Shown in pieces: positions 1-64,000 of a DNA stretch of 64,000 bases; positions within the stretch are counted from its first letter, which is position 1; the number at the start of each line of letters is the position of its first letter. The stretch comes from Solimonas sp. SE-A11. GTDB lineage: Bacteria > Pseudomonadota > Gammaproteobacteria > Nevskiales > Nevskiaceae. The translations under genes were made by a program, and so were the position numbers. The notes under the pieces were generated by a model. It did no database searches. It was not told where the DNA came from and worked only from the letters and a program-made list of their open reading frames with translations. The stretch covers positions 62,001 through 126,000 of the forward strand of contig NZ_JAUASX010000009.1 of assembly GCF_030345715.1 (NCBI RefSeq). The letters are read 5' to 3'.

Positions 1-2
1 TC

Positions 3-1100
3 CGGCTTGCAATCGTGGATGGCTTCGCGGGTGGTGGCCGCTATGCCTGCGGTTCGTATGGATCGCCGCTCATCTTCGTCGATACCTTGATCAAGACAAC
101 GAACGAGATCAACACACGTCGGGCCGCAAATGCGATGAAGCCCATCCAGATCGAGTGTCTCCTGATCTTGAACGACATCGATCGATCCGTTGTGGAGGTT
201 TTGAAGGAGAACCTCGCGCCTCTGGAAGCTTCGGCCAAAGTCGAGGCGACGAACCTGCGATTGGTGATCGAGTACCACAACGACGCATTTGAGACGATCT
301 ACCCGGTCATTAAAGCCAGGATCAATAGCGCAGGTTGCAGCAACGTCTTCTTTAATCTGGATCAGTGCGGATACAAGTTCGTAACGTCCCAGTTGATTCG
401 AGACATTATGGCGTCTTGGAAGCGTGCAGAGGTGCTGCTCACTTTCATGATTAGCACAATCTTGGCCTACCTATCGCCTGACAAAGAAAAGTCCCGAGTG
501 CCTTTGGAGGCCGAAGTCCAAGCCAGGATCGATGCGATCAAGGCCGATCAACAACTCCTGACTAAAAGCAACTGGCTTGGTGTTTGCGAAAAGATCATTT
601 TTGAGCATCTCCGCGAGTGCGCTTCATTTGTCAGCCCTTTCTCTATCACGAATCCGAACGGCTGGCATTACTGGTTGATGCATTTCGCCACGTCGTATCG
701 CGCCCGGCAGGTTTATAACGATGTGCTCCATTCGGACGGTTTGTCGCAAGCGCACTTCGGCAAGTCTGGCCTTCGAATGCTGGCCTACGATCCTCTCGCA
801 GGTTCAGGCCAGCTCTACCTCTTCGATGGCAGCTCGCGTCAGAAAGCGATTGATTCATTAAATGAGGACATTCCTCGATTTATTGCGGAGTCAGGCGATT
901 CACTTTCAGTCGAAGAGTTCTACACCGCGGCTTACAACGAAACTCCTGCTCACAGCGACGACATACACCGGAGCATCATCGAATGCACGGACATCGAGGT
1001 AATCACTCCCAACGGGGGGCGGCGCCGTGAACCACACGCAATCGACATCGGGGACACGCTGAAGCTGAAGTCGCAGAAAAGTTTTGTGTTTGGCTTCTAG
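3..1100 (+). CDS. tcmP: Three-Cys-motif partner protein TcmP, 5' end outside window
   Basis: The frame is open from base 3 without a clear start, so the gene begins to the left. The first visible residues (VDGFAGGGRY, then GSPLI about ten residues on) match the signature of the TcmP family, whose members normally begin some 30-40 residues before it. The family resembles a nucleotide-binding or methyltransferase-like fold and is named for its frequent neighbour, a three-Cys-motif phage-type protein (DUF5131). That partner is not in the window and could lie upstream. About 365 codons are visible, near the usual length. TcmP genes are common in phages and mobile islands, but their biochemical role is not established. 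The family call rests on motif recall only. Confidence 0.7.
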   Translation, partial: RLAIVDGFAGGGRYACGSYGSPLIFVDTLIKTTNEINTRRAANAMKPIQIECLLILNDIDRSVVEVLKENLAPLEASAKVEATNLRLVIEYHNDAFETIYPVIKARINSAGCSNVFFNLDQCGYKFVTSQLIRDIMASWKRAEVLLTFMISTILAYLSPDKEKSRVPLEAEVQARIDAIKADQQLLTKSNWLGVCEKIIFEHLRECASFVSPFSITNPNGWHYWLMHFATSYRARQVYNDVLHSDGLSQAHFGKSGLRMLAYDPLAGSGQLYLFDGSSRQKAIDSLNEDIPRFIAESGDSLSVEEFYTAAYNETPAHSDDIHRSIIECTDIEVITPNGGRRREPHAIDIGDTLKLKSQKSFVFGF

Positions 1101-1138
1101 GAAGGCCTCAAGGTACGTCGACGGACAAGAACGATCGT

Positions 1139-1654
1139 CTACCTTGTGTCCGTTGCCGTCGATCGCTCTGCTGGTCGGAGCGCCTGCGTCGCTTGGCTGA
1201 GTGAGGCCTGCAGTTCGTTCCAGGCATCGAGGTGCGCCATGCAGGCGCTGCAAAGTCCTAGCTTGTAGGTGTCGTTGCAGCTATGCCAGCTGCAGGGCCC
1301 CTCTTCGGTCTCGCAGCCCATGCTGTCGGTACAGCCGCAGGCGATGCAGATCCAGTCCAGGGCCGCTCGTCCCGGATTCCAGAATGGAGCCTTGGCGCCC
1401 TGGCAGTCCGCCGGCGTCGCCAGCACCAGGCGGGAGGCCCTGACGGGGACGGGCTGGAGCTCGTCGCCGATCGCGCGCGCGAGCAGCGCGATCTCCAGTG
1501 TCGATCCGAAAGTAATCGCCGCCGGGATCGGAGGATTTCCAGCGGACCAAGCGGGAACGCCATCCTGCAGTCCGATCAAGGTTCCCAGGCCTTCATGAAT
1601 GGCTAGATAGCGGTGAGGGGCGAGGGGATGAGGGGCAATCGCGGGCTTTCCCAT
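1139..1654 (-). CDS. Cys-rich putative zinc-binding protein, phage/ICE type
   Basis: A 171-residue protein convergent with tcmP. The middle holds a dense Cys cluster, CIACGCTDSMGC, then PCSWHSC and CSAC, so two CxxC-like knuckles probably bind zinc. Small proteins with this C-x2-C-x-C...PC-x-W...C-x2-C layout are frequent in phages and integrated elements and are of unknown function. The N-terminal half (about residues 1-100) has no recognisable motif. The start at 1654 gives ATG; the gene ends 38 bases from the end of tcmP. Coding is supported by the conserved-looking Cys pattern; the function is unknown. Confidence 0.6.
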   Translation of the reverse strand: MGKPAIAPHPLAPHRYLAIHEGLGTLIGLQDGVPAWSAGNPPIPAAITFGSTLEIALLARAIGDELQPVPVRASRLVLATPADCQGAKAPFWNPGRAALDWICIACGCTDSMGCETEEGPCSWHSCNDTYKLGLCSACMAHLDAWNELQASLSQATQALRPAERSTATDTR

Positions 1655-1863
1655 GGCGTCGAATCCTGTGCGTGACTAAGGCCTGCATCCTGCGCGGGTG
1701 AGGCCTTCTCCACATCCAGAAATAAACCCGCCGAGTGGCGTGTTTTCCGCTTCTGTCATCGGGCACGGTTGGAGACACTGGCTTCGGGTTCGGTTTCCTC
1801 CAAGCGAATCCAGCGGGCTTGCCCCCAAGTCCGCCCTCCCTGCCCAGTGTGTGGGCTTTTGGG

Positions 1864-1891
1864 CCCCGGGTTCCCATCCCGGGGCTTTTTT
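1864..1891 (+). terminator. Rho-independent terminator upstream of the transfer operon
   Basis: A perfect 7-bp stem (ccccggg at 1864-1870 with cccgggg at 1878-1884) is followed by C and six T's. It lies in the 338-base gap between the Cys-rich gene and the first transfer gene. No gene ends just upstream on this strand, so it may end a short leader or shield the tra operon from readthrough. No other feature is clear in the gap. Confidence 0.7.
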
Positions 1892-1992
1892 GTGCCCGAG
1901 GCCGGCACTTGGACGCCACAAGGAAATCATGCAGGCGTTTGTCGTGTTTTTCGCTTCCGGGGGGTGAGAGGGGTTCCCAAACTGGCCGCCTC

Positions 1993-2502
1993 ATGGGGGT
2001 GATTGCGTGGTCAATGTTCAGGGGAACGGTCATCAAGTCCGCGGTGCTGCTTGCCTGCGCCTGGCTGACGCCGGCGACGGCCGCGCAGCCGTCTACCGTT
2101 TGGGACGACTGCTTTCAGGGTGCCGGGGAGTTCTACGGCATATCGCCAGTGCTGCTCAAGGCGATAGCGATCCAGGAGAGCTCTTTGAATCCGCTGGCCA
2201 AGAACCGCAACACCAACGGGACCTGGGACATCGGGCTGTTGCAGATCAATCAGAGCTGGTGGGAGCGCCTGCAGGCGTTCGGGATTCGGCCGGAGGATCT
2301 CTGGGACGCCTGCGTGTCGATCTACACCGGGGCGTGGATCCTGGCTCAGAACATCCACCAGTATGGGTACAACTGGAAGGCGGTAGGCACCTACAACGCC
2401 GGCACCAGCAAGAATCCGAAGGTCGAGGCGCGACGCAATGACTATGCGCGCCGCGTTAACCATCATCTTAACCGTCTCCCTGAGCGGCTGCGCGACCCCT
2501 GA
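1993..2502 (+). CDS. VirB1-like lytic transglycosylase of the conjugation system
   Basis: A 169-residue periplasmic enzyme predicted to cut the peptidoglycan glycan strand so that the transfer channel can cross the wall. A signal peptide (about residues 8-33, hydrophobic AVLLACAWL, ending ATAAQ) precedes a SLT domain. The motif AIAIQESSLNP carries the catalytic Glu, followed by GLLQIN and YNAG, the hallmark blocks of family 1 lytic transglycosylases. ATG at 1993 is chosen; ATG at 2014 is also possible and has a G-rich stretch upstream. The frame is open further back but that part does not resemble the family. It is the first gene of the operon and its 3' end overlaps the next gene by 65 bases. 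Confidence 0.9.
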   Translation: MGVIAWSMFRGTVIKSAVLLACAWLTPATAAQPSTVWDDCFQGAGEFYGISPVLLKAIAIQESSLNPLAKNRNTNGTWDIGLLQINQSWWERLQAFGIRPEDLWDACVSIYTGAWILAQNIHQYGYNWKAVGTYNAGTSKNPKVEARRNDYARRVNHHLNRLPERLRDP

Positions 2503-3301
2503 GCCTCTGTTGCCAGCCAAGGCCGCCTACCGGCCCGAGCCGGTACGGGTCGTCCAGATCACGGATTGGTCCGAGCTCGACGGACTGCGCGCCAGTTTTG
2601 TGCTGTGCGGGCCCGGCGTCTGCCCTTCGGCAACCCCGAAGACGCGGATCGAATCGCTGACCCAGATTGTCCGGCCGGTGCCGCCGGCGCCGACGGCACC
2701 GCTGCCTCCGCCGGAGTTCTCACGAGAGGCACTGGATTCCTACCTGGCGGCTGCCGACGCCCGCCAGCGCGCTGGCGCCGAGCCTGATGAGGCGGCGGCA
2801 TCGACGCCGCCCTTGGAGCCGGCCGCACTGCGCTTCGGCGCCGCTACCGAGGCCGCTGCTGCGGACGAGCGGACCTACCAGGTGCAGTTCTCGAAAGACT
2901 CTACCCGCATGTCGCCCACGGCGATCCAGGCCCTCTATGCCTGGATCCAGAGATTTGACGACGTGCCGATCCGCTACGCCCTGCGGATCTCCGGACCGAT
3001 CGGTGAGACGACGGCAGAGCGCCGCCTGGGAGCCGTCCACCAGGCGTTGCGCGCCTACGGAGTTCCGGTGTTTCGGCTGAGCTCGACGTTTGTGCCCACG
3101 AAGCCACCGGATGCGCAGGAAGACGGCAAGACGGTCACCGTCACCGTCACCGCGTTCGCCGGTTTCGTTACCGAACCAGAACAACCGGCTCCCGCCGCCT
3201 ACGGGAGTCGAGGGACGTTGGCCGAAGAGCGCGCGGCCGATTCCGACACGTCCACCTCACCCGCGCGTTCGCTTCAGCCATCCACTTTGATTCAGGAGTA
3301 G
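2438..3301 (+). CDS. Lipoprotein with OmpA-like C-terminal domain
   Basis: A 287-residue predicted outer-membrane lipoprotein: the signal sequence ends in the lipobox LSGC (Cys18). A Pro/Ala-rich middle (residues 80-135) leads to a domain from about 145 to 245 resembling an OmpA/MotB fold (a strand beginning YQVQFSKDST, a helix, then a second alpha-beta unit). Its position between the transglycosylase and the pilins suggests a role in anchoring or gating the transfer apparatus at the wall, but no named Tra protein was recognised. It starts inside the previous gene; a second ATG at 2444 is possible. Confidence 0.7.
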   Translation: MTMRAALTIILTVSLSGCATPEPLLPAKAAYRPEPVRVVQITDWSELDGLRASFVLCGPGVCPSATPKTRIESLTQIVRPVPPAPTAPLPPPEFSREALDSYLAAADARQRAGAEPDEAAASTPPLEPAALRFGAATEAAAADERTYQVQFSKDSTRMSPTAIQALYAWIQRFDDVPIRYALRISGPIGETTAERRLGAVHQALRAYGVPVFRLSSTFVPTKPPDAQEDGKTVTVTVTAFAGFVTEPEQPAPAAYGSRGTLAEERAADSDTSTSPARSLQPSTLIQE

Positions 3302-3306
3302 TCCCC

Positions 3307-3639
3307 ATGGAACTCGTTCAGACCCTCCCGGCCGACCAGGCCGCCGCCCACAACCGCATCAAGAACGCCATCTTCGCGGCGGCCCTGATGCTCGCGCTGA
3401 TCCCGGTCGCCGACGCCGGTACCACCGGCGCCGCCTTCCAGACCTTCTACACGTTCATCAACGACGCGGCGACCGGCTACCTCGGTCGTGGCATCGCGCT
3501 GACGGGCGGTGTGATCGGCCTGGGTATGGGCGCGGCGACCGGCAAGGCACTGCCGGCCGCTATCGGCATCGTCCTGGCGATCTTCGGCGCCCTGGGCCCG
3601 GCGATCGTCAACTCGATCTTCGCCTCGGCAATCATCTAA
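3307..3639 (+). CDS. traA: F-type pilin precursor, copy 1 (TraA-like)
   Basis: A 110-residue small membrane protein. An N-terminal leader with a hydrophobic run (FAAALMLALIPVADA) ends near residue 37, giving a mature peptide of about 73 residues with two hydrophobic segments: GIALTGGVIGLGMGAATG, then a short polar turn and a second segment. That is the layout of F-family pilins, which sit in the inner membrane until polymerised. Its place just ahead of traL and traE matches the F operon order. The mature part is nearly identical to the next pilin gene, while the leaders differ. Confidence 0.8.
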   Translation: MELVQTLPADQAAAHNRIKNAIFAAALMLALIPVADAGTTGAAFQTFYTFINDAATGYLGRGIALTGGVIGLGMGAATGKALPAAIGIVLAIFGALGPAIVNSIFASAII

Positions 3640-3647
3640 GCGATCCA

Positions 3648-3677
3648 GCCCGCGCCAGGTGATCGCCTGGCGCGGGC
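3648..3677. other. Perfect 12-bp inverted repeat between the two pilin genes
   Basis: gcccgcgccagg (3648-3659) pairs perfectly with 3666-3677 around a 6-base loop. It follows the first pilin stop codon and has no T-run, so in mRNA it would be a strong stem-loop without being a clear terminator. It may stabilise or process the pilin message, or dampen readthrough into downstream genes so that pilin is over-produced. Confidence 0.75.
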
Positions 3678-3704
3678 AGACGCTCTCCACTCAAGGAGAA
3701 GCAC

Positions 3705-4031
3705 ATGAAGACACTGGCCATCCAATACGAGGGTATGGATTTGCGGCAGAAGCGCAATCTCATGCTCGCACTGAGCGCCGCGCTGATGCTGCCGATGGCA
3801 GCGGATGCCGCGACCACCGGCGGCGCATTCCTGACGTTCTACAACTTCATCTTCCAGGCCGCTACCGGCTACCTGGGCCGCGGCATTGCCCTGACGGGCG
3901 GCATCATCGGCCTCGGCATGGGTGCTGCCACGGGCAAGGCATTGCCGGCAGCCATCGGCATCGTCCTGGCGATCTTCGGCGCCCTGGGCCCGGCGATCGT
4001 CAACTCGATCTTCTCGTCGGCTGTCGTCTGA
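3705..4031 (+). CDS. traA2: F-type pilin precursor, copy 2 (TraA-like)
   Basis: A 108-residue paralogue of the preceding gene. From ATTGGAFLTFY onward it matches copy 1 with only a few substitutions; leader residues 1-34 are different but keep a basic start and hydrophobic core (LMLALSAALMLPMAADA). A good ribosome-binding site (aaggag) lies 8 bases before ATG. Tandem, diverging pilin genes could give mixed pili or a dosage increase. Both reading frames are intact, so both are likely expressed. Confidence 0.8.
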   Translation: MKTLAIQYEGMDLRQKRNLMLALSAALMLPMAADAATTGGAFLTFYNFIFQAATGYLGRGIALTGGIIGLGMGAATGKALPAAIGIVLAIFGALGPAIVNSIFSSAVV

Positions 4032-4047
4032 CCGCCATTCCGCGGCG

Positions 4048-4074
4048 CCTGGCCCATTCTGCATTCGGGCCAGG
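4048..4074 (+). terminator. Stem-loop after pilin 2, possible attenuator
   Basis: cctggccc (4048-4055) pairs with gggccagg (4067-4074); flanking bases extend the stem imperfectly and tttt follows at 4083. It shares the ccagg/cctgg core with the hairpin after pilin 1. A partial terminator here would explain high pilin and lower downstream expression. Confidence 0.55.
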
Positions 4075-4109
4075 TGCTGCGGCTTTTCACTCTCCGCCCT
4101 GGTGCGCTG

Positions 4110-4403
4110 ATGTCCGAGCCCTATTTCATTCCGCGGACTCTCGATGATCCGCCGCTGTTCTTCCTCTGGAACTTCGATGAGGCCGCCCTCTTCCTGATCT
4201 GGGCGATTCTCGGCGCTGTCATGGGCGCGATGACGTTTCTCCTGGGAGCGCTGGTCGGCTACCTGTTTGCGCGCGGCTATGCGCGCATGAAGGAGCAGGG
4301 CGGGCGAGGCCTGCTGTTTCGCGTGCTCTTCTGGTACGTGCCCTCCGATTGGTGGATCACCACACGCACTCCGAGCGACGTGCGCGAGTACATCGGAGGC
4401 TGA
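4110..4403 (+). CDS. traL: Conjugative pilus assembly protein TraL
   Basis: A 97-residue inner-membrane protein of the size and layout of F TraL: a short cytoplasmic start (YFIPRTLDDPP), two hydrophobic spans (about residues 25-55), and the conserved tail with VLFWYVP and R/Y/G-rich end (DVREYIGG). It is thought to belong to the inner-membrane part of the pilus assembly complex. ATG at 4110 is chosen over an upstream in-frame start because the family begins with this segment. It lies directly before traE with a 3-base gap. Confidence 0.85.
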   Translation: MSEPYFIPRTLDDPPLFFLWNFDEAALFLIWAILGAVMGAMTFLLGALVGYLFARGYARMKEQGGRGLLFRVLFWYVPSDWWITTRTPSDVREYIGG

Positions 4404-4406
4404 CCC

Positions 4407-5033
4407 ATGCTGCAAGAGAAATACTCATCAAAGCTGGCCATGGCGCTTGGTGGCCGGAAGCTCTGGATGCTGGTCGCGATCGCGTCGATCGTCTCCAACC
4501 TGATGCTGTCCTGCAAGATGCTGAACACCAGCACGGCCGAGAAGACCATCGTCACTCCGCCGGTCGTGGACAAGGCGTTCTGGGTGCATGGCGACGAGGT
4601 TTCGCCCGAGTACCTGGAGCAGATGGCGCTGTTCTTCGCCGACCAGGCGCTGACCTACAGCATGGACAACATCGCCGGGCGGGTAGAGGTCTTCCTCCGC
4701 CACGTCGATCCGGCGGCCTACGGCGCGCTCAAGGTGAAGCTGACCACCGAAGCGGACCGCATCGTCCACAGCAACCTCGCGTCCGTGTTCTATCCCGTCG
4801 ACGTGCGCATCCGGCAGAAGCCGGAGAAGAAGGTGGCCATCACCGGCGACCTGATCTCGATGGTCGGCGAAAAGACCACCGGCAAGCGCCGCGCCATCTT
4901 CGTCGTCTCCTTCAAGTACACCAACGGCCGCCTCTACGTGGCCAATTTCGAAGAGGTTTTCAATGAAGCGGATCCGTTCAACGATCAAGGCGTGCCTGCT
5001 GGCGATTCCGCTGCTGGCAGCCCTCCCGGTTGA
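4407..5033 (+). CDS. traE: Type IV secretion protein TraE (VirB8-like)
   Basis: A 208-residue bitopic protein: an N-terminal anchor (LWMLVAIASIVSNLML, about residues 21-37) and a periplasmic domain typical of TraE/VirB8, with EVSPEYLEQMALFF early and FKYTNGRLYVANFEEV near the end. It would link the inner-membrane ATPase side to the periplasmic core. The last 71 bases overlap traK in another frame, and the final 25 residues or so (Gly/Ala/Pro-rich) look like an extension forced by that overlap. Confidence 0.9.
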   Translation: MLQEKYSSKLAMALGGRKLWMLVAIASIVSNLMLSCKMLNTSTAEKTIVTPPVVDKAFWVHGDEVSPEYLEQMALFFADQALTYSMDNIAGRVEVFLRHVDPAAYGALKVKLTTEADRIVHSNLASVFYPVDVRIRQKPEKKVAITGDLISMVGEKTTGKRRAIFVVSFKYTNGRLYVANFEEVFNEADPFNDQGVPAGDSAAGSPPG

Positions 5034-5700
5034 GGCGAACCAGGAGATCGCCGTCCGGGACGGCGGCAGCGCGACGATCACCGTCTCGGCGCGGGAACTG
5101 ACGCGCATTAGCATGGCGGGCGGTGGCCGCCTGTCCAAGGTCTGGGCGGTGCCCGGAACGATGGAGATCCAGGACGACAAGAAGGCCGGCGAGATCTTCA
5201 TCAAGCCGCTGAACGTCATGCCGGGCCAGGCCTTCAGCTTCTTCGCACGCGACGATCGCGGGGCTACGTTCACGCTCATCGCGACGGCCGCCGATCTTCC
5301 GTCGCAGTCAATCCAGCTGCGCAGCACCGGCGGCGGTTCGGCACCGCCAGCGGCGCGCCTGGAATCCTCCGGGCCTACAGAGCCGCACATCCGCCGCGTC
5401 AAGGCGCTGATGAAGGCACTGGCCCTGCGAAAACTGCCGCATGGCTATCAGTCAGAGGAACTGGACCAGCCGGTGCCGGTTTGGCGGGAAACGGAGGTTC
5501 GGATCAAGGAACGCTGGACCGGAGAGCTCGTCGGAGAAATCTGGAGCATCCGCAATGCCGGCAATGAGGATCTGAGGTTCTCCGAAGAGGAGTTCAAGGA
5601 CTTCTATGCCGACGTGGTGGCCATGGCCATCACCGAGCATGAAGTTCGCCCGGGTGACTCCACCGAAGTCCTGATCCTGCGGCGCGGGGTTGCGCGATGA
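4963..5700 (+). CDS. traK: Type IV secretion protein TraK (VirB9-like, secretin-type)
   Basis: A 245-residue exported protein with a signal peptide ending near ALPVEANQ (residue 27). The mature part is rich in beta strands, as expected for F TraK, which forms the outer-membrane core with TraB and TraV. The block IFIKPLNVMPGQAFSFF (about 78-94) is typical of the family. It starts inside traE, and its stop overlaps the traB start (ATGA), so translation is probably coupled. Confidence 0.88.
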   Translation: MKRIRSTIKACLLAIPLLAALPVEANQEIAVRDGGSATITVSARELTRISMAGGGRLSKVWAVPGTMEIQDDKKAGEIFIKPLNVMPGQAFSFFARDDRGATFTLIATAADLPSQSIQLRSTGGGSAPPAARLESSGPTEPHIRRVKALMKALALRKLPHGYQSEELDQPVPVWRETEVRIKERWTGELVGEIWSIRNAGNEDLRFSEEEFKDFYADVVAMAITEHEVRPGDSTEVLILRRGVAR

Positions 5701-6932
5701 GCAGCCTGCCTGAGATCAAGGGCAAAAGTGCGGTCAAGCGCAAGCAGATGGCGATCGTGCTTTTCGGCCTGGCGGGCTTCCTGGCGCTGCTGATCGGCGG
5801 GCTTTACATGTCCGACCCGAACCGCAAGAACGGCGGCGCGGCGCAGAACCCGATGAACAAGCCGCCCCCGGACGTCACCAAGAGCTTCAAGACGCCGGCG
5901 TCGGGACGCACCGACCAGGAAGTGTGGGTCACCAAGTCAGAGGCGGACCTCAAGCAGCTGCAGACCCAGTACGAGGACATGCAGCGCCGGCTCAAGGAGG
6001 CGGAAGATCGTGAGAGCAACGCCGGCTCCGCGCCGCCGCCGCCATCGAGCTTCCCCCAGAACTTCTCCTCGACAGCTGTTCCCAGCACCCGGGAGAATCT
6101 TCCGCCGCCGCCTCCGCCGCCGTCGTCGATCGGTTCGCGCGCGCAGCCGGGCGCGATGTCGCCGGGGCAGGTAGGCCCGGATGGCCAGCCGGTGCGGCAA
6201 CCTGGCATCCAGGTGATCGACCTGTCCGAGCCCGAGATTTCGGAGCCGGGCAAGGCGGCCGGGGTGCCGAAGCGCACGTCGAAGAACTATCTGCCGGCCG
6301 GCAGCTTCGCCAAGGTCAAGCTGCTGTCGGGCATGGATGCACCCACCGGCGCGCTGGCGCGGACCCAGCCCACGCCGGTCTTCATCGTCATCAAGGACCG
6401 CGGCTCGCTCCCCAATGACTTCAGGAGCAATGTGCGCGAGTGCAGGATCGTCGGCGCCGCCTACGGTGACCTCTCGGCAGAGCGTGCGTACATCCGCCTG
6501 GAAACCCTGACTTGCGTCACCCCCGATGACGAGATCGTGGAGGTCTCGGTCAAGGGCTACGTTGCCGGCGAGGACGGCAAGACTGGCCTGAGAGGCGATG
6601 TCGTCAGCAAGCAGGGCCAGATGATCGGCAAGGCCGCCCTGGCGGGCCTGGCCAGCGGTCTGGGTACCAGCATTTCGCAGGCTTACACGCAGGTGTCCAC
6701 CAATCCGCTTGGCGCCGTCCAGACGGTGGACCCCAAGGACATTGGCAAACAGGGACTCGCGCAAGGCGCCGCAACGGCGCTGGAAAAGATCGCGGACTTC
6801 TACATCGCGCGCGCCGAGGAACTGTTCCCCGTCATCGAGATTGGTGCGGGCCGCACCGTCGACATCGTGATTACCGAAGGCGTCGCGCTCGGCGATGCCT
6901 TCGAGCGCGCTGCGCTCGCCCTGGAGGAGTAG
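5697..6932 (+). CDS. traB: Type IV secretion protein TraB (VirB10-like)
   Basis: A 411-residue scaffold protein. A single anchor at residues 18-38 is followed by a coiled-coil stretch (KSEADLKQLQTQYEDM, about 82-105), a Pro-rich linker typical of VirB10 proteins (runs of P near 115-145), and the C-terminal beta-barrel domain beginning near YLPAGSFAKVKLLSGMDAPT. The block RLETLTCVTPDDEIVEVSVKG is the conserved TraB core. It spans both membranes and transmits ATPase-driven changes to the outer-membrane pore. Confidence 0.93.
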   Translation: MSSLPEIKGKSAVKRKQMAIVLFGLAGFLALLIGGLYMSDPNRKNGGAAQNPMNKPPPDVTKSFKTPASGRTDQEVWVTKSEADLKQLQTQYEDMQRRLKEAEDRESNAGSAPPPPSSFPQNFSSTAVPSTRENLPPPPPPPSSIGSRAQPGAMSPGQVGPDGQPVRQPGIQVIDLSEPEISEPGKAAGVPKRTSKNYLPAGSFAKVKLLSGMDAPTGALARTQPTPVFIVIKDRGSLPNDFRSNVRECRIVGAAYGDLSAERAYIRLETLTCVTPDDEIVEVSVKGYVAGEDGKTGLRGDVVSKQGQMIGKAALAGLASGLGTSISQAYTQVSTNPLGAVQTVDPKDIGKQGLAQGAATALEKIADFYIARAEELFPVIEIGAGRTVDIVITEGVALGDAFERAALALEE

Positions 6933-6938
6933 GAGAAA

Positions 6939-7343
6939 ATGAACGAGAAGGTCTATCTGCGCGCCGCCCTGGTGTTCTCGTGCGCCGCGATGCTCTCTTT
7001 GATGGTCGGTTGTGCCAGCGAGCCCAAGTACGCGTGTGGCGTGCCGGAAACCAATTCCCGCTGCAGGAGTGTGTCGGAAGTAGCAGCCAAAGACGATCCT
7101 CCCATGCGCATCGCCGGCACCAACCGCTCGGAGCGGGCACCGGCCCCGCCGGCGCCGCCCACGCCGCAAGTTTCCGCACCGCGGCCGGTGCTGGCTTCGC
7201 CAGGGCCCGGTGCCGCCATCCTGTCCCGGCCCAGGATCCTGCGCGCCCTGGTGATGCCCTGGCAGGACAAGGACGGCGATCTCAACGCCGGCGGCTACGT
7301 GTACCTGCGCTTGGATGACGGCGAATGGACCATCGGAAAGTAA
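6939..7343 (+). CDS. traV: Type IV secretion lipoprotein TraV (VirB7-like)
   Basis: A 134-residue lipoprotein: the signal sequence ends at LMVGC (Cys25) and two further Cys residues follow closely (YACGV, SRCRS), the pattern of F TraV, which forms the outer-membrane ring with TraK and TraB. A Pro/Ala-rich linker leads to a short conserved end (ILRALVMPWQDKDGDL, then YVYLRLDDGEW). It overlaps the start of traC by 19 bases in a different frame. Confidence 0.88.
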   Translation: MNEKVYLRAALVFSCAAMLSLMVGCASEPKYACGVPETNSRCRSVSEVAAKDDPPMRIAGTNRSERAPAPPAPPTPQVSAPRPVLASPGPGAAILSRPRILRALVMPWQDKDGDLNAGGYVYLRLDDGEWTIGK

Positions 7344-9895
7344 ACCAGCCGCTGTCCGAACGGGTGCGGGCCTGGGGCCGCCGCACCCTTAATACGCTGC
7401 TCAACGAGGAGCCGCCAGGCGCGGTGTACGCGCAAGGCGTGCTTCCGCCTTCCATGGACGAGCTGCGTCGGCTGGTGGACCTTCATCGGATAGACGGCTT
7501 TCTGCCTTACGAGAGCTACGACCCCGAGAGCCAGGTCTACTGGAACGGCGACGGCATGTCGTTTCTGCTCGAGGTCGCGCCGGCCACCGGCCTGGAGGAA
7601 TCCAAGCTGCGCGTTCTCGCCGGCCTGTTCTCCCAGGGCCTGAAGGAGGACACGACCGTACAGACGATCATGTACGGCGATCCCAACATCCACGGCAAGC
7701 TGCGGCAGTGGCAGCAGGCCCGTGAGGGGAGGGCGACTGTCCGCCAGGACATGATCTCGGCGCTGGCGAAGAAGCGCGTCGAGTACCTGGCTTCCGGCAA
7801 CTTCGAATCGTTGCTGTCGGATCAACCCTTCCTGATCCGCAACTGGCGGATGTTCATCTGCATGACCCGGCCGGGGGATCGCGATCACCCAGACTCCTCG
7901 GAGATCGAATACCTGCGCCGCACCCGCGAGGCCTTCAAAGGCATCCTGCTGGGTGCCGGCATGGAGGCCTGGGAGATGCCCCCGGACGATTTCGTCCGGT
8001 TGATGGACGGCATCCTCAATCCGCACCCAGGAGAGCGTGCGGAGCTCCGCTACAAGGAAGACGAGCTCCTGGCCCGCCAGGTGGTCGATGCCGAGACCCT
8101 CTACCTGGTCGGGCGCGACTCCGTCAGCACGGTCTACAAGGACTGCCAGACCACGCTGATGCCCTTCAGCGTGCGCCAGTACCCACTGCAGTGGCCCGGA
8201 TGGGGCATGGGCGAACTGATCGGCTCGCTGCTGAACAACACGCTGCGATTGCCCTGTCCGGTGCTGTTTACGCAAACCGTCGTGTTCGGCGATCAGACCT
8301 CGGCGGCCGGCAATGCCAAGGTCAAGGGTCTGCGCGCGACCCAGATGACCGACTCGCCGATGGGGCGCATCGTCCCGGCCTGGAAGGACCGGAAGAGGGA
8401 CTGGGATTTCGTCATCAACTCGGTCGAGCAAGGTCACAAGCTGCTGAGCTCCCACTTCCAGATCGTGGCGTTCGCGCCCCACGGCCAGGAAGAGTATTGC
8501 GAACAGCGCGTTCGCGCGGTGTTCGACTCGAAAGGCTGGATGCTGGAGCGCAATCGCTTCTCCACGATGCCCTCGTTCCGCAGCGCCCTGCCGATGATGG
8601 CGACACCCAGCTTCATTTCGGAGATGAAGCGCCTGGGCCGCCTGCAGACCTTCCTGACCTGGTCGGCGATCAATACGGCGCCTACGGTTGCCGAATGGAA
8701 GGGTACGGAGTCGCCGCTGCTGATGTTCTTCGGGCGCCGCGGCCAGTTGACCTTCTTCGACCCCTTCGACAACAAGAAGGGCAATTTCAACATCGCCTGC
8801 GCCGCCACGTCGGGCGCCGGCAAGAGCTTCGTCACGCAGGAGTTCATCACGTCCACCCTCGGCACGGGCGGGCGGGCCTGGGTGATCGACGCCGGCAAGA
8901 GCTACAAGAACATCTCGGCGGTCCTCAGCAACGACTCCAGCAAGTCCTTCCTGGAGTTCTCCTCGGGCTCCAGGCTCAACCTCAATCCGTTCACCGACAT
9001 CAACTCGGCGGAGTTCGCGGAGGAAGAGCTGCCGATGCTGAAGCAGCTCTGTGGCCAGATGGCGTCGCCGATCGACGCCCTGGACTCGGCGGAGATGTCC
9101 TACCTGGAGCAGGCCATTGTCGAGGCCTGGGACAAGTACCAGAACGACGCCACGATCTCGGCAGTCGCGAGCCGGCTGGCGATCGGCAACAACGACAAGC
9201 AGAAGGAACTGGCGGTCAAGCTGTATCCGTACACCGCCAAGGGTTCACACGGCCGATTCTTCGAAGGGCGGGCGAACGTCGACATTTCCAGCCCGTTCGT
9301 GGTGCTGGAACTGGATGACCTCAGCGCGCGCCCGGACCTGCAGAGCGTCGTGCTGCTCAGCCTGATGCTGCGCATTTCGGAAGAGATGTATCGCTCTGCG
9401 CGCTCGCAGCGAAAGCTCTGCATCATCGACGAGGCCTGGCAGATGATGAGCGGGCGTCAGACCGTGCAGTTCATCGAGCGCGGATACCGCACGGCGCGCA
9501 AGTACGGTGGCCTGTTCATGTCGGTCACCCAGGGCGTGGACGACTACTACAAGTCCGACGGGGCGACCGCGGCGTTGAACAACGCCGACTGGCTGCTGCT
9601 ACTCCGACAGAAGCCGGAATCCCTGGCGGCGGCGGCCAACAGCGGTCGCATCGTCATGGACAACTCCCTCCGTGACCTTCTGGCCTCCGTGGACACCGTC
9701 CAGGGCAAGTATTCGGAAATCGCCATCAAGGGTCCGCAGGGCGTGTCCGTGGGCCGGTTCATCGTGGATCCGTTCTCCGAAAAGCTCTACTCGACCAAGG
9801 ACGACGAGTTCCAGTTCATCCAGGACGCACAGAAGCGCGGCATCCCCATTGCCGACGCTGTTGAGGAGCTCGTGAGAAGGACCGCCAGACGATGA
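7325..9895 (+). CDS. traC: Type IV secretion ATPase TraC (VirB4-like)
   Basis: An 856-residue cytoplasmic ATPase that powers pilus assembly and transfer. The N-terminal half is the TraC-type domain (DGFLPYESYDPESQVYW). The C-terminal half is the NTPase: Walker A around GAGKS (Lys500), Walker B CIIDEAW (Asp702, Glu703), and an arginine-finger region near ERGYRTARKYGG. The length matches F TraC (875). The start ATG at 7325 lies inside the end of traV, and the stop overlaps trbI. Confidence 0.96.
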   Translation: MDHRKVNQPLSERVRAWGRRTLNTLLNEEPPGAVYAQGVLPPSMDELRRLVDLHRIDGFLPYESYDPESQVYWNGDGMSFLLEVAPATGLEESKLRVLAGLFSQGLKEDTTVQTIMYGDPNIHGKLRQWQQAREGRATVRQDMISALAKKRVEYLASGNFESLLSDQPFLIRNWRMFICMTRPGDRDHPDSSEIEYLRRTREAFKGILLGAGMEAWEMPPDDFVRLMDGILNPHPGERAELRYKEDELLARQVVDAETLYLVGRDSVSTVYKDCQTTLMPFSVRQYPLQWPGWGMGELIGSLLNNTLRLPCPVLFTQTVVFGDQTSAAGNAKVKGLRATQMTDSPMGRIVPAWKDRKRDWDFVINSVEQGHKLLSSHFQIVAFAPHGQEEYCEQRVRAVFDSKGWMLERNRFSTMPSFRSALPMMATPSFISEMKRLGRLQTFLTWSAINTAPTVAEWKGTESPLLMFFGRRGQLTFFDPFDNKKGNFNIACAATSGAGKSFVTQEFITSTLGTGGRAWVIDAGKSYKNISAVLSNDSSKSFLEFSSGSRLNLNPFTDINSAEFAEEELPMLKQLCGQMASPIDALDSAEMSYLEQAIVEAWDKYQNDATISAVASRLAIGNNDKQKELAVKLYPYTAKGSHGRFFEGRANVDISSPFVVLELDDLSARPDLQSVVLLSLMLRISEEMYRSARSQRKLCIIDEAWQMMSGRQTVQFIERGYRTARKYGGLFMSVTQGVDDYYKSDGATAALNNADWLLLLRQKPESLAAAANSGRIVMDNSLRDLLASVDTVQGKYSEIAIKGPQGVSVGRFIVDPFSEKLYSTKDDEFQFIQDAQKRGIPIADAVEELVRRTARR

Positions 9896-10242
9896 ACGAT
9901 TTCAAGACGGCAGGCATTGCTGCGGTGGTCGCAGCCTTCGTGGCCCTGATCGTGGCCATCGGCGGGCGGTTGATTTCGCCTCCGCCACAGTTCATCACCG
10001 TCCAGGTCGAGCAGCTGCTGGCTGAGCACATCCAGGCCCAGGCCAAGCAGGAGGCGACCGCCGAGCAGCGTCTGCAGGCAGCGGAGGCCTTCGCCAGGCG
10101 TCTTGACTCCGCCCTGGGCGAGGCGGCGCAGCGCCACGGCGCGATCATCCTGGCGAGCGGGGCGGTCGTGCGAGGCGCGGTCGACGTGACGCCGGAGATG
10201 CGGGCTGCGCTGTCGCTGAACAGTCCCGAGCCGCCGCCATGA
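9892..10242 (+). CDS. trbI: TrbI-like conjugation protein
   Basis: A 116-residue protein with one N-terminal membrane span (about residues 8-28), a helical region rich in Glu/Gln/Ala, and a short conserved-looking tail (GAIILASGAVVRGAVDVTP). Size, topology and position between traC and the peptidase/traW genes match TrbI of F-type systems, an inner-membrane protein affecting pilus retraction. It starts with ATGA overlap on traC and ends with the same overlap on the next gene. Confidence 0.75.
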   Translation: MNDFKTAGIAAVVAAFVALIVAIGGRLISPPPQFITVQVEQLLAEHIQAQAKQEATAEQRLQAAEAFARRLDSALGEAAQRHGAIILASGAVVRGAVDVTPEMRAALSLNSPEPPP

Positions 10243-10757
10243 CGTTGGTGCTGATAGCAGCCTCGGAGGGAGCCAAGCTGCTGCGCGGCCGCCGCCGCGT
10301 GGCGCTGATGATCCTGGTGAGCATGCTGCTGGTTGTGCTGCAGGCCATTGCCTGGCCGTACTACCGACTCAGCTTCAACACCTCCGAAAGCCTCCCTGGC
10401 TACGTCTATCTGGTGCACGTCGGCGAGTTACCCGCGAAGGGTGACTACGTGGCGGTCAAGCCCCCGAAGAATCGCTTCTTCCCGGTCTGGCTGGGGTTCC
10501 TGAAGCGGGTCCGCGGCGTCGCCGGCGACCTGGTCGAAGAGCGCGGGCGAAAGTTCTTCGTCAACGGTGAGGAGCTGGCCTACGCCAAGCCGGAGTCGCT
10601 GAAAGGCATTCCCCTGCAGGTTGGCCCGGTCGGTGTTCTTCCGCCCGGTTACTACTGGGTCTGGACACCCCATCCAGACTCCTTCGATTCGAGGTACGCC
10701 GATGTGGGCTGGATCCATCAAAGCCGCGTCATTGGCCGTGCTATTCGCTTGCTGTAG
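10239..10757 (+). CDS. S26-family signal peptidase, conjugal TraF/TrhF type
   Basis: A 172-residue inner-membrane serine peptidase. One anchor (residues 21-38) precedes the catalytic block SESLPGYVYL, with Ser51 the likely nucleophile, and FLKRVRGVAGD, with Lys89 the likely general base. This Ser/Lys pair is diagnostic of S26 and of the TraF peptidases that mature pilin in RP4 and SXT/R27-type systems. Classical F lacks this gene, so its presence here groups the operon with SXT/IncHI-type systems. The last 56 bases overlap traW. Confidence 0.88.
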   Translation: MTLVLIAASEGAKLLRGRRRVALMILVSMLLVVLQAIAWPYYRLSFNTSESLPGYVYLVHVGELPAKGDYVAVKPPKNRFFPVWLGFLKRVRGVAGDLVEERGRKFFVNGEELAYAKPESLKGIPLQVGPVGVLPPGYYWVWTPHPDSFDSRYADVGWIHQSRVIGRAIRLL

Positions 10758-11334
10758 CGCGAGCATCGCCGAGGATCTCGGTGCTGTGGGCCCGACATGG
10801 CCCATCCAGGAGCGCGACCTCGTCCAGGTCATGCAGGAGCGCGCTGCGGTCAAGCAGCGCTCCGGAGAGATCGAGCAGCTGCAAGGCGCGCTGCAGAAGC
10901 GAGCCAAGGCCTATGCCGACCGGCCCACCAGGCTGGGCCTGGCCCGCGCCGCACAGGTGCGTAGCTGGACGCTCGATCCAGCCGTGTCCGTTCCCTACGA
11001 CATCAAGGACGCGTCTGGGAAGGTACTGATTCCCGCCGGGACGCGGGTGAATCCTCTGGACCGGATGGCCCTGAGCCGTAAGCTGGTGTTCCTCGACGCC
11101 GACGACCCTGAGCAGTTGGCCTGGCTCGGGCGTCGTGCCGCGGTCTTCCGTGATCGCCACAAGGTCATCCTCACAGGGGGCTCCATCAGCCAGGCGACGG
11201 AGATCCTCGGTGGCCGCGTCTGGTTCGACCAGACAGGGAAGCTGGTTCAGGAGTTCGGCATCAAGGCCGTCCCGGCGATCGTCGCCCAGGACGGCCGCCT
11301 GCTGCGCATCCAAGAAATTCCTCCGGGGAAATGA
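10702..11334 (+). CDS. traW: Conjugative transfer protein TraW
   Basis: A 210-residue periplasmic protein. The signal peptide (about residues 1-23, ending ASIAED) is followed by the TraW pattern: LGAVGPTWPIQERDL at the mature N-terminus, then YDIKDASGKVLIPAGTRVNP and a C-terminal thioredoxin-like end with FGIKAVPAIV. TraW works with TrbC in pilus assembly; here the two are separate genes rather than fused. ATG at 10702 starts within the peptidase gene and places the signal peptide correctly. Confidence 0.92.
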   Translation: MWAGSIKAASLAVLFACCSASIAEDLGAVGPTWPIQERDLVQVMQERAAVKQRSGEIEQLQGALQKRAKAYADRPTRLGLARAAQVRSWTLDPAVSVPYDIKDASGKVLIPAGTRVNPLDRMALSRKLVFLDADDPEQLAWLGRRAAVFRDRHKVILTGGSISQATEILGGRVWFDQTGKLVQEFGIKAVPAIVAQDGRLLRIQEIPPGK

Positions 11335-11335
11335 C

Positions 11336-12325
11336 GTGCGACTGTCCCAACTGTTTCTCGTGATCGTCACCTGGCTCCTATCCGCCGGCATCGCCGCGGC
11401 GGCCGGCCCCTGCCACGGCAAGTTCCCGAACCTGATCAGCGATATCTGCTGGAAGTGCCTCTTCCCGGTGTCGATCGGCCCGGCGAAGATGACCGCAGGC
11501 CAGCAGGACGCGGGCCCCACGCCGCCGATCGTCTGCAGCTGCCCGGCACCGCCGCCCCTCTTCATCCGCTACGGGGTCGGGATCGGCTTCTGGGAGCCCG
11601 CGCGCCTGGCCGAGATCGTCCGTACTCCCTATTGCTCGCCGACGCTCGGCACGAGGCTCGCAAGCCTCGGCGCGCCGTCGGGCACGAACACCCAGGGGGC
11701 GGGGGAGTCCACCAAGGAAGCCTTCTACCACGCGCACTGGTTCACGTTTCCGCTGCTGTCCTGGATCGGCATGGCCTTTACCCAGGCTGCCTGTGCCAGC
11801 AGCGATTCCTTCGACATTGCCTATCTGACCGAGCTGGATCCGCTGTGGGATGACGACGAGCTCGCGTTCCTGATCAATCCCGAGGCGGTGCTGTTCGCCA
11901 ACCCGATCGCGCAGGCGGCCTGCATCGCGGACACGGCGGCCGCCTCGGTGTCCTTCGGCATCGACGCGCTGTTCTGGTGTAGCGGTTCGCAGGGCTCCGT
12001 GTACCCGATCAGCGGCACCTCCGGGCACCACGTCGGCGGCGTGGACAGCAGCACGCTGTTGACCCACCGGATGATCTTCAAGATGCACCGGCAGGGTCTG
12101 GGCATGGACACGTCGACCACGGGTGCGATGTGCCAGGCCGTCCCGCAGCCGATCCTGCGCAAGAACCAGTACAAGAGCCAGATGCTGTACCCGATCCCGC
12201 AGACCCAGAAGGGGATGCCGTTCGGCCGGCCGAGCTCGATCTGGGCCGCGGGCAGGGAGTTTCCCTATGAGGGCGAGGACTTCACGTACCTGGTCTGGAG
12301 GAAGCGCCTGTGCTGCGCGTTCTGA
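11336..12325 (+). CDS. traU: Conjugative transfer protein TraU
   Basis: A 329-residue periplasmic, Cys-rich protein needed for DNA transfer and pilus assembly in F-type systems. The signal peptide ends near GIAAAAG; the mature part begins with the conserved CHGKFPNLISDICWKCLFP. At least ten Cys residues suggest several disulfides, fitting the thioredoxin-like TraF encoded downstream. The start is GTG at 11336, one base after the traW stop; ATG at 11331 is out of frame. Confidence 0.94.
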   Translation: MRLSQLFLVIVTWLLSAGIAAAAGPCHGKFPNLISDICWKCLFPVSIGPAKMTAGQQDAGPTPPIVCSCPAPPPLFIRYGVGIGFWEPARLAEIVRTPYCSPTLGTRLASLGAPSGTNTQGAGESTKEAFYHAHWFTFPLLSWIGMAFTQAACASSDSFDIAYLTELDPLWDDDELAFLINPEAVLFANPIAQAACIADTAAASVSFGIDALFWCSGSQGSVYPISGTSGHHVGGVDSSTLLTHRMIFKMHRQGLGMDTSTTGAMCQAVPQPILRKNQYKSQMLYPIPQTQKGMPFGRPSSIWAAGREFPYEGEDFTYLVWRKRLCCAF

Positions 12326-13035
12326 CCGTCGCCCTTGCGGTGGCCACCGCCCCGGTTGGCGCCGCCGAGCCGGCTAAGCCGGCGACGCCGGCCCCGTCCG
12401 CTGTCCAGGATGCCGCTGCTGCGGTCCGCCAGGCTGACCGCTTGGCCCGGGACCCCGGCCTGCTGGAGCAGCTGGAAGCGCAGCGCAGGGGCCTTTCCGG
12501 GCTCGTTACAGGCTCAGGGGGCGGCATTGCCATGCCGGAGAGGCCAGAAACGCCTACGGGGCCTCTGGCGGGGCTTGGCGCCCCATTGCCGCCGCCTGGG
12601 GACCGGCCGGAATTGCAGCCGGTGCTGCTGGTGTCGTTCTCCATTCCCCAGGCCAGTCTGCGCGCCTTGGTGGCCGACGCCGCCGGCGCCGGCGTGACCC
12701 TGGTACTCCGGGGCCTGGTCAACGACTCCATGGACCAGACCGCTGCCGCCATGCGCCGTCTTCTGGGCCGGGACCAGGCGCTGGCCGGCGCGAGCTTTGC
12801 CATTGATCCCACGCTGTTCGAGCGCTTCCAGGTCGGGCGCGTGCCGGCCCTGATCCTGCCGCTGGAGCCCCTGCAGGCCTGCGACGAGGGCGGATGCGCG
12901 GTGCCCGCGCACGCCAAGGTCGCCGGCGAAGCCAGCCTCGATTACCTCCTGTCCACCATCGTGCGCGGCGCCAAGGATCCGCGTGCCCGCCAGCTTGCCG
13001 CGGAACGTCGCAAGCGCCTGGAGAGCAAGCCATGA
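12310..13035 (+). CDS. trbC: Conjugative pilus assembly protein TrbC
   Basis: A 241-residue periplasmic protein with signal peptide (residues 1-19), a Pro/Ala-rich linker and a TrbC domain from about residue 95: VLLVSFSIPQASLRALV, then GVTLVLRGLVNDSM, the recognisable thioredoxin-like core without a CxxC pair. TrbC partners with TraW. The start is GTG at 12310, inside traU; the stop overlaps the traN start (ATGA). Confidence 0.92.
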   Translation: MLRVLTVALAVATAPVGAAEPAKPATPAPSAVQDAAAAVRQADRLARDPGLLEQLEAQRRGLSGLVTGSGGGIAMPERPETPTGPLAGLGAPLPPPGDRPELQPVLLVSFSIPQASLRALVADAAGAGVTLVLRGLVNDSMDQTAAAMRRLLGRDQALAGASFAIDPTLFERFQVGRVPALILPLEPLQACDEGGCAVPAHAKVAGEASLDYLLSTIVRGAKDPRARQLAAERRKRLESKP

Positions 13036-15017
13036 ACCTACGCCTTCTCCGTCCGGCCCTGGCCGGCTTCACCATCTTCCTGGCGGTCAGCGCCTCGGGC
13101 GACGACATGACGCGCGACCAGGCACTGGCGGCTGGCAAGGCCGCCGGCGACGCCGGACAGGCCGCCGCAAACCAGGCGGGAACCAACATCGACCCCAGTT
13201 CGTTCCCTGGCTACCAGGGCTCCGACGTGCCCGAGCGGAACTACTACAGCTCGGGCGGCGGGATCGAGGACCAGGCGCGGCAGAAGCTGCCTGAGCACCA
13301 GTTGGGCAGCGAGCTCCAGCGCAGCGCGCAGTCCCGGCCGAGATTCTCGTTCCGGTCGGACGACGGCCAGCCCGGCAGCATCCTGAAGCGTGAGGACGCC
13401 GCGGCGACGGCCGGATCCGCGCTCACCGCCTCGTACTCGGGATGCCAGTCGCTTTCGAGCGACAACCATGCGCCTTCCCACGAGGAAGCGTCCTGCAGCG
13501 CCGATGCGCTCGACCTGAATCCGACCTGCAACCGCAAGCGCGTAGCGCGGTGCCAGCCGCCGGTGGGCGACCTGGCGATGGATTTCGCCTCCGCGAGCAC
13601 GAACGCACCCTGGAGCTACCAGAAGCCGGAGCTGACGATCGGCGATCAGAACCGCGTCAACGGGCCTTCCGGCTGCGCGATCCTGACCTACACCTTCAGC
13701 TTCGACATCGCGGGGCAGGGCGAGGTCGAACAGTTCGTGCTGTTCGCCACGGGCATGGAGTCCTGGATGGAGGTCCAGGTCAATGGCGTGGGTGCGTACT
13801 ACGGCCCTCACGGGGGCAACGTCCTGCGCATCGAGAACGGCGGCGTGCGCTACGACACGACCAAGGGCCTCGGTGCTTGTCGCGACGGCTGGCGCACGCA
13901 ATCCACCAACGTGAACCTCAAGCCATACCTCCGGGCCGGCCGCAACACAATCACGGTCAATATCCTCGCCGGCAACGCCGGCGGCTACGGCCGCCATCGC
14001 GGGTACGTGAAGATTCGCGCGACGCGGTACTCCGACTGCAGTGACGATTCCCTGGACACCTATTCGAGCAGCTGCTCCCAGGATGTGTCGGGCACCGACT
14101 GCAAGCTGCAGAGCACGGTCTGCATCGAGGGGGCAGAGACTCGCATCGTCGAAGGTCGGCGTGCCTATCGCGGCTGCTGGGCCTACAAGGAAACCTACCT
14201 CTGCACGAACCGGACGAAGGAGGCCTCGGGCTGCAGCCAGCTGCGCAACCGCGGCTGCGAGCAGATCCGCTCGACATGCGTGCGATCGGACGCGCAGGGA
14301 CGCTGCCAACAGTATCGCCAAGACTTCAAGTGCCCGGCCGGCAGCCCGGGGCAGTCATCGGCCACGATCTGCGGGAACGAACTCTACTGCCCGGGCGGCA
14401 ACTGCACCGAGGAGTACAAGGCCTATCAGCCCAGCGGCGATCTCGCCCAGTCGGCGACCTACCTGTCGATGATGCAGATCCTGCAGGACGACTTCGATCC
14501 CAGCAACTTCACGATGTTCAAGGGCGAAAGCCGGAGGTGTTCGGAGGCGCAGTTCGGGTTCTCCAACTGCTGCAAGGACTCCGGATGGGGCCAGGACGTG
14601 GGCCTGGCTCAGTGCGACACGACCGAGATCGAGCTCGGCCAGGCCAAGCAGAACGGTCGCACGCACTACGTGGGTAGCCACACCACAGGCGGACCCCTCG
14701 ATGAGAAGAAGTGGAAAACCTACTGCATGTTCAGCTCGAAGCTGACCCGCATCATCCAGGAGCAGGGTCGCCTGCAGATGGGGATGGGCTGGGGCAGCTC
14801 GAAGTCTCCCGATTGCCGTGCCCTGACTCCTGACGAGGTTTCCAACCTCGACTGGGAGCGCATGGACCTTTCCGAGTTCTACGCGGACGCACAGGCGCAG
14901 GCCCAGTCCGCGATGCAGGACCGCGAAGGCAATTCCTCCATCGAGAGCCGATTGCGCACCCGTGTGAACAGCATGGGCAGCAGCGGCTCGTCCACCAATC
15001 CCTCCTCGGGCCAGTAG
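13032..15017 (+). CDS. traN: Mating-pair stabilisation protein TraN
   Basis: A 661-residue Cys-rich outer-membrane protein; F TraN is 602. A signal peptide (residues 1-22) and a variable Gly/Ser-rich N-terminal part precede a domain with many Cys (over 20 in residues 150-560), such as the cluster YSSCSQDVSGTDCKLQSTVC. The C-terminal FSNCCKDSGWG and a block ending CMFSSKLTRIIQEQGR are typical of the TraN family. It contacts recipient surface proteins; the centre is expected to set recipient preference. Confidence 0.92.
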   Translation: MNLRLLRPALAGFTIFLAVSASGDDMTRDQALAAGKAAGDAGQAAANQAGTNIDPSSFPGYQGSDVPERNYYSSGGGIEDQARQKLPEHQLGSELQRSAQSRPRFSFRSDDGQPGSILKREDAAATAGSALTASYSGCQSLSSDNHAPSHEEASCSADALDLNPTCNRKRVARCQPPVGDLAMDFASASTNAPWSYQKPELTIGDQNRVNGPSGCAILTYTFSFDIAGQGEVEQFVLFATGMESWMEVQVNGVGAYYGPHGGNVLRIENGGVRYDTTKGLGACRDGWRTQSTNVNLKPYLRAGRNTITVNILAGNAGGYGRHRGYVKIRATRYSDCSDDSLDTYSSSCSQDVSGTDCKLQSTVCIEGAETRIVEGRRAYRGCWAYKETYLCTNRTKEASGCSQLRNRGCEQIRSTCVRSDAQGRCQQYRQDFKCPAGSPGQSSATICGNELYCPGGNCTEEYKAYQPSGDLAQSATYLSMMQILQDDFDPSNFTMFKGESRRCSEAQFGFSNCCKDSGWGQDVGLAQCDTTEIELGQAKQNGRTHYVGSHTTGGPLDEKKWKTYCMFSSKLTRIIQEQGRLQMGMGWGSSKSPDCRALTPDEVSNLDWERMDLSEFYADAQAQAQSAMQDREGNSSIESRLRTRVNSMGSSGSSTNPSSGQ

Positions 15018-15029
15018 GAGCCCTGAACC

Positions 15030-15887
15030 ATGAAGTATTCGCATTTGCTGTTGCTGGTGATGGGAATCGCGGCCGCGGGCTCCGCAGGTGCCGGCGGCCC
15101 CCCAGACATGAATCTGCGCGCGGTCTCGGCCGAGAGTCCGCGCTACTACCAGCGCCGTGAGGACGGCTGGTTCTGGTACCGGGATCCGCGCGCGCCGGCG
15201 CCGGCCGCCGAGGCGCCGCCGGCGCCGGCGCGCGCGGATCCCCCAGCGCCTGCTGACCCGCGGGAGATGATCCAGACGCAGCGCGACCGCCTGGAGACGC
15301 TGCTGGCGGCCGCCGTCCTGCAGCCGACCGCCAGGAACGTCGAGGCGTACATGCGGGCCAATGCCGAGCTCATGCAGCAGAGCTCGGATTTCGCTGACCA
15401 GTGGCAGCGCGTGCTGTGGAACAGTCCCGAGCTCGATCGCAACCTGGTCAGCCCGACCGGCCAGGCTGCCCTGCTGCGGGCCGAGGTCGAAACCGAGCAG
15501 CAGGACCGGATCCTGACCGTCGCCGCGCAGGAATACGGCCTGGTGTTCTTCTTCAGGGGCAGCTGCCCGTACTGCCACCAGTTCGCTCCGGTGCTGAAGA
15601 ACTTCACGCGCCGGTATGGGTTCTCGCTGATCGACGTCTCGCTTGACGGGGGCACGCTCCCCGAGTTCCCCACGCCTCGCAAGAACTTCCTGGCCGCCAG
15701 CGCGATGCAGGCGGAAGAGAAGGGGGTTCCGGCGGTGTACGTCATCAACCCCCGCACCCGGCAGATCGTGCCGGCAGCATTCGGCTCGATGGGCTTCACC
15801 GAGCTGGCGCAGCGCATCGTCTACGCCATTCAGTCCGCGGCCCAGCCGCGCGATAGCGTGGCTTCGTTCGAAGGAGAAGTTCAATGA
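15030..15887 (+). CDS. traF: Thioredoxin-like conjugal protein TraF
   Basis: A 285-residue periplasmic protein with signal peptide (about 1-21) and a C-terminal thioredoxin fold. The redox motif C179-P-Y-C182 lies in FFFRGSCPYCHQFAPVL; a cis-Pro loop follows at GVPAVYVINP. F TraF itself usually lacks CxxC, whereas relatives in other MPF-F systems keep it. Here it could form or shuffle the disulfides of TraU, TraN and TraH. It is preceded by GYYQ/GWFWY-like aromatic blocks near residue 45 that mark the family. Confidence 0.92.
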   Translation: MKYSHLLLLVMGIAAAGSAGAGGPPDMNLRAVSAESPRYYQRREDGWFWYRDPRAPAPAAEAPPAPARADPPAPADPREMIQTQRDRLETLLAAAVLQPTARNVEAYMRANAELMQQSSDFADQWQRVLWNSPELDRNLVSPTGQAALLRAEVETEQQDRILTVAAQEYGLVFFFRGSCPYCHQFAPVLKNFTRRYGFSLIDVSLDGGTLPEFPTPRKNFLAASAMQAEEKGVPAVYVINPRTRQIVPAAFGSMGFTELAQRIVYAIQSAAQPRDSVASFEGEVQ

Positions 15888-16027
15888 GAAAGCTCATCAA
15901 TAAGCTCATCCCTAGCGAGCAGGTCTTCATTATCCTGGTTGCGGCTTTCACCCTGTTCGCCGGCACCTTCGCCCTCCTTGCCGTAACCGAGCCCCAGAAC
16001 ACCGACGTTTCCGGAGAACGCCAATGA
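15884..16027 (+). CDS. 47-residue membrane peptide between traF and traH
   Basis: A short ORF fitted exactly between two genes: its ATG overlaps the traF stop (ATGA) and its stop overlaps the traH ATG (also ATGA). It encodes a basic start (MRKLINKL), one hydrophobic span (FIILVAAFTLFAGTFALLAV) and a short polar end. The first five codons are the same as those of traH. The double stop-start coupling in an operon built this way is good evidence that it is translated. It occupies the slot where F carries small genes such as trbA/traQ, but no homology was recognised. Confidence 0.65.
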   Translation: MRKLINKLIPSEQVFIILVAAFTLFAGTFALLAVTEPQNTDVSGERQ

Positions 16028-17424
16028 GAAAGCTCATCCATACCGTGGCGATCGCCGCCCTGGTTCTTGCCGCCGGCGGGGCCGCCGCCGGCATCGGCGA
16101 GGACATGGAGTCGTTCTTCGGCGACATGAACTACCAGAACATCACCCGGCCGGGCGTGTACGAGGGACAGAGCGCCGGTTACTACACCGGCGGTGGCGTC
16201 TATGCCCGTGTGCCGATCCGCAATTACTCGCTGCTCAACGTGCAGATGCCGCGGTTCCGGGCCGGCTGCGGCGGCATCGACCTGTTCACCGGCGGGTTCA
16301 GCCACATCAACGCCGACCAGTTCGTAGAGATGCTCCGCTCCATCGGGCAGAACGCCAAGAGCCTGGCGTTCATGCTCGCCCTGCAGGTGGTCAGCCCGCA
16401 GATTTCCGGCAAGCTCTCCGAGCTGCAGGAGCTCGCAGAGAAGTGGAACCTTGGCTCCCTGAACTCCTGCGAGGCCGCCGGCAAGGCCCTGGGCGGTGCC
16501 CTGGGCTTCTTCGGCGCCACGGAGCAGGAGTGCATCGTCCGCGAGGTCTCCAGCAGCGGCGAGGACTACGAGACGGCGCGACAGAAGTGCCGCGAGAACG
16601 TCAGCCGCAACAAGACCGACACCACGGCCCCGCAGCTGGTCACCAAGGGCAATCTCGCCTGGCAGGCGATGATGAAGAACGAACTGTTCCGGAATGACCT
16701 GGACCTCGCCCAGGTCGTAATGAACCTGTCGGGTACCGTCATCATCACCGACGACGGCGGATCGAACCCGCAGTACCAATTCCGGCGCGTTCCTTCCATT
16801 CTGGACGGCGCCGACGCCAACCAGGTCCTGACGGCTCTGCTGTATGGCGATACCGTCGAAATCTTCAAGTGCTCGGATCCCGACACCGGCGCCGACAAGT
16901 GCATCACCGTGTCGGACGCGCGCTCGGCGGTCACGATCTCAACCGCCCGGGCCCTGGAGCCCAAGGTGCGGTCGCTACTGATCTCCCTGCAGGGCAAGAT
17001 CCTGGACGATACCGCGGCGTCGGCCGAGGAGAAGGGCCTGCTGGCGTCGACCAGTCTGCCGGTCTACAAGTTCATCACCGTGGCGGCCGCCTACCAGCCG
17101 GTCGTCAGCTCGCCGGAGACCACGGTAGGCACGTACTCGACCCTGATCGCCACGGACATCGTGTTCAGCTACATCCTGGACCTGCTCAAGAAGGTCAAGG
17201 ATGCCGCCTCGAGGCTCCCGGACAGCCAGGCGGGAGAGGTGAAGCAGTTCCTGGACGACGTGGCCACCGTGAGGCGGCTGATTTCCGAGCGCAAGACGGT
17301 GCTGTCCCAGGACTACAACCAGGCGCTGGAGTTCACGCGCAATGCTCAGCTGTACGAGCGGATGCTGATCGGGCGGTTGTCGCCCGAGGTCCTGCAGAGC
17401 GCCATGTGGTCGACGGGGCGTTGA
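16024..17424 (+). CDS. traH: Conjugative pilus assembly protein TraH
   Basis: A 466-residue periplasmic protein (F TraH: 458). The signal peptide (1-23) is followed by the family-typical DMESFFGDMNYQNITRPGVY, then GGVYARVPIRNYSLLNVQMP and the Cys-containing FRAGCGGIDLFTGGFSHI. A coiled-coil stretch lies toward the C-terminus (around residues 385-430). TraH takes part in pilus extension and mating-pair formation with TraF, TraW and TraU. It starts with ATGA overlap on the preceding small peptide. Confidence 0.95.
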   Translation: MRKLIHTVAIAALVLAAGGAAAGIGEDMESFFGDMNYQNITRPGVYEGQSAGYYTGGGVYARVPIRNYSLLNVQMPRFRAGCGGIDLFTGGFSHINADQFVEMLRSIGQNAKSLAFMLALQVVSPQISGKLSELQELAEKWNLGSLNSCEAAGKALGGALGFFGATEQECIVREVSSSGEDYETARQKCRENVSRNKTDTTAPQLVTKGNLAWQAMMKNELFRNDLDLAQVVMNLSGTVIITDDGGSNPQYQFRRVPSILDGADANQVLTALLYGDTVEIFKCSDPDTGADKCITVSDARSAVTISTARALEPKVRSLLISLQGKILDDTAASAEEKGLLASTSLPVYKFITVAAAYQPVVSSPETTVGTYSTLIATDIVFSYILDLLKKVKDAASRLPDSQAGEVKQFLDDVATVRRLISERKTVLSQDYNQALEFTRNAQLYERMLIGRLSPEVLQSAMWSTGR

Positions 17425-17433
17425 GGCAAGGCC

Positions 17434-20322
17434 ATGGACTTCGAGCTCTTCACCTATGGCGGCGGCGAACTGCTCCGCCTGACGTTCAACGCGATCGCAG
17501 CATTCATGGCGTCGGGCAACAACGACTACCTAACCCTGCTGAAGATCTCCGCCATGGTGGGCCTGCTTGTGGTCCTGGTGCAGTCCGCCTTCAAGGGCGG
17601 GATGGTCAATTTCCAATGGCTGCTGGCGATCATCATGATCTACTACGTCGCCATGGTGCCGAGGGCGAACGTCATCATCACCGACCGGGTTAACCCGGCC
17701 CAGTCGGGCGTGGTCAGCAATGTCCCGATCGGGCTCGCGTTCACCGCGGGCTTTCTCAGCCATACGGGAGATTGGCTTACGCAGGGGTTCGAGGCCCTGT
17801 TCTCGCTCCCCGGTGACATGGAATACAGCACCAACGGTTTGCTGTTCGGCTCGCGCCTGGTTGAGTCCGCCAGGCACTTCGAAATCACCGATCCCAGAAT
17901 CTCGGAGAATCTGACCGAGTTCTGGCAGCAGTGCGTCTTCTACGACGTGCTGCTCGGCCGATACGGCATGCAGGATCTGTTTGCCCAGCCGGACATCTGG
18001 GGCTTCATCCAGACCAATACTTCCAAGGTCCGGGCGTTCCCCTACAAGGATGCGACCAATACCCGTTCGATCCTGATCTGCAAGGACGCTGCCGAGGACG
18101 CGGGCCCGCTCGGGACCGACGTCGCCAACGCGATCGCCCAGGCGGAGCGCTACTACGGCGACCAACTGGTCCGTGCGAGCAACCGGAACGCGGCGATCGC
18201 CAAGTTCTCGGCCGCGCTGCCGACCAGTTTCCAGTACCTGACTGGCCTGTCGATGTCGTCATCGCAGATCGTGCGCCAGGCGGCGCTCTCCAACAGCATG
18301 AAGCGGGGTGTGTCGTCCTGGGCGGCCAAGGTTGACGCGCCGGCCGCGGCGCAGGACTACGCCATGGCGCGCGCGGAGTCCGAGCGGCGCACCTCCTACG
18401 CGGTGATGGGCGAACTAGCGTCGCGCATGATGCCGATCATCCGCAACATCTTCGAGGCCTTCATCTACGCGGTCTTCCCGATCGTGTTCGTCATGTTCAT
18501 GCTGCCGATCGGTGCCAAGGCGGCGCTCGGCTATGTCAAGGCGCTGATCTGGATCAATCTCTGGGCCCCGATTTACGCCATCCTTCACCTGGCGATCACC
18601 CTGTACAGTGCGGATGCCGCCAAGGCAGCTGTAAGGCTGCCGGATGGTTCCGCGGTGTACTCGATGGCCAACTACACCGGCCTCGCCCAGGTCATGAACG
18701 ATCACGCCCTCCTGGCGGGATACCTCACGCTTTCGATTCCGATGATCGCCTGGATGCTGGTGAACTCAGGCGGCGCGATGATGGCCAGCCTTGCAGGCAA
18801 GGTGATGGAGAGCTACGAGAAGCCTGTTTCCCAAGGGGCCACAGAGTCGACCACCGGCAACATCCAGCTTGGCAATACGGGCTTCGGCAACTCCAGCTGG
18901 TGGCAATCCAACACGGCACCATCCGACCGCTACGGCAGCGGCACGATGCAGGGGGCGGACGGCCGCACGTACACGCACACGACCGCCGGCGACTACGTGC
19001 AGATCCCGCAGTCCCAGCTAGCCCAGAGCGTCAACCTGCAGGACGGGCTGCAGAGCACAACAAGCCGCATGGCCAGCCAGGAGGTTGCCAAGGCCTCGCA
19101 GCAGGTTTCGCAGTACAGCGAGCAATTTGGGTCAACGTACAGTGATACCAAGCAATTCGTGGATCAGCTTTCCAGCGGCGAGGGATTTGCCAAGCAGTTT
19201 GGGTCCTCTGAGGCAGCTTCGCTCAAGGACAATTTCTCTCGGGTCCAGGGTCAGGTCGAGAAGTTCGCGAAGGAGAACGGGCTTAGCGTCGATGAAGCAA
19301 CGACTGTATTGGGGATCGCTAGCGCTTCGGCAAAGGCGGGAGTTGCGGCGCCCGGTCCGTTCATGGCCAGTGCGGGCGTCGGATTCGATGCGAGTCTTCA
19401 GGGGTCTGGAAGTGCGAAGTTTACGGATGCCTACAAGAACGCGCAGGAGCTGATGAGTAAGACCGACTTTGGTCGTAGCTGGGATGCCACCCAGAGTGCC
19501 TTGAACAGTGTGACAGCCACCTATACAGGCCAGAACGCTCAGTCCGACATCCATAGCGTGATGAGTGCCAGTCAGCGCATGGAATCGGTCAGCAAGACCA
19601 CCAGCGAATCCCTGCAGCGTGCCGAGCGATTTGTCGAAGCCGAGCAACTCGTCTCGTCGGGCGGGTTCACCTTTACCAGTAATGCCAGCGACCTCTTCCG
19701 TCAGTATTCGGCCGACAAGTACCTCGGCGGAGACAGTCATGCGTTCGATGATCTCCAGCAGCGCGCAGCGCGGGGCGACATGAACGCTCAGCGGCAAATC
19801 GACAGCTTCAAGGCTGGCTTTACGGAGGATGTTGCCGAGCGGCTGGCCGGTGTCGACGCAGGTCCTTCCTCGGGCGGCATCCAGGAGCGGGGCAGTGAGG
19901 CGGTGGATCGGTTGTTCACGCAGGGCCAGTCCCATGTGGCGGCCGCCGATCAAGCGGCCGATCGCCAGGTGGGCGGCGCTGCCTCGGGTATGACCATTGA
20001 CCGTGGCGACGTGCGCGCCGAGGCGGCTGGTGCGCGCTCTACCGCGGAAGGCACCCAGACCGAGCTGCGCGGCGATATTGATCGTCAGCAAATTAATGCC
20101 GGCTCCGCCCAGGATGGCGCGTCTGCCGGCATCGACGCACATATGGACCGTGCCCGCAACGACAAGGACTACCTCATGAACACCGCGTGGGATACCGCAG
20201 GGCGCTCAGGCATCGGCGAGGACCTCAAGAATGCTGTGGACCTGGTCACCGAGGGGCCGGGCAAGCTGATGGATAACCTGCGAGACCGCGACGAGAAACA
20301 GGGACGTGCTGATGGCGACTAA
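17434..20322 (+). CDS. traG: Conjugal transfer protein TraG (assembly and mating-pair stabilisation)
   Basis: A 962-residue protein (F TraG: 938). The N-terminal 460 residues are the membrane domain with several spans (e.g. around residues 40-75 and 340-385), beginning with the conserved FELFTYGGGELL. The remainder is a long soluble, Ser/Gln/Ala-rich periplasmic part with little recognisable structure. In F the N-terminal part is needed for pilus assembly and the C-terminal part for mating-pair stabilisation and entry exclusion. It is the last gene of the operon; its stop overlaps, tail to tail, with the convergent gene. Confidence 0.93.
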   Translation: MDFELFTYGGGELLRLTFNAIAAFMASGNNDYLTLLKISAMVGLLVVLVQSAFKGGMVNFQWLLAIIMIYYVAMVPRANVIITDRVNPAQSGVVSNVPIGLAFTAGFLSHTGDWLTQGFEALFSLPGDMEYSTNGLLFGSRLVESARHFEITDPRISENLTEFWQQCVFYDVLLGRYGMQDLFAQPDIWGFIQTNTSKVRAFPYKDATNTRSILICKDAAEDAGPLGTDVANAIAQAERYYGDQLVRASNRNAAIAKFSAALPTSFQYLTGLSMSSSQIVRQAALSNSMKRGVSSWAAKVDAPAAAQDYAMARAESERRTSYAVMGELASRMMPIIRNIFEAFIYAVFPIVFVMFMLPIGAKAALGYVKALIWINLWAPIYAILHLAITLYSADAAKAAVRLPDGSAVYSMANYTGLAQVMNDHALLAGYLTLSIPMIAWMLVNSGGAMMASLAGKVMESYEKPVSQGATESTTGNIQLGNTGFGNSSWWQSNTAPSDRYGSGTMQGADGRTYTHTTAGDYVQIPQSQLAQSVNLQDGLQSTTSRMASQEVAKASQQVSQYSEQFGSTYSDTKQFVDQLSSGEGFAKQFGSSEAASLKDNFSRVQGQVEKFAKENGLSVDEATTVLGIASASAKAGVAAPGPFMASAGVGFDASLQGSGSAKFTDAYKNAQELMSKTDFGRSWDATQSALNSVTATYTGQNAQSDIHSVMSASQRMESVSKTTSESLQRAERFVEAEQLVSSGGFTFTSNASDLFRQYSADKYLGGDSHAFDDLQQRAARGDMNAQRQIDSFKAGFTEDVAERLAGVDAGPSSGGIQERGSEAVDRLFTQGQSHVAAADQAADRQVGGAASGMTIDRGDVRAEAAGARSTAEGTQTELRGDIDRQQINAGSAQDGASAGIDAHMDRARNDKDYLMNTAWDTAGRSGIGEDLKNAVDLVTEGPGKLMDNLRDRDEKQGRADGD

Positions 20323-20756
20323 CGATTCCAATGGTTGAACAGCGAGAGCGAGTGCGGGCTCGTGTGTGCAACATCATCGGACATTTCTTTATGCAGTTCG
20401 GCCGCTCGCTCATAGTCTGCCGAGCTGTACGGCCCGAGTTCACGGTCGCGCAGTCCGATGGCCGCAATGACGGGCATCAAGACCAGCGCCGGCCAGCCAA
20501 TGATCCGATAGCCGACCGCGATCACCAGCAGGGAAACCATGACGGTGACGAACACCGTGCCCACGCCAGGCCCTCGAGGCCGACGTGCCCCCCTTAGGAT
20601 GACCGCCACGGCCAGGCCGGCCGCCACAGCGGCGCCAGGCCATCCAGCGACGTAGAAGCCCACCGGCAGGGCCGCCAAGCCAGCTACGAAGCAGGCGAGA
20701 TCCACGCCGGCGGCGCGGAGCTTGCTGTGCTTGTGCTGGTGGAGATCCTTGGCCAT
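20319..20756 (-). CDS. Small predicted inner-membrane protein
   Basis: A 145-residue protein convergent with traG. After a basic start (MAKDLHQHKHSKLRAAG) come four hydrophobic segments between residues 15 and 100, then a polar tail (SADYERAAELHKEMSDDV). ATG at 20756 is preferred over an upstream in-frame start because the extra residues are Arg/Pro-rich and outside any pattern. No family was recognised. Position next to traG, whose product often defines entry exclusion, makes an exclusion-type role conceivable, but there is no sequence evidence for it. Confidence 0.5.
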   Translation of the reverse strand: MAKDLHQHKHSKLRAAGVDLACFVAGLAALPVGFYVAGWPGAAVAAGLAVAVILRGARRPRGPGVGTVFVTVMVSLLVIAVGYRIIGWPALVLMPVIAAIGLRDRELGPYSSADYERAAELHKEMSDDVAHTSPHSLSLFNHWNR

Positions 20757-20908
20757 GGTCTGGGTCAGTCGAGGTGATTCGGTTATAGGACGTCTGGGTA
20801 AAGAACGCAAAATCCTCGTGGTACAGATCCCCTTATACGCCTCCCAAGCGTTGATTGCAAATTGCTTCCGTGATAGCGTTTATGCCATCTTTCTTTGGAG
20901 AAGAGATC

Positions 20909-21151
20909 ATGGCAGCCATGACCATCCGAAATATCCCTGACGACGTGCACCTGGCTATTCAGGCCCGTGCCCGTCGAAACGGACGCAGCGCCGAGGCAGA
21001 GGTGCGCGCCATCCTCGAGGCCGCTGCTGGGCGCCCCATAGCTGGCTTGCGCATGGGTGACGAGCTCGCGGCCCTAGGAAAGGCGCTCGGTGGCATCGAG
21101 CTGGACCTGGAGCGACCGAATAGCCCAATGCTGACGGCGGAGTTCACGTGA
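20909..21151 (+). CDS. fitA: FitA-like ribbon-helix-helix antitoxin
   Basis: An 80-residue antitoxin. The N-terminal block MTIRNIPDDVHLAIQARA, then GRSAEAEVRAIL, is the FitA/VapB-type ribbon-helix-helix DNA-binding domain; the acidic C-terminus would bind and block the PIN toxin. ATG at 20909 is chosen (aagaga upstream); ATG at 20918 is equally compatible with the family. The stop overlaps the GTG start of the toxin gene (GTGA), the normal coupling for such pairs. It likely represses its own promoter in the gap 20757-20908. Confidence 0.85.
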   Translation: MAAMTIRNIPDDVHLAIQARARRNGRSAEAEVRAILEAAAGRPIAGLRMGDELAALGKALGGIELDLERPNSPMLTAEFT

Positions 21152-21864
21152 TCGTGCTCGACACCCATGTGATCGCCGAGCCGTTGCGGGCTCGTCCATC
21201 CGCCGCAGTGCTGGCATGGCTCAACGCGCAGGCGCCGGATTCCCTGTTCACCACGACGCTGAACCTGGCCGAGTTGTACGCCGGCATCGCCGTCCTTCGT
21301 TCCGGCAAGCGTCCCAGCGAACTGCAGGGCGCGGTGCGGGCGACTATCGGGCGCCTGTTCGGTGGCAGGGTATTGGAGTTCGACGTGGCCGCAGCTGAGA
21401 GCTACGCGGTGATCGCCGAGCGCGCTCGGTCCAGTGGCCAGGCCGTACCTCACGACGATGCGCTCATCGCGTCGATAGCCATGGCGCACGGATTTGCAGT
21501 GGCTTCCCGCAATGCCGGCCATTTCGACGGCGCCGGCATCATGGTCATCAACCCTTGGGGATCCGAGGAAGATGGAGGTGATCGGATGAACGAGCTAAGA
21601 ATCCGTGAGATCGTTGCCAACGAGATCGGCGAGTCCTACGTGCTCGTCATCGCTTCTGGAATCGCCAGGTACCTTTCTGATACAGATCGGTGGTCTGCGG
21701 CCAATGAGCGCGATGTCGCAGCCCTGAGCGTAAAGGCACGGCGCTTGTTCGATGCCCACGAGGAGATTTTCCTCGGCCGCACCCGCATGCCCATCGGCGC
21801 GCGCCGGGAGATCGTCAGCAGGTTCCTCCGTGGAGAGGACGTGAGGCCTCTTCTCGTCCCGTGA
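21148..21864 (+). CDS. fitB: FitB/VapC-like PIN-domain toxin with C-terminal extension
   Basis: A 238-residue protein whose first 140 residues form a complete PIN ribonuclease: Asp5 in MIVLDT, Glu42 in NLAELYAG, and Asp103/Asp104 in PHDDALIA supply the acidic site. FitB toxins normally stop at about 140 residues. Here the frame runs on for about 92 residues (from MNELRIREIV at 147) with no recognised domain. Just before Met147 lies an ideal ribosome-binding site (GGAGGTG at 21574-21580, ATG at 21586). A separate downstream protein may therefore be made from the same frame, or a stop codon may have been lost and two genes fused. The GTG start overlaps the antitoxin gene. Confidence 0.85.
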   Translation: MIVLDTHVIAEPLRARPSAAVLAWLNAQAPDSLFTTTLNLAELYAGIAVLRSGKRPSELQGAVRATIGRLFGGRVLEFDVAAAESYAVIAERARSSGQAVPHDDALIASIAMAHGFAVASRNAGHFDGAGIMVINPWGSEEDGGDRMNELRIREIVANEIGESYVLVIASGIARYLSDTDRWSAANERDVAALSVKARRLFDAHEEIFLGRTRMPIGARREIVSRFLRGEDVRPLLVP

Positions 21865-21913
21865 CATGGCAAGTGGTATATCGAGTGAGTTCTTGAACGA
21901 AAGGAGCGGTGGG

Positions 21914-22192
21914 ATGGAAATCACCTGGCAGATCTGGGCGTGGGCAGTTGTGTCCTTCATCCCGATGACCTTCGTCGTGACGTGGTTGACAGGAGTGGAC
22001 CTGACAGGGTGGACCGACAGTGTGCTCGCTACAGTGTTCCTCCTGGGCGCAACCCTGGTTGCCTGCGGGCTTCTCGGTTTGGATCGAGCCACGGGTCTGT
22101 TCGACGGCCTGGCCGCCGTCGCCGTGCTGATCTACGGGATGCATACGACCTCGCGGGGCCTGCAAGCGGTCCTGACCTCTCGTCCCCAATAG
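21914..22192 (+). CDS. Small membrane protein
   Basis: A 92-residue protein with three short hydrophobic segments (around 6-27, 34-52 and 60-78) and little else. ATG at 21914 follows a strong ribosome-binding site (aaaggag); an earlier in-frame start is possible but adds an unremarkable polar stretch. It follows the toxin gene by 49 bases on the same strand and could be co-transcribed. Function unknown. Confidence 0.5.
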   Translation: MEITWQIWAWAVVSFIPMTFVVTWLTGVDLTGWTDSVLATVFLLGATLVACGLLGLDRATGLFDGLAAVAVLIYGMHTTSRGLQAVLTSRPQ

Positions 22193-22228
22193 CCAGTTCT
22201 CAGGATTGAGTGTGTGGGCCCAAAGAAT

Positions 22229-22248
22229 TGGCCCGCATAAGCGGGCCA
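22229..22248. terminator. Hairpin between convergent genes
   Basis: tggcccgc (22229-22236) pairs perfectly with gcgggcca (22241-22248) around ataa. There is no T-run, but the position in a short gap (22193-22320) between two convergent genes suits a bidirectional transcription stop. Confidence 0.5.
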
Positions 22249-22320
22249 GGAATGGGTCACATTGCGTTTTGCCCTTGGGGGCAACGGAGTTTGCGACCGT
22301 CGCGAGGGCGGCGCAACCCG

Positions 22321-22746
22321 CTATTTCTTCACCTTGCGCAGCGCTTCCTTCACTCGGGGCAGCGTCGCGACATGCAGCGAGCCCAACTTGGGATTTCGGC
22401 CGAACCTCGGCTTTGGCGGCGTGGTGAACCAATCCGACGTGTAGTCCAGCGTAGCAATGCGCCCGAGGTCGAACTTCGTGTCGTAACTCAGCCCCATGCT
22501 GTCGTACTCGTCAGGATGTTCCTGCTTCGCCACCAGGAACTCGCTCGGGAATAGCTTTCCGATCTGGCTGGTACCCTGGCAGACGTCCACTTGGTAGGCG
22601 GCGCCGGCGCCTGCGGGCTCGCGAACGCGAAGCACGATCGCTGGCCGTGGCTTCGGCGGCTTCGCCGGTCGGACAAGGTCGTGCGGGAACCAGCACCACA
22701 CGACATCCCCGATCCGGGGAGCAGGGAGGGCGACCGGATTAGCCAT
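22321..22746 (-). CDS. Putative MazF/PemK-family toxin
   Basis: A 141-residue protein starting with the layout of the PemK/MazF fold: a strand GDVVWCWFP, a loop, then KPRPAIVLRV, and later VCQGTSQIGKLFPSEFLV and LSYDTKFDLGRIATL, which resemble PemK-like toxins that cut mRNA. Divergence from classical MazF is large, and a non-toxic SH3-like role is possible. The gene lies 20 bases downstream of a small basic-start protein on the same strand, the usual arrangement for an antitoxin-toxin pair. Confidence in the family is moderate. Confidence 0.6.
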   Translation of the reverse strand: MANPVALPAPRIGDVVWCWFPHDLVRPAKPPKPRPAIVLRVREPAGAGAAYQVDVCQGTSQIGKLFPSEFLVAKQEHPDEYDSMGLSYDTKFDLGRIATLDYTSDWFTTPPKPRFGRNPKLGSLHVATLPRVKEALRKVKK

Positions 22747-22766
22747 GGCCGCCTCCCAGGTGATGC

Positions 22767-23102
22767 TTAGTCGATGAGGGACTCAACCACTTTGCCGAGC
22801 TTCTTCGGCGCGCGCGCCTGGACGGCCGCCCAGGCGCGATCGCTGAGCGGGCCATCGTCGGCTTCGTACTGCGGGAGCTCTCGGGCCGCGGCCTGGGCGA
22901 GCAGCAGGTGAAGCAACTGCGTGTCATTGACGCCGAAGTGCTCGGCGAGTTGTTGTGCGGTTTGTCGGGTGACGCCATACGTCGTGTCCTTCTCACGGTA
23001 GCGCAGCAGCGTGCTGGCTGATGCCGCCTTTTTGGCGGCTGGGAGGGTCTTTCTGTTGGTCGCCCGGCCGGCTCCGGGGGACTTGGCATGAAGAGCGGTC
23101 AT
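22767..23102 (-). CDS. Putative antitoxin partner of the MazF/PemK-like gene
   Basis: A 111-residue protein: a basic, disordered start (residues 1-30) followed by a helical region (YGVTRQTAQQLAEHFGVND) that resembles a helix-turn-helix, and a polar C-terminus. Small size, position just before the toxin-like gene and a likely DNA-binding segment fit an antitoxin that also regulates the pair. No named family was recognised. An unusual hexanucleotide repeat lies 26-43 bases upstream of its start. Confidence 0.5.
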   Translation of the reverse strand: MTALHAKSPGAGRATNRKTLPAAKKAASASTLLRYREKDTTYGVTRQTAQQLAEHFGVNDTQLLHLLLAQAAARELPQYEADDGPLSDRAWAAVQARAPKKLGKVVESLID

Positions 23103-23127
23103 AGCTTCACTCTCTCAGGATCTATTC

Positions 23128-23145
23128 AATTTCAATTTCAATTTC
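23128..23145. repeat. Hexanucleotide tandem repeat in the antitoxin promoter
   Basis: Three perfect copies of caattt in tandem, with partial copies at both edges, lie directly upstream of the antitoxin gene. They could be a binding array for the antitoxin or a slippage-prone tract that alters promoter spacing. Confidence 0.7.
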
Positions 23146-23456
23146 AGAATCTAGCCGCGCGCAGGCCCGAGTGCGGGGGCATATAGCGAGCGCATCCCTC
23201 AAGGGACGGATGCAATATAGCAAAAAGTTAGCACTGCTGCTAGCTCTGTGCTAGCACACTATGTCCTCTGGATTCGGTTGCGGAGCCGGGATCGCGTCCC
23301 CGGGGAGCGGCTCCGCAGGGGGCGCAAGGGCTCGACGGCGCACCGGCCTATCTGCAAAGCCCGGTGCGAGATTTCCTCTCATTTCTGCCGTAAAATCAAA
23401 GCCAAAGTCGCTAGGGGCGCTTGAATTTATCGGCAGTAGTCTCGATAATGTTCCCC

Positions 23457-23520
23457 GCACCGACGCTTACGGCTATGCCGATGTCGGTGCGATCTGCCCC
23501 CTTTCGGGGGCTTATTTGTT
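23457..23520 (+). promoter_or_regulatory. Structured leader with terminator-like hairpin ahead of the NYN gene
   Basis: Two hairpins in tandem: gcaccgac (23457-23464) pairs with gtcggtgc (23483-23490) and holds an inner cggc/gccg stem; then gccccc (23496-23501) pairs with gggggc (23506-23511), followed by ttatttgttt. The second looks like a Rho-independent terminator just 26 bases before the NYN start. An attenuator or a small RNA that ends here would both fit; phage-type antisense RNAs have similar ends, but no Rfam family is claimed. Confidence 0.6.
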
Positions 23521-23536
23521 TCTGGGGCAGGGAAAC

Positions 23537-24400
23537 ATGGACCGGTTCGCCATTTTTGTCGATGTCGGCTATCTCATGCGCCAGGCGCTGAGAATCGTCA
23601 GCGGGAAGGACAACGCCACTCGAAGCGAGTTGCGCATTATCGACCCCGCCAAGCTCATCGACACCCTGAGCCAGCAGGCGAGGAATGCATTTCGGCACGA
23701 CCGGCAGCTTCGCACTTACTGGTACGACGGCGTCGGCACGACCATGACACCGGAGCAGACCAGCATCGCGATCCTGCCGGATGTGCAGTTCCGCGCCGGG
23801 ACGATTCACAACAAGAAGCAGAAGGGGGTCGACTCCAGGATCGTTCACGACCTGTTTGAGCTCGCCTCCAATCGCGCCATCGCGGACGCCCTGGTAGTGA
23901 CGGGTGACGGCGATCTCGCCGTGGGCATTGAGTTCGCGCAGCGGCGCGGCCTTCGTGTGGCGCTTCTCAGCATCGAGGATGTCCCGAACGGGGTGAGTGC
24001 CAATCGCCATCCGGAACTCAGCTATCTTGCGGATCGCCAGCTGACCTTGGGCAAGGGCGATATCGACAAGCTGTTCAAGTATGAGCCGGCGGCCAAGGTG
24101 GTCGCGGCCAAGCCGATTCCGCCGCAGGCCCAGGCGGTGCCGGCACCAGTGGTCCAGGTTGTCGCGCCGCAGGCTCCTGCGTCCATAGATGACCAGCTGC
24201 GCGCTGCCGTGAAGCAGTTAATCGCTGATCTCCCGGAAGACACCCGGGCGAAAAGCCTTAACGCTGCCGGCGGCATCGTCGCCGAGATCGACCGCCAGTT
24301 GCTGGCTAAGGCGAAGGCGGCTTTGGGCCGCATGCTCGAAACTCCGGAGCGCAACAAGCTTCGCTCGCTCTATAGCGAGCAGATCAACCAACAAAGTTAG
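23537..24400 (+). CDS. NYN-domain (PIN-like) protein
   Basis: A 287-residue protein. The N-terminal 175 residues are a NYN/LabA-type PIN-like domain: FVDVGYL supplies the first Asp, VDSRIVHDL the middle acidic site, and VVTGDGDL the DxD pair; such domains are predicted metal-dependent RNases. A Pro/Ala/Val linker (about 185-210) leads to a helical C-terminus of about 75 residues, perhaps for interaction. ATG at 23537, with gcaggga upstream, is preferred; the frame is open back to 23261, but that stretch contains the hairpins and resembles no domain. The stop overlaps, tail to tail, with the predicted nuclease gene. Confidence 0.8.
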   Translation: MDRFAIFVDVGYLMRQALRIVSGKDNATRSELRIIDPAKLIDTLSQQARNAFRHDRQLRTYWYDGVGTTMTPEQTSIAILPDVQFRAGTIHNKKQKGVDSRIVHDLFELASNRAIADALVVTGDGDLAVGIEFAQRRGLRVALLSIEDVPNGVSANRHPELSYLADRQLTLGKGDIDKLFKYEPAAKVVAAKPIPPQAQAVPAPVVQVVAPQAPASIDDQLRAAVKQLIADLPEDTRAKSLNAAGGIVAEIDRQLLAKAKAALGRMLETPERNKLRSLYSEQINQQS

Positions 24401-26046
24401 AGCTGGCCGCCAGCGGCGGAACTGCCGTCGAATTTTTGCAGCGCTGCCGTGAGACATTCTTCACACGCGCGTAGAGCATCATCGACGATTTGGGACCGCC
24501 CATATTGAATCTTTTGGTCTGCTAGATGCTGATGCATGTAGAGACGGCTAGTGTCCGCGGCACTGTCCGCGAGAATGCAATGGCGAAGAAACGTCGGAAG
24601 ATATAGCTTTCCTGCGCGCGCCGCATCGATTAGTCGCTCAAAATCTGGTATTGACAACGTGTACATGTGAGCAAGTGGCAATCGCTCCAGGGCGATTGGG
24701 TCTGATGGCGCAAGTGTTCCCTCGGGATACATTGATGCCAGCATTGTGCCGCGGCCGGCACTGAGTTCTTTATTGGTAACAATCAGGAGGTAGTCTGTCT
24801 CAGCATTCGCGATCTGCTGCGGTGCTGCATTTGCGTTTCTAACCTCCTTCGACGCGGCCCATGCTTGCGAGGCGGCCTTTTGGAGCGCGCGAGTCTTCCT
24901 CCGAAACATTTCGCCATGACCAACGGCCATAACAGATTCGTCAAATATTCCCGCCTTCGATTCGACCCAGATGTTGCACTCGGGATATGAAAGCAGGCCG
25001 TCCGGCACTTCAGAGTTGCGCCCTATCCAGCGCTGGATTTCGCCCTCTGGGTAGAAGGCGTCTCTCAAAGAGCAGGCTTCGGTTGTGACATGGTGCTCGA
25101 AAACCTTGCTGAAGCTGTCGATGTATTCCTGGCCTGCTTCGGCTAGGACATTGTGAACCAATCCTTCCAGGCCACGGCAGAAGACCGCCGGATGCCAGCA
25201 GTGCAGAATTTCTCCCGCTGCCAGCAGCGGAAATCGGCTCAGCACTGGAAACTCGAACATTTCCGATTGCTTCTTCTCCCTGGCGTCCGGTAGCCCTCTA
25301 ACAAATGCGCACAGTTCGGGGACCGTGCGGGCAATCAGGCGCAGAAAGGACTGCACCGTGCCCGGAGGTAGGGCGCTTTCGATCGGCTCGAATGCAGCGG
25401 GCCGAAACGAGAGAACTCCAGAGTTGATCATTGCGAATGCAGCGTATTGCATCGCCATGAATTCACTCGGCTCGATTCCCGTCTTTTGTCTCCAGAGCTT
25501 TCTAAGGCGATGCTCAACTGGCAACCTACCTAAAAGTGCCGCCTCACGTACAAACCCAGGGTCCATCAATGTCTGGAAGCCTGCCTGGGGTCGGAGCAGT
25601 TGGCGAATGAAAAGATAGGGTGATCGATCATCTCCAATTTTCGATTCAATCCGGTCAGGCAACTGCCACAGCATCTGGCGGATTTGACCGAATTGCTGCC
25701 GTGAGATTCGAGGTAGCGTTTCGCTTCTGTCCAACGCAGCGTCCTGAAGGGCCCACTTCACCAGCAAAAGTGTCTGGCCGGGGGCGCTCTGCATCTCCTC
25801 AAGGCGGTCCTTGTAGGGTCCGCGCAACGTAGTCAACGCAGCGTCGAGTATCGAATCGCGGTTGAACTTGCGAAGTTTGTTCCTGATGCCGAAATAGGCT
25901 TCTGCGAAAGTTAGTCGCGGCACTGCACTATCCTCAATGCACTTGTCCGCATACTCCAGGCCCCGATAGTCATTCTGAAGGTGGCGGCAGCCCCTGGTCT
26001 CGCCGACATGCTGCTGCCAAGAAGAATGGTCGGCTCCGGCATTCAA
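24397..26046 (-). CDS. Predicted PD-(D/E)XK nuclease of unknown family
   Basis: A 549-residue protein. Residues about 330-420 show the elements of a restriction-like fold: a helix ending KVFEHHV, then VPDG (the PD motif), a strand with WVESKAG (the ExK motif), and a following helix with ALQKAASQAW carrying a possible Q motif. The first 320 residues are mainly helical without a known domain. The only start compatible with the reading frame near the previous gene is TTG at 26046, which overlaps the recombinase stop (TTGA), so the two are translationally coupled. A role in defence or element maintenance is inference; no homologue was recognised. Confidence 0.65.
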   Translation of the reverse strand: MNAGADHSSWQQHVGETRGCRHLQNDYRGLEYADKCIEDSAVPRLTFAEAYFGIRNKLRKFNRDSILDAALTTLRGPYKDRLEEMQSAPGQTLLLVKWALQDAALDRSETLPRISRQQFGQIRQMLWQLPDRIESKIGDDRSPYLFIRQLLRPQAGFQTLMDPGFVREAALLGRLPVEHRLRKLWRQKTGIEPSEFMAMQYAAFAMINSGVLSFRPAAFEPIESALPPGTVQSFLRLIARTVPELCAFVRGLPDAREKKQSEMFEFPVLSRFPLLAAGEILHCWHPAVFCRGLEGLVHNVLAEAGQEYIDSFSKVFEHHVTTEACSLRDAFYPEGEIQRWIGRNSEVPDGLLSYPECNIWVESKAGIFDESVMAVGHGEMFRRKTRALQKAASQAWAASKEVRNANAAPQQIANAETDYLLIVTNKELSAGRGTMLASMYPEGTLAPSDPIALERLPLAHMYTLSIPDFERLIDAARAGKLYLPTFLRHCILADSAADTSRLYMHQHLADQKIQYGRSQIVDDALRACEECLTAALQKFDGSSAAGGQL

Positions 26047-27095
26047 GATCCCTGGTCGAGTTCATCGGACATTGTCGCGGACTGCAGGCCGGCTTGCTGG
26101 GCCTGTCGAGTCGCTAGGAGCCGAGCCATGCCGCCGCGCTCGGCCTCCAGGTCCTCGGCATAGCGCACCGGCATGCGTGCGGTCTTCCAACGGCCCTGCC
26201 GCATCACCTCCGGCAGGCCCACGTCGGCCGCCAGCAGATCCTGGGCGGCGCCGACGCGCGTGCTATGCCCCGAGATCCTCGGCAGCACGACGCCGGCGGC
26301 CGCCGCGCGCCGCAGCAGGATCCTCGGGATGTCCCGGGCCGATAGCGGCCGGGCGTAGCGGTCCGCCTGGTTCGACCGCGGCGTCGACCGGAACAGCGGC
26401 CCCTCGGTGATCCCTGCCAGGCGCAGCCAGTGCTGCAGCCGCAGCACCGTCGCCGGCGACAGGTACTGCACCGCGCCTTCGCCCTCCGGGTCGGTCTTGC
26501 TTCGCGCGATCAGCAGCCGGCCGGAGCCGTTGGGCTTCACTTCGAGCTGGTCGACCTGCAGGGCCACGAGCTCGGAGATTCGGCACATCGACTCAAACGC
26601 CACGCCCATCAGGGCGGCATCCCGTGCGTCCTGCGGCCGCCCTGGGGCCAGCGGCGCCTGCAGGCGCTCGATTAGATCCAGCGTGAGGCCGCTGGCCTGC
26701 GCCTGGCGCTTCGGGAGGCTCCTGCGCTTGCCGCGCCACATCAGGCGGCCTTCCAGCGTGTCCAGGGCCCAGGGAAGGCCCGCCAGGCGGTGTACGAGGG
26801 CCAGGGTAGCCAGGTTGTGGTCCAGCGTGGCCCGCGAGCGCTTTTGCGCGATGCGTGCGTCCAGGAAGGCGCGCAGGGCCGGCAGATCGGCGGGCAGCGT
26901 CGGGAAGCCCTGTTCCTGGCAGAACGCTGTCCAGATCCGCCAGTCCGCCCGCCAGCTGCGCAGCGTGTTCGGCGCGTAGGCCAGCTGCACGTCGGTGGCC
27001 AGCGCCTGCAGGCGGTCGACTAGGTGCTCTGGAGCAGTGTGGGCGAGCTCGGCGAGGGCATCGAGGCCGGCGCCGACCGGGGTAGGGGAGTTCAT
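26043..27095 (-). CDS. Cre-like tyrosine recombinase
   Basis: A 350-residue recombinase that resembles phage P1 Cre more than XerC/D. The catalytic residues fall at nearly the same positions: Arg172 (CRISELVAL), Lys200, His277 and Arg280 (ISGHSTRVGAA), Trp303 (GRWKT) and Tyr312 (VRYAED). As in Cre, a Trp replaces the usual second His; the 3-, 23- and 9-residue spacings are identical. The end, ERGGMARLL, also recalls Cre. Cre resolves dimers through lox sites, so this protein may resolve multimers of the excised element or act on cassettes. It is divergent from kfrA and coupled to the nuclease gene downstream. Confidence 0.88.
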   Translation of the reverse strand: MNSPTPVGAGLDALAELAHTAPEHLVDRLQALATDVQLAYAPNTLRSWRADWRIWTAFCQEQGFPTLPADLPALRAFLDARIAQKRSRATLDHNLATLALVHRLAGLPWALDTLEGRLMWRGKRRSLPKRQAQASGLTLDLIERLQAPLAPGRPQDARDAALMGVAFESMCRISELVALQVDQLEVKPNGSGRLLIARSKTDPEGEGAVQYLSPATVLRLQHWLRLAGITEGPLFRSTPRSNQADRYARPLSARDIPRILLRRAAAAGVVLPRISGHSTRVGAAQDLLAADVGLPEVMRQGRWKTARMPVRYAEDLEAERGGMARLLATRQAQQAGLQSATMSDELDQGS

Positions 27096-27250
27096 GGGGA
27101 AACAGCCTACCGCACCGGGCTTGTGTCAGACCACAGTCATTATCAGACACTTCATAACATATCGTATATATGAAATATGATATGAAAAATAGTTTCTATA
27201 CGATACGAAATAAGCTATGTTTAAGCCTCAAGTCACCCAGGAGATTCGTC
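27096..27250. promoter_or_regulatory. AT-rich divergent promoter region with inverted repeats
   Basis: The gap between the recombinase and kfrA is strikingly AT-rich compared with both genes. Two 13-base arms (27155-27167 and 27175-27187) match as inverted repeats at 10 of 13 positions around a 7-base spacer, close to a lox layout. Separately tatcgtata (27160-27168) is repeated inverted at 27197-27205. These are candidates for KfrA operators, for a recombinase site, or both. An aggag ribosome-binding site precedes kfrA. Confidence 0.6.
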
Positions 27251-28156
27251 ATGGCCCGTCCCGGCATTACCTTCGAGGAAGTCGCCCGGGCTGCCGATGC
27301 ACTGGTCGCCGCCGGCCGGGTTGGCCGCGACGGCACCCCTACGCTCGACGCCATGCGGATGCAGTTGGGCGGCACGGGCTCGCCGAACACCATCCATGCG
27401 CATCTGCGTACCTGGAAGGCGAAGCGCCCGGCGCCAGCGCCGGTGGTCGGTGAGATCCCGGCCGGCATCGTCCGCGCGATCAACGACGAGATTGGCCGCG
27501 CAACGGCCGCGGTTCGTGACGAGCTGGGAGCCCGCGTCGAGGCAGCGGAGAAGAGTGCTCAGGACTTGGAGCGCGCCGGCGAACAACTCGAAGCCGAACT
27601 TTTGGATCTGCGGGAGCAACTGGGCGCCATGACGGCCGATCGCGACCGTCTTGCGGGCCAGCGGGATCAGCAGGCCTCCGAACTCGTCCAGATCCAGCGG
27701 CAGCTGCAGGCCGAGCGAGATGCCGGCGAAGCGGCGCGCATCGAGCTCGCCCAGATCAAGATCAAGGCCGCGGCCGACGCGGAGCTCCTGCCCTCGATCC
27801 GGGCTGATCGTGATCGCCTGGTCGGCGAGCTTGAGCGGTCACGCCGACAGCACGTCGACGTTGAGCGATCGCTGGCGGCTGCCAACGCGGCGATGGGCAA
27901 GGTCCAGGAGCGCCTAGACGATCTACAGGGCCGCAATGCGGCGCTCGAGAGGGATCGTAGCTCGCTGCAGTCCTCGCTCGATGCTGAGCGCGACCGCAGT
28001 GGCAAGGCCGAGCGGGCGCTCGCCAGCAGCGAGGCGCGCGTGGTGGCCGCTAACGAGCGCGCCCAGGATTTGGAGCGGCGGGAGGCTGACCTTCGTAAGC
28101 AACTGGATGCCAAGACAGCAAAGGCTCAGTCTGGGTTAGAAAAGCGCAAGGACTAG
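27251..28156 (+). CDS. kfrA: KfrA-type DNA-binding coiled-coil protein
   Basis: A 301-residue protein. Residues 1-65 form the KfrA N-terminal DNA-binding domain (ITFEEVARAADALVAAGR, then SPNTIHAHL). The rest is an almost continuous coiled coil rich in Glu, Arg, Gln and Ala from about 75 to 300. On IncP and IncU plasmids KfrA binds its own promoter and supports stable inheritance. Its presence in an integrated element suggests plasmid ancestry or a maintenance step while the element is excised. ATG at 27251 fits the domain; a longer in-frame start is AT-rich and unlike the family. Confidence 0.9.
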   Translation: MARPGITFEEVARAADALVAAGRVGRDGTPTLDAMRMQLGGTGSPNTIHAHLRTWKAKRPAPAPVVGEIPAGIVRAINDEIGRATAAVRDELGARVEAAEKSAQDLERAGEQLEAELLDLREQLGAMTADRDRLAGQRDQQASELVQIQRQLQAERDAGEAARIELAQIKIKAAADAELLPSIRADRDRLVGELERSRRQHVDVERSLAAANAAMGKVQERLDDLQGRNAALERDRSSLQSSLDAERDRSGKAERALASSEARVVAANERAQDLERREADLRKQLDAKTAKAQSGLEKRKD

Positions 28157-28173
28157 CGGGGTAGGGGCATAGA

Positions 28174-28536
28174 GTGAGACGGTATCAATCCATGAGTTGG
28201 CTAGAGCGGACAGGACAAAGGTGGAAGCTTGACGTTTCGCTCATATTGCTTGTGGCGAGCAGTATCTTTTACACATATGCAAATCTCCTGTCGTACAACA
28301 GGGAGAGTCATCTTTCGTCGATAAGTCTCCTGCTCCTAATGGCTGCACTCGCATGGTTTTTTCTTTCGCTGAGATGCCGTAGGTGCCGCAGAAAAGTTAT
28401 GTACGGCGCGCTCAAGAAGAGCTCCTTAAGCGGAATTTCGCATCATCTGCTTACCTCGCCGGTGTGCCCCGGGTGTGCATATGAAGCCGAATCGAACGGG
28501 AGGAGCTATGGCAGCGGCGATAGCGGCCAGCACTGA
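28174..28536 (+). CDS. Small membrane protein with Cys pairs
   Basis: A 120-residue protein with two hydrophobic segments (about 22-40 and 48-65), then RCRRCRRK and CPGC, forming a possible zinc ribbon on the cytoplasmic side. It starts 17 bases after kfrA on the same strand but is visibly less GC-rich. No family was recognised. The layout, membrane spans followed by a split C-x2-C ribbon, resembles the two zinc-ribbon membrane proteins at 28718 and 36852, though sequence similarity is weak. Confidence 0.5.
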   Translation: MRRYQSMSWLERTGQRWKLDVSLILLVASSIFYTYANLLSYNRESHLSSISLLLLMAALAWFFLSLRCRRCRRKVMYGALKKSSLSGISHHLLTSPVCPGCAYEAESNGRSYGSGDSGQH

Positions 28537-28717
28537 ATACTTGGGTCGCTGGCAAGATACAGTGCGCACCCGGATGCCAGGCTAGCCCGTGCAGGTTCTA
28601 TGGTACAAAAACAGGCTGCCGCAAGGCGGCCTATTTCCATCTCCCTCGACTATGGTCTGTGAGCTTTCTTTACGGATATCTACCAGTCAATCCGGGGGAT
28701 CCGGACAGGCCATGCCC

Positions 28718-29005
28718 ATGAGCAAATCTCCACAGTCCAGATTCATCTGTGGCGTTGCGACAATGGCGATCGTAGGGATTGTCATCGGTGTAATCGGCGT
28801 CAAAACCCAGTCAGATGCAGTGATGGCGTGTGCCGCTATCTGGATGGTAGTAATGTCGATCTGCCTACATCGAATCCGGTGTCCAAGCTGCGGGTGGCCC
28901 GTTGGACTCAAGAGCCAGCCTGGGGAGATTCCGCGGTTTCGTGTGCTCCCCCCATCTAGCTGGACGAGCTGTGGAGCTGATCTTACGCAGCCGGCTGGCC
29001 ATTGA
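28718..29005 (+). CDS. Membrane zinc-ribbon protein, copy 1
   Basis: A 95-residue protein clearly paralogous to the gene at 36852. Two hydrophobic segments (about 12-30 and 36-52) precede LHRIRCPSCGWPVGL, which is a CxxC knuckle, and a short tail ending CGADLTQP. In the paralogue the tail has CAHC; here the first Cys of that pair is replaced by Trp, so the ribbon has lost one ligand. ATG at 28718 is chosen because it aligns with the start of the paralogue; ATG at 28712 is possible. Function unknown; both copies sit in the RHS/toxin cargo region. Confidence 0.6.
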   Translation: MSKSPQSRFICGVATMAIVGIVIGVIGVKTQSDAVMACAAIWMVVMSICLHRIRCPSCGWPVGLKSQPGEIPRFRVLPPSSWTSCGADLTQPAGH

Positions 29006-29343
29006 CAGTAGCTGGTCGGTTCAAACTAGCAGATGAACGTTATCTCTCGACGTTCTCCGCGCTTTTCTGCGAACGATTCGTCGCCTGACACCTGACTCGC
29101 CCGTCAGGATCGGTCGTCTGCATCAACTGAGCCCATTCAGCTGCGGAAAATATACCCGCCCGAAACTGAGACCTCGTTCTCACGTGACAGTTAGTTCAGG
29201 TTGTTTGCCGGACGACACTGGGATCGATGATCCCTTCATTAAAAGCTCAAATAATTGTCGCTGCTGCCGCTGCGGCCTGCTTCGTATCTGGGCGGCGAAA
29301 AAATAATCACTTCAGTAGAGCCAGAACTAACTGGAAATTGCTC
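29006..29343. other. Intergenic stretch without a recognised gene
   Basis: 338 bases of lower GC between the zinc-ribbon gene and the DUF1513 gene. Only a weak cctgac/gtcagg inverted pair near 29085-29107 was seen. The downstream frame is open back to 29227, but that segment has no family resemblance. A promoter for the DUF1513 gene probably lies here. Confidence 0.5.
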
Positions 29344-30486
29344 ATGTACGTCGATCAAAGAAGAAGAGCGTTACTAGCCGGCGCTGGGGCGGCCGTAGCG
29401 GGACTCTTTCCTTGGCCGACATTCGCGAGTGAGACAGGGAGGAGCAGCACGAGCGATCTCCTGCACAGCTGGCCAGATATCCTGGGCGCGTGGAGGTTGG
29501 ACGGGATCGACTACGCGGGAATGTGGAGCCCGGAGCTGGGAGCTCGAGGGATAGCCCTGCCGGGTCGCGCACATGAGCTTATTGAGGACGAGTGGCGCCG
29601 AGGGGAAGCGATTGCCGTGGCACGTAGGCCCGGCGAGTTCATCGTTAGATTTAACCTTGAAGCTCGCAGGGCAGTCCATCTAGTAGAAGCTGAGCAAATG
29701 CGGCGCTTTAATGGCCATGCAGTTTTCTCCCCAGACGGAAAAATCCTGTACACGAGCGAGAACGACCTGGTCAGCGGAAAGGGAGTCATCGGCGTTCGGG
29801 ACGGCGTCACGCTAGAGAAGCGGGCGGAGCTTCCGTCGTATGGGATCGGTCCTCATGGGCTGATTCTGGAGCCGGATGGGGTTCTCCTAATCGCTAATGG
29901 CGGGATTGTCGCAATACCCAAACCCGGGGAAGGCCAGGCGGAGCTCGAACGTATGGCTCCGACTCTGACCCGTCTGAGAATTTCAGATGGTGCTCTTCTC
30001 GATCAATGGATATTGCCAGACCGCTTCTTAAGCATTCGTCACTTGGCAAGAGGGATGGACGGAAGTATCGGGGTAGCGCTCCAGGCCGCACACGCCAACC
30101 AAGCGTCCCGTGAAGAAGCCCCAGTTTTTGCGCTTCTTCGTAATGGGGCCTTCGAGACAATCGATTCGCCCCCCGAAATGCGGCTACAGGGATACGCTGG
30201 TGACGTTGCCCAAGCGCAGGTAGGAAACGCAGTTCACTACGCATTGGGCTGCTCTCATTCTGGCCTGGTAGCTAGGTGGAATAGCACAGGGCAATGGCTG
30301 GGCGCGGCCCCCTTGCCGCGAGCCTGCGCCCTGGCCTCCTATGGTGAATCCTTCCTTGCGGTTACCGAAGAGGGCGAGATGCTCCGGCTTCCCACGAGTG
30401 GCGCTGGGCCTACCTCATTGCCCACCTCCGATGCCAAGTGGGAGAACCATATTTCTTTGATCCATTCGTTATCAGCATCCATTTAA
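29344..30486 (+). CDS. DUF1513 family protein with Tat-type signal
   Basis: A 380-residue protein. The start has a twin-arginine type signal (DQRRRALLAGAGAAVAG). The mature part has blocks typical of DUF1513, a beta-propeller-like family: AVARRPGEFIVRF, FNGHAVFSPDGKILYTSEND, YGIGPHGLILEPDG, ANGGIVAIP, and LSIRHLARGMDGS. DUF1513 genes usually sit with imelysin and di-haem peroxidase genes tied to iron uptake; none are present here, so it is an isolated copy in cargo. ATG at 29344 is preferred because it places the Tat motif at the start. It ends 29 bases before the RHS gene. Confidence 0.8.
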   Translation: MYVDQRRRALLAGAGAAVAGLFPWPTFASETGRSSTSDLLHSWPDILGAWRLDGIDYAGMWSPELGARGIALPGRAHELIEDEWRRGEAIAVARRPGEFIVRFNLEARRAVHLVEAEQMRRFNGHAVFSPDGKILYTSENDLVSGKGVIGVRDGVTLEKRAELPSYGIGPHGLILEPDGVLLIANGGIVAIPKPGEGQAELERMAPTLTRLRISDGALLDQWILPDRFLSIRHLARGMDGSIGVALQAAHANQASREEAPVFALLRNGAFETIDSPPEMRLQGYAGDVAQAQVGNAVHYALGCSHSGLVARWNSTGQWLGAAPLPRACALASYGESFLAVTEEGEMLRLPTSGAGPTSLPTSDAKWENHISLIHSLSASI

Positions 30487-30515
30487 ACGAAATTCTGCAG
30501 TTCTCGGAGACACCC

Positions 30516-33500
30516 ATGCGCTCAAAGAAAACGCTTCTTGCCGCGGCCTGCTTTCTCACCGCTGCTCTTATGTCATCCATGTCCTGGGCCCAGTCTGGCG
30601 ATGAAAGTGGTGACGGTGATCCGGAAGATCCAGTAAGCCTTCCGCCCGTGGTGGTTACTGGCACGTACATTCCTCCCGTATACATTCCGTTTGACTACAT
30701 TCCTGGGCTTGGGCCTGGCGGTGGAGGCGGCAGTGGGCCGTCGTCTCCTACATACGATAGCGTCGAATCTCCTCAACCGCCCAAACCGCCGAAGGACTGC
30801 GAGAAGAGCGCATATCCTGTGGTTTACAAATCGGGATACAAGGTCAAGACAGAGGTAGATTTTGAGGCAGTCTCTCAAGTCCCACTGCGCCTAGAGAGAA
30901 ACTACAGTCAAACCTCGTCTGGGCGAAGAGGACTCTTTGGATTTACTTGGTTTTCTAATTTAGATCAATCGCTAAGGTTTAAGTTTGTCGGCGGTGGAAT
31001 CTGCGACGCTCTGCCAGGTCAAGCTGCGTGTGTCACGCCGGCGACCGCGAGTGCGGACATTGTTTCAGTGGGTCGACTGACATCGGATGGGTCGCAGCTC
31101 CCGTACAACCGGAATGCAACGACTGGCGTTTGGGAAAGCCCATCAAAGAGTGCCGCCGAGACCATATCCCGCAATGCGGATGGCTCCTGGAAAGTGGTGC
31201 ACAAGAGCGGGGAAGTCGAGAACTACAACGCGGGTGGGTTCATTACTTCAACAGTGACCGCCAACGGCGTCACCACGACGTATACCTACTCTTCGAATTA
31301 CTTGCAGAGTGTTAACCATCCTAGCGGGAGAAAAATTAGCCTGGGCTGGAGCGGACTTCGCGTCTCGACAGTGACGGATCCGGCTGGAAACATTTACCGG
31401 TATTCCTATGCTGCGTCCGGCTACCTTTCGCAGGTTCAGCATCCCGGCACCCCTGCGGTGTCTCGAACCTATCACTACGAAAGTACGCCTGGACTACTAA
31501 CAGGAATTTCCGTGAATGGTGTCCGATACAGTTCGTCGGATTACTACGCGGACGGTCGCGTGTTTCACAGTGGCCTTGCGAATGGTGTTGATAGAGACAC
31601 TTTTACTTACGGAACGAACTCCGATGGAACAGCTTACACCCAGGTAACGAATGCGAAGGGCGCCATCACCAAGTTGACCTTCAAGGAAGTTCTTGGCGAA
31701 AAAAGGCTTGTTCGAATGGACCGTTCCGGCGTCGCGAACTGCCCTAACGCCGTGTCGCAAGTGGTTTACGACGCGAATGGATTCAAAGATTATGAGGAGG
31801 ACTTCAACGGAAATCGGACCGATTACACCTATACCGCGAAAGGTCATTTGGAGGATATGACGACCGGAATTAACAGTGCCTTCCCGGGAAAGCAAAGGTT
31901 TACGGATTACATCTGGGACACGGTAAAGAATAGAGTTTCCGGCATTAAGACGTATGGCGCCACTACGGCAGATCCTCTTTCCGAAATTACGTATGAGTAC
32001 TACGGCGCATCCGATCCTTCGCCGAATCAGATCAAAGCCGTGAGCTTCTACAACCGTACGGCGAACGGCACCCCGGGGCAGCTACGGAGAACGACCTACA
32101 CCTATACGGTCCACCCGAGCAAGCTCATTGCTAGTTTGGTGGTCAATGGTCCTCGAACCGATCTCACGGATACGACTACTTACACCTACAACACCTCGGG
32201 CGATTTGACCTCGGTTAAGGATGCCGCAGGTAATCAAGTTTCCTACGCTAGTCAGAATGGACTGGGGCTGCCTGGACAGGAGACCGACGAGAATGGTGTG
32301 GTGACCCAGATTCTCTACGATGCGCGCGGCAGGGAGAAGACTCGTACCCGCGTTCTGACAGGTGGTAATCGTGCGACAAACTTCGAATATCACCCCTTGG
32401 GAGGGATCTCTAAGGTTACTCGTCCAGGCGGCAGTGTGGTCGTGACCACCTACGACAACGCGGGTCGCGTTATTGGCGAGAATATGAATGGGTATCAAGA
32501 GATTCAGTACATGCGTGACGTTCTGGGGAACGTTCACTGGCGGCGGCATATCAACTCCTGCCCGACAACTGGGGTTAATTGCTCCAAGCAGCTCTCGACA
32601 ACATATTCCCATCGTTGGGAGTTCGACGAGCTTGGTCGGCTTACGGCAGACGTCGGTAGTAACCAGCAGAGAACCGAGTACCGTTACGACAACAACGGAA
32701 ATGTCAAGACGGTTCGTGCAGTTGACCTGAAAAACGGAACGTCGGATAGAACAACAACTCTGTCCTACGGACCAAATGACGAACTGCTTAGCTCCACGGA
32801 CCAGCTGAATCAGTCTACGACTTACACCCATGATGGCGCGGGGCGCATCGCGACGGTGACCGATCCGAAGAATCTGGTCACCCGCTATCGATATGACGGC
32901 CTCGGAAATCTTGTCGAAGTCGTTAGCCCGGACGCCGGAATAACGTCGTGGCAGTACGATGAGGCCGGAAATCGAAAGTCGATGACGCGCGCCGATGGCT
33001 CGATGGTTACCTTCGCCTACGATGCGCTCAATCGCCTCACGAGCGCATCGGGTGGCGGAAGGGCGGATACCTATGCATTCGATACCTGCACCAATGGAAA
33101 GGGGCGGCTATGCCGTGCCGCGAATGAGTCGAGCACTGATACATATACCTATACTCAGACCGGGCTCGTTGCGACGCAGACTAGTGTGATCGCCGGGACC
33201 TCCTACGCCATCTCTCGAGCCTACGACAATCTCGACAGGCAGATCACCGTTACCTATCCGGGTGGCACCCAGGTTAAGTTCGAGTACAACGATCAGGATC
33301 AGGTTACGGCTGTAAAGTCCGTAATCGGGTCAACTACGACGACGCTGGCTAGTCAGTTCAGCTACCTAATGTTCGGCCCCGCATCGAAGTACACGCTGGG
33401 CAATGGGACGGTTCGGCAGGTGAGCTATAACCTGGATTATCGCGTTGTCGCGAACAGTCCAAACCTGACCTATTCCTACAACAGTTTTAATGAAGTCTCC

Positions 33501-34721
33501 AGCATTACGGATGGGGCCAACAGCTCGCTGAGCCAAACCTTCGACTATGATGCTCTGGGGCGCCTGAGGACGGTTACGTCGGGGGCGGGTAACCAGGCGT
33601 TCACTTTTGATGCGAACGGGAGCAGAGAAACGCACACTTGGGGCGGCGTGGTCGATGACTATATTCCCCAGGCCACGACCAATCGCATTGCCAGCGTCAC
33701 TGGAACCCGGAGCCGGGCATACACTTTCGATGGGCGAGGTAACACCTATACCGAGAGTGGATGGAGGGGGGGATATACCTACGCTTATGATCCAATCACC
33801 AATAGATTGCAGACGGTAACTAAGGCTTCTGCGGTTACTCAATACTCGGGCAATGCACTGAACCAACGTGTGCGGAAAGCTGGTCCTGGCGGAAATTTCA
33901 ACTTCTTGTTTGATCCATCGGGCAGCTTACTGTCGGAGACGGCTGCAGGTAGCACGGCCATGAGCACGCACTATGTGTGGCTTGGGGGCGAATTACTCGC
34001 CGTCATACGCTCTGGCGTGATTTACTACGTGTTGAATGACCAGCTCGGACGCCCAAGGGAGGTGCAAAACTCGGCGAAGACTGCTGTTTGGCGAGCCAGC
34101 AACTTTGCTTACGATCGTTCGATCACGCTGAACACCTTCGGTGGCCTGAATGTTGGACTTCCCGGACAGTATTTCGATACGGAAAGCGGGTTGTACTACA
34201 ACTGGAATCGACACTACGATGCGAGTACTGGTAGGTATCTGCAAAGTGATCCTATCGGGATATTGGGCGGCTTGAACACTTATACCTATGCAGACGGCAA
34301 TCCTGTCTCGAATATCGATCCGCTCGGGCTTTGGTCCGTCACCGTTGGCGGATACTTCGGCCCTGGGATTGAAATAATGTTCGGAAGCAATTCTGGAAAT
34401 CGGTTCGGCACTGTTAGGGTGGGCTTAGGGTTTGGATTCGGAGCTACGTATGATCCCCGCGGTGGAATTCCCGGTGACGCTCCCGTTGATAGATGTAAGG
34501 GGGGCGTTGTGCTTGCTGATACTGTTTCTCTCGCTGGGAGTATTGGGAATGTGGCTGCTGGGGGCGAGTTTGGTATTTCTCGCAACTACGCGAATGAATC
34601 TTCCGGGTTGGTAGGTGGAGCCATTCTTGGGCCCACATGGGGGGCTCAACTTGTTGGTTCGGTGGGTGCTCAAGCGACCATATATAATCCTGCATATTCA
34701 GACTGCGAGTGCAGACAATGA
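30516..34721 (+). CDS. Secreted RHS/YD-repeat protein
   Basis: A 1401-residue protein with a Sec signal (residues 1-25, ending SMSWAQ), a Pro/Gly-rich segment (about 35-75), a DUF6531-like opening (VDFEAVSQVPLRLERNYS), then about 1100 residues of YD repeats such as YDNNGNVKTV and YDALNRLTSA. The RHS core closes with GRYLQSDPIGILGGLNTYTY and IDPLGL near residue 1270. The last 130 residues are the variable tail, Gly-rich and hydrophobic with a Cys-containing end, and match no toxin known to me. RHS cores form shells that enclose a C-terminal effector. Base composition is much lower in GC than the tra genes, a sign of transfer. ATG at 30516 follows ggag and starts the signal peptide. Confidence 0.92.
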   Translation: MRSKKTLLAAACFLTAALMSSMSWAQSGDESGDGDPEDPVSLPPVVVTGTYIPPVYIPFDYIPGLGPGGGGGSGPSSPTYDSVESPQPPKPPKDCEKSAYPVVYKSGYKVKTEVDFEAVSQVPLRLERNYSQTSSGRRGLFGFTWFSNLDQSLRFKFVGGGICDALPGQAACVTPATASADIVSVGRLTSDGSQLPYNRNATTGVWESPSKSAAETISRNADGSWKVVHKSGEVENYNAGGFITSTVTANGVTTTYTYSSNYLQSVNHPSGRKISLGWSGLRVSTVTDPAGNIYRYSYAASGYLSQVQHPGTPAVSRTYHYESTPGLLTGISVNGVRYSSSDYYADGRVFHSGLANGVDRDTFTYGTNSDGTAYTQVTNAKGAITKLTFKEVLGEKRLVRMDRSGVANCPNAVSQVVYDANGFKDYEEDFNGNRTDYTYTAKGHLEDMTTGINSAFPGKQRFTDYIWDTVKNRVSGIKTYGATTADPLSEITYEYYGASDPSPNQIKAVSFYNRTANGTPGQLRRTTYTYTVHPSKLIASLVVNGPRTDLTDTTTYTYNTSGDLTSVKDAAGNQVSYASQNGLGLPGQETDENGVVTQILYDARGREKTRTRVLTGGNRATNFEYHPLGGISKVTRPGGSVVVTTYDNAGRVIGENMNGYQEIQYMRDVLGNVHWRRHINSCPTTGVNCSKQLSTTYSHRWEFDELGRLTADVGSNQQRTEYRYDNNGNVKTVRAVDLKNGTSDRTTTLSYGPNDELLSSTDQLNQSTTYTHDGAGRIATVTDPKNLVTRYRYDGLGNLVEVVSPDAGITSWQYDEAGNRKSMTRADGSMVTFAYDALNRLTSASGGGRADTYAFDTCTNGKGRLCRAANESSTDTYTYTQTGLVATQTSVIAGTSYAISRAYDNLDRQITVTYPGGTQVKFEYNDQDQVTAVKSVIGSTTTTLASQFSYLMFGPASKYTLGNGTVRQVSYNLDYRVVANSPNLTYSYNSFNEVSSITDGANSSLSQTFDYDALGRLRTVTSGAGNQAFTFDANGSRETHTWGGVVDDYIPQATTNRIASVTGTRSRAYTFDGRGNTYTESGWRGGYTYAYDPITNRLQTVTKASAVTQYSGNALNQRVRKAGPGGNFNFLFDPSGSLLSETAAGSTAMSTHYVWLGGELLAVIRSGVIYYVLNDQLGRPREVQNSAKTAVWRASNFAYDRSITLNTFGGLNVGLPGQYFDTESGLYYNWNRHYDASTGRYLQSDPIGILGGLNTYTYADGNPVSNIDPLGLWSVTVGGYFGPGIEIMFGSNSGNRFGTVRVGLGFGFGATYDPRGGIPGDAPVDRCKGGVVLADTVSLAGSIGNVAAGGEFGISRNYANESSGLVGGAILGPTWGAQLVGSVGAQATIYNPAYSDCECRQ

Positions 34722-35215
34722 GTGACTGGAAGAACCTTCTACGCTTCTTTGCCGCTGCTTCGATAGCTTCGCTGGTTGTGCAGCTTGCATTATTCTTGGA
34801 AGCTGCCGTAGGTAGGATTACTAGCAATGCTGTTTTGGGGGTTGCGGCCGTTGTCGTGGTGCTGACTTTATGGACTTTCGCAATGCTGTTGGTGGCGGAG
34901 TTCGTGAGGGCAGCTCGTACGCCGAGTACTTGGCTTTCTCCACGAGAGCAACGGCGAGTGATTTCTGCATTCCCTACATTGATCCGATGGTGTCCTGGTT
35001 GGCTCGCCATTTTTCTTCTTGGAGCGGTGGGCGCCGTGCTGATGCTGACGCCTAGCGGAAAGGTTTTTTGGGAGTTCGGAACACCAATGGCCAGTGACGT
35101 TAGCCTCAAGTTTCTTGGAGTATCTGTGGTATTCGTTGCGGTAGTTGTGCCAATTTTTGTATCAGCTGCGAGAATGCCGGGAAGCTATAAAAGCAACTTA
35201 TCGACGGGTGTTTAG
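34718..35215 (+). CDS. Membrane protein, candidate immunity partner of the RHS tail
   Basis: A 165-residue protein with four hydrophobic segments (about 12-30, 37-60, 90-110 and 125-150) whose ATG overlaps the RHS stop (ATGA). Immunity genes of polymorphic toxins normally sit exactly here, are small, and share low GC with the toxin tail, as seen. A multi-spanning immunity protein would suit a membrane-acting effector. No family was recognised, so the role rests on position. Confidence 0.55.
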   Translation: MSDWKNLLRFFAAASIASLVVQLALFLEAAVGRITSNAVLGVAAVVVVLTLWTFAMLLVAEFVRAARTPSTWLSPREQRRVISAFPTLIRWCPGWLAIFLLGAVGAVLMLTPSGKVFWEFGTPMASDVSLKFLGVSVVFVAVVVPIFVSAARMPGSYKSNLSTGV

Positions 35216-35249
35216 CCATATCTCTGTACCAGGATGAGTTTGTGCATGA

Positions 35250-35281
35250 GAAAGCGCTGAGTTTCCCAGCTCAGCGCTTTC
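35250..35281. terminator. Strong 12-bp stem-loop after the RHS module
   Basis: gaaagcgctgag (35250-35261) pairs perfectly with 35270-35281 around an 8-base loop; the second arm runs into ttcttcc. It lies 35 bases after the candidate immunity gene and before a convergent gene fragment, so it likely terminates transcription from both sides. The rest of the gap (35282-35418) shows nothing further. Confidence 0.7.
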
Positions 35282-35418
35282 TTCCCGCGGTTAAAAAATT
35301 GGGCTGGAATCGTGCGTGGCACTAGATGCAGGGTGAATTTTTGGCTTCTACCCCTGGGACCTTCGACTGGGGTGCAAGGAATGTAGAACAGCGGTACGGG
35401 AGCGCACGCCTGCTGCTG

Positions 35419-36015
35419 TCATAGCGGCTGCCGGCGTTGACGCTGGTGGTACTGCACGGCACCGACCGCTGTCAGCGGGATCCCTGAGGACTCGCCCAGG
35501 ACACGAAGTGCTTTCAAGCGGTCCAGGTCCTCTGCCTCGAGGAGTTGGGTGACCCCGATCCAGGCTCTCTTAGGGAAGCGCTTCCTGAACCAGTCGGCGT
35601 ACTCCGTCCCGCCCCGGTAGTCTGGAATCCAGATGGCCAGACAATGAGGCAGCTCTTCCAGATCGGTGAGGGCCAGTTGGTAGCTCCCCTTCGGCGCGCG
35701 CCGGCGGCCCTTGGTGATGAGTTGGCAAAGCTCGGTGTATCCCTCTCGGTCTGGAGCAAGCAGCACAATCGTCGGGCCGCCCTGCAGGCGAATCTCGATT
35801 CCGATGATGTGGTGTAGCCCGGCGGCGCTCGCTGCTTCATGCGCGCGCACGACGCCGGCGAGCGAGCACTCATCGGTGATGGCCAGCGCGCGATAGCCCT
35901 GTGCTACGGCCGCGGCCACCAATTCCTTCGGATGTGAGGCCCCGCGCAGGAAAGAAGAATTGCTGAGGCAGTACAACTCGGCATAGACCGCGGTCTGAGC
36001 CCCGGAGGCGAGGGG
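35419..36015 (-). pseudogene. dnaE2: Fragment of error-prone DNA polymerase dnaE2 (imuC), PHP domain only
   Basis: About 199 codons covering the PHP domain of DnaE2/ImuC: YAELYCLSNSSFLRGASHP at the start, ALAITDECSLAGVVRAHEAA with its metal-site His and Asp, and TAVGAVQYHQRQRR at the end. The complete enzyme has about 1050 residues; here a stop comes right after RRQPL, so the polymerase palm, fingers and thumb are gone. The usual initiator Met is also missing: the frame runs from a TAG at 36016-36018 with no ATG, though TTG at 35976 could initiate. It is a remnant of an imuABC-type mutagenesis cassette. Confidence 0.85.
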
Positions 36016-36098
36016 CTAAGGAATCTATGCCTGACGCATGTCAGGTATCATTCGGGGCTACGGCATTTGCCGATGGCACCGCGATATTTTCCATTTTT

Positions 36099-36210
36099 GA
36101 ACAGCTATTCAGGTCTTTCGCGCGCCAGGCTCTGGGGGCTTCCGCTGTGCCGCCCGGAAATCCCAGGGCGCGAGCGGGTTGGGGTCCGCCCAGAGGCCGC
36201 GCTTGGCTGC
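36099..36210. repeat. 112-bp direct repeat, copy 1 (3' end of a thermonuclease gene)
   Basis: It matches 37185-37296 in the same orientation at about 105 of 112 bases with no gaps. Read on the minus strand it encodes AKRGLWADPNPLAPWDFR and ends GARKT plus stop at 36109, the C-terminus of a staphylococcal-nuclease-like protein. No upstream part of the nuclease remains beside this copy. Together with copy 2 it brackets a toxin-tail/immunity/zinc-ribbon cassette. Confidence 0.9.
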
Positions 36211-36228
36211 TTCGGCAATGTGCGTCGC

Positions 36229-36495
36229 ATGACGGTTCCGAACTTGCGCATGGGGCCGGACGGCAAGCCAACGCCGGAATCTTGGTAGAAGCTCAAAGAC
36301 GAGTTGAAGAAGAAAGGCAAAGGCAAGACTCCCTCAATGTCCTGTAAGCAGGAAGCAGATGCGGAGAAAATCAATGATTTCGCTGAGACTCGTATGAACG
36401 ATAAAAGCCGTGACGCGTATAGCTGGAATCCTTTCAACTTTAACGCGTGCACATCATTTGCCAGTGATGCACTAGATGCGGGGATGCCCGAATGA
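36229..36495 (+). pseudogene. Orphan toxin C-terminal tail with an in-frame stop
   Basis: The frame reads NLRMGPDGKPTPESW, then a TAG at 36286-36288, and continues as KLKDELKKKGKGKTP, ending RDAYSWNPFNFNACTSF and ALDAG. The end resembles the last 60-70 residues of polymorphic or T6SS-type effectors, where a conserved NxCTxF-like Cys motif near an ALxAG end is seen in cysteine-peptidase-like tails. No RHS core precedes it. Its stop overlaps the start of a small protein, like toxin-immunity pairs. It is probably a displaced tail inactivated by the stop. Confidence 0.6.
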
Positions 36496-36815
36496 AAGCG
36501 AAGATACCTTGGATACTGCTCGTGGTTGCTCTCTTGGGAAGCGGGTACCTCTTCCTGTTGCTATTAAATGCCGGGGCAGAGTTGGACGATGCTAGGTCGC
36601 AGTCATCCCTGTATCGGGAGCGAAGCGATATGGCGCTGGAAATCCTCAAGAAAGACTGGCTTGGAAGGGGGGCGGATCAGGTTGATGCCCTTTCCCATAA
36701 TCTCGAGAAGCGTGGGGCGGTGGTGGGGTCAGAGGAAGGTGCCGTGCTTGTCGACGACTTCCGATTCTCCATTCGAGATGGCAAGGTAGAGAATCTGGAC
36801 TACATCGATCCATAG
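36492..36815 (+). CDS. Candidate orphan immunity protein, membrane-anchored
   Basis: A 107-residue protein with an N-terminal anchor (WILLVVALLGSGYLFLLLL) and a small periplasmic domain (ALEILKKDWLGRGADQV, then VLVDDFRFSIRDGKVENLDYI). It begins with ATGA overlap on the toxin-tail remnant, the standard immunity position. Anchored proteins with this alternating helix-strand end resemble an immunity family found after effector tails (possibly Imm58), but this is from memory. An intact immunity gene behind a broken toxin would make the cell a protected bystander. Confidence 0.55.
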   Translation: MKAKIPWILLVVALLGSGYLFLLLLNAGAELDDARSQSSLYRERSDMALEILKKDWLGRGADQVDALSHNLEKRGAVVGSEEGAVLVDDFRFSIRDGKVENLDYIDP

Positions 36816-36851
36816 GAAGTCCTGCTTTAGCCACGAGATTTTCCATAGCCC

Positions 36852-37130
36852 ATGAGGCAATCTCCGCGCGCAAAATTTATCAATGGCATGATGGCCATGA
36901 CGTTCGGTGGTTTCGCGATCGGCGTCTTGATGGTTAAGACCCAGTCCCAAGCGGCTATGTTTTGCTTCTTCGGATGGCTTTTGGCGTGTTCATTTTATCT
37001 TCATCGAGTTCGCTGCCCGAACTGCGGTACGCCAGTCGGGCTCCAGGGCAGACCTGTAGGTATCCCGATTCTCGGCTCTATTCCGAGGTCTACTTGCGCC
37101 CATTGCAGGGCCGACCTGACAAAGCCTTGA
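36852..37130 (+). CDS. Membrane zinc-ribbon protein, copy 2
   Basis: A 92-residue paralogue of the gene at 28718: shared VKTQS, LHR(V/I)RCP(N/S)CG, PVGL and ADLT(K/Q)P. Two hydrophobic segments (about 10-28 and 34-50) are followed by an intact four-Cys ribbon (CPNC and CAHC). It lies behind the orphan immunity gene and inside the segment flanked by direct repeats, so it may travel with the cassette. No ribosome-binding site stands out. Function unknown; association with toxin modules in two places suggests a linked role. Confidence 0.6.
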   Translation: MRQSPRAKFINGMMAMTFGGFAIGVLMVKTQSQAAMFCFFGWLLACSFYLHRVRCPNCGTPVGLQGRPVGIPILGSIPRSTCAHCRADLTKP

Positions 37131-37184
37131 TGGCTGGATTACAAGCTTGCCGGTGTGCACATCGGTGGCCCGATGGCTTTTGTC

Positions 37185-37296
37185 GAACAGCTATTCAGGT
37201 CTTTCGCGCGCCAGGCTCCGTGGGCGTCCTCTTTGCCACCCGGAAATCCCAGGGCGCGACCGGGTTGGGGTCCGCCCAGAGGCCGCGCTTGGCTGC
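37185..37296. repeat. 112-bp direct repeat, copy 2 (3' end of a thermonuclease gene)
   Basis: Same sequence as 36099-36210 apart from seven substitutions, offset by exactly 1086 bases. Here it is still attached to more of the nuclease gene (see the pseudogene at 37195), so this copy is the likely original and copy 1 the duplicate. Confidence 0.9.
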
Positions 37297-37537
37297 CTCT
37301 GCTTCCCGCTGCAGGCGCCGGCAGAGTGCCGCCTGTGTCAGGTAGCGGTCATAGCACCAAGCCATGCCTTAAGGCCTGCTTCGCGCGCGTGCCGAAGGCC
37401 TGGCGCCTCTCCGGGGCATCGACTTCCGCCAGGCGGACAGTCTGCTGCTCCCCAGGGCCGCAGCGCACCCGCAACGTGTCGCCGTCTGCCACGCCGACAA
37501 CCAGGCAAAGCAATGCTGCAGCTGCGCTCAAGATCAA
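37195..37537 (-). pseudogene. Decayed thermonuclease (staphylococcal nuclease family)
   Basis: Two pieces of an SNase-like protein lie in different frames. The first (to 37349) has a signal-like start and VADGDTLRVRCGPGEQQTVR, then AEVDAPERRQAFGTRAKQAL, the usual N-terminal half. The second reads MAWCYDRYLTQAAL, then EAEAAKRGLWADPNPVAPW to the stop at 37195. Compared with the family, about 45 residues between them are missing, including the segment with the catalytic Arg and Glu, and the junction is frameshifted. The TTG at 37537 is the only start nearby. The gene is therefore inactive. SNase genes are common ICE cargo. Confidence 0.85.
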
Positions 37538-37801
37538 AGGGCCGGTGGAAAGGTTGGAGCAATGGTGCCCGATGCCCTGCGGTTTAGGCGAGTGCTTGCA
37601 CGGTAGGTGGGAAACGGTTGGCTCAAGGGAAGGGGGAAGGGGAATGGCCCGTTACGGGGAACGGGCTTACCCGAAAGGGCTGCCGCATACATGGTTTGCG
37701 GCAAAGGGCTGGGAAAAAGCTTCAAAGGTATGTCGTGTTTTTCCGTGGAGGCCCCAGGGGGGCGTCAGTAGTGTTCGGTGCCTGTCCAGGAAGGCACCTT
37801 C

Positions 37802-38176
37802 ATGCTCGAATTGCACCAGCTCGAATCCGCCGGGCTCAATCGGTTCATCACTCCCTGCGCCCTGTTAGTCGAACGCTTCCAGGGCATTGAGGTGGCCCTC
37901 GATGATCCCGAGGAAGCCCCCACGACATACCTGAACCGCATCTTCGCCGGCCTCGCCGGCGTCGAGCCCACGGAGGCCGAGCAGACGCTGGTCAGCGCGC
38001 TTTGCACGCTCCCAGCCTACCGATACCGGGCCGGTGCTGCGGCATGCGTCTGGAGCCCTCTGGAGGAGCCGCTGCGCCGCTTCCTGGAGCGCAATCCGAC
38101 CGTGAACTACTGGCGGAGCGAGGATCCGAATCCCTCTCCCGCCGCGGTCGATCAGTGGCTGCAACAATGGCTCTGA
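37802..38176 (+). CDS. Conserved-type hypothetical protein ahead of the relaxase
   Basis: A 124-residue soluble protein with no recognised motif; Leu/Glu/Ala-rich with an aromatic C-terminal part (YWRSEDPNPSPAAVDQWLQQWL is split by Pro). ATG at 37802 follows aggaagg. Its end overlaps traI by 10 bases, so the two are probably coupled and it may assist relaxase function. The gap 37538-37801 upstream holds a gcccgtt/aacgggc hairpin (37647-37666) and probably the promoter of this second transfer operon. Confidence 0.6.
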   Translation: MLELHQLESAGLNRFITPCALLVERFQGIEVALDDPEEAPTTYLNRIFAGLAGVEPTEAEQTLVSALCTLPAYRYRAGAAACVWSPLEEPLRRFLERNPTVNYWRSEDPNPSPAAVDQWLQQWL

Positions 38177-40056
38177 CCGACTGGTTCCGCCGGCGCGCTT
38201 CGGCGCCGAAGACAGGCAGTGAACTGGAGCAGTCCCGCTTCGAGATCTTGTCCGCCGACCAGTTGCTGGACCAGCACTCCGATCGCATGGGCGTGATTCG
38301 CCGGCACATCGGGGTCCCAAAGGCTCACTGGAACGCGCTGTACGACCCGGTGTTCAAGGCCTACGCCTACTTCGTGCAGCAGTGCCCGGCCTCCGAGGCC
38401 CATCACCACGCCGGCGCCGGTGGCCTCTTGCAACATGGCCTCGAAACCGTCGAAAAGGCCCTGGCGCTGCGCCGCGGCAAGCTTCTGCCGCCAGGCGCCT
38501 CTGCCGAGGAGCTGGCCGCCAAGCAGGACGTCTGGACCTATGCGACCGCGACCGCTGCCTTGCTGCACGATATCGGCAAGCCGCTCGCCGACCAGCGCCT
38601 GAGGCTGTACGACGAGTCCGGCAAGGACCTCGGCGATTGGAACCCCTGGAAGGGCTTCATCGCGCCGCCTGCGGCGTCCTACCAGGTGCGCTTTGTCCGC
38701 GGCCGCCGCTACCGCCTGCATCCCCGGATTCCGCCGCTGCTGTCGCATCTGCTGATCCCCGAGATGGGCATGACCTGGTTGGCCGAGGACCTGGACGTCT
38801 TCGAGGCCTGGCTGGCCACCATCTCCGGTGGGGATACCGAACTCTCCGGTGAGCTGGGGGAGATGATCCGGGCCGCCGATGGCTCATCAGTCGCGGTGGA
38901 CTTGTCCGGTGGCCCGGTCGCCCGAGTCTCGACATCCACGGCCAAGCCCCTCTCCGAGCGTCTGGCCACCGGCCTGCGCTACCTGGTAGACCAGAACGTG
39001 CTGCCGCTCAACAAGCCAGGCGCCGCCGGCTGGGTGATCGCCGACGACCTGTGGCTGGTCAGCAAACGCGCCCTGGACGCGCTGCGCGACCACATGCTGC
39101 AGGAGGGGCAGGCCGGGATTCCGGCCAAGAACGAGCGCCTGATGGACGAACTGCAGCAGCACGGCGTGCTGATGCCCAACGGCGATCGCGCAATCTGGCT
39201 TGCCACCGTCGAGCTCGCCGAGGGGTGGACCCAGCAGCTGTCCTTGCTGCGGATCCCGATGACTCGAATCTGGAGCGATCCAGCCGCAAGGCCGCAGGCC
39301 TGCAGCGGGCGTGTGACGCCGCAAGGTGCCAACGCTGCCCCCGCTCCGCTGCCCCTGCCGTCTGCGGCGCCGCTGGCGGCCGCGGCCACGCTGCCGATCC
39401 CGACGCAGGGGCCGCAGCACAATCGAGACGAGATCCTGCAGTCCCTGCAGGGCGCCCAGTGGCCTGCCGCCCACGCGCCGCAGGGCACTGGCCTGGCCGC
39501 GTCCGGCGGGGAGGGTGATGCCACGGCGTTCCAGCTGCAGCCGCAGCCTGCGCTGCCGCCAGCGACCACAGCCACCGACAGCTACGGCCTGGTTCTACCG
39601 CCACTCCTCGGCGCCGAAGTGCCTGTGGAGGCCTCGCCCGTCGCTGCAGTGCATTCCACGGCGGCGATCGCCGAGGACGGCCAGCTGCAGGGCAACGATT
39701 TCATTGACTGGCTCAGGGATGGTCTTTCGACGGCGAAGCTCAAGATCAACGTGGCTGATGCAAGAGTGCATACGGTTCCTGAAGGGCTCCTCCTGGTGAG
39801 CCCTGGCATCTTCCGCGACTTCGCCGGCGTGGACGGATGGGAGGCCGCCCAAAAGAAGCTGCTCAAGCTGAAGCGGCACCAGAAGCGTCCTGACAGCACG
39901 AACATCTGGACCTATCGCGTGGTCGGCGAGAAGAAGCAGAACGCCCTCCTCAAGGGTGTAGTCATCCCAAATCCGGCGGAGACGCTCGGTTTGCAGCTCC
40001 CCGGCCCGAACAAGCATCTGGTGCTTCCGGGCACCAACGAAGGGGGTCAATCATGA
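38167..40056 (+). CDS. traI: MOB-H family relaxase TraI
   Basis: A 629-residue protein of the TraI_2/MobH type. The N-terminal half is an HD-fold nuclease: HHHAGAGGLLQHGLET (His79-81, His90) and ALLHDIGKP (His134, Asp135), then LHPRIPPLLSHLL with more His. A Pro/Ala/Gln-rich linker (about 380-510) leads to the C-terminal TraI_2_C domain (LLVSPGIFRDFAGVDGWE to PNKHLVLP). These relaxases, as in SXT/R391 and R27, nick at oriT and lead the strand through the channel. The gene overlaps traD by four bases (ATGA). Confidence 0.93.
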   Translation: MALTDWFRRRASAPKTGSELEQSRFEILSADQLLDQHSDRMGVIRRHIGVPKAHWNALYDPVFKAYAYFVQQCPASEAHHHAGAGGLLQHGLETVEKALALRRGKLLPPGASAEELAAKQDVWTYATATAALLHDIGKPLADQRLRLYDESGKDLGDWNPWKGFIAPPAASYQVRFVRGRRYRLHPRIPPLLSHLLIPEMGMTWLAEDLDVFEAWLATISGGDTELSGELGEMIRAADGSSVAVDLSGGPVARVSTSTAKPLSERLATGLRYLVDQNVLPLNKPGAAGWVIADDLWLVSKRALDALRDHMLQEGQAGIPAKNERLMDELQQHGVLMPNGDRAIWLATVELAEGWTQQLSLLRIPMTRIWSDPAARPQACSGRVTPQGANAAPAPLPLPSAAPLAAAATLPIPTQGPQHNRDEILQSLQGAQWPAAHAPQGTGLAASGGEGDATAFQLQPQPALPPATTATDSYGLVLPPLLGAEVPVEASPVAAVHSTAAIAEDGQLQGNDFIDWLRDGLSTAKLKINVADARVHTVPEGLLLVSPGIFRDFAGVDGWEAAQKKLLKLKRHQKRPDSTNIWTYRVVGEKKQNALLKGVVIPNPAETLGLQLPGPNKHLVLPGTNEGGQS

Positions 40057-42092
40057 GCGAGTATTTCGACAACCGGCTTCGGCCGGCATTCGAGTTCATC
40101 CCGGCTACGGTGCTGCTGATTATCGGCGCTGTGCTGATGAATGACGCCGCCGGCGTATTCCCGCTTATGCCGAAGCTGGCTCACCTGATCGCCGCGGCCT
40201 TCCTCGTCCTGGGCATCTATCGCTTCTGGGAGGGTATGAAGATCGCGCGGTACCGCGCAAATCTGAGAAAGCTGCCGCGCTACGTCCTGGATGCCGAGGA
40301 CATTCCGGTGTCCAATCACAAGCTTTTCCTGGGCAGGGGCTACGCATGGGACCAGCGTCACAGCCAGCGCCTCATCGAAACCCTGAATCCCAAGGTCCGC
40401 CACTTCCTTTTGCCTGGGCGGGCGTACCGCTGGGCCCGCCAACTGGAGATCCGCTTAGAGCACACGCCTTCGATGCAATGGCTCGTAAAACGCCTGGCGA
40501 GCGAAAGCGATTGGAATCCGGTTGCACCTCTGCCACCCGTCGGAGGAAATCCCGCTCTTCATGGCGTCGGCCTCGAGGACGAGACGGATATCTGGATGGA
40601 CGTGGGTGACCGTGTCGCTCATGCCATCGTGCTTGGCACCACACGTGTCGGCAAGACCCGCCTGGCGGAGCTCCTGGTCACCCAGGACATCCGCCGCGGT
40701 GAAGTGGTGATTGTGTTCGACCCGAAGGGTGATGTTGACCTGTTGCGGCGAATATTCGCAGAGGCCAAGCGGGCAGGGCGCCTGGACCAGTTCCACATCT
40801 TCCATCTGGGCTATCCGGAGATTTCCGAGCGGTACAACCCGATCGGCGAGTTCGGTCGAATTACCGAGCCTGCAGGGCGCATCGCGACGCAGTTGCCGGC
40901 CGAGGGCAACTCCGCGGCCTTCCGCGAGTTCGCCTGGAGATTTACGAACGTCGTGGCGCGCGCTCTGGTCGCCCTGGGCCGCAAGCCCGACTACGCCTCG
41001 ATTGCCCGCTACGTGACCCATATTGAGCCCTTGCTAGTGGAGTACCACGAGTTCTGGTTTGAGAAGGAGGGCCAGGCGGATTGGCGCCAGGGTGTCCAGA
41101 TGATTGCCGGCAACATTGACGACAAGAAGCTACCGAACGCTCTCAAGGGCCGCGATCCTCGAGCGATTGCTTGCGTCCGCTTTGCGAAGGAGCGCGGGCT
41201 GTTCGATCCTGTGGCGGACGGTCTGCGCAGCGCCTTCGAGTACGACAAGACCTACTTCGACAAGCTGACGGCCAGCCTGCTGCCTCTCATGGAGAAGCTC
41301 ACCAGCGGCAGGACGGGCGCACTGCTGGCGCCGGCCTACACCGATCTCGGTGACCGTAGGCCGATCCTGGACTGGATGCGCGTGATTCGCGAGCGAGGCA
41401 TCGTTTACATCGGGCTCGACGCTCTTTCGGACGTCGAGGTCGCAAGCGCGGTAGGCAACTCGATGTTCGCGGACCTTACTTCGGTTGCCGGTGCCCTCTA
41501 CAAGTTCGGCGACACCCAGGGCCTGCCAACGATCGACGGGCACCGTCGCGCCAAGATCGCCGTCCATGCCGACGAATTCAACGAGCTGGTCGGAAACGAG
41601 TTCATCCCTCTGCTGAATAAGGCCGGCGGCTCGGGATTCCAGGTGACGGCGTATACACAGACCGCCTCGGACATCGAGGCTGGTATTGGCGACAAGGCCA
41701 AGGCAGGACAGATTTCCGGAAACCTCAACACACTCATCATGCTTCGAGTGAAGAACGAGGAGACCGCGGAGTTTCTTACGAAGCAGTTGCCGAAAGTACG
41801 GGTATTCACCAAGGTCGCCGAGTCACGCGTGACCGACGATAACAATCCCGAAAGCTTCACGGATTTCGTCTCAGCGAACGCGGACCGGCTCACCGAGGTA
41901 GAGGCCGAGATGCTGCAGCCGGCAGACCTGGTGCAACTCCCCAAGGGACAGGCCTTCGCGCTGCTGAACGGCGGCCGCCTGTTCAAGCTGCGCTTGCCGC
42001 TGGCCGGAGCCGATCCGCTCATGCCCGATGGAATGACGGAGGTCGAGCAGTGGTCCCTCACTAAGTTCGGAGGCCTCGGTCATGGCGGATAA
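40053..42092 (+). CDS. traD: Type IV coupling protein TraD
   Basis: A 679-residue inner-membrane ATPase joining the relaxase complex to the channel. Two N-terminal spans (about 14-32 and 42-58) are followed by the motor: Walker A GTTRVGKTR (about residue 192-200), Walker B VVIVFDPKGDVDLL, and a C-terminal part with VHADEFNELVG and QTASDIEAGIGDKAKAGQI, motifs of the SXT-type TraD branch. Positioned between traI and the DUF4400 gene as in SXT-like and PFGI-type elements. Its last 11 bases overlap the next gene. Confidence 0.94.
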   Translation: MSEYFDNRLRPAFEFIPATVLLIIGAVLMNDAAGVFPLMPKLAHLIAAAFLVLGIYRFWEGMKIARYRANLRKLPRYVLDAEDIPVSNHKLFLGRGYAWDQRHSQRLIETLNPKVRHFLLPGRAYRWARQLEIRLEHTPSMQWLVKRLASESDWNPVAPLPPVGGNPALHGVGLEDETDIWMDVGDRVAHAIVLGTTRVGKTRLAELLVTQDIRRGEVVIVFDPKGDVDLLRRIFAEAKRAGRLDQFHIFHLGYPEISERYNPIGEFGRITEPAGRIATQLPAEGNSAAFREFAWRFTNVVARALVALGRKPDYASIARYVTHIEPLLVEYHEFWFEKEGQADWRQGVQMIAGNIDDKKLPNALKGRDPRAIACVRFAKERGLFDPVADGLRSAFEYDKTYFDKLTASLLPLMEKLTSGRTGALLAPAYTDLGDRRPILDWMRVIRERGIVYIGLDALSDVEVASAVGNSMFADLTSVAGALYKFGDTQGLPTIDGHRRAKIAVHADEFNELVGNEFIPLLNKAGGSGFQVTAYTQTASDIEAGIGDKAKAGQISGNLNTLIMLRVKNEETAEFLTKQLPKVRVFTKVAESRVTDDNNPESFTDFVSANADRLTEVEAEMLQPADLVQLPKGQAFALLNGGRLFKLRLPLAGADPLMPDGMTEVEQWSLTKFGGLGHGG

Positions 42093-42753
42093 AAAGTGGA
42101 CCGGCATTAAGTGGATCCTGCTCTGGGGCCTGATCGTGATGGCCATCGTCCTGGTCATCGACCTGTTGTACGTCATGTGGCCCTACCCCAATGGCGCGCG
42201 CGGCATCGGGGCCCTGCAGCACAATCTCGATCGGGAGTGGGCGCTGCTGGTCGACCTGGGCGGTGCCGATTTCCCGAAGTTTGCTTACGCCATTCATGGG
42301 GTGCTGTACCAGGGGCTATTTGTGCTGCCCGGGTTCGACTACATGATGGCGAAAGCCGCTGATCCAGCTCCTATGTCAGGCATGGACGAGATGATGCGAA
42401 GCTTTGTGCTCTCGACGCGGCTGTTCTGGGAGTCCGCCGCGATCGGCTTACAGCTATTCAGCTCACGCCTAGCGGTGCTGACGCTCGCGGCTCCGCTGAT
42501 TCTGCTCACCATGCTCGGCGCTGTCGCGGACGGCTTGGTGACGTGGTACCGCCGGCGCACCGGCGGCGGGCGGGAGTCCGGATTCATCTATCACCGCGCG
42601 AAGCGATTGATCGGCGGTTCCGTGCTGATGCTGTGCTTCTTCTATCTGGTACCACCGATCCCGATGGATCCCCGGCTGGCATTCCCGCCGTTCCTCCTGG
42701 CGCTGTGGCTGTCGACGCGCATTGCGATGGGCTACTTCAAGAAGTACATCTAG
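42082..42753 (+). CDS. DUF4400 inner-membrane protein of ICEs
   Basis: A 223-residue protein with four hydrophobic spans (about 9-30, 130-150, 170-190 and 195-213). The stretch WALLVDLGGADFPKFAYAIHG and the cytoplasmic block VTWYRRRTGGGRESGFIYHRAKR are characteristic of the DUF4400 family found directly after traD in many ICEs. The role is unknown but probably structural for the TraD complex. It ends the second transfer operon, followed by a strong hairpin. Confidence 0.88.
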   Translation: MADKKWTGIKWILLWGLIVMAIVLVIDLLYVMWPYPNGARGIGALQHNLDREWALLVDLGGADFPKFAYAIHGVLYQGLFVLPGFDYMMAKAADPAPMSGMDEMMRSFVLSTRLFWESAAIGLQLFSSRLAVLTLAAPLILLTMLGAVADGLVTWYRRRTGGGRESGFIYHRAKRLIGGSVLMLCFFYLVPPIPMDPRLAFPPFLLALWLSTRIAMGYFKKYI

Positions 42754-42775
42754 AACTGATAGCGAGTGGCACGGG

Positions 42776-42799
42776 AAGGGCGGCCGGGAGGCCGCCCTT
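42776..42799 (+). terminator. GC-rich terminator hairpin after DUF4400
   Basis: aagggcggcc (42776-42785) pairs perfectly with ggccgccctt (42790-42799) around gggа-type 4-base loop; ggcacg/cgtgcc outside extends the structure with a bulge. It lies between convergent genes and can act on both strands. Confidence 0.75.
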
Positions 42800-42832
42800 C
42801 GTCGTGCCTCACATGTGAGAAATTTGCCGGCC

Positions 42833-43765
42833 TTACTCGTACTCCATCACGAAGTATTCGCGGCGGGCATCACAAACATACGTGATCTCCTCGATGCCCT
42901 GGGCGTGCCCACTGTTGCCATCGACGCTGAAGGGATAGAGGTCGATTCTGTACGCTTGATCGTTGTACGTCGCCACGTCTTTGCTGAGCCCCCAATCACG
43001 CACGCCAGGGCCGCCCAGAATTTTGCGGTCCGTCCTTCGCACCGTTCCCGGCAGGAGGTACCAGTCGGTCGGGGCAACGATCGTGCCCGATACGTTGATC
43101 TGGCATCCGCTGCTACTGCCGTGGCATCCTGCGCCAACTCGAATCGTAGTGCTCAGTGTCTGAGTGTCGACTTTTCGCGTCCATCGCTTCAATCCTTCTA
43201 GCGTCAGCGATACGCCATCCTTCATGTCGATGTTGGTTTCTCGGGCATTGATAGTGATCATGAAGTCCTTTTTGTCCTTCACGTCGAACTGCAGGATCTC
43301 GATGCCGCCAGCCGAGAGGTTGTATGTGAGACTTGCGTGGTTCTTAGGCTCTGCGCCGTCCACTTTATACTCAATATTCGCGTGCCCTCCGAACCCGGTC
43401 TTCACCGTCACGGATACGATGCTCCCGGCGACCGCACTGACCCAAGCTGCGATTAGTCCCTTAGTCTGTTCCGAAACGCATTGCGAGTATGCGCGCGCTG
43501 CTTCCGGGCTCAGTGTGCGAACGATGCTCGTGTGCGAGTGCGACGAGAATCCTGCTTCAAGCATCTTCTGCTTTAAGGTTTCGCGCTTCTGGTTGAATGA
43601 GTCGTAATCGACGCTGACGATGTCCAAAAATTGGATGCTCGCGTCGTTTTGGTATTGCTCGAATGTAGTTCTGTCGATCTCCAGTATCTTTAGGAATGCC
43701 GATACGGTATTGCGCGTGTCGTAGGCCTCGTTCATCACAAGTGCCTTGGTGCAATCAACGGTCAT
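42833..43765 (-). CDS. Hypothetical protein, cargo next to the integrase
   Basis: A 310-residue protein with no recognised family. The N-terminal third is helical (FNQKRETLKQKMLEAGF), residues 125-150 include a hydrophobic stretch (LIAAWVSAVAGSIVSV), and the rest is rich in short strands with a Cys pair (GCHGSSSGC) and a WY-rich segment, suggesting a beta-sandwich. No signal peptide is evident. Its GC content is below that of the tra genes. It lies alone, on the minus strand, between the transfer operon and the integrase, a usual cargo position. The gap 43766-44038 shows nothing clear beyond the integrase ribosome-binding site. Confidence 0.6.
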   Translation of the reverse strand: MTVDCTKALVMNEAYDTRNTVSAFLKILEIDRTTFEQYQNDASIQFLDIVSVDYDSFNQKRETLKQKMLEAGFSSHSHTSIVRTLSPEAARAYSQCVSEQTKGLIAAWVSAVAGSIVSVTVKTGFGGHANIEYKVDGAEPKNHASLTYNLSAGGIEILQFDVKDKKDFMITINARETNIDMKDGVSLTLEGLKRWTRKVDTQTLSTTIRVGAGCHGSSSGCQINVSGTIVAPTDWYLLPGTVRRTDRKILGGPGVRDWGLSKDVATYNDQAYRIDLYPFSVDGNSGHAQGIEEITYVCDARREYFVMEYE

Positions 43766-44038
43766 AACGCCTCCACAAAGAAGTAATACGCATCGGACTG
43801 ATGCGCCACTCAGTGTGGACCTACTCGCGGCAGCAAGATGCCCCCACTTTGATAGTCCCGTAAATAACCTGGGAGATAATTTGAACCTGATTCACTCGTC
43901 AGGTTGGGTGCCCGCGATCCACTCCGATAGCCCTGACGGCTGAGTCGAGATCTCGGCGATGTAGGCGAATGCCGACAAAGATATGCGTCAGGAGTATTGT
44001 GCCGCCCCCCAAACAAAAGAAGCTTGGAGGGTGTCACG

Positions 44039-45019
44039 ATGGAAACGCAGTACCGAAAGGTGATGACGCTGGAGCAGCTGGCGGACCGCTACGTCCGCTA
44101 TCGGCGTCCGAGCCCAGAAATGCAGTACCAGGTGCGGCTGGTAGTACGACTTCTCCGGCGCGACGTGAAAGTCACGGGCCTGGACGACCTGAATCCGGAC
44201 GTGCTGCTGGATTGGCGCGACAAGGTATTGGATCGAGCATCGATCTCGACCTGGAACAACTACCGCAGGCATCTGAGGGTGCTCTTGAACCATGGCTTGG
44301 CCAAGGGCGATATCGAGGTGGATCCCCTGGCGGACGTCACCAGCGTGCCTGTAGCTCAGCAGCGCAAGAAAACCGTGGAAACTGGAGATCTTGAACAGGC
44401 ATTTGCTTTTCTGGACCGTCCTAGCGTAATTGCCCTCCCCTGGTTCTGGAAAACGGTACTGTCGGTGTTCTACACGACCGCGCTGCGCCGAAAGCAGGCA
44501 ATCGGGCTGCGCTGGAGCGACTTCAGGGTCGATACGCGCTCAATGCCGCTGCAGGGGACGCTGCGGCTGCGTGCGGAGACGAGCAAGACGCGCCGGGAAT
44601 GGGAGGTGCCCCTGGAACCCGAGGTCGTGCAGTTGCTGTTGGTCCTGCGCAAGAAAACGGGGGAAGCGGCTGGGACCTCCTATCTGGAAGGGGGGCAGAT
44701 ATTCAACTGCAACCTGTTTATCCGCGGTGCCGAGAAGCGGGACATGAGCCGGTGGCAGCTTGATCGGTTCTTCAAACTGCTGACCAAGAACGTCGGGGTC
44801 AGGGTCTCCGCCCACCGGATGCGCCATACCTTTGCCACTCAGGTCGCGGAAAGCGCGCCTACTAATATCAAGGTCTTACAGCAGTTTTTGGGTCATACCG
44901 ACATACGGACCACGCTGGCATATGTACACCCGGATATTTCTCAAATGAGGACGCTGCTCACGGGGCTTCACGTCCCAACTCCTATGCTCCGGCTCAGCCC
45001 AACCTTGCTCAGCCGCTAG
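44039..45019 (+). CDS. int: XerC/D-type integrase of the ICE
   Basis: A 326-residue tyrosine recombinase. The core-binding domain covers about residues 8-105 and the catalytic domain the rest, with Arg150 (TTALRRKQAIGL), Lys183, His259 and Arg262 (AHRMRHTFATQ), His286 (LGHTDI) and Tyr295 (LAYVHPD). All catalytic residues are present. The gene points toward tRNA-Thr 252 bases away, the usual arrangement for an ICE integrase beside its attachment site, so it probably inserts and excises the element. ATG at 44039 follows ggaggg. It is much closer to Xer proteins than the Cre-like enzyme at 26043 is. Confidence 0.92.
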   Translation: METQYRKVMTLEQLADRYVRYRRPSPEMQYQVRLVVRLLRRDVKVTGLDDLNPDVLLDWRDKVLDRASISTWNNYRRHLRVLLNHGLAKGDIEVDPLADVTSVPVAQQRKKTVETGDLEQAFAFLDRPSVIALPWFWKTVLSVFYTTALRRKQAIGLRWSDFRVDTRSMPLQGTLRLRAETSKTRREWEVPLEPEVVQLLLVLRKKTGEAAGTSYLEGGQIFNCNLFIRGAEKRDMSRWQLDRFFKLLTKNVGVRVSAHRMRHTFATQVAESAPTNIKVLQQFLGHTDIRTTLAYVHPDISQMRTLLTGLHVPTPMLRLSPTLLSR

Positions 45020-45127
45020 ATAGGATCGGCTTGCATATTGTTGAGTTCAGGACTAATTTAGGATGTGACGGAGTTCTATCACTGGATAGGATTTCTGGAG
45101 CTTTTGTCACACGTACACCCAAAAAGA

Positions 45128-45260
45128 AGCCGGCTTGATGGGAACAAGCCGGCTAACTTGACGGAGCTATGCGATGGTGGGCTCTCCCAATACCGCGTAG
45201 TTCTGTCCCTTGGGAGTACGGGACAGAACAGTAGAGTCACCCCGCTGGGATGACCCTACT
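45128..45260. other. Three tandem hairpins between integrase and tRNA-Thr
   Basis: Perfect 10-bp stems: 45128-45137 with 45145-45154 (agccggcttg), and 45200-45209 with 45220-45229 (gttctgtccc). A third, 9 of 10 bases, pairs 45230-45239 with 45251-45260. The loop of the second (ttgggag, 45210-45216) is also complementary to ctcccaa at 45184-45190, which would allow a pseudoknot. The region 45020-45270 otherwise holds no gene. Options are integrase or excisionase arm sites, terminators for int, or a small RNA. Confidence 0.65.
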
Positions 45261-45270
45261 TCTGTAGAAC

Positions 45271-45346
<76 letters not shown>

Positions 45347-45412
45347 GTGGTAGAAGGGCGCGGATTATAGGCGCAAGCCCCTACCGCAAACAATCAGCGA
45401 GCCCGGACGTTC

Positions 45413-46060
45413 TCAGAAGCGCGTGCTGACCAGCCCCATGCGGGCCGCTTCCAGGGTCGCCTCGGCCCTGCTGGAGATGTTGAGCTTGCGGTAGATCGAC
45501 TTGATGAAGCCGGCCGCGGTGTTGCGCGTGACGCCGAGCTGTTCGGCCACCTCGGGCAGCTTGTAGCCCTTGGCGATCAGCACCAGGGCCTCGCGTTCGC
45601 GGCTGGACAGGGGGTTGTCCTGGGCGGCGGTCTCCGCCTGGTCCTGGCCGAAGACGCGCAACAGGCGCTGGGCGATGACCGGCGACAGCGGCGGCTCGCC
45701 GGAGGCGATGCCGCGCAGCGCGGAGACCACGCGTTCCTTGGGCTGGTCCTTCAGCAGGTAGCCGGACGCGCCGGAGCGCAGGGCCGGGAACAGATGGCGG
45801 TCATCGGCGTAGATCGTGGTGACGACGCACTGGCAGTGTGGCTGCGATTGCGAGATGTCGCGGATCAGGTCCACCCCGGAGCCGTCCGGCAGGCCGAGAT
45901 CGATCAAGGCAATGTCGGGGCTGCGTTTTTCCAGGATCGCACGGGCTTCGGCCAGGCTGGAGGCGACGTCCACGCGGATCCCGGCAAAGGACTCCTCCAG
46001 CACGGCCGCGAGCCACTGGGCCGGTGCCGGCAGATCCTCAACCACAAGTCCGGTCTTCAA
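45413..46060 (-). CDS. NarL/LuxR-type response regulator
   Basis: A 215-residue two-domain regulator. The receiver domain (1-120) has the phospho-acceptor Asp54 in ALIDLGLPDGSG, acidic Glu8/Asp9 and a conserved Lys near LLKDQP. The LuxR helix-turn-helix covers about 148-210 (LSSREREALVLIAKGYKLPEVAEQLGV is the recognition region). The only start near the kinase gene is TTG at 46060, which overlaps the kinase stop (TTGA) and has GGAG upstream. Third gene of the kinase operon, it is the probable output of both kinases. Confidence 0.92.
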   Translation of the reverse strand: MKTGLVVEDLPAPAQWLAAVLEESFAGIRVDVASSLAEARAILEKRSPDIALIDLGLPDGSGVDLIRDISQSQPHCQCVVTTIYADDRHLFPALRSGASGYLLKDQPKERVVSALRGIASGEPPLSPVIAQRLLRVFGQDQAETAAQDNPLSSREREALVLIAKGYKLPEVAEQLGVTRNTAAGFIKSIYRKLNISSRAEATLEAARMGLVSTRF

Positions 46061-48261
46061 TTGGAGTCTCCATCAGTCAACGCGAACCGCAACTCCATGC
46101 GGAGCCGGGCGGGGGACAGCTGCTGCCACTGGAGGCTGCCCTTGAGGTCCTGCACCCGCATGTCGATATTGCGAATTCCTCGCGAGGGACGCCACCCCGC
46201 AACCGGGTGGGTCAGGCCGTCGTGCTCGAATACGAACACCAGGTCATGGCCTGCGATACCGATCGCCAGCGAGAGCTCGGTGGGCCGCGAATGCCGCAGG
46301 GCGTTGCTGACCGCCTCGCGCAGGATGCGAGCCGGGTAGTTGCGTTCGACCACGCTCAGGCACAGCGGCGGTACCGCCGCCGGCATGGCCACGCGGCAGT
46401 CGATGCCGGCGGCGTCGCAATGTTCCTCGAACTGTGCACGCCATTCGTTGAGGCACTCGTCAAGGTGGAACTCGCGGTGATCCAGCAGATCGATCAGCGA
46501 CCGTACCTCCTCCAGCAGCACGCGGCTGCTGGCGGCTTCGTCGCTGTCGGCGGTGCTGTGCATCCGGTTGAGCAGGCGCGCGCCCAGGTCTTCGTGCAGC
46601 TCGCGGCGCAGGCGTCCGCGTTCCTCCTCGGCGCCCCTCGCATAGGCGTCACGCGCTGCCATCGCCTGGCCGAACAGCCCCGACAGGGTCTGGGCGGTCT
46701 TGAGATCGTCAGGGTCGAACAGGCGCCGGCCACCCTCGGCACCAAACAGCAGCAGGCTCTCGGTGCCCGGTGTAGCCGGCAGAGCCAGTACGTTGCCTTC
46801 ATCCAGCAGTGCGATGGTGGACACGGTCTCACCAGCCGCACGTATCTGCTGCGGCGCAAAGGCGGTCTGCAGAAGCTTCTTCCAGAAATGGATGGGTATG
46901 GTGTCCGGCGCCAGCGTCAGCATCAGGGCGGAGGCTTGCGTGTAGCGCTCGATTCGGGATCCCTGGCGCTCGCGCTGGCGCCGCTGCCAGGCCAGGCGGC
47001 GCAGCGGGTAGTAAAGCCAGCCGGTGGCCGCCAACGACAGGACCAGTGCCAACTGCGCGGACTGGCCGGCGAAATGCATCAACACGCCGTCCAGGATCAG
47101 CACCGAGCAGACTGCAGCAAACAAGGCCCAGGCCTCGAACCACCAGCGATCGAGGTCGAACAGCCGGTAGCGCGTCAGCCCCAACGGCATGCAGAGATAG
47201 CAGGGCAGCAGCAGGCCGAACAGGTAGCCCTGCGGGATCAGCGGGCCCAGACCCAGCATCAGCGGCATCAGCAGGGCCACGATGAACAGGCCGCTGCCGG
47301 TCACCCAGGAGAACAGGAACCACTTCAGGGCTGCCCGATCCGCCGGGTAGAGCGCCGAGCGTTGCCACTGGCTCCAGGCCAGCCAGCAGAATCCGGCCAT
47401 GCCGAGCATCACCGGCAGCCGGAAGCCGAGATCGTGGTTGCCCAGCCACTGCATTGCGTGCAGGCCCCAGATCAGTACCGCGGCAGCGGGGAAGAGCCAG
47501 GCAGCCTGCCGGCGCCCCAGTGCCTGCGGGTAGTGCCAGAGCATGCCCATGGCGCAGGCCGGGAACAGCAGTCCGCCCAAGTGGTTGAGCATCGACAGCA
47601 GGTGGAAAAGCTGGCCGTCGAGCGCCAGTTCGCGTGTGCTGTAGACCGCCGCCGTGGCGCAGGTCAGCGACAGCGCCAGGCTGGTCGCCAGGTACCACAG
47701 GGCCTCGCGCTGGGGGCGGATCGCCACCACGACCGCGCCAGCGCTGAGGGCGGCCACGGCGAACAGCAACTGCAGCCAGAACAGGCTCGGCAGGTCGGAA
47801 AGCGCGCGGTTCGCGGCCCGCGGCAGCGGCTCCCAACGACCATCGGAGCCGAGAGCCTCCAGCTGAGGGTCCAGCAGCAGGCGGTAGATCTCGTCTTGCC
47901 GGTCGAAGAAGGCCTGGTAATCGGCATAGGCGTTGAAGTAATCCGGCTCCTCGACCAGATCGTCGGCCTGCAGGCGCAGCACCCGGCCGTCGCCGCCACG
48001 CAGTGCCAGCAGGTGCGCGCCCCGGTAGCGCAGTTCCGCTTCGGGGCCATTGGCGGCCACGCTTTCCACGATCAGGCCGCCGCCGTCCTGCGAGGCAACC
48101 AGACCCATGCCCAGCCAGGGCTGGCGCGTGGCCAGCTGCAGGCTCAGCAGCAGCGAAACCAGCGCCAGCAGCAGCACGGCGGCCGACAACAACAGGTGAC
48201 GCGGCAACTGCCGTGGCAGGGCGCGGCTGTCGGTGTCGCGATCCGGGAAGTACAGGCTCAT
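46057..48261 (-). CDS. Membrane sensor histidine kinase, paralogue 1
   Basis: A 734-residue kinase. After an N-terminal span (23-43) comes a periplasmic region with a PDZ-like look (IVESVAANGPEAELRYRGA), then seven hydrophobic spans (about 160-400), a linker domain, and the catalytic end: phospho-acceptor His in RRELHEDLGARLL, N box REAVSNALRHS and G box ASRGIRNIDMR-like. The HisKA_3-type His box fits pairing with a LuxR-type regulator. Membrane part and the VYSTRELAL segment are shared with the next gene. It begins with ATGA overlap on that gene. The ligand is unknown. Confidence 0.88.
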   Translation of the reverse strand: MSLYFPDRDTDSRALPRQLPRHLLLSAAVLLLALVSLLLSLQLATRQPWLGMGLVASQDGGGLIVESVAANGPEAELRYRGAHLLALRGGDGRVLRLQADDLVEEPDYFNAYADYQAFFDRQDEIYRLLLDPQLEALGSDGRWEPLPRAANRALSDLPSLFWLQLLFAVAALSAGAVVVAIRPQREALWYLATSLALSLTCATAAVYSTRELALDGQLFHLLSMLNHLGGLLFPACAMGMLWHYPQALGRRQAAWLFPAAAVLIWGLHAMQWLGNHDLGFRLPVMLGMAGFCWLAWSQWQRSALYPADRAALKWFLFSWVTGSGLFIVALLMPLMLGLGPLIPQGYLFGLLLPCYLCMPLGLTRYRLFDLDRWWFEAWALFAAVCSVLILDGVLMHFAGQSAQLALVLSLAATGWLYYPLRRLAWQRRQRERQGSRIERYTQASALMLTLAPDTIPIHFWKKLLQTAFAPQQIRAAGETVSTIALLDEGNVLALPATPGTESLLLFGAEGGRRLFDPDDLKTAQTLSGLFGQAMAARDAYARGAEEERGRLRRELHEDLGARLLNRMHSTADSDEAASSRVLLEEVRSLIDLLDHREFHLDECLNEWRAQFEEHCDAAGIDCRVAMPAAVPPLCLSVVERNYPARILREAVSNALRHSRPTELSLAIGIAGHDLVFVFEHDGLTHPVAGWRPSRGIRNIDMRVQDLKGSLQWQQLSPARLRMELRFALTDGDSN

Positions 48262-50483
48262 GAAGGACTGCCCAGCGGCTGCTTCGGCAGGTCCGCGGAC
48301 TCCGGCATCGCTGCCGCGGACGGCACTGACTCCGCCGCGGCCGTTTCGGACGGGGCAGGCATCAGCGGCAGCACGCAGGTCTGGCGCACGCTGCCCGGCA
48401 GCGGCTCCTGGCAGCTGACGTGGCCGCCAAGCGTCTCGACCCGGTAGCGGATGCTCTTGAGGCCGACACCGGATTTCCAGGTAGCCGGCGGTAGCCGGCA
48501 GCCGTCATTTTCCACACTGAAGGACAGTGTATTGCCGCCCAGGACGAAGCGTACCTGCAGGACCGTCGGGCTGGCGTGGCGCAGGGCATTGCTGACCAGC
48601 TCGCGTAGCAGGCGTTGCAGGTGCAACAGCGTCTCCGGTTCCAGTTGCAGGTCCAGGTCCTGCTCGGGCTGCTGCCAGCGCAGCTGTACCTGGGCCGAAT
48701 CGCAGCGCTCATCCACTTCCGCGCGCCACTGGCCCAACGCCTCCTCCAAGGAGGCGCCCCCGCTGCTCAGGCAGTTCACGGTCAGGCGCATGTCGTCCAG
48801 CGCCTCGCGGATTTGCGGCTGCAGTGTCTCCGGTGCCAGATGTAGCAGTGTCAGCAGTCGTCCACCCAGGCTGTCGTGCATATCCCGGGCAATGCGCTGG
48901 CGTTCCTGCTCCATGCCCATGCGGGTGGCTTCGCCGTAGGCGAAGATCCGGCCGCACAGCATCTGCAGGGTGCGCACCGTCTTTACGTCGTGCGGGGAGA
49001 AAAGCCGCCGGCCATTGCCGGCATAGCGCAGGCGCAGCGCCGGCAGCAGCCGGTCGGCCGGCAGTTCCAGGCTCAAGCCGTCATCGGCCAGGCGATGTTG
49101 CGTGGGCGACTGGGCCAGGCGTTCCACCTGCAGCGGCTGGAACAGGCCACGCAGGGTGTCGGTCCAGGCTTCCGCCGGACCACGGTTGGCCGACAGCACC
49201 ATGTCCTGGATCACGGCAACGGGATCGCGGCGCTGCTCGTTGCCGGTGAGGCGTCGCCACAGCCAGGCATGCAGCGGCAGGTACAGGGATCCGACCGCCA
49301 CCAGGCTGACCGTGAGGGCCAGCGCGCGATCCACGTGCAGCACCGCGATCAGGGCCAGGTCCAGTGCTACCAGGCTGCCGACGCTGATCACCGTGACCCA
49401 GGCGCGGAACCACCAGAGGCCCAGGTCGAACAGGCGGTAGCGGGCGATACCGAAGGCAATGCCGAGATAGATCAGCAGGAACAGCGCGAAGGACGGCGCC
49501 TGGGCACTACCGGTGTCGCGGCCCAGCAGCGCCGGCACAAAGACCAGCATCAGGAACAGGCCGCTGCCGATGAACCAGGCGAACAGGAACCACTGGAAGG
49601 CGGCGCGCAGCACCAGGTCCTGCCTTACACGCAGCCATTGCCAGGCCGCCAGTGCCATGGTCGCCATGAAGCCCAGCAGCACCGGCACACGCAATGCGGT
49701 GTCGAAGCCGTCGAACAGCTGGACCATGCTGGCCGCCCACAGCAGCAGGTACAGGCTCACCAGCATCGGGCCCAGGCTCAGCCGCGTCAGCCGCGTGGGG
49801 TAGTGCAGCAGCACGGCAACGAAGGCGCCGCAGAACAGCATGCTGCCCAGGCCGTTGGCCAGGTGCAGCGCCCTGAACAGCTCCGTCGCCAGGGCCAGCT
49901 CGCGCGTGCTGTAGACCGCCGCGCTGCCGGCACTGAGATACAGACCGACACCGGTCAGCGCGAAGTAGCGGCTGGCCGGATCCTGCTGGCGGAAGATCCA
50001 GACCAGCCCGCCGACCACCAGGCCCGCCACCGAGACGACCAACTGCAGCCAGAACTGCCAGGACAACTGCTCCAGCGCGCGGGGCGTGGGGGCCAGCGTC
50101 TGCAGTGCGCCCTCGGTGCCGTAGAGGGTGACTTGCGGGGCCTGCAGCAGCGCGGCGATCTCGCCCTGGCGCTGCAGGAAGCGGTTGTAGTCCGGATAGG
50201 CCGGGAAGGTGGTGTCCGGCTCGGGGGCCAGGTCGTCGCTGCGCAGTTCCAGGAGCTGGCCATCGGCATCGCCGAGGCCCGCCAGCACCGCCATCACGCT
50301 GCCGCCGGCATGCGCCTGCGCGACCCTGGGCGGTGCTTCGGGGGTATCGGCCGCGCCCAGTTCCAGCCCCAGCGAAGGCTGTGCCAGTGCCAGTGCCAGC
50401 ACCGCCGCGCCGGCCGCCGCCGCCACGACGCCGAGCGCCGTGAGCCAGCGGGCGGGAGCGGAGTGGGGCAGGTGGAGGTTCAT
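48258..50483 (-). CDS. Membrane sensor histidine kinase, paralogue 2
   Basis: A 741-residue kinase with the same architecture as its neighbour: N-terminal span, short periplasmic domain, seven spans with the common VYSTRELAL segment and [12 protein letters not shown], and a catalytic end with [23 protein letters not shown] and [10 protein letters not shown]. It is the first gene of the operon. Two full-length tandem kinases for one regulator suggest that they form heterodimers or read two related signals. ATG at 50483. Confidence 0.88.
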
Positions 50484-50584
50484 GATCGGGAAGCTTAGCG
50501 GCAGCGAAACGGCTGCCGCACCCCCTTAATGGTAGTAAAAAAACGGTCAGGGCCAAGGATTTGTAGGTAAAATGCCATTCACTT

Positions 50585-51018
<434 letters not shown>

Positions 51019-51223
51019 CCCTCTCTCCTCTCCAAGATCCTCTGCGGAAGGTGGTAGCCAAGCGGCCCAAAAGGCCGCCATTTTTTAGATTTTCGTGCCC
51101 AACTTCACGCCCCATAGCTGAATTTGGCGGCCTGTTTCCTTAAAATTGCGCGCCCTACAGCATTCCTGACCTGATGTCCGGCTCTTTTTAAACGCCCCAG
51201 AACCTAGCGGAGCTTTTGATTAC

Positions 51224-52237
51224 ATGAACGAGAAAACCCTCAACCAGATCGCGCTGGCCATGGTGGCCGACGGCAAGGGCCTGCTGGCCGCCGACGAGTC
51301 CACCGGTACCATCGAGAAGCGTTTCAACAGCATCAAGGTCGAGAACACCGAGGCCAACCGCCAGGCCTACCGCGACATGCTGTTCACCACCGCCGGCTTC
51401 GAGCAGCACACCAGCGGCGTGATCCTGTTCGAGGAAACCCTGTTCCAGAAGGCTCTGGACGGCACGCCGTTCTCCAAGCTGCTGCAGTCCAAGGGCGTGA
51501 TCCCGGGCATCAAGGTCGACAAGGGTGCCAAGGACCTGGTCGGTGCCCCCGGCGAGCTGGTGACCGAAGGTCTCGACGGCCTGCGCGAGCGCCTGGCCAA
51601 GTACCACGAGGCCGGTGCCCGCTTCGCCAAGTGGCGCGCGGTCATCACCATCGGCAACGGCATCCCGTCCGATTACTGCATCCACACCAACGCCCATGCG
51701 CTGGCCCGCTATGCCGCCCTGTGCCAGGAAGCCGGCATCGTGCCCATCGTCGAGCCGGAAGTGCTGATGGACGCCGACAACACCATCGAGGTCTGCGAGG
51801 ACGTCACCAACCGCACCCTGGCCGCCGTGTTCGACGAACTCGGCAAGCAGCGCGTGCTGCTCGAGGGCATGGTGCTCAAGCCCAACATGGTCATCTCGGG
51901 CAAGAAGTGCTCCGTGCAGGCCGACCGCAAGGCCGTGGCCGTCGCCACGCTGCGCACCTTGAAGCGCCACGTGCCGTCCGCCGTGCCGGGCATCGCCTTC
52001 CTGTCGGGCGGCCAGTCCGACGAGGATGCCACCGCCCACCTGGACGAGATGAACAAGCTCGGCCCCAACCCCTGGAAGCTCACCTTCTCCTACGGCCGCG
52101 CCCTGCAGGCCGCCGCACTGAAGGCCTGGGGTGGCACCAATGCCGACGCCGGCCGCAAGGCCCACCTGCACCGCGCCAAGATGAACGGCCTGGCTGCCCT
52201 GGGTCAGTGGAGCGCGGCGCTGGAAAAGTCCGCCTAA
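51224..52237 (+). CDS. fbaB: Class I fructose-bisphosphate aldolase
   Basis: A 337-residue glycolytic/gluconeogenic enzyme that splits fructose-1,6-bisphosphate to DHAP and glyceraldehyde-3-phosphate through a Schiff-base Lys. Family blocks are clear: GLLAADESTGTIEKRF, GVIPGIKVDKG, FAKWRAVI, LEGMVLKPNMV (Lys of the Schiff base), and FLSGGQSDEDAT, with SYGRALQ near the end. It is monocistronic and followed by a strong terminator. Confidence 0.97.
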   Translation: MNEKTLNQIALAMVADGKGLLAADESTGTIEKRFNSIKVENTEANRQAYRDMLFTTAGFEQHTSGVILFEETLFQKALDGTPFSKLLQSKGVIPGIKVDKGAKDLVGAPGELVTEGLDGLRERLAKYHEAGARFAKWRAVITIGNGIPSDYCIHTNAHALARYAALCQEAGIVPIVEPEVLMDADNTIEVCEDVTNRTLAAVFDELGKQRVLLEGMVLKPNMVISGKKCSVQADRKAVAVATLRTLKRHVPSAVPGIAFLSGGQSDEDATAHLDEMNKLGPNPWKLTFSYGRALQAAALKAWGGTNADAGRKAHLHRAKMNGLAALGQWSAALEKSA

Positions 52238-52250
52238 GCGGTCGCTGAAC

Positions 52251-52280
52251 GGAAAAGGCCGCCTTCGGGCGGCCTTTTCC
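52251..52280 (+). terminator. Terminator after fbaB
   Basis: A 13-bp perfect stem (52251-52263 with 52268-52280) closed by a TTCG loop; the second arm ends in ttttcc. The gene on the other side is convergent, so it can serve both. Confidence 0.9.
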
Positions 52281-52332
52281 GTTGGGGGCGACGGCCGTGG
52301 GAGAAGGCGCGTCGGGTTGCTTTCGTGCGCGG

Positions 52333-53322
52333 TCAAGCGCCGGCCGCCTCCAGCAACTCCAGCACCCGCGCCTCCGCCCAACTGGTCATCCGCAGATCCT
52401 CGATGAACCCGCAGTGTCCGCCATGCTCGGTCGCCAGGAAGGCGCGCAACGAGCCTTCCGTGCGCAGGCCCTCGAAGTAGCGATAGGGGATCACCGGATC
52501 GTCCTTGGCGGTCAGCACCGCCAGTGGGCTGGGCGAGGCCATCAGCATCTCCGGCGTCAGCGTATACGCCGCCAGGTAATCGTCCATCGACGGGTAGCCG
52601 GTGAAGCCGGCGACGAAGCGCCGGGTGGACTCGGTGAAGCTGCGGACGCCGTCGAAGGCCGAGAAGTCGTGTTCCGGCCAGGCCGCCTTCTTGGCGCGCA
52701 GGGTCTTGCGCCATTTGTCCATGAAGTACCAGCGGAACATCAGCGGGCCGGACTCGATCGCATCCAGCGTCGAGCCCGGGTGGATCGCCGGCGAGACGCC
52801 CACCGACAGCCGGAGCTGCAGGCCGATAGCGGGGCCGTGGAGGCCGACGCGCAGGGCGAAGTTGCCGCCCAGCGAGAAGCCCACCACGAACAGGCGCTCG
52901 TCGCCGTCGATCTGCTGCGCCGCCCGCGCCGCACCCAGCACCTCGTCGATGCGTGCCGAGTGGAAGGGCTCTCGATTCAGGTGGTGCGTGCCGCCGTGAT
53001 CGCGCAGGTTGAGGCGGAAGACGTTGTAGCCCGCGCCGTATAGCGTGCAGGCCATCGAGTAAAGGTAGGAAGACTCGTGGCTGCCTTCCCAGCCGTGGAT
53101 CAGCAGGGCCAGGCCGCGCGAGGCTTGGCCCTCCGGCTGGCGCGAGTGGAAGCCTGCCAGGCGCACGCCGTCGCCGCAATCCAGCTCGTGACGCACCCCC
53201 TCCGATTCCATCAGGCTGCCGCGCTTGAGCCACAGCTTGCGCCGGGGGCTCTTGGTGGCCAGGATCGACTGTAACTGCGCGTGGCGCAGCAGCAACGGCG
53301 GGCGGAAGCCCGCTTCGCTCAC
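52333..53322 (-). CDS. yheT: YheT-family alpha/beta hydrolase
   Basis: A 329-residue predicted esterase. LLIHGWEGS (oxyanion region), FRLNLRDHGGTHHLN and VVGFSLGGNFALR (nucleophile Ser in GFSLGG) are the marks of the YheT/COG0429 family; the catalytic Asp (AKDDPVIP) and His (TEHGGHCGF) follow. The start is GTG at 53322, overlapping the dapE stop (GTGA), so it is coupled to dapE. The physiological substrate is unknown. Confidence 0.9.
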   Translation of the reverse strand: MSEAGFRPPLLLRHAQLQSILATKSPRRKLWLKRGSLMESEGVRHELDCGDGVRLAGFHSRQPEGQASRGLALLIHGWEGSHESSYLYSMACTLYGAGYNVFRLNLRDHGGTHHLNREPFHSARIDEVLGAARAAQQIDGDERLFVVGFSLGGNFALRVGLHGPAIGLQLRLSVGVSPAIHPGSTLDAIESGPLMFRWYFMDKWRKTLRAKKAAWPEHDFSAFDGVRSFTESTRRFVAGFTGYPSMDDYLAAYTLTPEMLMASPSPLAVLTAKDDPVIPYRYFEGLRTEGSLRAFLATEHGGHCGFIEDLRMTSWAEARVLELLEAAGA

Positions 53323-54452
53323 AGCAACTGCTCCAGCACCTTCTCGTAGATCGCCGACAGCGGCTCGAGGTCGGCGACGCGGACGTGTTCGTTGATCTTG
53401 TGGATGCTGTCGTTGATGGGGCCGATCTCCACCACTTCCGCACCCCAAGGCGAGATGAAGCGGGCGTCCGAGGTGCCGCCGCCGGTGAACAGCTCCGGCT
53501 TGAGGCCGGTGACGGCCCTGATGGCGGCCTCGGCGGCTCCAATCAGTCCACCCTGGCGGGTCAGGAAAGGCTCGCCGGACAGCTGCCAGTCCAGCTTGTA
53601 GCGCAGGCCCTGGCGCTGCAGCGTTGCCTCCACGCGCTCGCGCAGCGAGGTTGCGGTGGATTCGGTGCAATAGCGGAAGTTGAACACCACCTGGCATTCA
53701 CCCGGCACCACGTTGTTGGCACCGGTGCCGGCATGGATGTTCGAGACCTGGAAGGAGGTCGGCGGGAAGTGCGCGTTGCCGGCGTCCCAGGCGGTGGCGA
53801 CCAGCTCGGCCAGCGCCGGAGCGAGGCGGTGGATCGGGTTCTCGACCTTGTGCGGGTAGGCGACGTGGCCCTGCTTGCCCAGCACCGTGAGGATGCCGTT
53901 GAGCGAGCCGCGGCGGCCAATGACGATACGGTCGCCCAGCTTCTCGTTGCTGGAGGCTTCGCCGACGATGGCGTAGTCCGGCTTAACCCCACGGGCCTTG
54001 AGCGCCTCCACCACGTGGCGTGTGCCGTACCGGGCCACGCCTTCCTCGTCGCTGGTGATCAGGTAGGCCAGGGTGCCACGCAGCGAGCGGCGCGCCATCA
54101 GCCGCTCGGTGGCGCAGACCATCGCGGCGATGCCGGACTTCATGTCGGCGGCGCCGCGGCCGTAGAGCAGGCCGTCGCGGACCTGCGGCTGGAACGGGTC
54201 GCTGGTCCATTGGTCCAGCGGCCCGGTCGGCACCACGTCGGTGTGGCCGGCCAGGATCATCAGCGGCCCGCCGCTACCGACCGTGGCCCAGAGGTTGGTC
54301 ACGCCGCCGGCGTCGATGTACTCCAGCGTGAAGCCGAGCTTCTTCAGCCTTTCGCCGATCAGCTCGCAGCAGCCGGCATCGTCCGGCGTCAGCGAGCGTC
54401 GGGAGATCAGCTGCTGCAGCAGGCCCAGGACCGGCGAGGCACCGTCTGCCAT
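53319..54452 (-). CDS. dapE: Succinyl-diaminopimelate desuccinylase
   Basis: A 377-residue zinc enzyme of lysine and diaminopimelate synthesis: it hydrolyses N-succinyl-LL-diaminopimelate. Metal and catalytic motifs are present: LAGHTDVVPTG, YGRGAADMKSG, TSDEEGVA and the dimerisation block GRRGSLNG, with GGTSDARF and HKINEHV near the end. ATG at 54452 gives the usual length; the longer frame lacks family resemblance. It lies 7 bases after dapD on the same strand. Confidence 0.97.
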   Translation of the reverse strand: MADGASPVLGLLQQLISRRSLTPDDAGCCELIGERLKKLGFTLEYIDAGGVTNLWATVGSGGPLMILAGHTDVVPTGPLDQWTSDPFQPQVRDGLLYGRGAADMKSGIAAMVCATERLMARRSLRGTLAYLITSDEEGVARYGTRHVVEALKARGVKPDYAIVGEASSNEKLGDRIVIGRRGSLNGILTVLGKQGHVAYPHKVENPIHRLAPALAELVATAWDAGNAHFPPTSFQVSNIHAGTGANNVVPGECQVVFNFRYCTESTATSLRERVEATLQRQGLRYKLDWQLSGEPFLTRQGGLIGAAEAAIRAVTGLKPELFTGGGTSDARFISPWGAEVVEIGPINDSIHKINEHVRVADLEPLSAIYEKVLEQLL

Positions 54453-54459
54453 GGTCGGC

Positions 54460-55281
54460 TTACAGGTCGCGCAGCAGGGCGTTGATGCCGACCTTCTTGC
54501 GGGTCTGCTCATCCACGCGCTTCACGATCACGGCGCAGTTCAGGCTGTAGCGCTCGCCCTTGGGCAGGGAGCCCGCCACCACCACGCTGCCGGCCGGCAC
54601 GCGGCCGTAGAGGATCTGGTCGGCCTCGCGGTCGTAGATCGGCGTCGACTGGCCGATGAACACGCCCATCGAGATCACCGCGCCGCGTTCCACCACCACG
54701 CCTTCGACCACTTCCGAGCGGGCGCCGATGAAGCAGTCGTCCTCGATGATGGTCGGCGAGGCCTGCAGCGGCTCCAGCACGCCGCCGATGCCGACGCCGC
54801 CGGAGAGATGCACATTGCTGCCGATCTGCGCGCAGGAGCCCACGGTGGCCCAGGTGTCCACCATGGTGCCGGCGCCGACATGGGCGCCGATGTTGACGTA
54901 GGACGGCATCAGGATCGCGCCGGGGGCCACGTAGGCGCCCTTGCGCACGGCCGCCGGCGGCACCACGCGTACGCCGGCCTTGGCGAACTGCTCCTGCTTC
55001 CAGCCGCTGTACTTGAGCGGCACCTTGTCGAAGCCCTGGTGCTCGCCCATGGGGATCACGACGTTGTCGTGCAGGCGGAAGTACAGCAGCACCGCCTTCT
55101 TCAGCCACTCGTTGACCTGCCACTGGGAGTTGCCGGTGGGCTCGGCTACGCGGGCCTGGCCGCTGTCCAGCAGCTCGATGGCGGTCTGCACGTCGTTTCG
55201 CAGGGCGGCGTCGCTCTTGTTGAGGCCGTCGCGGGCCTCCCAGGCGGCTTCGATACGGCTCTTGAGTTCTTGGTTGCTCAT
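54460..55281 (-). CDS. dapD: Tetrahydrodipicolinate N-succinyltransferase
   Basis: A 273-residue cytoplasmic trimeric enzyme transferring succinyl from succinyl-CoA in the same lysine pathway as dapE. The left-handed beta-helix is visible as hexapeptide repeats ([20 protein letters not shown], then [10 protein letters not shown]). Residues 1-110 form the helical domain and [14 protein letters not shown] lies in the C-terminal part. Gene order glnD-dapD-dapE is common in this lineage. Confidence 0.97.
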
Positions 55282-55315
55282 GATTCTGTCAGGGCGAAAA
55301 AAGTGAAAAGGAAAA

Positions 55316-57994
55316 TCAGGCTGCGTCCGTGCGATCCAGGGTGCGGGTCAGCACCTCACGCAGGTCGTCCAGCACGCGCTCGTCGCGGATCGGCCGGTGC
55401 ATGCGGTCGGTGATGTAGAAGACGTCCTCGGCGCGCTCGCCGATGGTGCCGATCTTGGCGGCGTCCAGCAGGATGCCGCGCTTCTGGAACACGCGGCCCA
55501 CCATGGACAGCAGGCCGGGCTGGTCGGCGGCCACCAGTTCCATGATCGTGCGGCGGCGCGCCTCGTCCTGGCTGAAGTGGATGTGCGTCGGCGTGTTGAA
55601 GTGGCGCAGGCGCTGCGACACGCGGCGGTTGACCTCCACGGTCGACATCTCCGGATCGCTCAGCACCTTGCGCAGGGCGTTGCGGATCTCCTCGAAGCGG
55701 ATGCCCGGCTGGATCGGCGTGTTGTCGCTCTCCATCACCGCATAGGAATCCAGCACGAAGCCGTCGTTGGTGGTGTGCAGGCGTGCGTCGAGAATGTTCA
55801 GGCCCAGGCGCGCCAGCACGCCGGCCGACAGGCCGAACAGGTGGTCGCGGTCGCGCGTGTAGACGAAGACCGTGGCGCCGCGGTCGCTGAGGGTTTCCAC
55901 CAATACCAGGGGCAGGTCGGCCTCCCTGGCCGCCACGATCGCCGGCAGGTGCCAGGCCAGCTCCTCCGGCGAATGCCGCAGGAAGTAGTCGCGATCGAAG
56001 CGCTGCCAGACCTTGGCGGCCGGCTGGGTGTCGACGCCGCGCTCGGTCAGCAGCTTCAGGGCGCGGGCGCAAGTCTCGGCCACGCGTTCCTCCGGCGCCA
56101 CGGGGTCGTCCAGGCCGCGCTCCAGCGCGCGGGCGGCCGAGTTGTAGAGATCCTTCAGCAGTGATTCGCGCCAGGAATTCCACAGCGCCGGGTTGGTGCC
56201 GCGGATGTCGGCGCAGGTCAGCAGCAGCAGGTAGTCCAGGCGATCGCGATCGACGACCTTGCGGCAGAACGCGGCGACCACGTCGGGGTCCTGCACGTCC
56301 TGCTTCTGCGCGGTCAGCGACATCATCAGGTGGTTTTCCACCAGCCAGGCCACCACCGCCGCATCGGCATGCGACAGGCCGTGGTCGAGGCAGAACTGCT
56401 TGGCTTCCTCGGCGCCCAGCTGCGAATGATCGCCGCCGCGGCCCTTGGCCATGTCGTGCCAGAACGCGCCCAGGTACAGCAGCTCGGGCTTGGCGATGCG
56501 CGTGAACACCTCGTTGGCGAACGGCAGCTCGTGCTGGAAGCGCCCCATCGCGAAGCGGCGGGCGTTGCGCAGCACGTAGAGCACGTGCTCGTCCACGGTC
56601 AGGGTGTGGAACAGGTCGTACTGCATCAGGCCCACGATCTTGCCGAAGGAGGGCAGGTAGCGGCCGAGCACGCCGTAGCGGTTCATGCGGCGCAGGTTGC
56701 GCGTCAGCCCGCGGCCCTCGCGGAACATGTCGATGAAGATCGCGCGGGCGCGCACGTCGTTGCGCACCGTGTCGTCGATCAGGCGGCCGTCGCGCATGAT
56801 CATGCGCAGCGTCTGCGCCCGGATGCCGGCGATCTTCGGGTGTTCCTGCAGCAGGCGGAAGATCTCCAGCAGGGCCCAGGGCTGCTTGCGGAAGACGTCG
56901 TCGTCGCGCGCTTCGATGGTGCCGTTGCGCACCTGGAAGCGGGGGTTCAGCACTTCCGGCTCGCCGGCATCCGGGGTCAGAATCGCCTCGTCGAACAGCT
57001 GCAGCAGCATGTCGTTGAGGCAGGACAGCGACTTGATCGTTCGGTAGTACAACTGCATGAACTGCTCGACCGCACGGTTCTTGTCGTTGTCCTCGTAGCC
57101 GAATAGCGCCGCCACCTTGATCTGGTGATCGAACAGCAGGCGGTCCTCGCGGCGGTTGGTGATCATGTGCAGGGCGAAGCGCACCCGCCACAGGAAATCC
57201 TGCCCGGCGAACAGCTCGTCGCTTTCCTGCTTGTTGAGGAATCCGTGCTCGCGCAGTTCCGCCAGGGTCTGGGCGTTGAAATGGCGCTTGGCGACCCAGC
57301 CGATCGTGTGGATGTCGCGCAGTCCGCCGGGGCTTTCCTTGACGTTGGGTTCCAGCTTGTAGCCGGTGTCGTCGTACTTGCGGTAACGCGCCGCCTGCTC
57401 GGCCTTCTTGGCCTCGAAGAATTCCTTCACAGGCCAGACGCGATCCGGCGTCAGCGCCTGCTGCATCTGCTGGTAAAGGCCGGTGTCGCCGGTCAGCATG
57501 CGCGCTTCCAGCAGGTTGGTCATCACCGTGATGTCCTTGGCTGCCTCGTCGACGCATTCCTGCACCGTACGCACGCTCTGGCCGACTTCCAGGCCGATGT
57601 CCCAGGCGAAGGCGGTCATCTGCTCCAGTGCCTTGCGGTGCTGCTCCAGCGACTCGCCGGAATGCAGCAGCAGGATGTCGATGTCCGAATGCGGCAGCAG
57701 CTCGCTGCGGCCGTAGCCGCCCACCGCCACCAGGGCCAGGCCGTCGGTCAGTTCCGGCAGGAATTTCTGCCAGGCGGTCCGCAATACCTCGTCCACCAAG
57801 TGGGCGCGGGCATGCACCAGGGCGTCGGCCGGAGTGCCCTCGTGGAACAGGGTGTAGAGCCGCTCGCGGCCCCACTTCAGGGTCTCCCGGAAGGCGGCGA
57901 CGGGGGAGGCCCCCTGTGCCAGGCGCGAGCGGATGCGGGGGGCACTGAAGATGGCGGACGCGTCTTCGTCAGCCAGGTCGAACTCCGCACCCAT
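55316..57994 (-). CDS. glnD: Bifunctional uridylyltransferase/uridylyl-removing enzyme
   Basis: An 892-residue nitrogen sensor that adds UMP to PII proteins and removes it according to glutamine. Domains in order: nucleotidyltransferase with [19 protein letters not shown] (about 105-125), an HD domain with [14 protein letters not shown] (about 500), and two C-terminal ACT domains (from about 710 and 815). ATG at 57994 is chosen; the frame is open farther back through a repeat. Minus strand, separated from dapD by 34 bases. Confidence 0.97.
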
Positions 57995-58006
57995 TAGCGT
58001 GATCCT

Positions 58007-58159
58007 CGCGGACGAGGGCATGGATGCCCGAGATAGGGCAACGCAGGACGCAGTTGCCGAGCAAGTCCATAGCCCCTCGCCCCTTGCGGGAGAGGGGAGG
58101 ACCGTCCGCGGACGAGGGCATGGATGCCCGAGGTAGGGCAACGCAGGATCCAGTTGCCG
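58007..58159. repeat. Two 53-bp direct repeats upstream of glnD
   Basis: 58007-58059 and 58107-58159 match at 50 of 53 bases, exactly 100 bases apart. Each contains the small palindrome gggcatggatgccc. They resemble dispersed extragenic repeats of GC-rich bacteria and lie in the 235-base gap between map and glnD. No transposase or gene is associated. Confidence 0.85.
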
Positions 58160-58229
58160 GGCGGACGGTGGGCAGAGGGGGGCTCAGAGCACTGCAGAAG
58201 CGTGTCGGAGAGCTTTGCCTGCATACCCA

Positions 58230-59009
58230 TCACATCTCTCCCCCGCGCAGGGTCAACACCTCGAAACCGGACTCGGTCACCAGCACGGTGTGCTCCCACT
58301 GGGCCGACAGCGAGTGGTCCTTGGTGACCACGGTCCAGCCGTCCGGCAGCAGCTTCACCTCGGCCCGGCCGGCGTTGACCATGGGCTCGATGGTGAAGGT
58401 CATGCCCGGCACCAGTTCCATGCCGGTGCCCGGCTTGCCGTAGTGCAACACCTGGGGATCCTCGTGGAAAATCCGGCCGATGCCGTGGCCGCAGTACTCG
58501 CGCACGATCGAGAAGCCGCGAGCCTCGGCGTACTTCTGGATGACGTGGCCGATGTCGCCCAGGCGGGCGCCGGGGCGCACCAGCTTGATGCCCTCGATCA
58601 TGGCCTCGTGGGCGGTCTCGGCCAGGCGGCGCGCCAGGATGCTGGGCTCGCCGACATAGAACATCTGGCTGGTATCGCCGTGGAAGCCGTCCTTGATCAC
58701 GGTGACGTCGATGTTGACCACGTCGCCCTTCTTCAGGACCTTGGGCCCGGGGATGCCGTGGCAGACCACGTGGTTGACCGACGTGCATACCGACTTGGGG
58801 AACGGCGGCCGGCCGGGGGCGGCGCCGTAGCCCAGCGGGGCGGGGACGTCGCCGGCCTTGACGATGTGGTCGTGACAGATCCTGTTGAGCTCGTCGGTGC
58901 TGACGCCGGGCTTCACGTAGGGGGCGATCATCTGCAGGACCTGCGCAGCGGCCAAGCCGGCTTCGCGCATCTTCTGCTGTTCTGCGAGGGACTTTATGGT
59001 GACGCCCAT
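58230..59009 (-). CDS. map: Type I methionine aminopeptidase
   Basis: A 259-residue metal enzyme that removes the N-terminal Met of nascent proteins. The five metal ligands can be placed: Asp in NIDVTVI, Asp in DTSQMFY, His in GHGIGRIFH, Glu in FTIEPMV and Glu near WEHTVLVTE. Divergent from rpsB, the usual arrangement; ATG at 59009. Confidence 0.97.
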   Translation of the reverse strand: MGVTIKSLAEQQKMREAGLAAAQVLQMIAPYVKPGVSTDELNRICHDHIVKAGDVPAPLGYGAAPGRPPFPKSVCTSVNHVVCHGIPGPKVLKKGDVVNIDVTVIKDGFHGDTSQMFYVGEPSILARRLAETAHEAMIEGIKLVRPGARLGDIGHVIQKYAEARGFSIVREYCGHGIGRIFHEDPQVLHYGKPGTGMELVPGMTFTIEPMVNAGRAEVKLLPDGWTVVTKDHSLSAQWEHTVLVTESGFEVLTLRGGEM

Positions 59010-59031
59010 GGGGGCTGGCTACCGGAAATCT

Positions 59032-59060
59032 TTGAAATCAAAGGGGGGTTATGGTATAAA
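59032..59060 (+). promoter_or_regulatory. Sigma-70 promoter of rpsB
   Basis: TTGAAA at 59032-59037, a 17-base spacer, then TATAAA at 59055-59060. It leaves a leader of roughly 100 bases before rpsB, where S2 is known in other bacteria to repress its own mRNA. It lies just upstream of map on the opposite strand. Confidence 0.8.
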
Positions 59061-59170
59061 GCGCGCCCTTCAAAGGCAACGCAATCTATTGTAGCGCCTC
59101 TGAAAATCCACTCGCGCCCACTTGGGTGAGCCTTCACCGGGCGCGATTAGCCAAACCCAAGGAGAAGTAC

Positions 59171-60010
59171 ATGTCTAGCATCACCATGCGCCAGCTGCTG
59201 GAGGCCGGCGTTCATTTCGGCCACCGTACCCGTTACTGGAACCCGAAAATGGACGAGTTCATTTTCGGCGAGCGTAGCCGCATCCACATCATCAATCTCG
59301 AGCAGACCCTGCCGCTGCTCAAGGACGCCTGCAACTTCGCCGGCAAGCTGGCCGCCAACGGTGGCCGCATCCTGTTCGTCGGCACCAAGCGCGCTGCCCG
59401 CGAGGCCATCGAGGAAGAGGCCAAGCGCTGCGGCATGCCGTTCGTCTCCCAGCGCTGGCTGGGCGGCACGCTGACCAACTTCAAGACCGTCAAGGCCTCC
59501 ATCAAGCGCCTGGTCGAGATGGAAAAGTCCGTCGAGGACGGCACCATCAACCGCCTGACCAAGAAGGAGCAGCTGACCTTCCAGCGCGAGCTCGAGAAGC
59601 TGCGCAAGTCGCTGGGCGGCATCAAGGAAATGCCGACCCTGCCGGACGGCCTGTTCATCATCGACACCGGCTACGAGAAGAACGCCGTGGCCGAAGCCCG
59701 CAAGCTCGGCATTCCGGTCATCGCCGTGGTCGACACCAACAATGACCCCTCGGGCATCGAGTGCGTGATCCCGGGCAACGACGACGCCACTCGCGCCATC
59801 CGCGTCTACACCCAGTGCGTGGCCGAAGCCATCATCGAGGCCCGCGGCGCCAACCCGATCCCGTTCCGCGAAGCCCCGCCGGAAGTGACCGAAGATCGTT
59901 CGGCCCCGAAGAAGCCGCGTGGCCCGCGCAAGCCCGGCTCCGGCGACCGTGACGGCGGCCGTGGCCGTGGCGGCCGTGGCCGTGGCGGCGCGACCCAGGC
60001 CGGCGAGTAA
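59171..60010 (+). CDS. rpsB: 30S ribosomal protein S2
   Basis: A 279-residue protein; E. coli S2 has 241. The core is canonical: [59 protein letters not shown] and [14 protein letters not shown]. The extra tail (from about 235) is basic and RG-rich ([12 protein letters not shown]). ATG at 59171 follows aaggaga. First gene of the S2-EF-Ts unit; the tail probably binds RNA, by inference. Confidence 0.97.
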
Positions 60011-60037
60011 GCCGTAGACCCCCTCAAGAGACCACCC

Positions 60038-61087
60038 ATGACGCAGATTACTGCTGCCCAGGTCAAGGAACTGCGCGAGCGCACCGGCGCCGGCATGTCC
60101 GATTGCAAGAAGGCCCTGGAAGCCACCGAGGGCAACATCGACGCCGCCGCCGAGAAGCTGCGCCTCGATGGCGCCGCCAAGGCTGACAAGAAGGCCGCCC
60201 GCACCGCCGCCGAGGGCGTCATCGCCCTGGCCAAGTCGGACGACACCGTGGTCCTGCTCGAGCTGAACAGCGAGACCGACTTCGTGGCCAAGGGCGAGGA
60301 CTTCCGCGCCCTGGCCCGCGAGGCCGCCGAGCTGGTGCTCAAGCACCGCCCGGCCGACGTCGAAGCCCTCGGCCAGCTGTCGGCCGGCGGCGAGACCGTC
60401 GACCAGAAGCGCCGTGGTCTGATCGCCAAGATCGGCGAGAACATCACGCTGCGCCGCTTCGAGATCGTCTCCAAGGCCGGTGCCGACCTCGTCACCTACG
60501 TGCACCCGGGTGACAAGATCGCCGTGGCCCTGGCCCTGGACAAGGGCGAGGCCGAGCTGGCCAAGGACCTGGCGATGCACACCGCCGCCATGGCCCCGCG
60601 CTACCTGAGCGCCAGCGAGATCCCGGCCGAGGTGATCGAGGCCGAGCGCAAGGTGATCGACGCCACCGTCGCCCAGGAGCAGATCGACGCCAAGGCCGAT
60701 GCCGAGAAGTACGGCGCCGCGCTGAAGGAAATGGACGGCGAGAAGCAGAATGGGCACTACGCCGGCCTGTCCGACGAGGACAAGAAGGCCTGGGACGACG
60801 AGTACGCGGCGGTCAAGAAGAAGTTCGGCGGCGGCTTCAAGCCCAAGCCGGCCGAGATCCTGGCCAAGATGGTCGATGGCAAGGTCGCCAAGTTCAAGGC
60901 CGAGCTGACCCTGCTGGGCCAGCCGTTCGTCAAGGCGCCCAACGGCGAGTCGGTCGAGAAGATCCTGGCCGACAAGAAGGCTGCCGTGGCCCGCTTCGTC
61001 CGCTACGCCGTAGGCGAGGGCATCGAGAAGAAGAAGGAAGACTTCGCCGCCGAAGTCGCCGCGACCCAGGCCAGCCTCACCGCCTGA
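60038..61087 (+). CDS. tsf: Translation elongation factor EF-Ts with a long insertion
   Basis: A 349-residue GDP/GTP exchange factor for EF-Tu. The N-terminal domain (VKELRERTGAGMSDCKKAL), core (ELNSETDFVAKGEDF) and end (GQPFVKAPNGESV, EGIEKKKEDFAAEV) are normal. Typical EF-Ts has about 285-295 residues; here about 50 extra residues, rich in Asp, Glu, Lys and Gly, lie near 220-268 in the C-terminal dimerisation/coiled-coil area. The reading frame is intact. Co-transcribed with rpsB and ended by a terminator. Confidence 0.97.
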   Translation: MTQITAAQVKELRERTGAGMSDCKKALEATEGNIDAAAEKLRLDGAAKADKKAARTAAEGVIALAKSDDTVVLLELNSETDFVAKGEDFRALAREAAELVLKHRPADVEALGQLSAGGETVDQKRRGLIAKIGENITLRRFEIVSKAGADLVTYVHPGDKIAVALALDKGEAELAKDLAMHTAAMAPRYLSASEIPAEVIEAERKVIDATVAQEQIDAKADAEKYGAALKEMDGEKQNGHYAGLSDEDKKAWDDEYAAVKKKFGGGFKPKPAEILAKMVDGKVAKFKAELTLLGQPFVKAPNGESVEKILADKKAAVARFVRYAVGEGIEKKKEDFAAEVAATQASLTA

Positions 61088-61117
61088 TTTGCGCTAAAAT
61101 CGGTAACAGTTGTGAAC

Positions 61118-61145
61118 GAGACCCCGGCAACGGGGTCTCTTTTTA
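61118..61145 (+). terminator. Terminator after tsf
   Basis: A 9-bp stem (gagaccccg, 61118-61126, with 61131-61139) closed by GCAA and followed by ttttta. It separates the rpsB-tsf unit from pyrH. Confidence 0.95.
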
Positions 61146-61182
61146 TATAAAATCAGTAAAATCCGACAGATAGAGCCTGCCC

Positions 61183-61908
61183 ATGTCCGCTCAGCCCGCG
61201 TACAAGAGAATCTTGCTGAAACTGTCTGGCGAAGCCCTGATGGGCGAACTGGGTTTCGGCATCGCCCCCCCGGTAACCGCCTTCCTGGCCAATGAAATCA
61301 AGGCCGTGGTCGAGGCCGGGGTGCAGGTGGCCCTGGTCGTCGGCGGCGGCAACATCTTCCGCGGCGAGCCCCTGGCGAAGGCCGGCATGGATCGCATCAC
61401 GGGCGACCAGATGGGCATGTTGGCCACGGTGATCAACGCCCTGGCCCTGCAGGACGCCATCGAGCGCACCACTGGCCTGCAGGCGCGCGTGCAATCTGCC
61501 ATCCGCATCAACGAGGTCTGCGAGGACTTCATCCGCCGCAAGGCCATGCGCCACCTGGAAAAGGGCCGCGTCGTGGTGTTTGCCGCAGGCACCGGCAATC
61601 CCTTCTTCACCACCGACTCCGCCGCCGCCCTACGCGCCGTCGAGATCGGCGCGGACCTGCTGCTGAAGGCCACCAAGGTCGATGGCATCTACACCGCCGA
61701 CCCCAAGAAGGACCCGTCGGCCAAGAAGTACGACACAGTAACCTATGAAGAGGCCCTGAACCGCCGCCTGGGTGTGATGGATCAGACCGCCATGGTGCTG
61801 TGCCGCGACAACAAGATGAAACTCTGCGTCTACGACATGGACCGTCCCGGTGCGCTGATGAATATCGTCATGGGCGACCGCAGCATCGGCACCTACGTCG
61901 ACGCCTGA
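61183..61908 (+). CDS. pyrH: UMP kinase
   Basis: A 241-residue hexameric kinase of pyrimidine synthesis (UMP to UDP). Blocks: [13 protein letters not shown] (phosphate-binding), [45 protein letters not shown] and the AT-rich-binding [14 protein letters not shown] segment. It has its own start region after the terminator and leads into frr. Confidence 0.97.
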
Positions 61909-61937
61909 AACCAGACAAAGAAACCCGGGAGACCGCG

Positions 61938-62495
61938 ATGACCACCGAAATCAAGAACGACGCCAGCCAGCGCATGCAGAAGTGCCTGGACACGCTGAAG
62001 ACCGAACTGGCCAAGCTGCGCACCGGCCGCGCCAGTGCCGCGATCCTCGACCATGTCCGCGTCGACTACTACGGTTCCCCGGTGCCGCTCTCGCAGGTCG
62101 CCAGCGTGGTGGTGGAAGACGCCCGCACGATCACCATCACGCCCTGGGAGAAGCCCATGGTCGCGGCGATCGAGAAGGCGATCATGACCTCGGACCTGGG
62201 CCTGAACCCGAACACCGCCGGCCAGACCATCCGCATCAACATGCCGCCCCTGACCGAGGAGCGCCGCCGCGATCTGGCCAAGGTGGTGAAGACCGAGGCC
62301 GAGGGCGCCAAGGTGGCGATCCGCAACGTGCGCCGCGACGCCAACCAGGCGATCAAGGACCAGGAAAAGGCCAAGAAGATCACCGCCGACGACGTCAAGC
62401 GCGGCGAGACCGAGATCCAGAAGCTGACCGACCAGTTCGTCGCCAAGGTCGACGAAGCGGGCGCCGCCAAGGAAAAGGAACTGATGTCGATGTAA
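61938..62495 (+). CDS. frr: Ribosome recycling factor
   Basis: A 185-residue factor that with EF-G splits post-termination ribosomes. The sequence is canonical: LAKLRTGRASAAILDHVRVDYYG, then TITPWEKPMVAAIEKAI, PPLTEERRRDL and a long helical end. ATG at 61938 after cgggaga; 29 bases after pyrH and 35 bases before uppS. Confidence 0.97.
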   Translation: MTTEIKNDASQRMQKCLDTLKTELAKLRTGRASAAILDHVRVDYYGSPVPLSQVASVVVEDARTITITPWEKPMVAAIEKAIMTSDLGLNPNTAGQTIRINMPPLTEERRRDLAKVVKTEAEGAKVAIRNVRRDANQAIKDQEKAKKITADDVKRGETEIQKLTDQFVAKVDEAGAAKEKELMSM

Positions 62496-62530
62496 TCCGG
62501 TCTTCCGGATTGCCTGACTTCCCCGGTTCC

Positions 62531-63250
62531 ATGACTCGAGACGCCCCCCCGTTGCCGCAGGAGCCCTTGCCCCGGCATGTCGCCATCGTCATGGACGGCA
62601 ATGGGCGCTGGGCGCAGCAGCGCGGACAGCCGCGTGCCATGGGGCACCGCGCCGGAGTCAAGGTGGTGCGTCGCATCCTGCGCGCCGCCCACATCTCAGG
62701 CGTCGAGGCGCTGACCTTGTTCGCGTTCTCCCAGGAGAACTGGAAGCGGCCGGAACTCGAGGTGAAGCTGCTGCTGCAGCTGTTCGTGCGCACCCTGGGA
62801 CGCGAGCTCGATGCCATGCATCGCAACGGTGTGCGCATCCGCTTCATCGGCGACCGCGGCAGCTTCCCTGAGCTGCTGCAGGGGGAGATGCGGCGGGCCG
62901 AGGCCCTCACCGCCGCCAACACCGGCGTGAAGCTGTCGATCGCGGTGGGCTACGGCGGGCAGTGGGACATCGTGCAGGCCGCCCAGGCCTTGGCGGCAGC
63001 CGGCGAGCCGATCACCGCCGAGGGCATCGAGGCGCGGCTGCAGACCGCCGGCCTGCCCGAGCCGGACCTGATGATCCGTACCGGCGGCGAGCAGCGCATC
63101 AGCAATTTCCTGCTGTGGCAGCTGGCCTATACCGAGCTGTATTTCAGCGATGTGCTGTGGCCGGATTTCGGCGAGGCCGAGTTCCGGCAGGCGCTGGACT
63201 GGTATGCCGGGCGCGAGCGCCGTTTCGGACGCGTGCCGGAGTCCGCCTGA
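62531..63250 (+). CDS. uppS: Undecaprenyl diphosphate synthase
   Basis: A 239-residue cis-prenyltransferase making the lipid carrier for peptidoglycan. HVAIVMDGNGRWA (catalytic Asp), GHRAGVKVVR, LFAFSQENWKRP, and the C-terminal RTGGEQRISNFLLWQ and SDVLWPDF are all present. ATG at 62531 is supported by family alignment; the frame is open through frr but that part is a shadow. Confidence 0.97.
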   Translation: MTRDAPPLPQEPLPRHVAIVMDGNGRWAQQRGQPRAMGHRAGVKVVRRILRAAHISGVEALTLFAFSQENWKRPELEVKLLLQLFVRTLGRELDAMHRNGVRIRFIGDRGSFPELLQGEMRRAEALTAANTGVKLSIAVGYGGQWDIVQAAQALAAAGEPITAEGIEARLQTAGLPEPDLMIRTGGEQRISNFLLWQLAYTELYFSDVLWPDFGEAEFRQALDWYAGRERRFGRVPESA

Positions 63251-63338
63251 ACCGTAGTAGTTTCCTGTCTTAAGTGACAAACTGCGGCATCGCGCCGCGC
63301 GCCCACCTTATTCCCGACGCCCCCGAACACCGCCCGCC

Positions 63339-64000
63339 ATGCTCGCCCAGCGCGTCGCCACTGCTCTCGTCCTGCTGCCGCTGCTGCTGGCGCTGGTCTG
63401 GTACGCACCCACATCCGGTCTTTATGGCGTGCTGGCCCTGGTAGGCCTGCTGATGGCCTGGGAGTGGACGGGCCTGATGGGCTGGGCGGCCAAGGCCCGG
63501 CGCTGGGCCTATACCGTGGTCTGCGGCCTGCTGCTGGCCCTGGCCTGGCTGGTACCGGGACGTGACGCCCTGCTGCCCTGGCTGCTGGCCGCGGCGGTGC
63601 TCTGGTGGATCTACGCGGTCAGCCTGTTCCGCGGGTTCCCAGGCAACCTCGGCAAGCAGCAGACCTCCGGCCTGCCGATGGCCCTGCTGGGCCTGCTGCT
63701 GACCGTTTCTACCCTGCTGTCGCTGGCCTATCTGCACGGCCTGCCGGGGGGCGTATGGAAGCTGGGCTACTCGCTGTTCATCGTGTTCATCGCGGATACC
63801 GGCGCCTATTTCGCCGGCCGGGCTTTCGGCAGGCACAAGCTGGCACCGAACATCTCTCCCGGCAAGACCGTGGAGGGCGCCGCGGGCGGCCTGCTGGCGA
63901 CCGCGGTCTGGGCGCTGACGGCAGGTGTGCATGTCTTCAAGGCCGAGGGCGCCCAGGTCGCGCTGCTGCTCGGACTGACCCTGGTGGTCGCCGTTGCCTC
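63339..64000 (+). CDS. cdsA: Phosphatidate cytidylyltransferase, 3' end outside window
   Basis: At least 220 residues of the integral-membrane enzyme that makes CDP-diacylglycerol. MLAQRVATALVLLPLLLALV opens the first span; several further hydrophobic spans follow, and FIVFIADTGAYFAGRAFGRHK with SPGKTVEG is the family signature. The frame runs off the right edge with no stop; about 270 residues are expected. Gap 63251-63338 holds nothing notable. Confidence 0.95.
   Translation, partial: MLAQRVATALVLLPLLLALVWYAPTSGLYGVLALVGLLMAWEWTGLMGWAAKARRWAYTVVCGLLLALAWLVPGRDALLPWLLAAAVLWWIYAVSLFRGFPGNLGKQQTSGLPMALLGLLLTVSTLLSLAYLHGLPGGVWKLGYSLFIVFIADTGAYFAGRAFGRHKLAPNISPGKTVEGAAGGLLATAVWALTAGVHVFKAEGAQVALLLGLTLVVAVA

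What the first reader, a model, noticed from the sequence alone, without database searches (positions are those of the whole stretch)
24397..27095. Cre-like recombinase translationally coupled to a predicted PD-(D/E)XK nuclease
The recombinase stop and the nuclease TTG start overlap, so the two are made together. The recombinase keeps the Cre-specific Trp and all Cre spacings. The partner shows a PD...ExK site and a possible Q motif but no known family. A recombinase-nuclease pair could be a defence, exclusion or element-maintenance system that I do not recognise.
Basis: partly seen in the sequence, partly recalled or inferred. Interest (0 to 1): 0.65.

Follow-up and report, generated by a model that had tools for sequence, protein, structure and literature searches.

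The report
GapS1 anti-phage nuclease behind Cre-like recombinase
A mobile DNA element in a bacterium carries a gene of an already named anti-phage family (GapS1, a predicted DNA-cutting enzyme) directly behind a Cre-like recombinase gene; the two look like separate modules that happen to sit together, so the pair is mostly ordinary cargo on a mobile element.

Summary
Both genes are real. The 549-aa ORF is not family-less: it passes NCBI's curated cut-off for GapS1, a named anti-phage family (335.8 bits, cut-off 320). Its D349, K364 and Q394 lie at conserved columns of 20 aligned relatives, and a predicted model matches restriction-type nucleases and, nearly end to end, the defence protein Upx. 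The 'overlapping TTG start' exists as letters, but a GTG start 123 nt downstream with a better ribosome site fits the family better. The recombinase is Cre-like with its catalytic residues. Its usual companions are a divergent KfrA_N protein and a lox-like site between them, as in TnpS/TnpT modules; the site occurs once in the genome. Everything lies in a ~77-kb conjugative element in tRNA-Thr that has its own, different integrase. None of 12 other recombinase loci has a GapS1 gene, but gapS1 follows unrelated integrases in P2-like prophages and one further locus. Best reading: element-maintenance recombinase plus a separate GapS1 cargo gene; co-regulation remains open.

The parts
24397..25923 (-). 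gapS1, likely true extent (GTG start, 508 aa): GapS1-family PD-(D/E)XK nuclease; residue numbers in this report are those of the 549-aa ORF
   Evidence: NF047931 335.8 bits, cut-off 320; GAGGA 7 nt before the GTG, profile begins 12 residues after it; model pLDDT under 50 for residues 1-43
24955..25005 (-). predicted catalytic stretch P348-D349 to E362-x-K364
   Evidence: D349 and K364 invariant in 20 aligned sequences; positions
26043..27095 (-). Cre-like tyrosine recombinase, 350 aa; catalytic residues R172, K200, H277, R280, W303, Y312
   Evidence: Phage_integrase 2.3e-13; best solved relative Cre, 2.4e-26; residues aligned with Cre
27122..27151 (+). lox-like site TGTGTCAGACC-ACAGTCAT-TATCAGACACT (11-8-11), 26 bp upstream of the recombinase start codon
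   Evidence: found by a matrix built without the window, 24.9 bits against 11.4 for the next other place in 64 kb; one match in 4.94 Mb at up to 3 mismatches. In the window itself the arms pair at only 7 of 11
27251..28156 (+). KfrA_N coiled-coil DNA-binding protein (TnpT-like), divergent from the recombinase; likely start ATG 27251 (the ORF opens at 27170)
   Evidence: KfrA_N 5.9e-17; from 27251 its N-terminus aligns with that of the pWW0 protein
43997..45019 (+). the element's own tyrosine integrase, next to attR (context)
   Evidence: Phage_integrase 6.7e-22
45271..45320 (.). attR: 50 bp of the tRNA-Thr(CGT) end, repeated at C41:30184-30233 (attL), giving an element of about 77 kb

Best explanation
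Two modules lie side by side in the cargo region of a ~77-kb F-type integrative conjugative element. Module 1 is a Cre/lox-like maintenance system: the recombinase acts on the 30-bp site 26 bp in front of its own gene, with the divergent KfrA_N protein as DNA-binding helper or repressor, and most likely resolves dimers or tandem copies of the element into monomers (a single site, next to the gene; integration is served by another integrase). Module 2 is gapS1, a one-gene anti-phage defence: a helical N-terminal part that senses an infection signal and a C-terminal PD-(D/E)XK domain that cuts nucleic acid. gapS1 was acquired behind the recombinase gene and is probably co-transcribed with it, from its own ribosome site. 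Shown: gene families, catalytic residues, the site and its co-occurrence with the recombinase, element borders. Inferred: nuclease activity, phage protection and sensing, resolution, operon.
For: GapS1: NF047931 over the cut-off, profile positions 1-455; the Klebsiella phage protein that the Phold paper calls GAPS1-like (passages) is found by the window protein and passes the same model; 13 of 16 E. coli matches to that phage gene bear the gene name gapS1 in RefSeq. Nuclease: conserved D349, K364, E317, Q394; model pLDDT 73.8, pTM 0.76; Upx Z 11.4 over 365 residues, N.BspD6I Z 10-10.4. Recombinase module: KfrA_N partner diverges in 4 of 9 full relatives and in the window, as in the pWW0 pair; a site beside the gene in 5 of 9 full relatives, with perfect 11-8-11 palindromes in L055, L056, L057 (0 of 2000 shuffles each), 10 of 11 in L016 (2 of 2000), 9 of 11 in L053 (49 of 2000); site pattern (up to 1 mismatch) in 8 of 8 family genomes with a recombinase at least 50% identical, 4 of 50 others (Fisher 2.6e-7; without the 4 genomes the pattern came from 4 of 4 against 4 of 50, 2.2e-4). 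Separate origin: GC3 0.60 in gapS1, 0.88 in the recombinase. Element: conjugation genes, TraI_2 relaxase, coupling protein, integrase, 50-bp repeats at tRNA-Thr.
Against: No activity was measured here. The GapS1 score is only 16 bits over the cut-off and identity to the 19 aligned relatives is 14-23%. In the window the site's arms pair at 7 of 11, and the plain palindrome test on its 200 bp is not significant (best 8 of 11; 388 of 2000 shuffles). Four of 9 full relatives (L050, L051, L052, L054) have no such site beside the gene, and five (these and L057) no KfrA_N gene in the stretch held; in G007, G013, G019 and G020 the site lies elsewhere in the genome, which pure self-resolution does not explain. 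Of the four genomes not used for the pattern only G007 has an exact match; G013, G019 and G020 have one mismatch, as do the four genomes without the recombinase. gapS1 directly behind a recombinase in other lineages is less well explained by chance cargo. Foldseek finds only one PDB match under E 0.001, and Z under 8 may mean only a common arrangement (note).
Confidence: 0.74

Rival explanations
1. A functional recombinase-nuclease unit: GapS1 is tied to the recombinase operon so that it is made when the recombinase is made (element entry, excision or replication), serving exclusion of rival elements or phages; the KfrA_N protein and the lox-like site would be the shared switch.
For: gapS1 lies directly behind a tyrosine recombinase on the same strand in the window, in 20 of 25 P2-like loci and in L063 (30 bp gap); TTGA overlap in the window; 4-nt overlap of the annotated integrase and gapS1-like genes in Klebsiella phage phi4.1.
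Against: The P2-like loci share one integrase lineage (91.7-99.7% identical to that of phi4.1 in L090-L110) and 21 of 25 came from one P2-like query, so they are not independent; in L104, L105, L106 and L110 about 1.1 kb lies between integrase and gapS1 and in L108 gapS1 is broken; 22 of 23 other GapS1 loci lack a recombinase directly in front (3 with under 1 kb of upstream sequence); the likelier start codon is not the overlapping one.
Confidence: 0.13
2. A TnpS/TnpT-type cointegrate resolution module left by a Tn4651-like transposon, with gapS1 as transposon cargo.
For: Divergent tyrosine recombinase and KfrA_N gene with a site between.
Against: The three called window ORFs over 900 aa are TraG, an RHS protein and GlnD, so no intact Tn3-type transposase is seen; recombinase 28% identical to the pWW0 TnpS-position protein, which fell with the Xer-like row outside the Cre-like rows in both trees, on long branches and with weak support.
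Confidence: 0.07
3. The nuclease is part of the recombination pathway (for example end processing) rather than defence.
For: Gene neighbourhood only.
Against: 12 other recombinase loci lack it and most GapS1 loci outside P2-like prophages lack a recombinase in front; the family is named for anti-phage activity.
Confidence: 0.04

Closest known systems
GapS1 / GAPS1 (Mahata et al. 2024, Nat Microbiol 9:3268, doi 10.1038/s41564-024-01840-5; paper not held, seen only as a citation in PMC12774648)
   Same: Full-length profile match over the curated cut-off; conserved D, K and Q positions; relatives often on mobile elements.
   Different: Low identity to relatives (14-23%); sits behind a Cre-like recombinase in an F-type ICE; no activity tested.
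P2-like prophages of Klebsiella and E. coli with integrase-gapS1 order (e.g. NC_049448 gp48-gp49)
   Same: gapS1 directly downstream of a tyrosine recombinase, same strand.
   Different: The integrase is a phage Int beside a CI-type repressor gene, not a Cre-like enzyme with KfrA_N; GapS1 18-20% identical to the window's.
Upx (PDB 9wuf)
   Same: Predicted fold matches over model residues 46-517, Z 11.4, 365 aligned, rmsd 5.2.
   Different: Upx chain has 1212 residues; 10% identity; no sequence-level match of the GapS1 profile to any PDB chain.
P1 Cre/lox and D6 Dre/rox
   Same: Same catalytic residues; site close upstream of the gene (rox lies 152 bp before dre); 27-29% identity.
   Different: Half-sites of 11 rather than 13 bp with unlike sequence (lox arm length recalled); KfrA_N partner.
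TnpS/TnpT-rst of Tn4651 (pWW0) and TnXax1
   Same: Divergent tyrosine recombinase and KfrA_N protein with a site between (PMC7157771 passages).
   Different: 28% identity to the pWW0 recombinase; no Tn3 transposase seen in the window; upstream of the pWW0 recombinase no 11-8-11 palindrome beyond chance (7 of 11, 1619 of 2000 shuffles).

Membership tests
GapS1 family (NF047931) | score over the curated cut-off across the whole profile | tested here: met
   335.8 bits, cut-off 320, profile 1-455
GapS1 family (NF047931) | PD-(D/E)XK residues conserved (that this defines the family is recalled) | tested here: met
   D349, K364 in 20 of 20; Q394 at least 90%
GapS1 family (NF047931) | protects against phage | not testable with these tools
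   needs an experiment
PD-(D/E)XK nuclease superfamily | restriction-endonuclease-like core fold | tested here: met
   N.BspD6I Z 10-10.4, R.BspD6I2 9.5, FokI 8.3 at rmsd 11.7; further nucleases at Z 5-7.6 may be only a common arrangement; Foldseek support weak except Upx
PD-(D/E)XK nuclease superfamily | metal-dependent cleavage | not testable with these tools
   -
Gamma-Mobile-Trio element | GmtX, GmtY, GmtZ trio (recalled) | tested here: inconclusive
   no NCBIfam model named for GMT hit the 19 window proteins scanned; I did not check that the library holds such models
Cre-like recombinases | catalytic R, E, K, H, R, W, Y | tested here: met
   all seven positions; Cre best solved match
Cre-like recombinases | acts on a lox-type site without helper | not testable with these tools
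   candidate site only
TnpS/TnpT-rst resolution module | divergent tyrosine recombinase and KfrA_N helper | tested here: met
TnpS/TnpT-rst resolution module | part of a Tn3-family transposon with TnpA | tested here: not met
   none of the called window ORFs over 900 aa is a Tn3 transposase; the element's left ~32 kb, outside the window, was not annotated
Integrative conjugative element | flanking att repeats at a tRNA, integrase, relaxase, coupling protein, T4SS | tested here: met
   only TraC and TraU exceed their NCBIfam cut-offs, the other Tra matches lie below

The most novel reading that the evidence does not exclude
GapS1 is repeatedly placed behind tyrosine recombinases of unrelated mobile elements because its expression is tied to the recombinase operon: the element arms the nuclease only around integration, excision or transfer, and here the lox-like site plus KfrA_N would be the switch, making a recombinase-gated defence.
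Probability: 0.12. Interest if true: 0.65.

Novelty: new member of a known kind. Interest (0 to 1): 0.33.

Why it matters
It turns an apparently unknown recombinase-nuclease pair into a divergent GapS1 defence gene on a conjugative element, shows that gapS1 sits behind tyrosine recombinases in at least three unrelated contexts, suggests that GapS1 and Upx share a fold, and gives a testable lox-like site with its Cre-like enzyme and KfrA_N partner. If gapS1 expression proves to follow the recombinase, it would be a case of element-gated defence.

Tried and rejected
Led nowhere: Pfam and PADLOC (2023) for the nuclease; PADLOC for four relatives. The search for related loci with the window GapS1 in genome contigs and viral contigs and with the window recombinase in viral contigs found no relative. 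A profile of 20 GapS1 sequences found no PDB chain by sequence at E up to 1. BFVD gave no match under E 0.001. Recombinase trees placed the window protein without strong support. Considered and rejected: TnpS/TnpT transposon (no TnpA seen), recombinase as the element's integrase (another integrase lies at the tRNA-Thr border), partner nuclease acting in recombination.

Corrections of my own work: one search used a pattern one base too long between the arms, so its hits are meaningless; repeated correctly. In one search the row L050 was out of frame (put right); the statements on residues do not use it. The first test for gapS1 beside other recombinases (blastp with the window protein) could miss distant relatives, so it was repeated with a 20-sequence profile (the profile contains L063 and L080, which it found). 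Rows left out: L079 and L081 gave no usable GapS1 ORF; the weak match L015 was not followed. Looked at only in part: 2 of 16 E. coli records, 3 of 17 phage records with their surroundings, 3 of the 4 new plasmid-collection records.
Full report
What is in the sequence. Two open frames lie head to tail on the minus strand: the recombinase at 26043-27095 (350 aa) and a 549-aa frame at 24397-26046. The junction reads TTGA, so the recombinase TGA overlaps a TTG. The TTG is probably not the start: the family profile begins only at residue 54, whereas ten relatives begin 15-35 residues before it (some of those starts are simply the first possible ones); residues 1-43 of the model have pLDDT under 50; and the in-frame GTG at 25923 has GAGGA 7 nt upstream while the TTG has AGGG only 3 nt upstream. 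With the GTG the window protein begins 12 residues before the profile. GC3 does not separate the two (0.66 in codons 1-41, 0.60 after). So 'made together by coupling' is unproven; co-transcription is likely but untested.

The nuclease. Pfam and PADLOC give nothing, but NCBIfam gives NF047931 antiphage_GapS1, 335.8 bits against a curated cut-off of 320, over the whole profile. The name goes back to the GAPS1 system of Mahata et al. 2024; that paper is not held and I saw only citations of it and the GAPS1 passages of the Phold paper PMC12774648. The GAPS1-like protein of Klebsiella phage ST437-OXA245phi4.1 named there is hit by the window protein at 19.6% identity, and passes the same model. Matches to the model at E up to 0.001 are rare: 2 of 58 genomes of the family, 6 of 369 of the class, 11 of 398 of the phylum, the window's own genome counted each time; over the cut-off 2, 2 and 4.

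Catalytic site and fold. An AlphaFold2 model from the window protein and 16 relatives has mean pLDDT 73.8 and pTM 0.76. Foldseek finds one PDB match under E 0.001, Upx (7.1e-4). VIA-align, a second look at Foldseek's list, puts Upx first (Z 11.4, 365 residues, model 46-517), then the nickase N.BspD6I (Z 10-10.4), its partner subunit (9.5), FokI (8.3, but rmsd 11.7), and below Z 8 McrBC chain M, HindIII, Can2 and Shedu/SduA chains among rows of other kinds. That Upx counts as an immune system is taken from passages of PMC12629846; that it is a PD-(D/E)XK protein is recalled. The restriction-like fold is thus supported; cleavage is inferred.

The recombinase. Its closest solved relatives are Cre structures (2.4e-26); identity is 28% to Cre and 29% to Dre. 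R, E, K, H, R, W and Y of Cre are all kept; the Trp is also in Dre and in the TnpS-position protein of pWW0, so it is not Cre-specific. Its best relatives in the family are 50-59% identical.

Its partners. Divergent from it lies a KfrA_N protein (5.9e-17), whose start is probably 27251 by alignment with the pWW0 protein. The pWW0 pair stands in the place of TnpT and TnpS of Tn4651 (names from PMC7157771 passages, and recalled position; the record does not use them) and is also a divergent KfrA_N protein and tyrosine recombinase. Among nine full relatives, KfrA_N faces the recombinase in four (L016, L053, L055, L056), an MbnP gene in three (L051, L052, L054); in L050 and L057 the divergent ORF scanned was an alcohol dehydrogenase and a hemerythrin, and a KfrA_N profile found nothing in those five. 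In none of 12 other recombinase loci (these nine, the contig-edge L058, and the plasmids L018 and L019) does a GapS1 profile find anything.

A lox-like site. In front of the recombinase in L055, L056 and L057 lies a perfect 11-8-11 palindrome (0 of 2000 shuffles each), 10 of 11 in L016 (2 of 2000), 9 of 11 in L053 (49 of 2000); L051, L052, L054 and pWW0 show none beyond chance, and no site is seen beside the gene in L050. The window has the corresponding sequence at 27122-27151; its arms pair at only 7 of 11 and the plain palindrome test fails there (388 of 2000), but a matrix built without the window puts this place far above all others in 64 kb (24.9 bits; 15.8 is the same place reversed; 11.4 next). 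A pattern of the site matches once in the 4.94-Mb genome at up to 3 mismatches. Across 58 genomes of the family a pattern with up to 1 mismatch is present in 8 of 8 with a recombinase at least 50% identical and in 4 of 50 others; Fisher 2.6e-7, or 2.2e-4 when the four genomes from which the pattern was taken are left out. Of the remaining four, only G007 matches exactly; the hits of G013, G019, G020 and of the four genomes without the recombinase have one mismatch. L056 and L057, whose recombinases are only about 38% identical, have a different arm sequence, found once each in their genomes. This co-variation is what a recombinase and its target would show. Against a simple self-resolution role: in G007, G013, G019 and G020 the site is not beside the recombinase but elsewhere, in G013 and G019 between a chorismate synthase gene and an EAL/GGDEF gene (Pfam run on the G019 copies only).

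The element. Upstream genes match F-type conjugation proteins (TraB, TraC, TraU, TraN, TraF, TraH, TraG; only TraC and TraU above their cut-offs), downstream lie a TraI_2 relaxase, a coupling protein and a second tyrosine integrase. The integrase borders tRNA-Thr(CGT) at 45271-45346, and 50 bp of that tRNA end are repeated at C41:30184-30233, so the element runs about 77 kb. The Cre-like recombinase is therefore probably not the integration enzyme. Around the pair lie a FitA-like antitoxin with a PIN toxin (20855-21864), a PemK-like toxin and an NYN protein: a cargo and maintenance region. gapS1 has GC3 0.60 against 0.88 in the recombinase, and the last 25 recombinase codons already have 0.60, which fits later arrival of gapS1 with part of the junction.

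Is the pair a system? Of 25 P2-like loci (L064, L082-L084, L090-L110) 20 have gapS1 directly behind the integrase (-19 to 12 nt by first-start ORFs), four have about 1.1 kb between, and in one (L108) gapS1 is broken. These share one integrase lineage and 21 came from a query made of such proteins, so they count as about one event. Of 23 other GapS1 loci one, L063, a distant relative (51 bits, below the cut-off), has a Phage_integrase protein 30 bp in front; three of the rest have under 1 kb of upstream sequence. L080, also distant, has a recombinase 202 bp behind it. So gapS1 is a mobile single gene that has landed behind integrases more than once, and the window is one more case. Whether that is only a safe insertion slot or a regulatory link is the open question.

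Verdict. A divergent new member of the GapS1 family on a conjugative element, next to a Cre/lox-like maintenance module: mostly ordinary, with two leads (integrase-gapS1 order, and the lox-like site with its counterparts elsewhere in relatives). Paper searches on KfrA, tyrosine recombinases and dimer resolution (12 of 626 listings seen, 5 of 5) showed nothing on this combination in titles and abstract openings; a search for GapS1 with integrase (12 of 1,977 seen) gave only the Phold paper for GapS1. The library lacks most subscription journals, so I make no claim that it is unpublished.

Noticed in passing
L136-L139, L144, L145 (genomes G007, G013, G019, G020): The recombinase's lox-like site occurs away from the recombinase gene, in G013 and G019 between a chorismate synthase gene and an EAL/GGDEF gene; could be a chromosomal target or a dif-like site.
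   Followed up: partly
window 20855-21864: FitA-like ribbon-helix-helix antitoxin and PIN toxin pair downstream of TraG; a PemK-like toxin lies at 22321-22746.
   Followed up: partly
window 23261-24400: NYN-domain protein converging on gapS1, overlapping its end by 4 bp.
   Followed up: no
window 30438-34721: 1427-aa RHS-repeat protein inside the conjugative element.
   Followed up: no
window 45271-45346 and C41:30184-30233: att repeats of a ~77-kb F-type element in tRNA-Thr(CGT); another tyrosine recombinase lies just outside the left border (C41:28885-29379).
   Followed up: partly
L090-L110: In P2-like loci the integrase is 91.7-99.7% identical to that of phi4.1 while the full-length gapS1 ORFs behind it are 48.6-100% identical to the phi4.1 copy, as in a cargo slot.
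   Followed up: partly
L055:10402-11466: A second ORF matching the KfrA_N profile about 1 kb behind the first one in G053.
   Followed up: no
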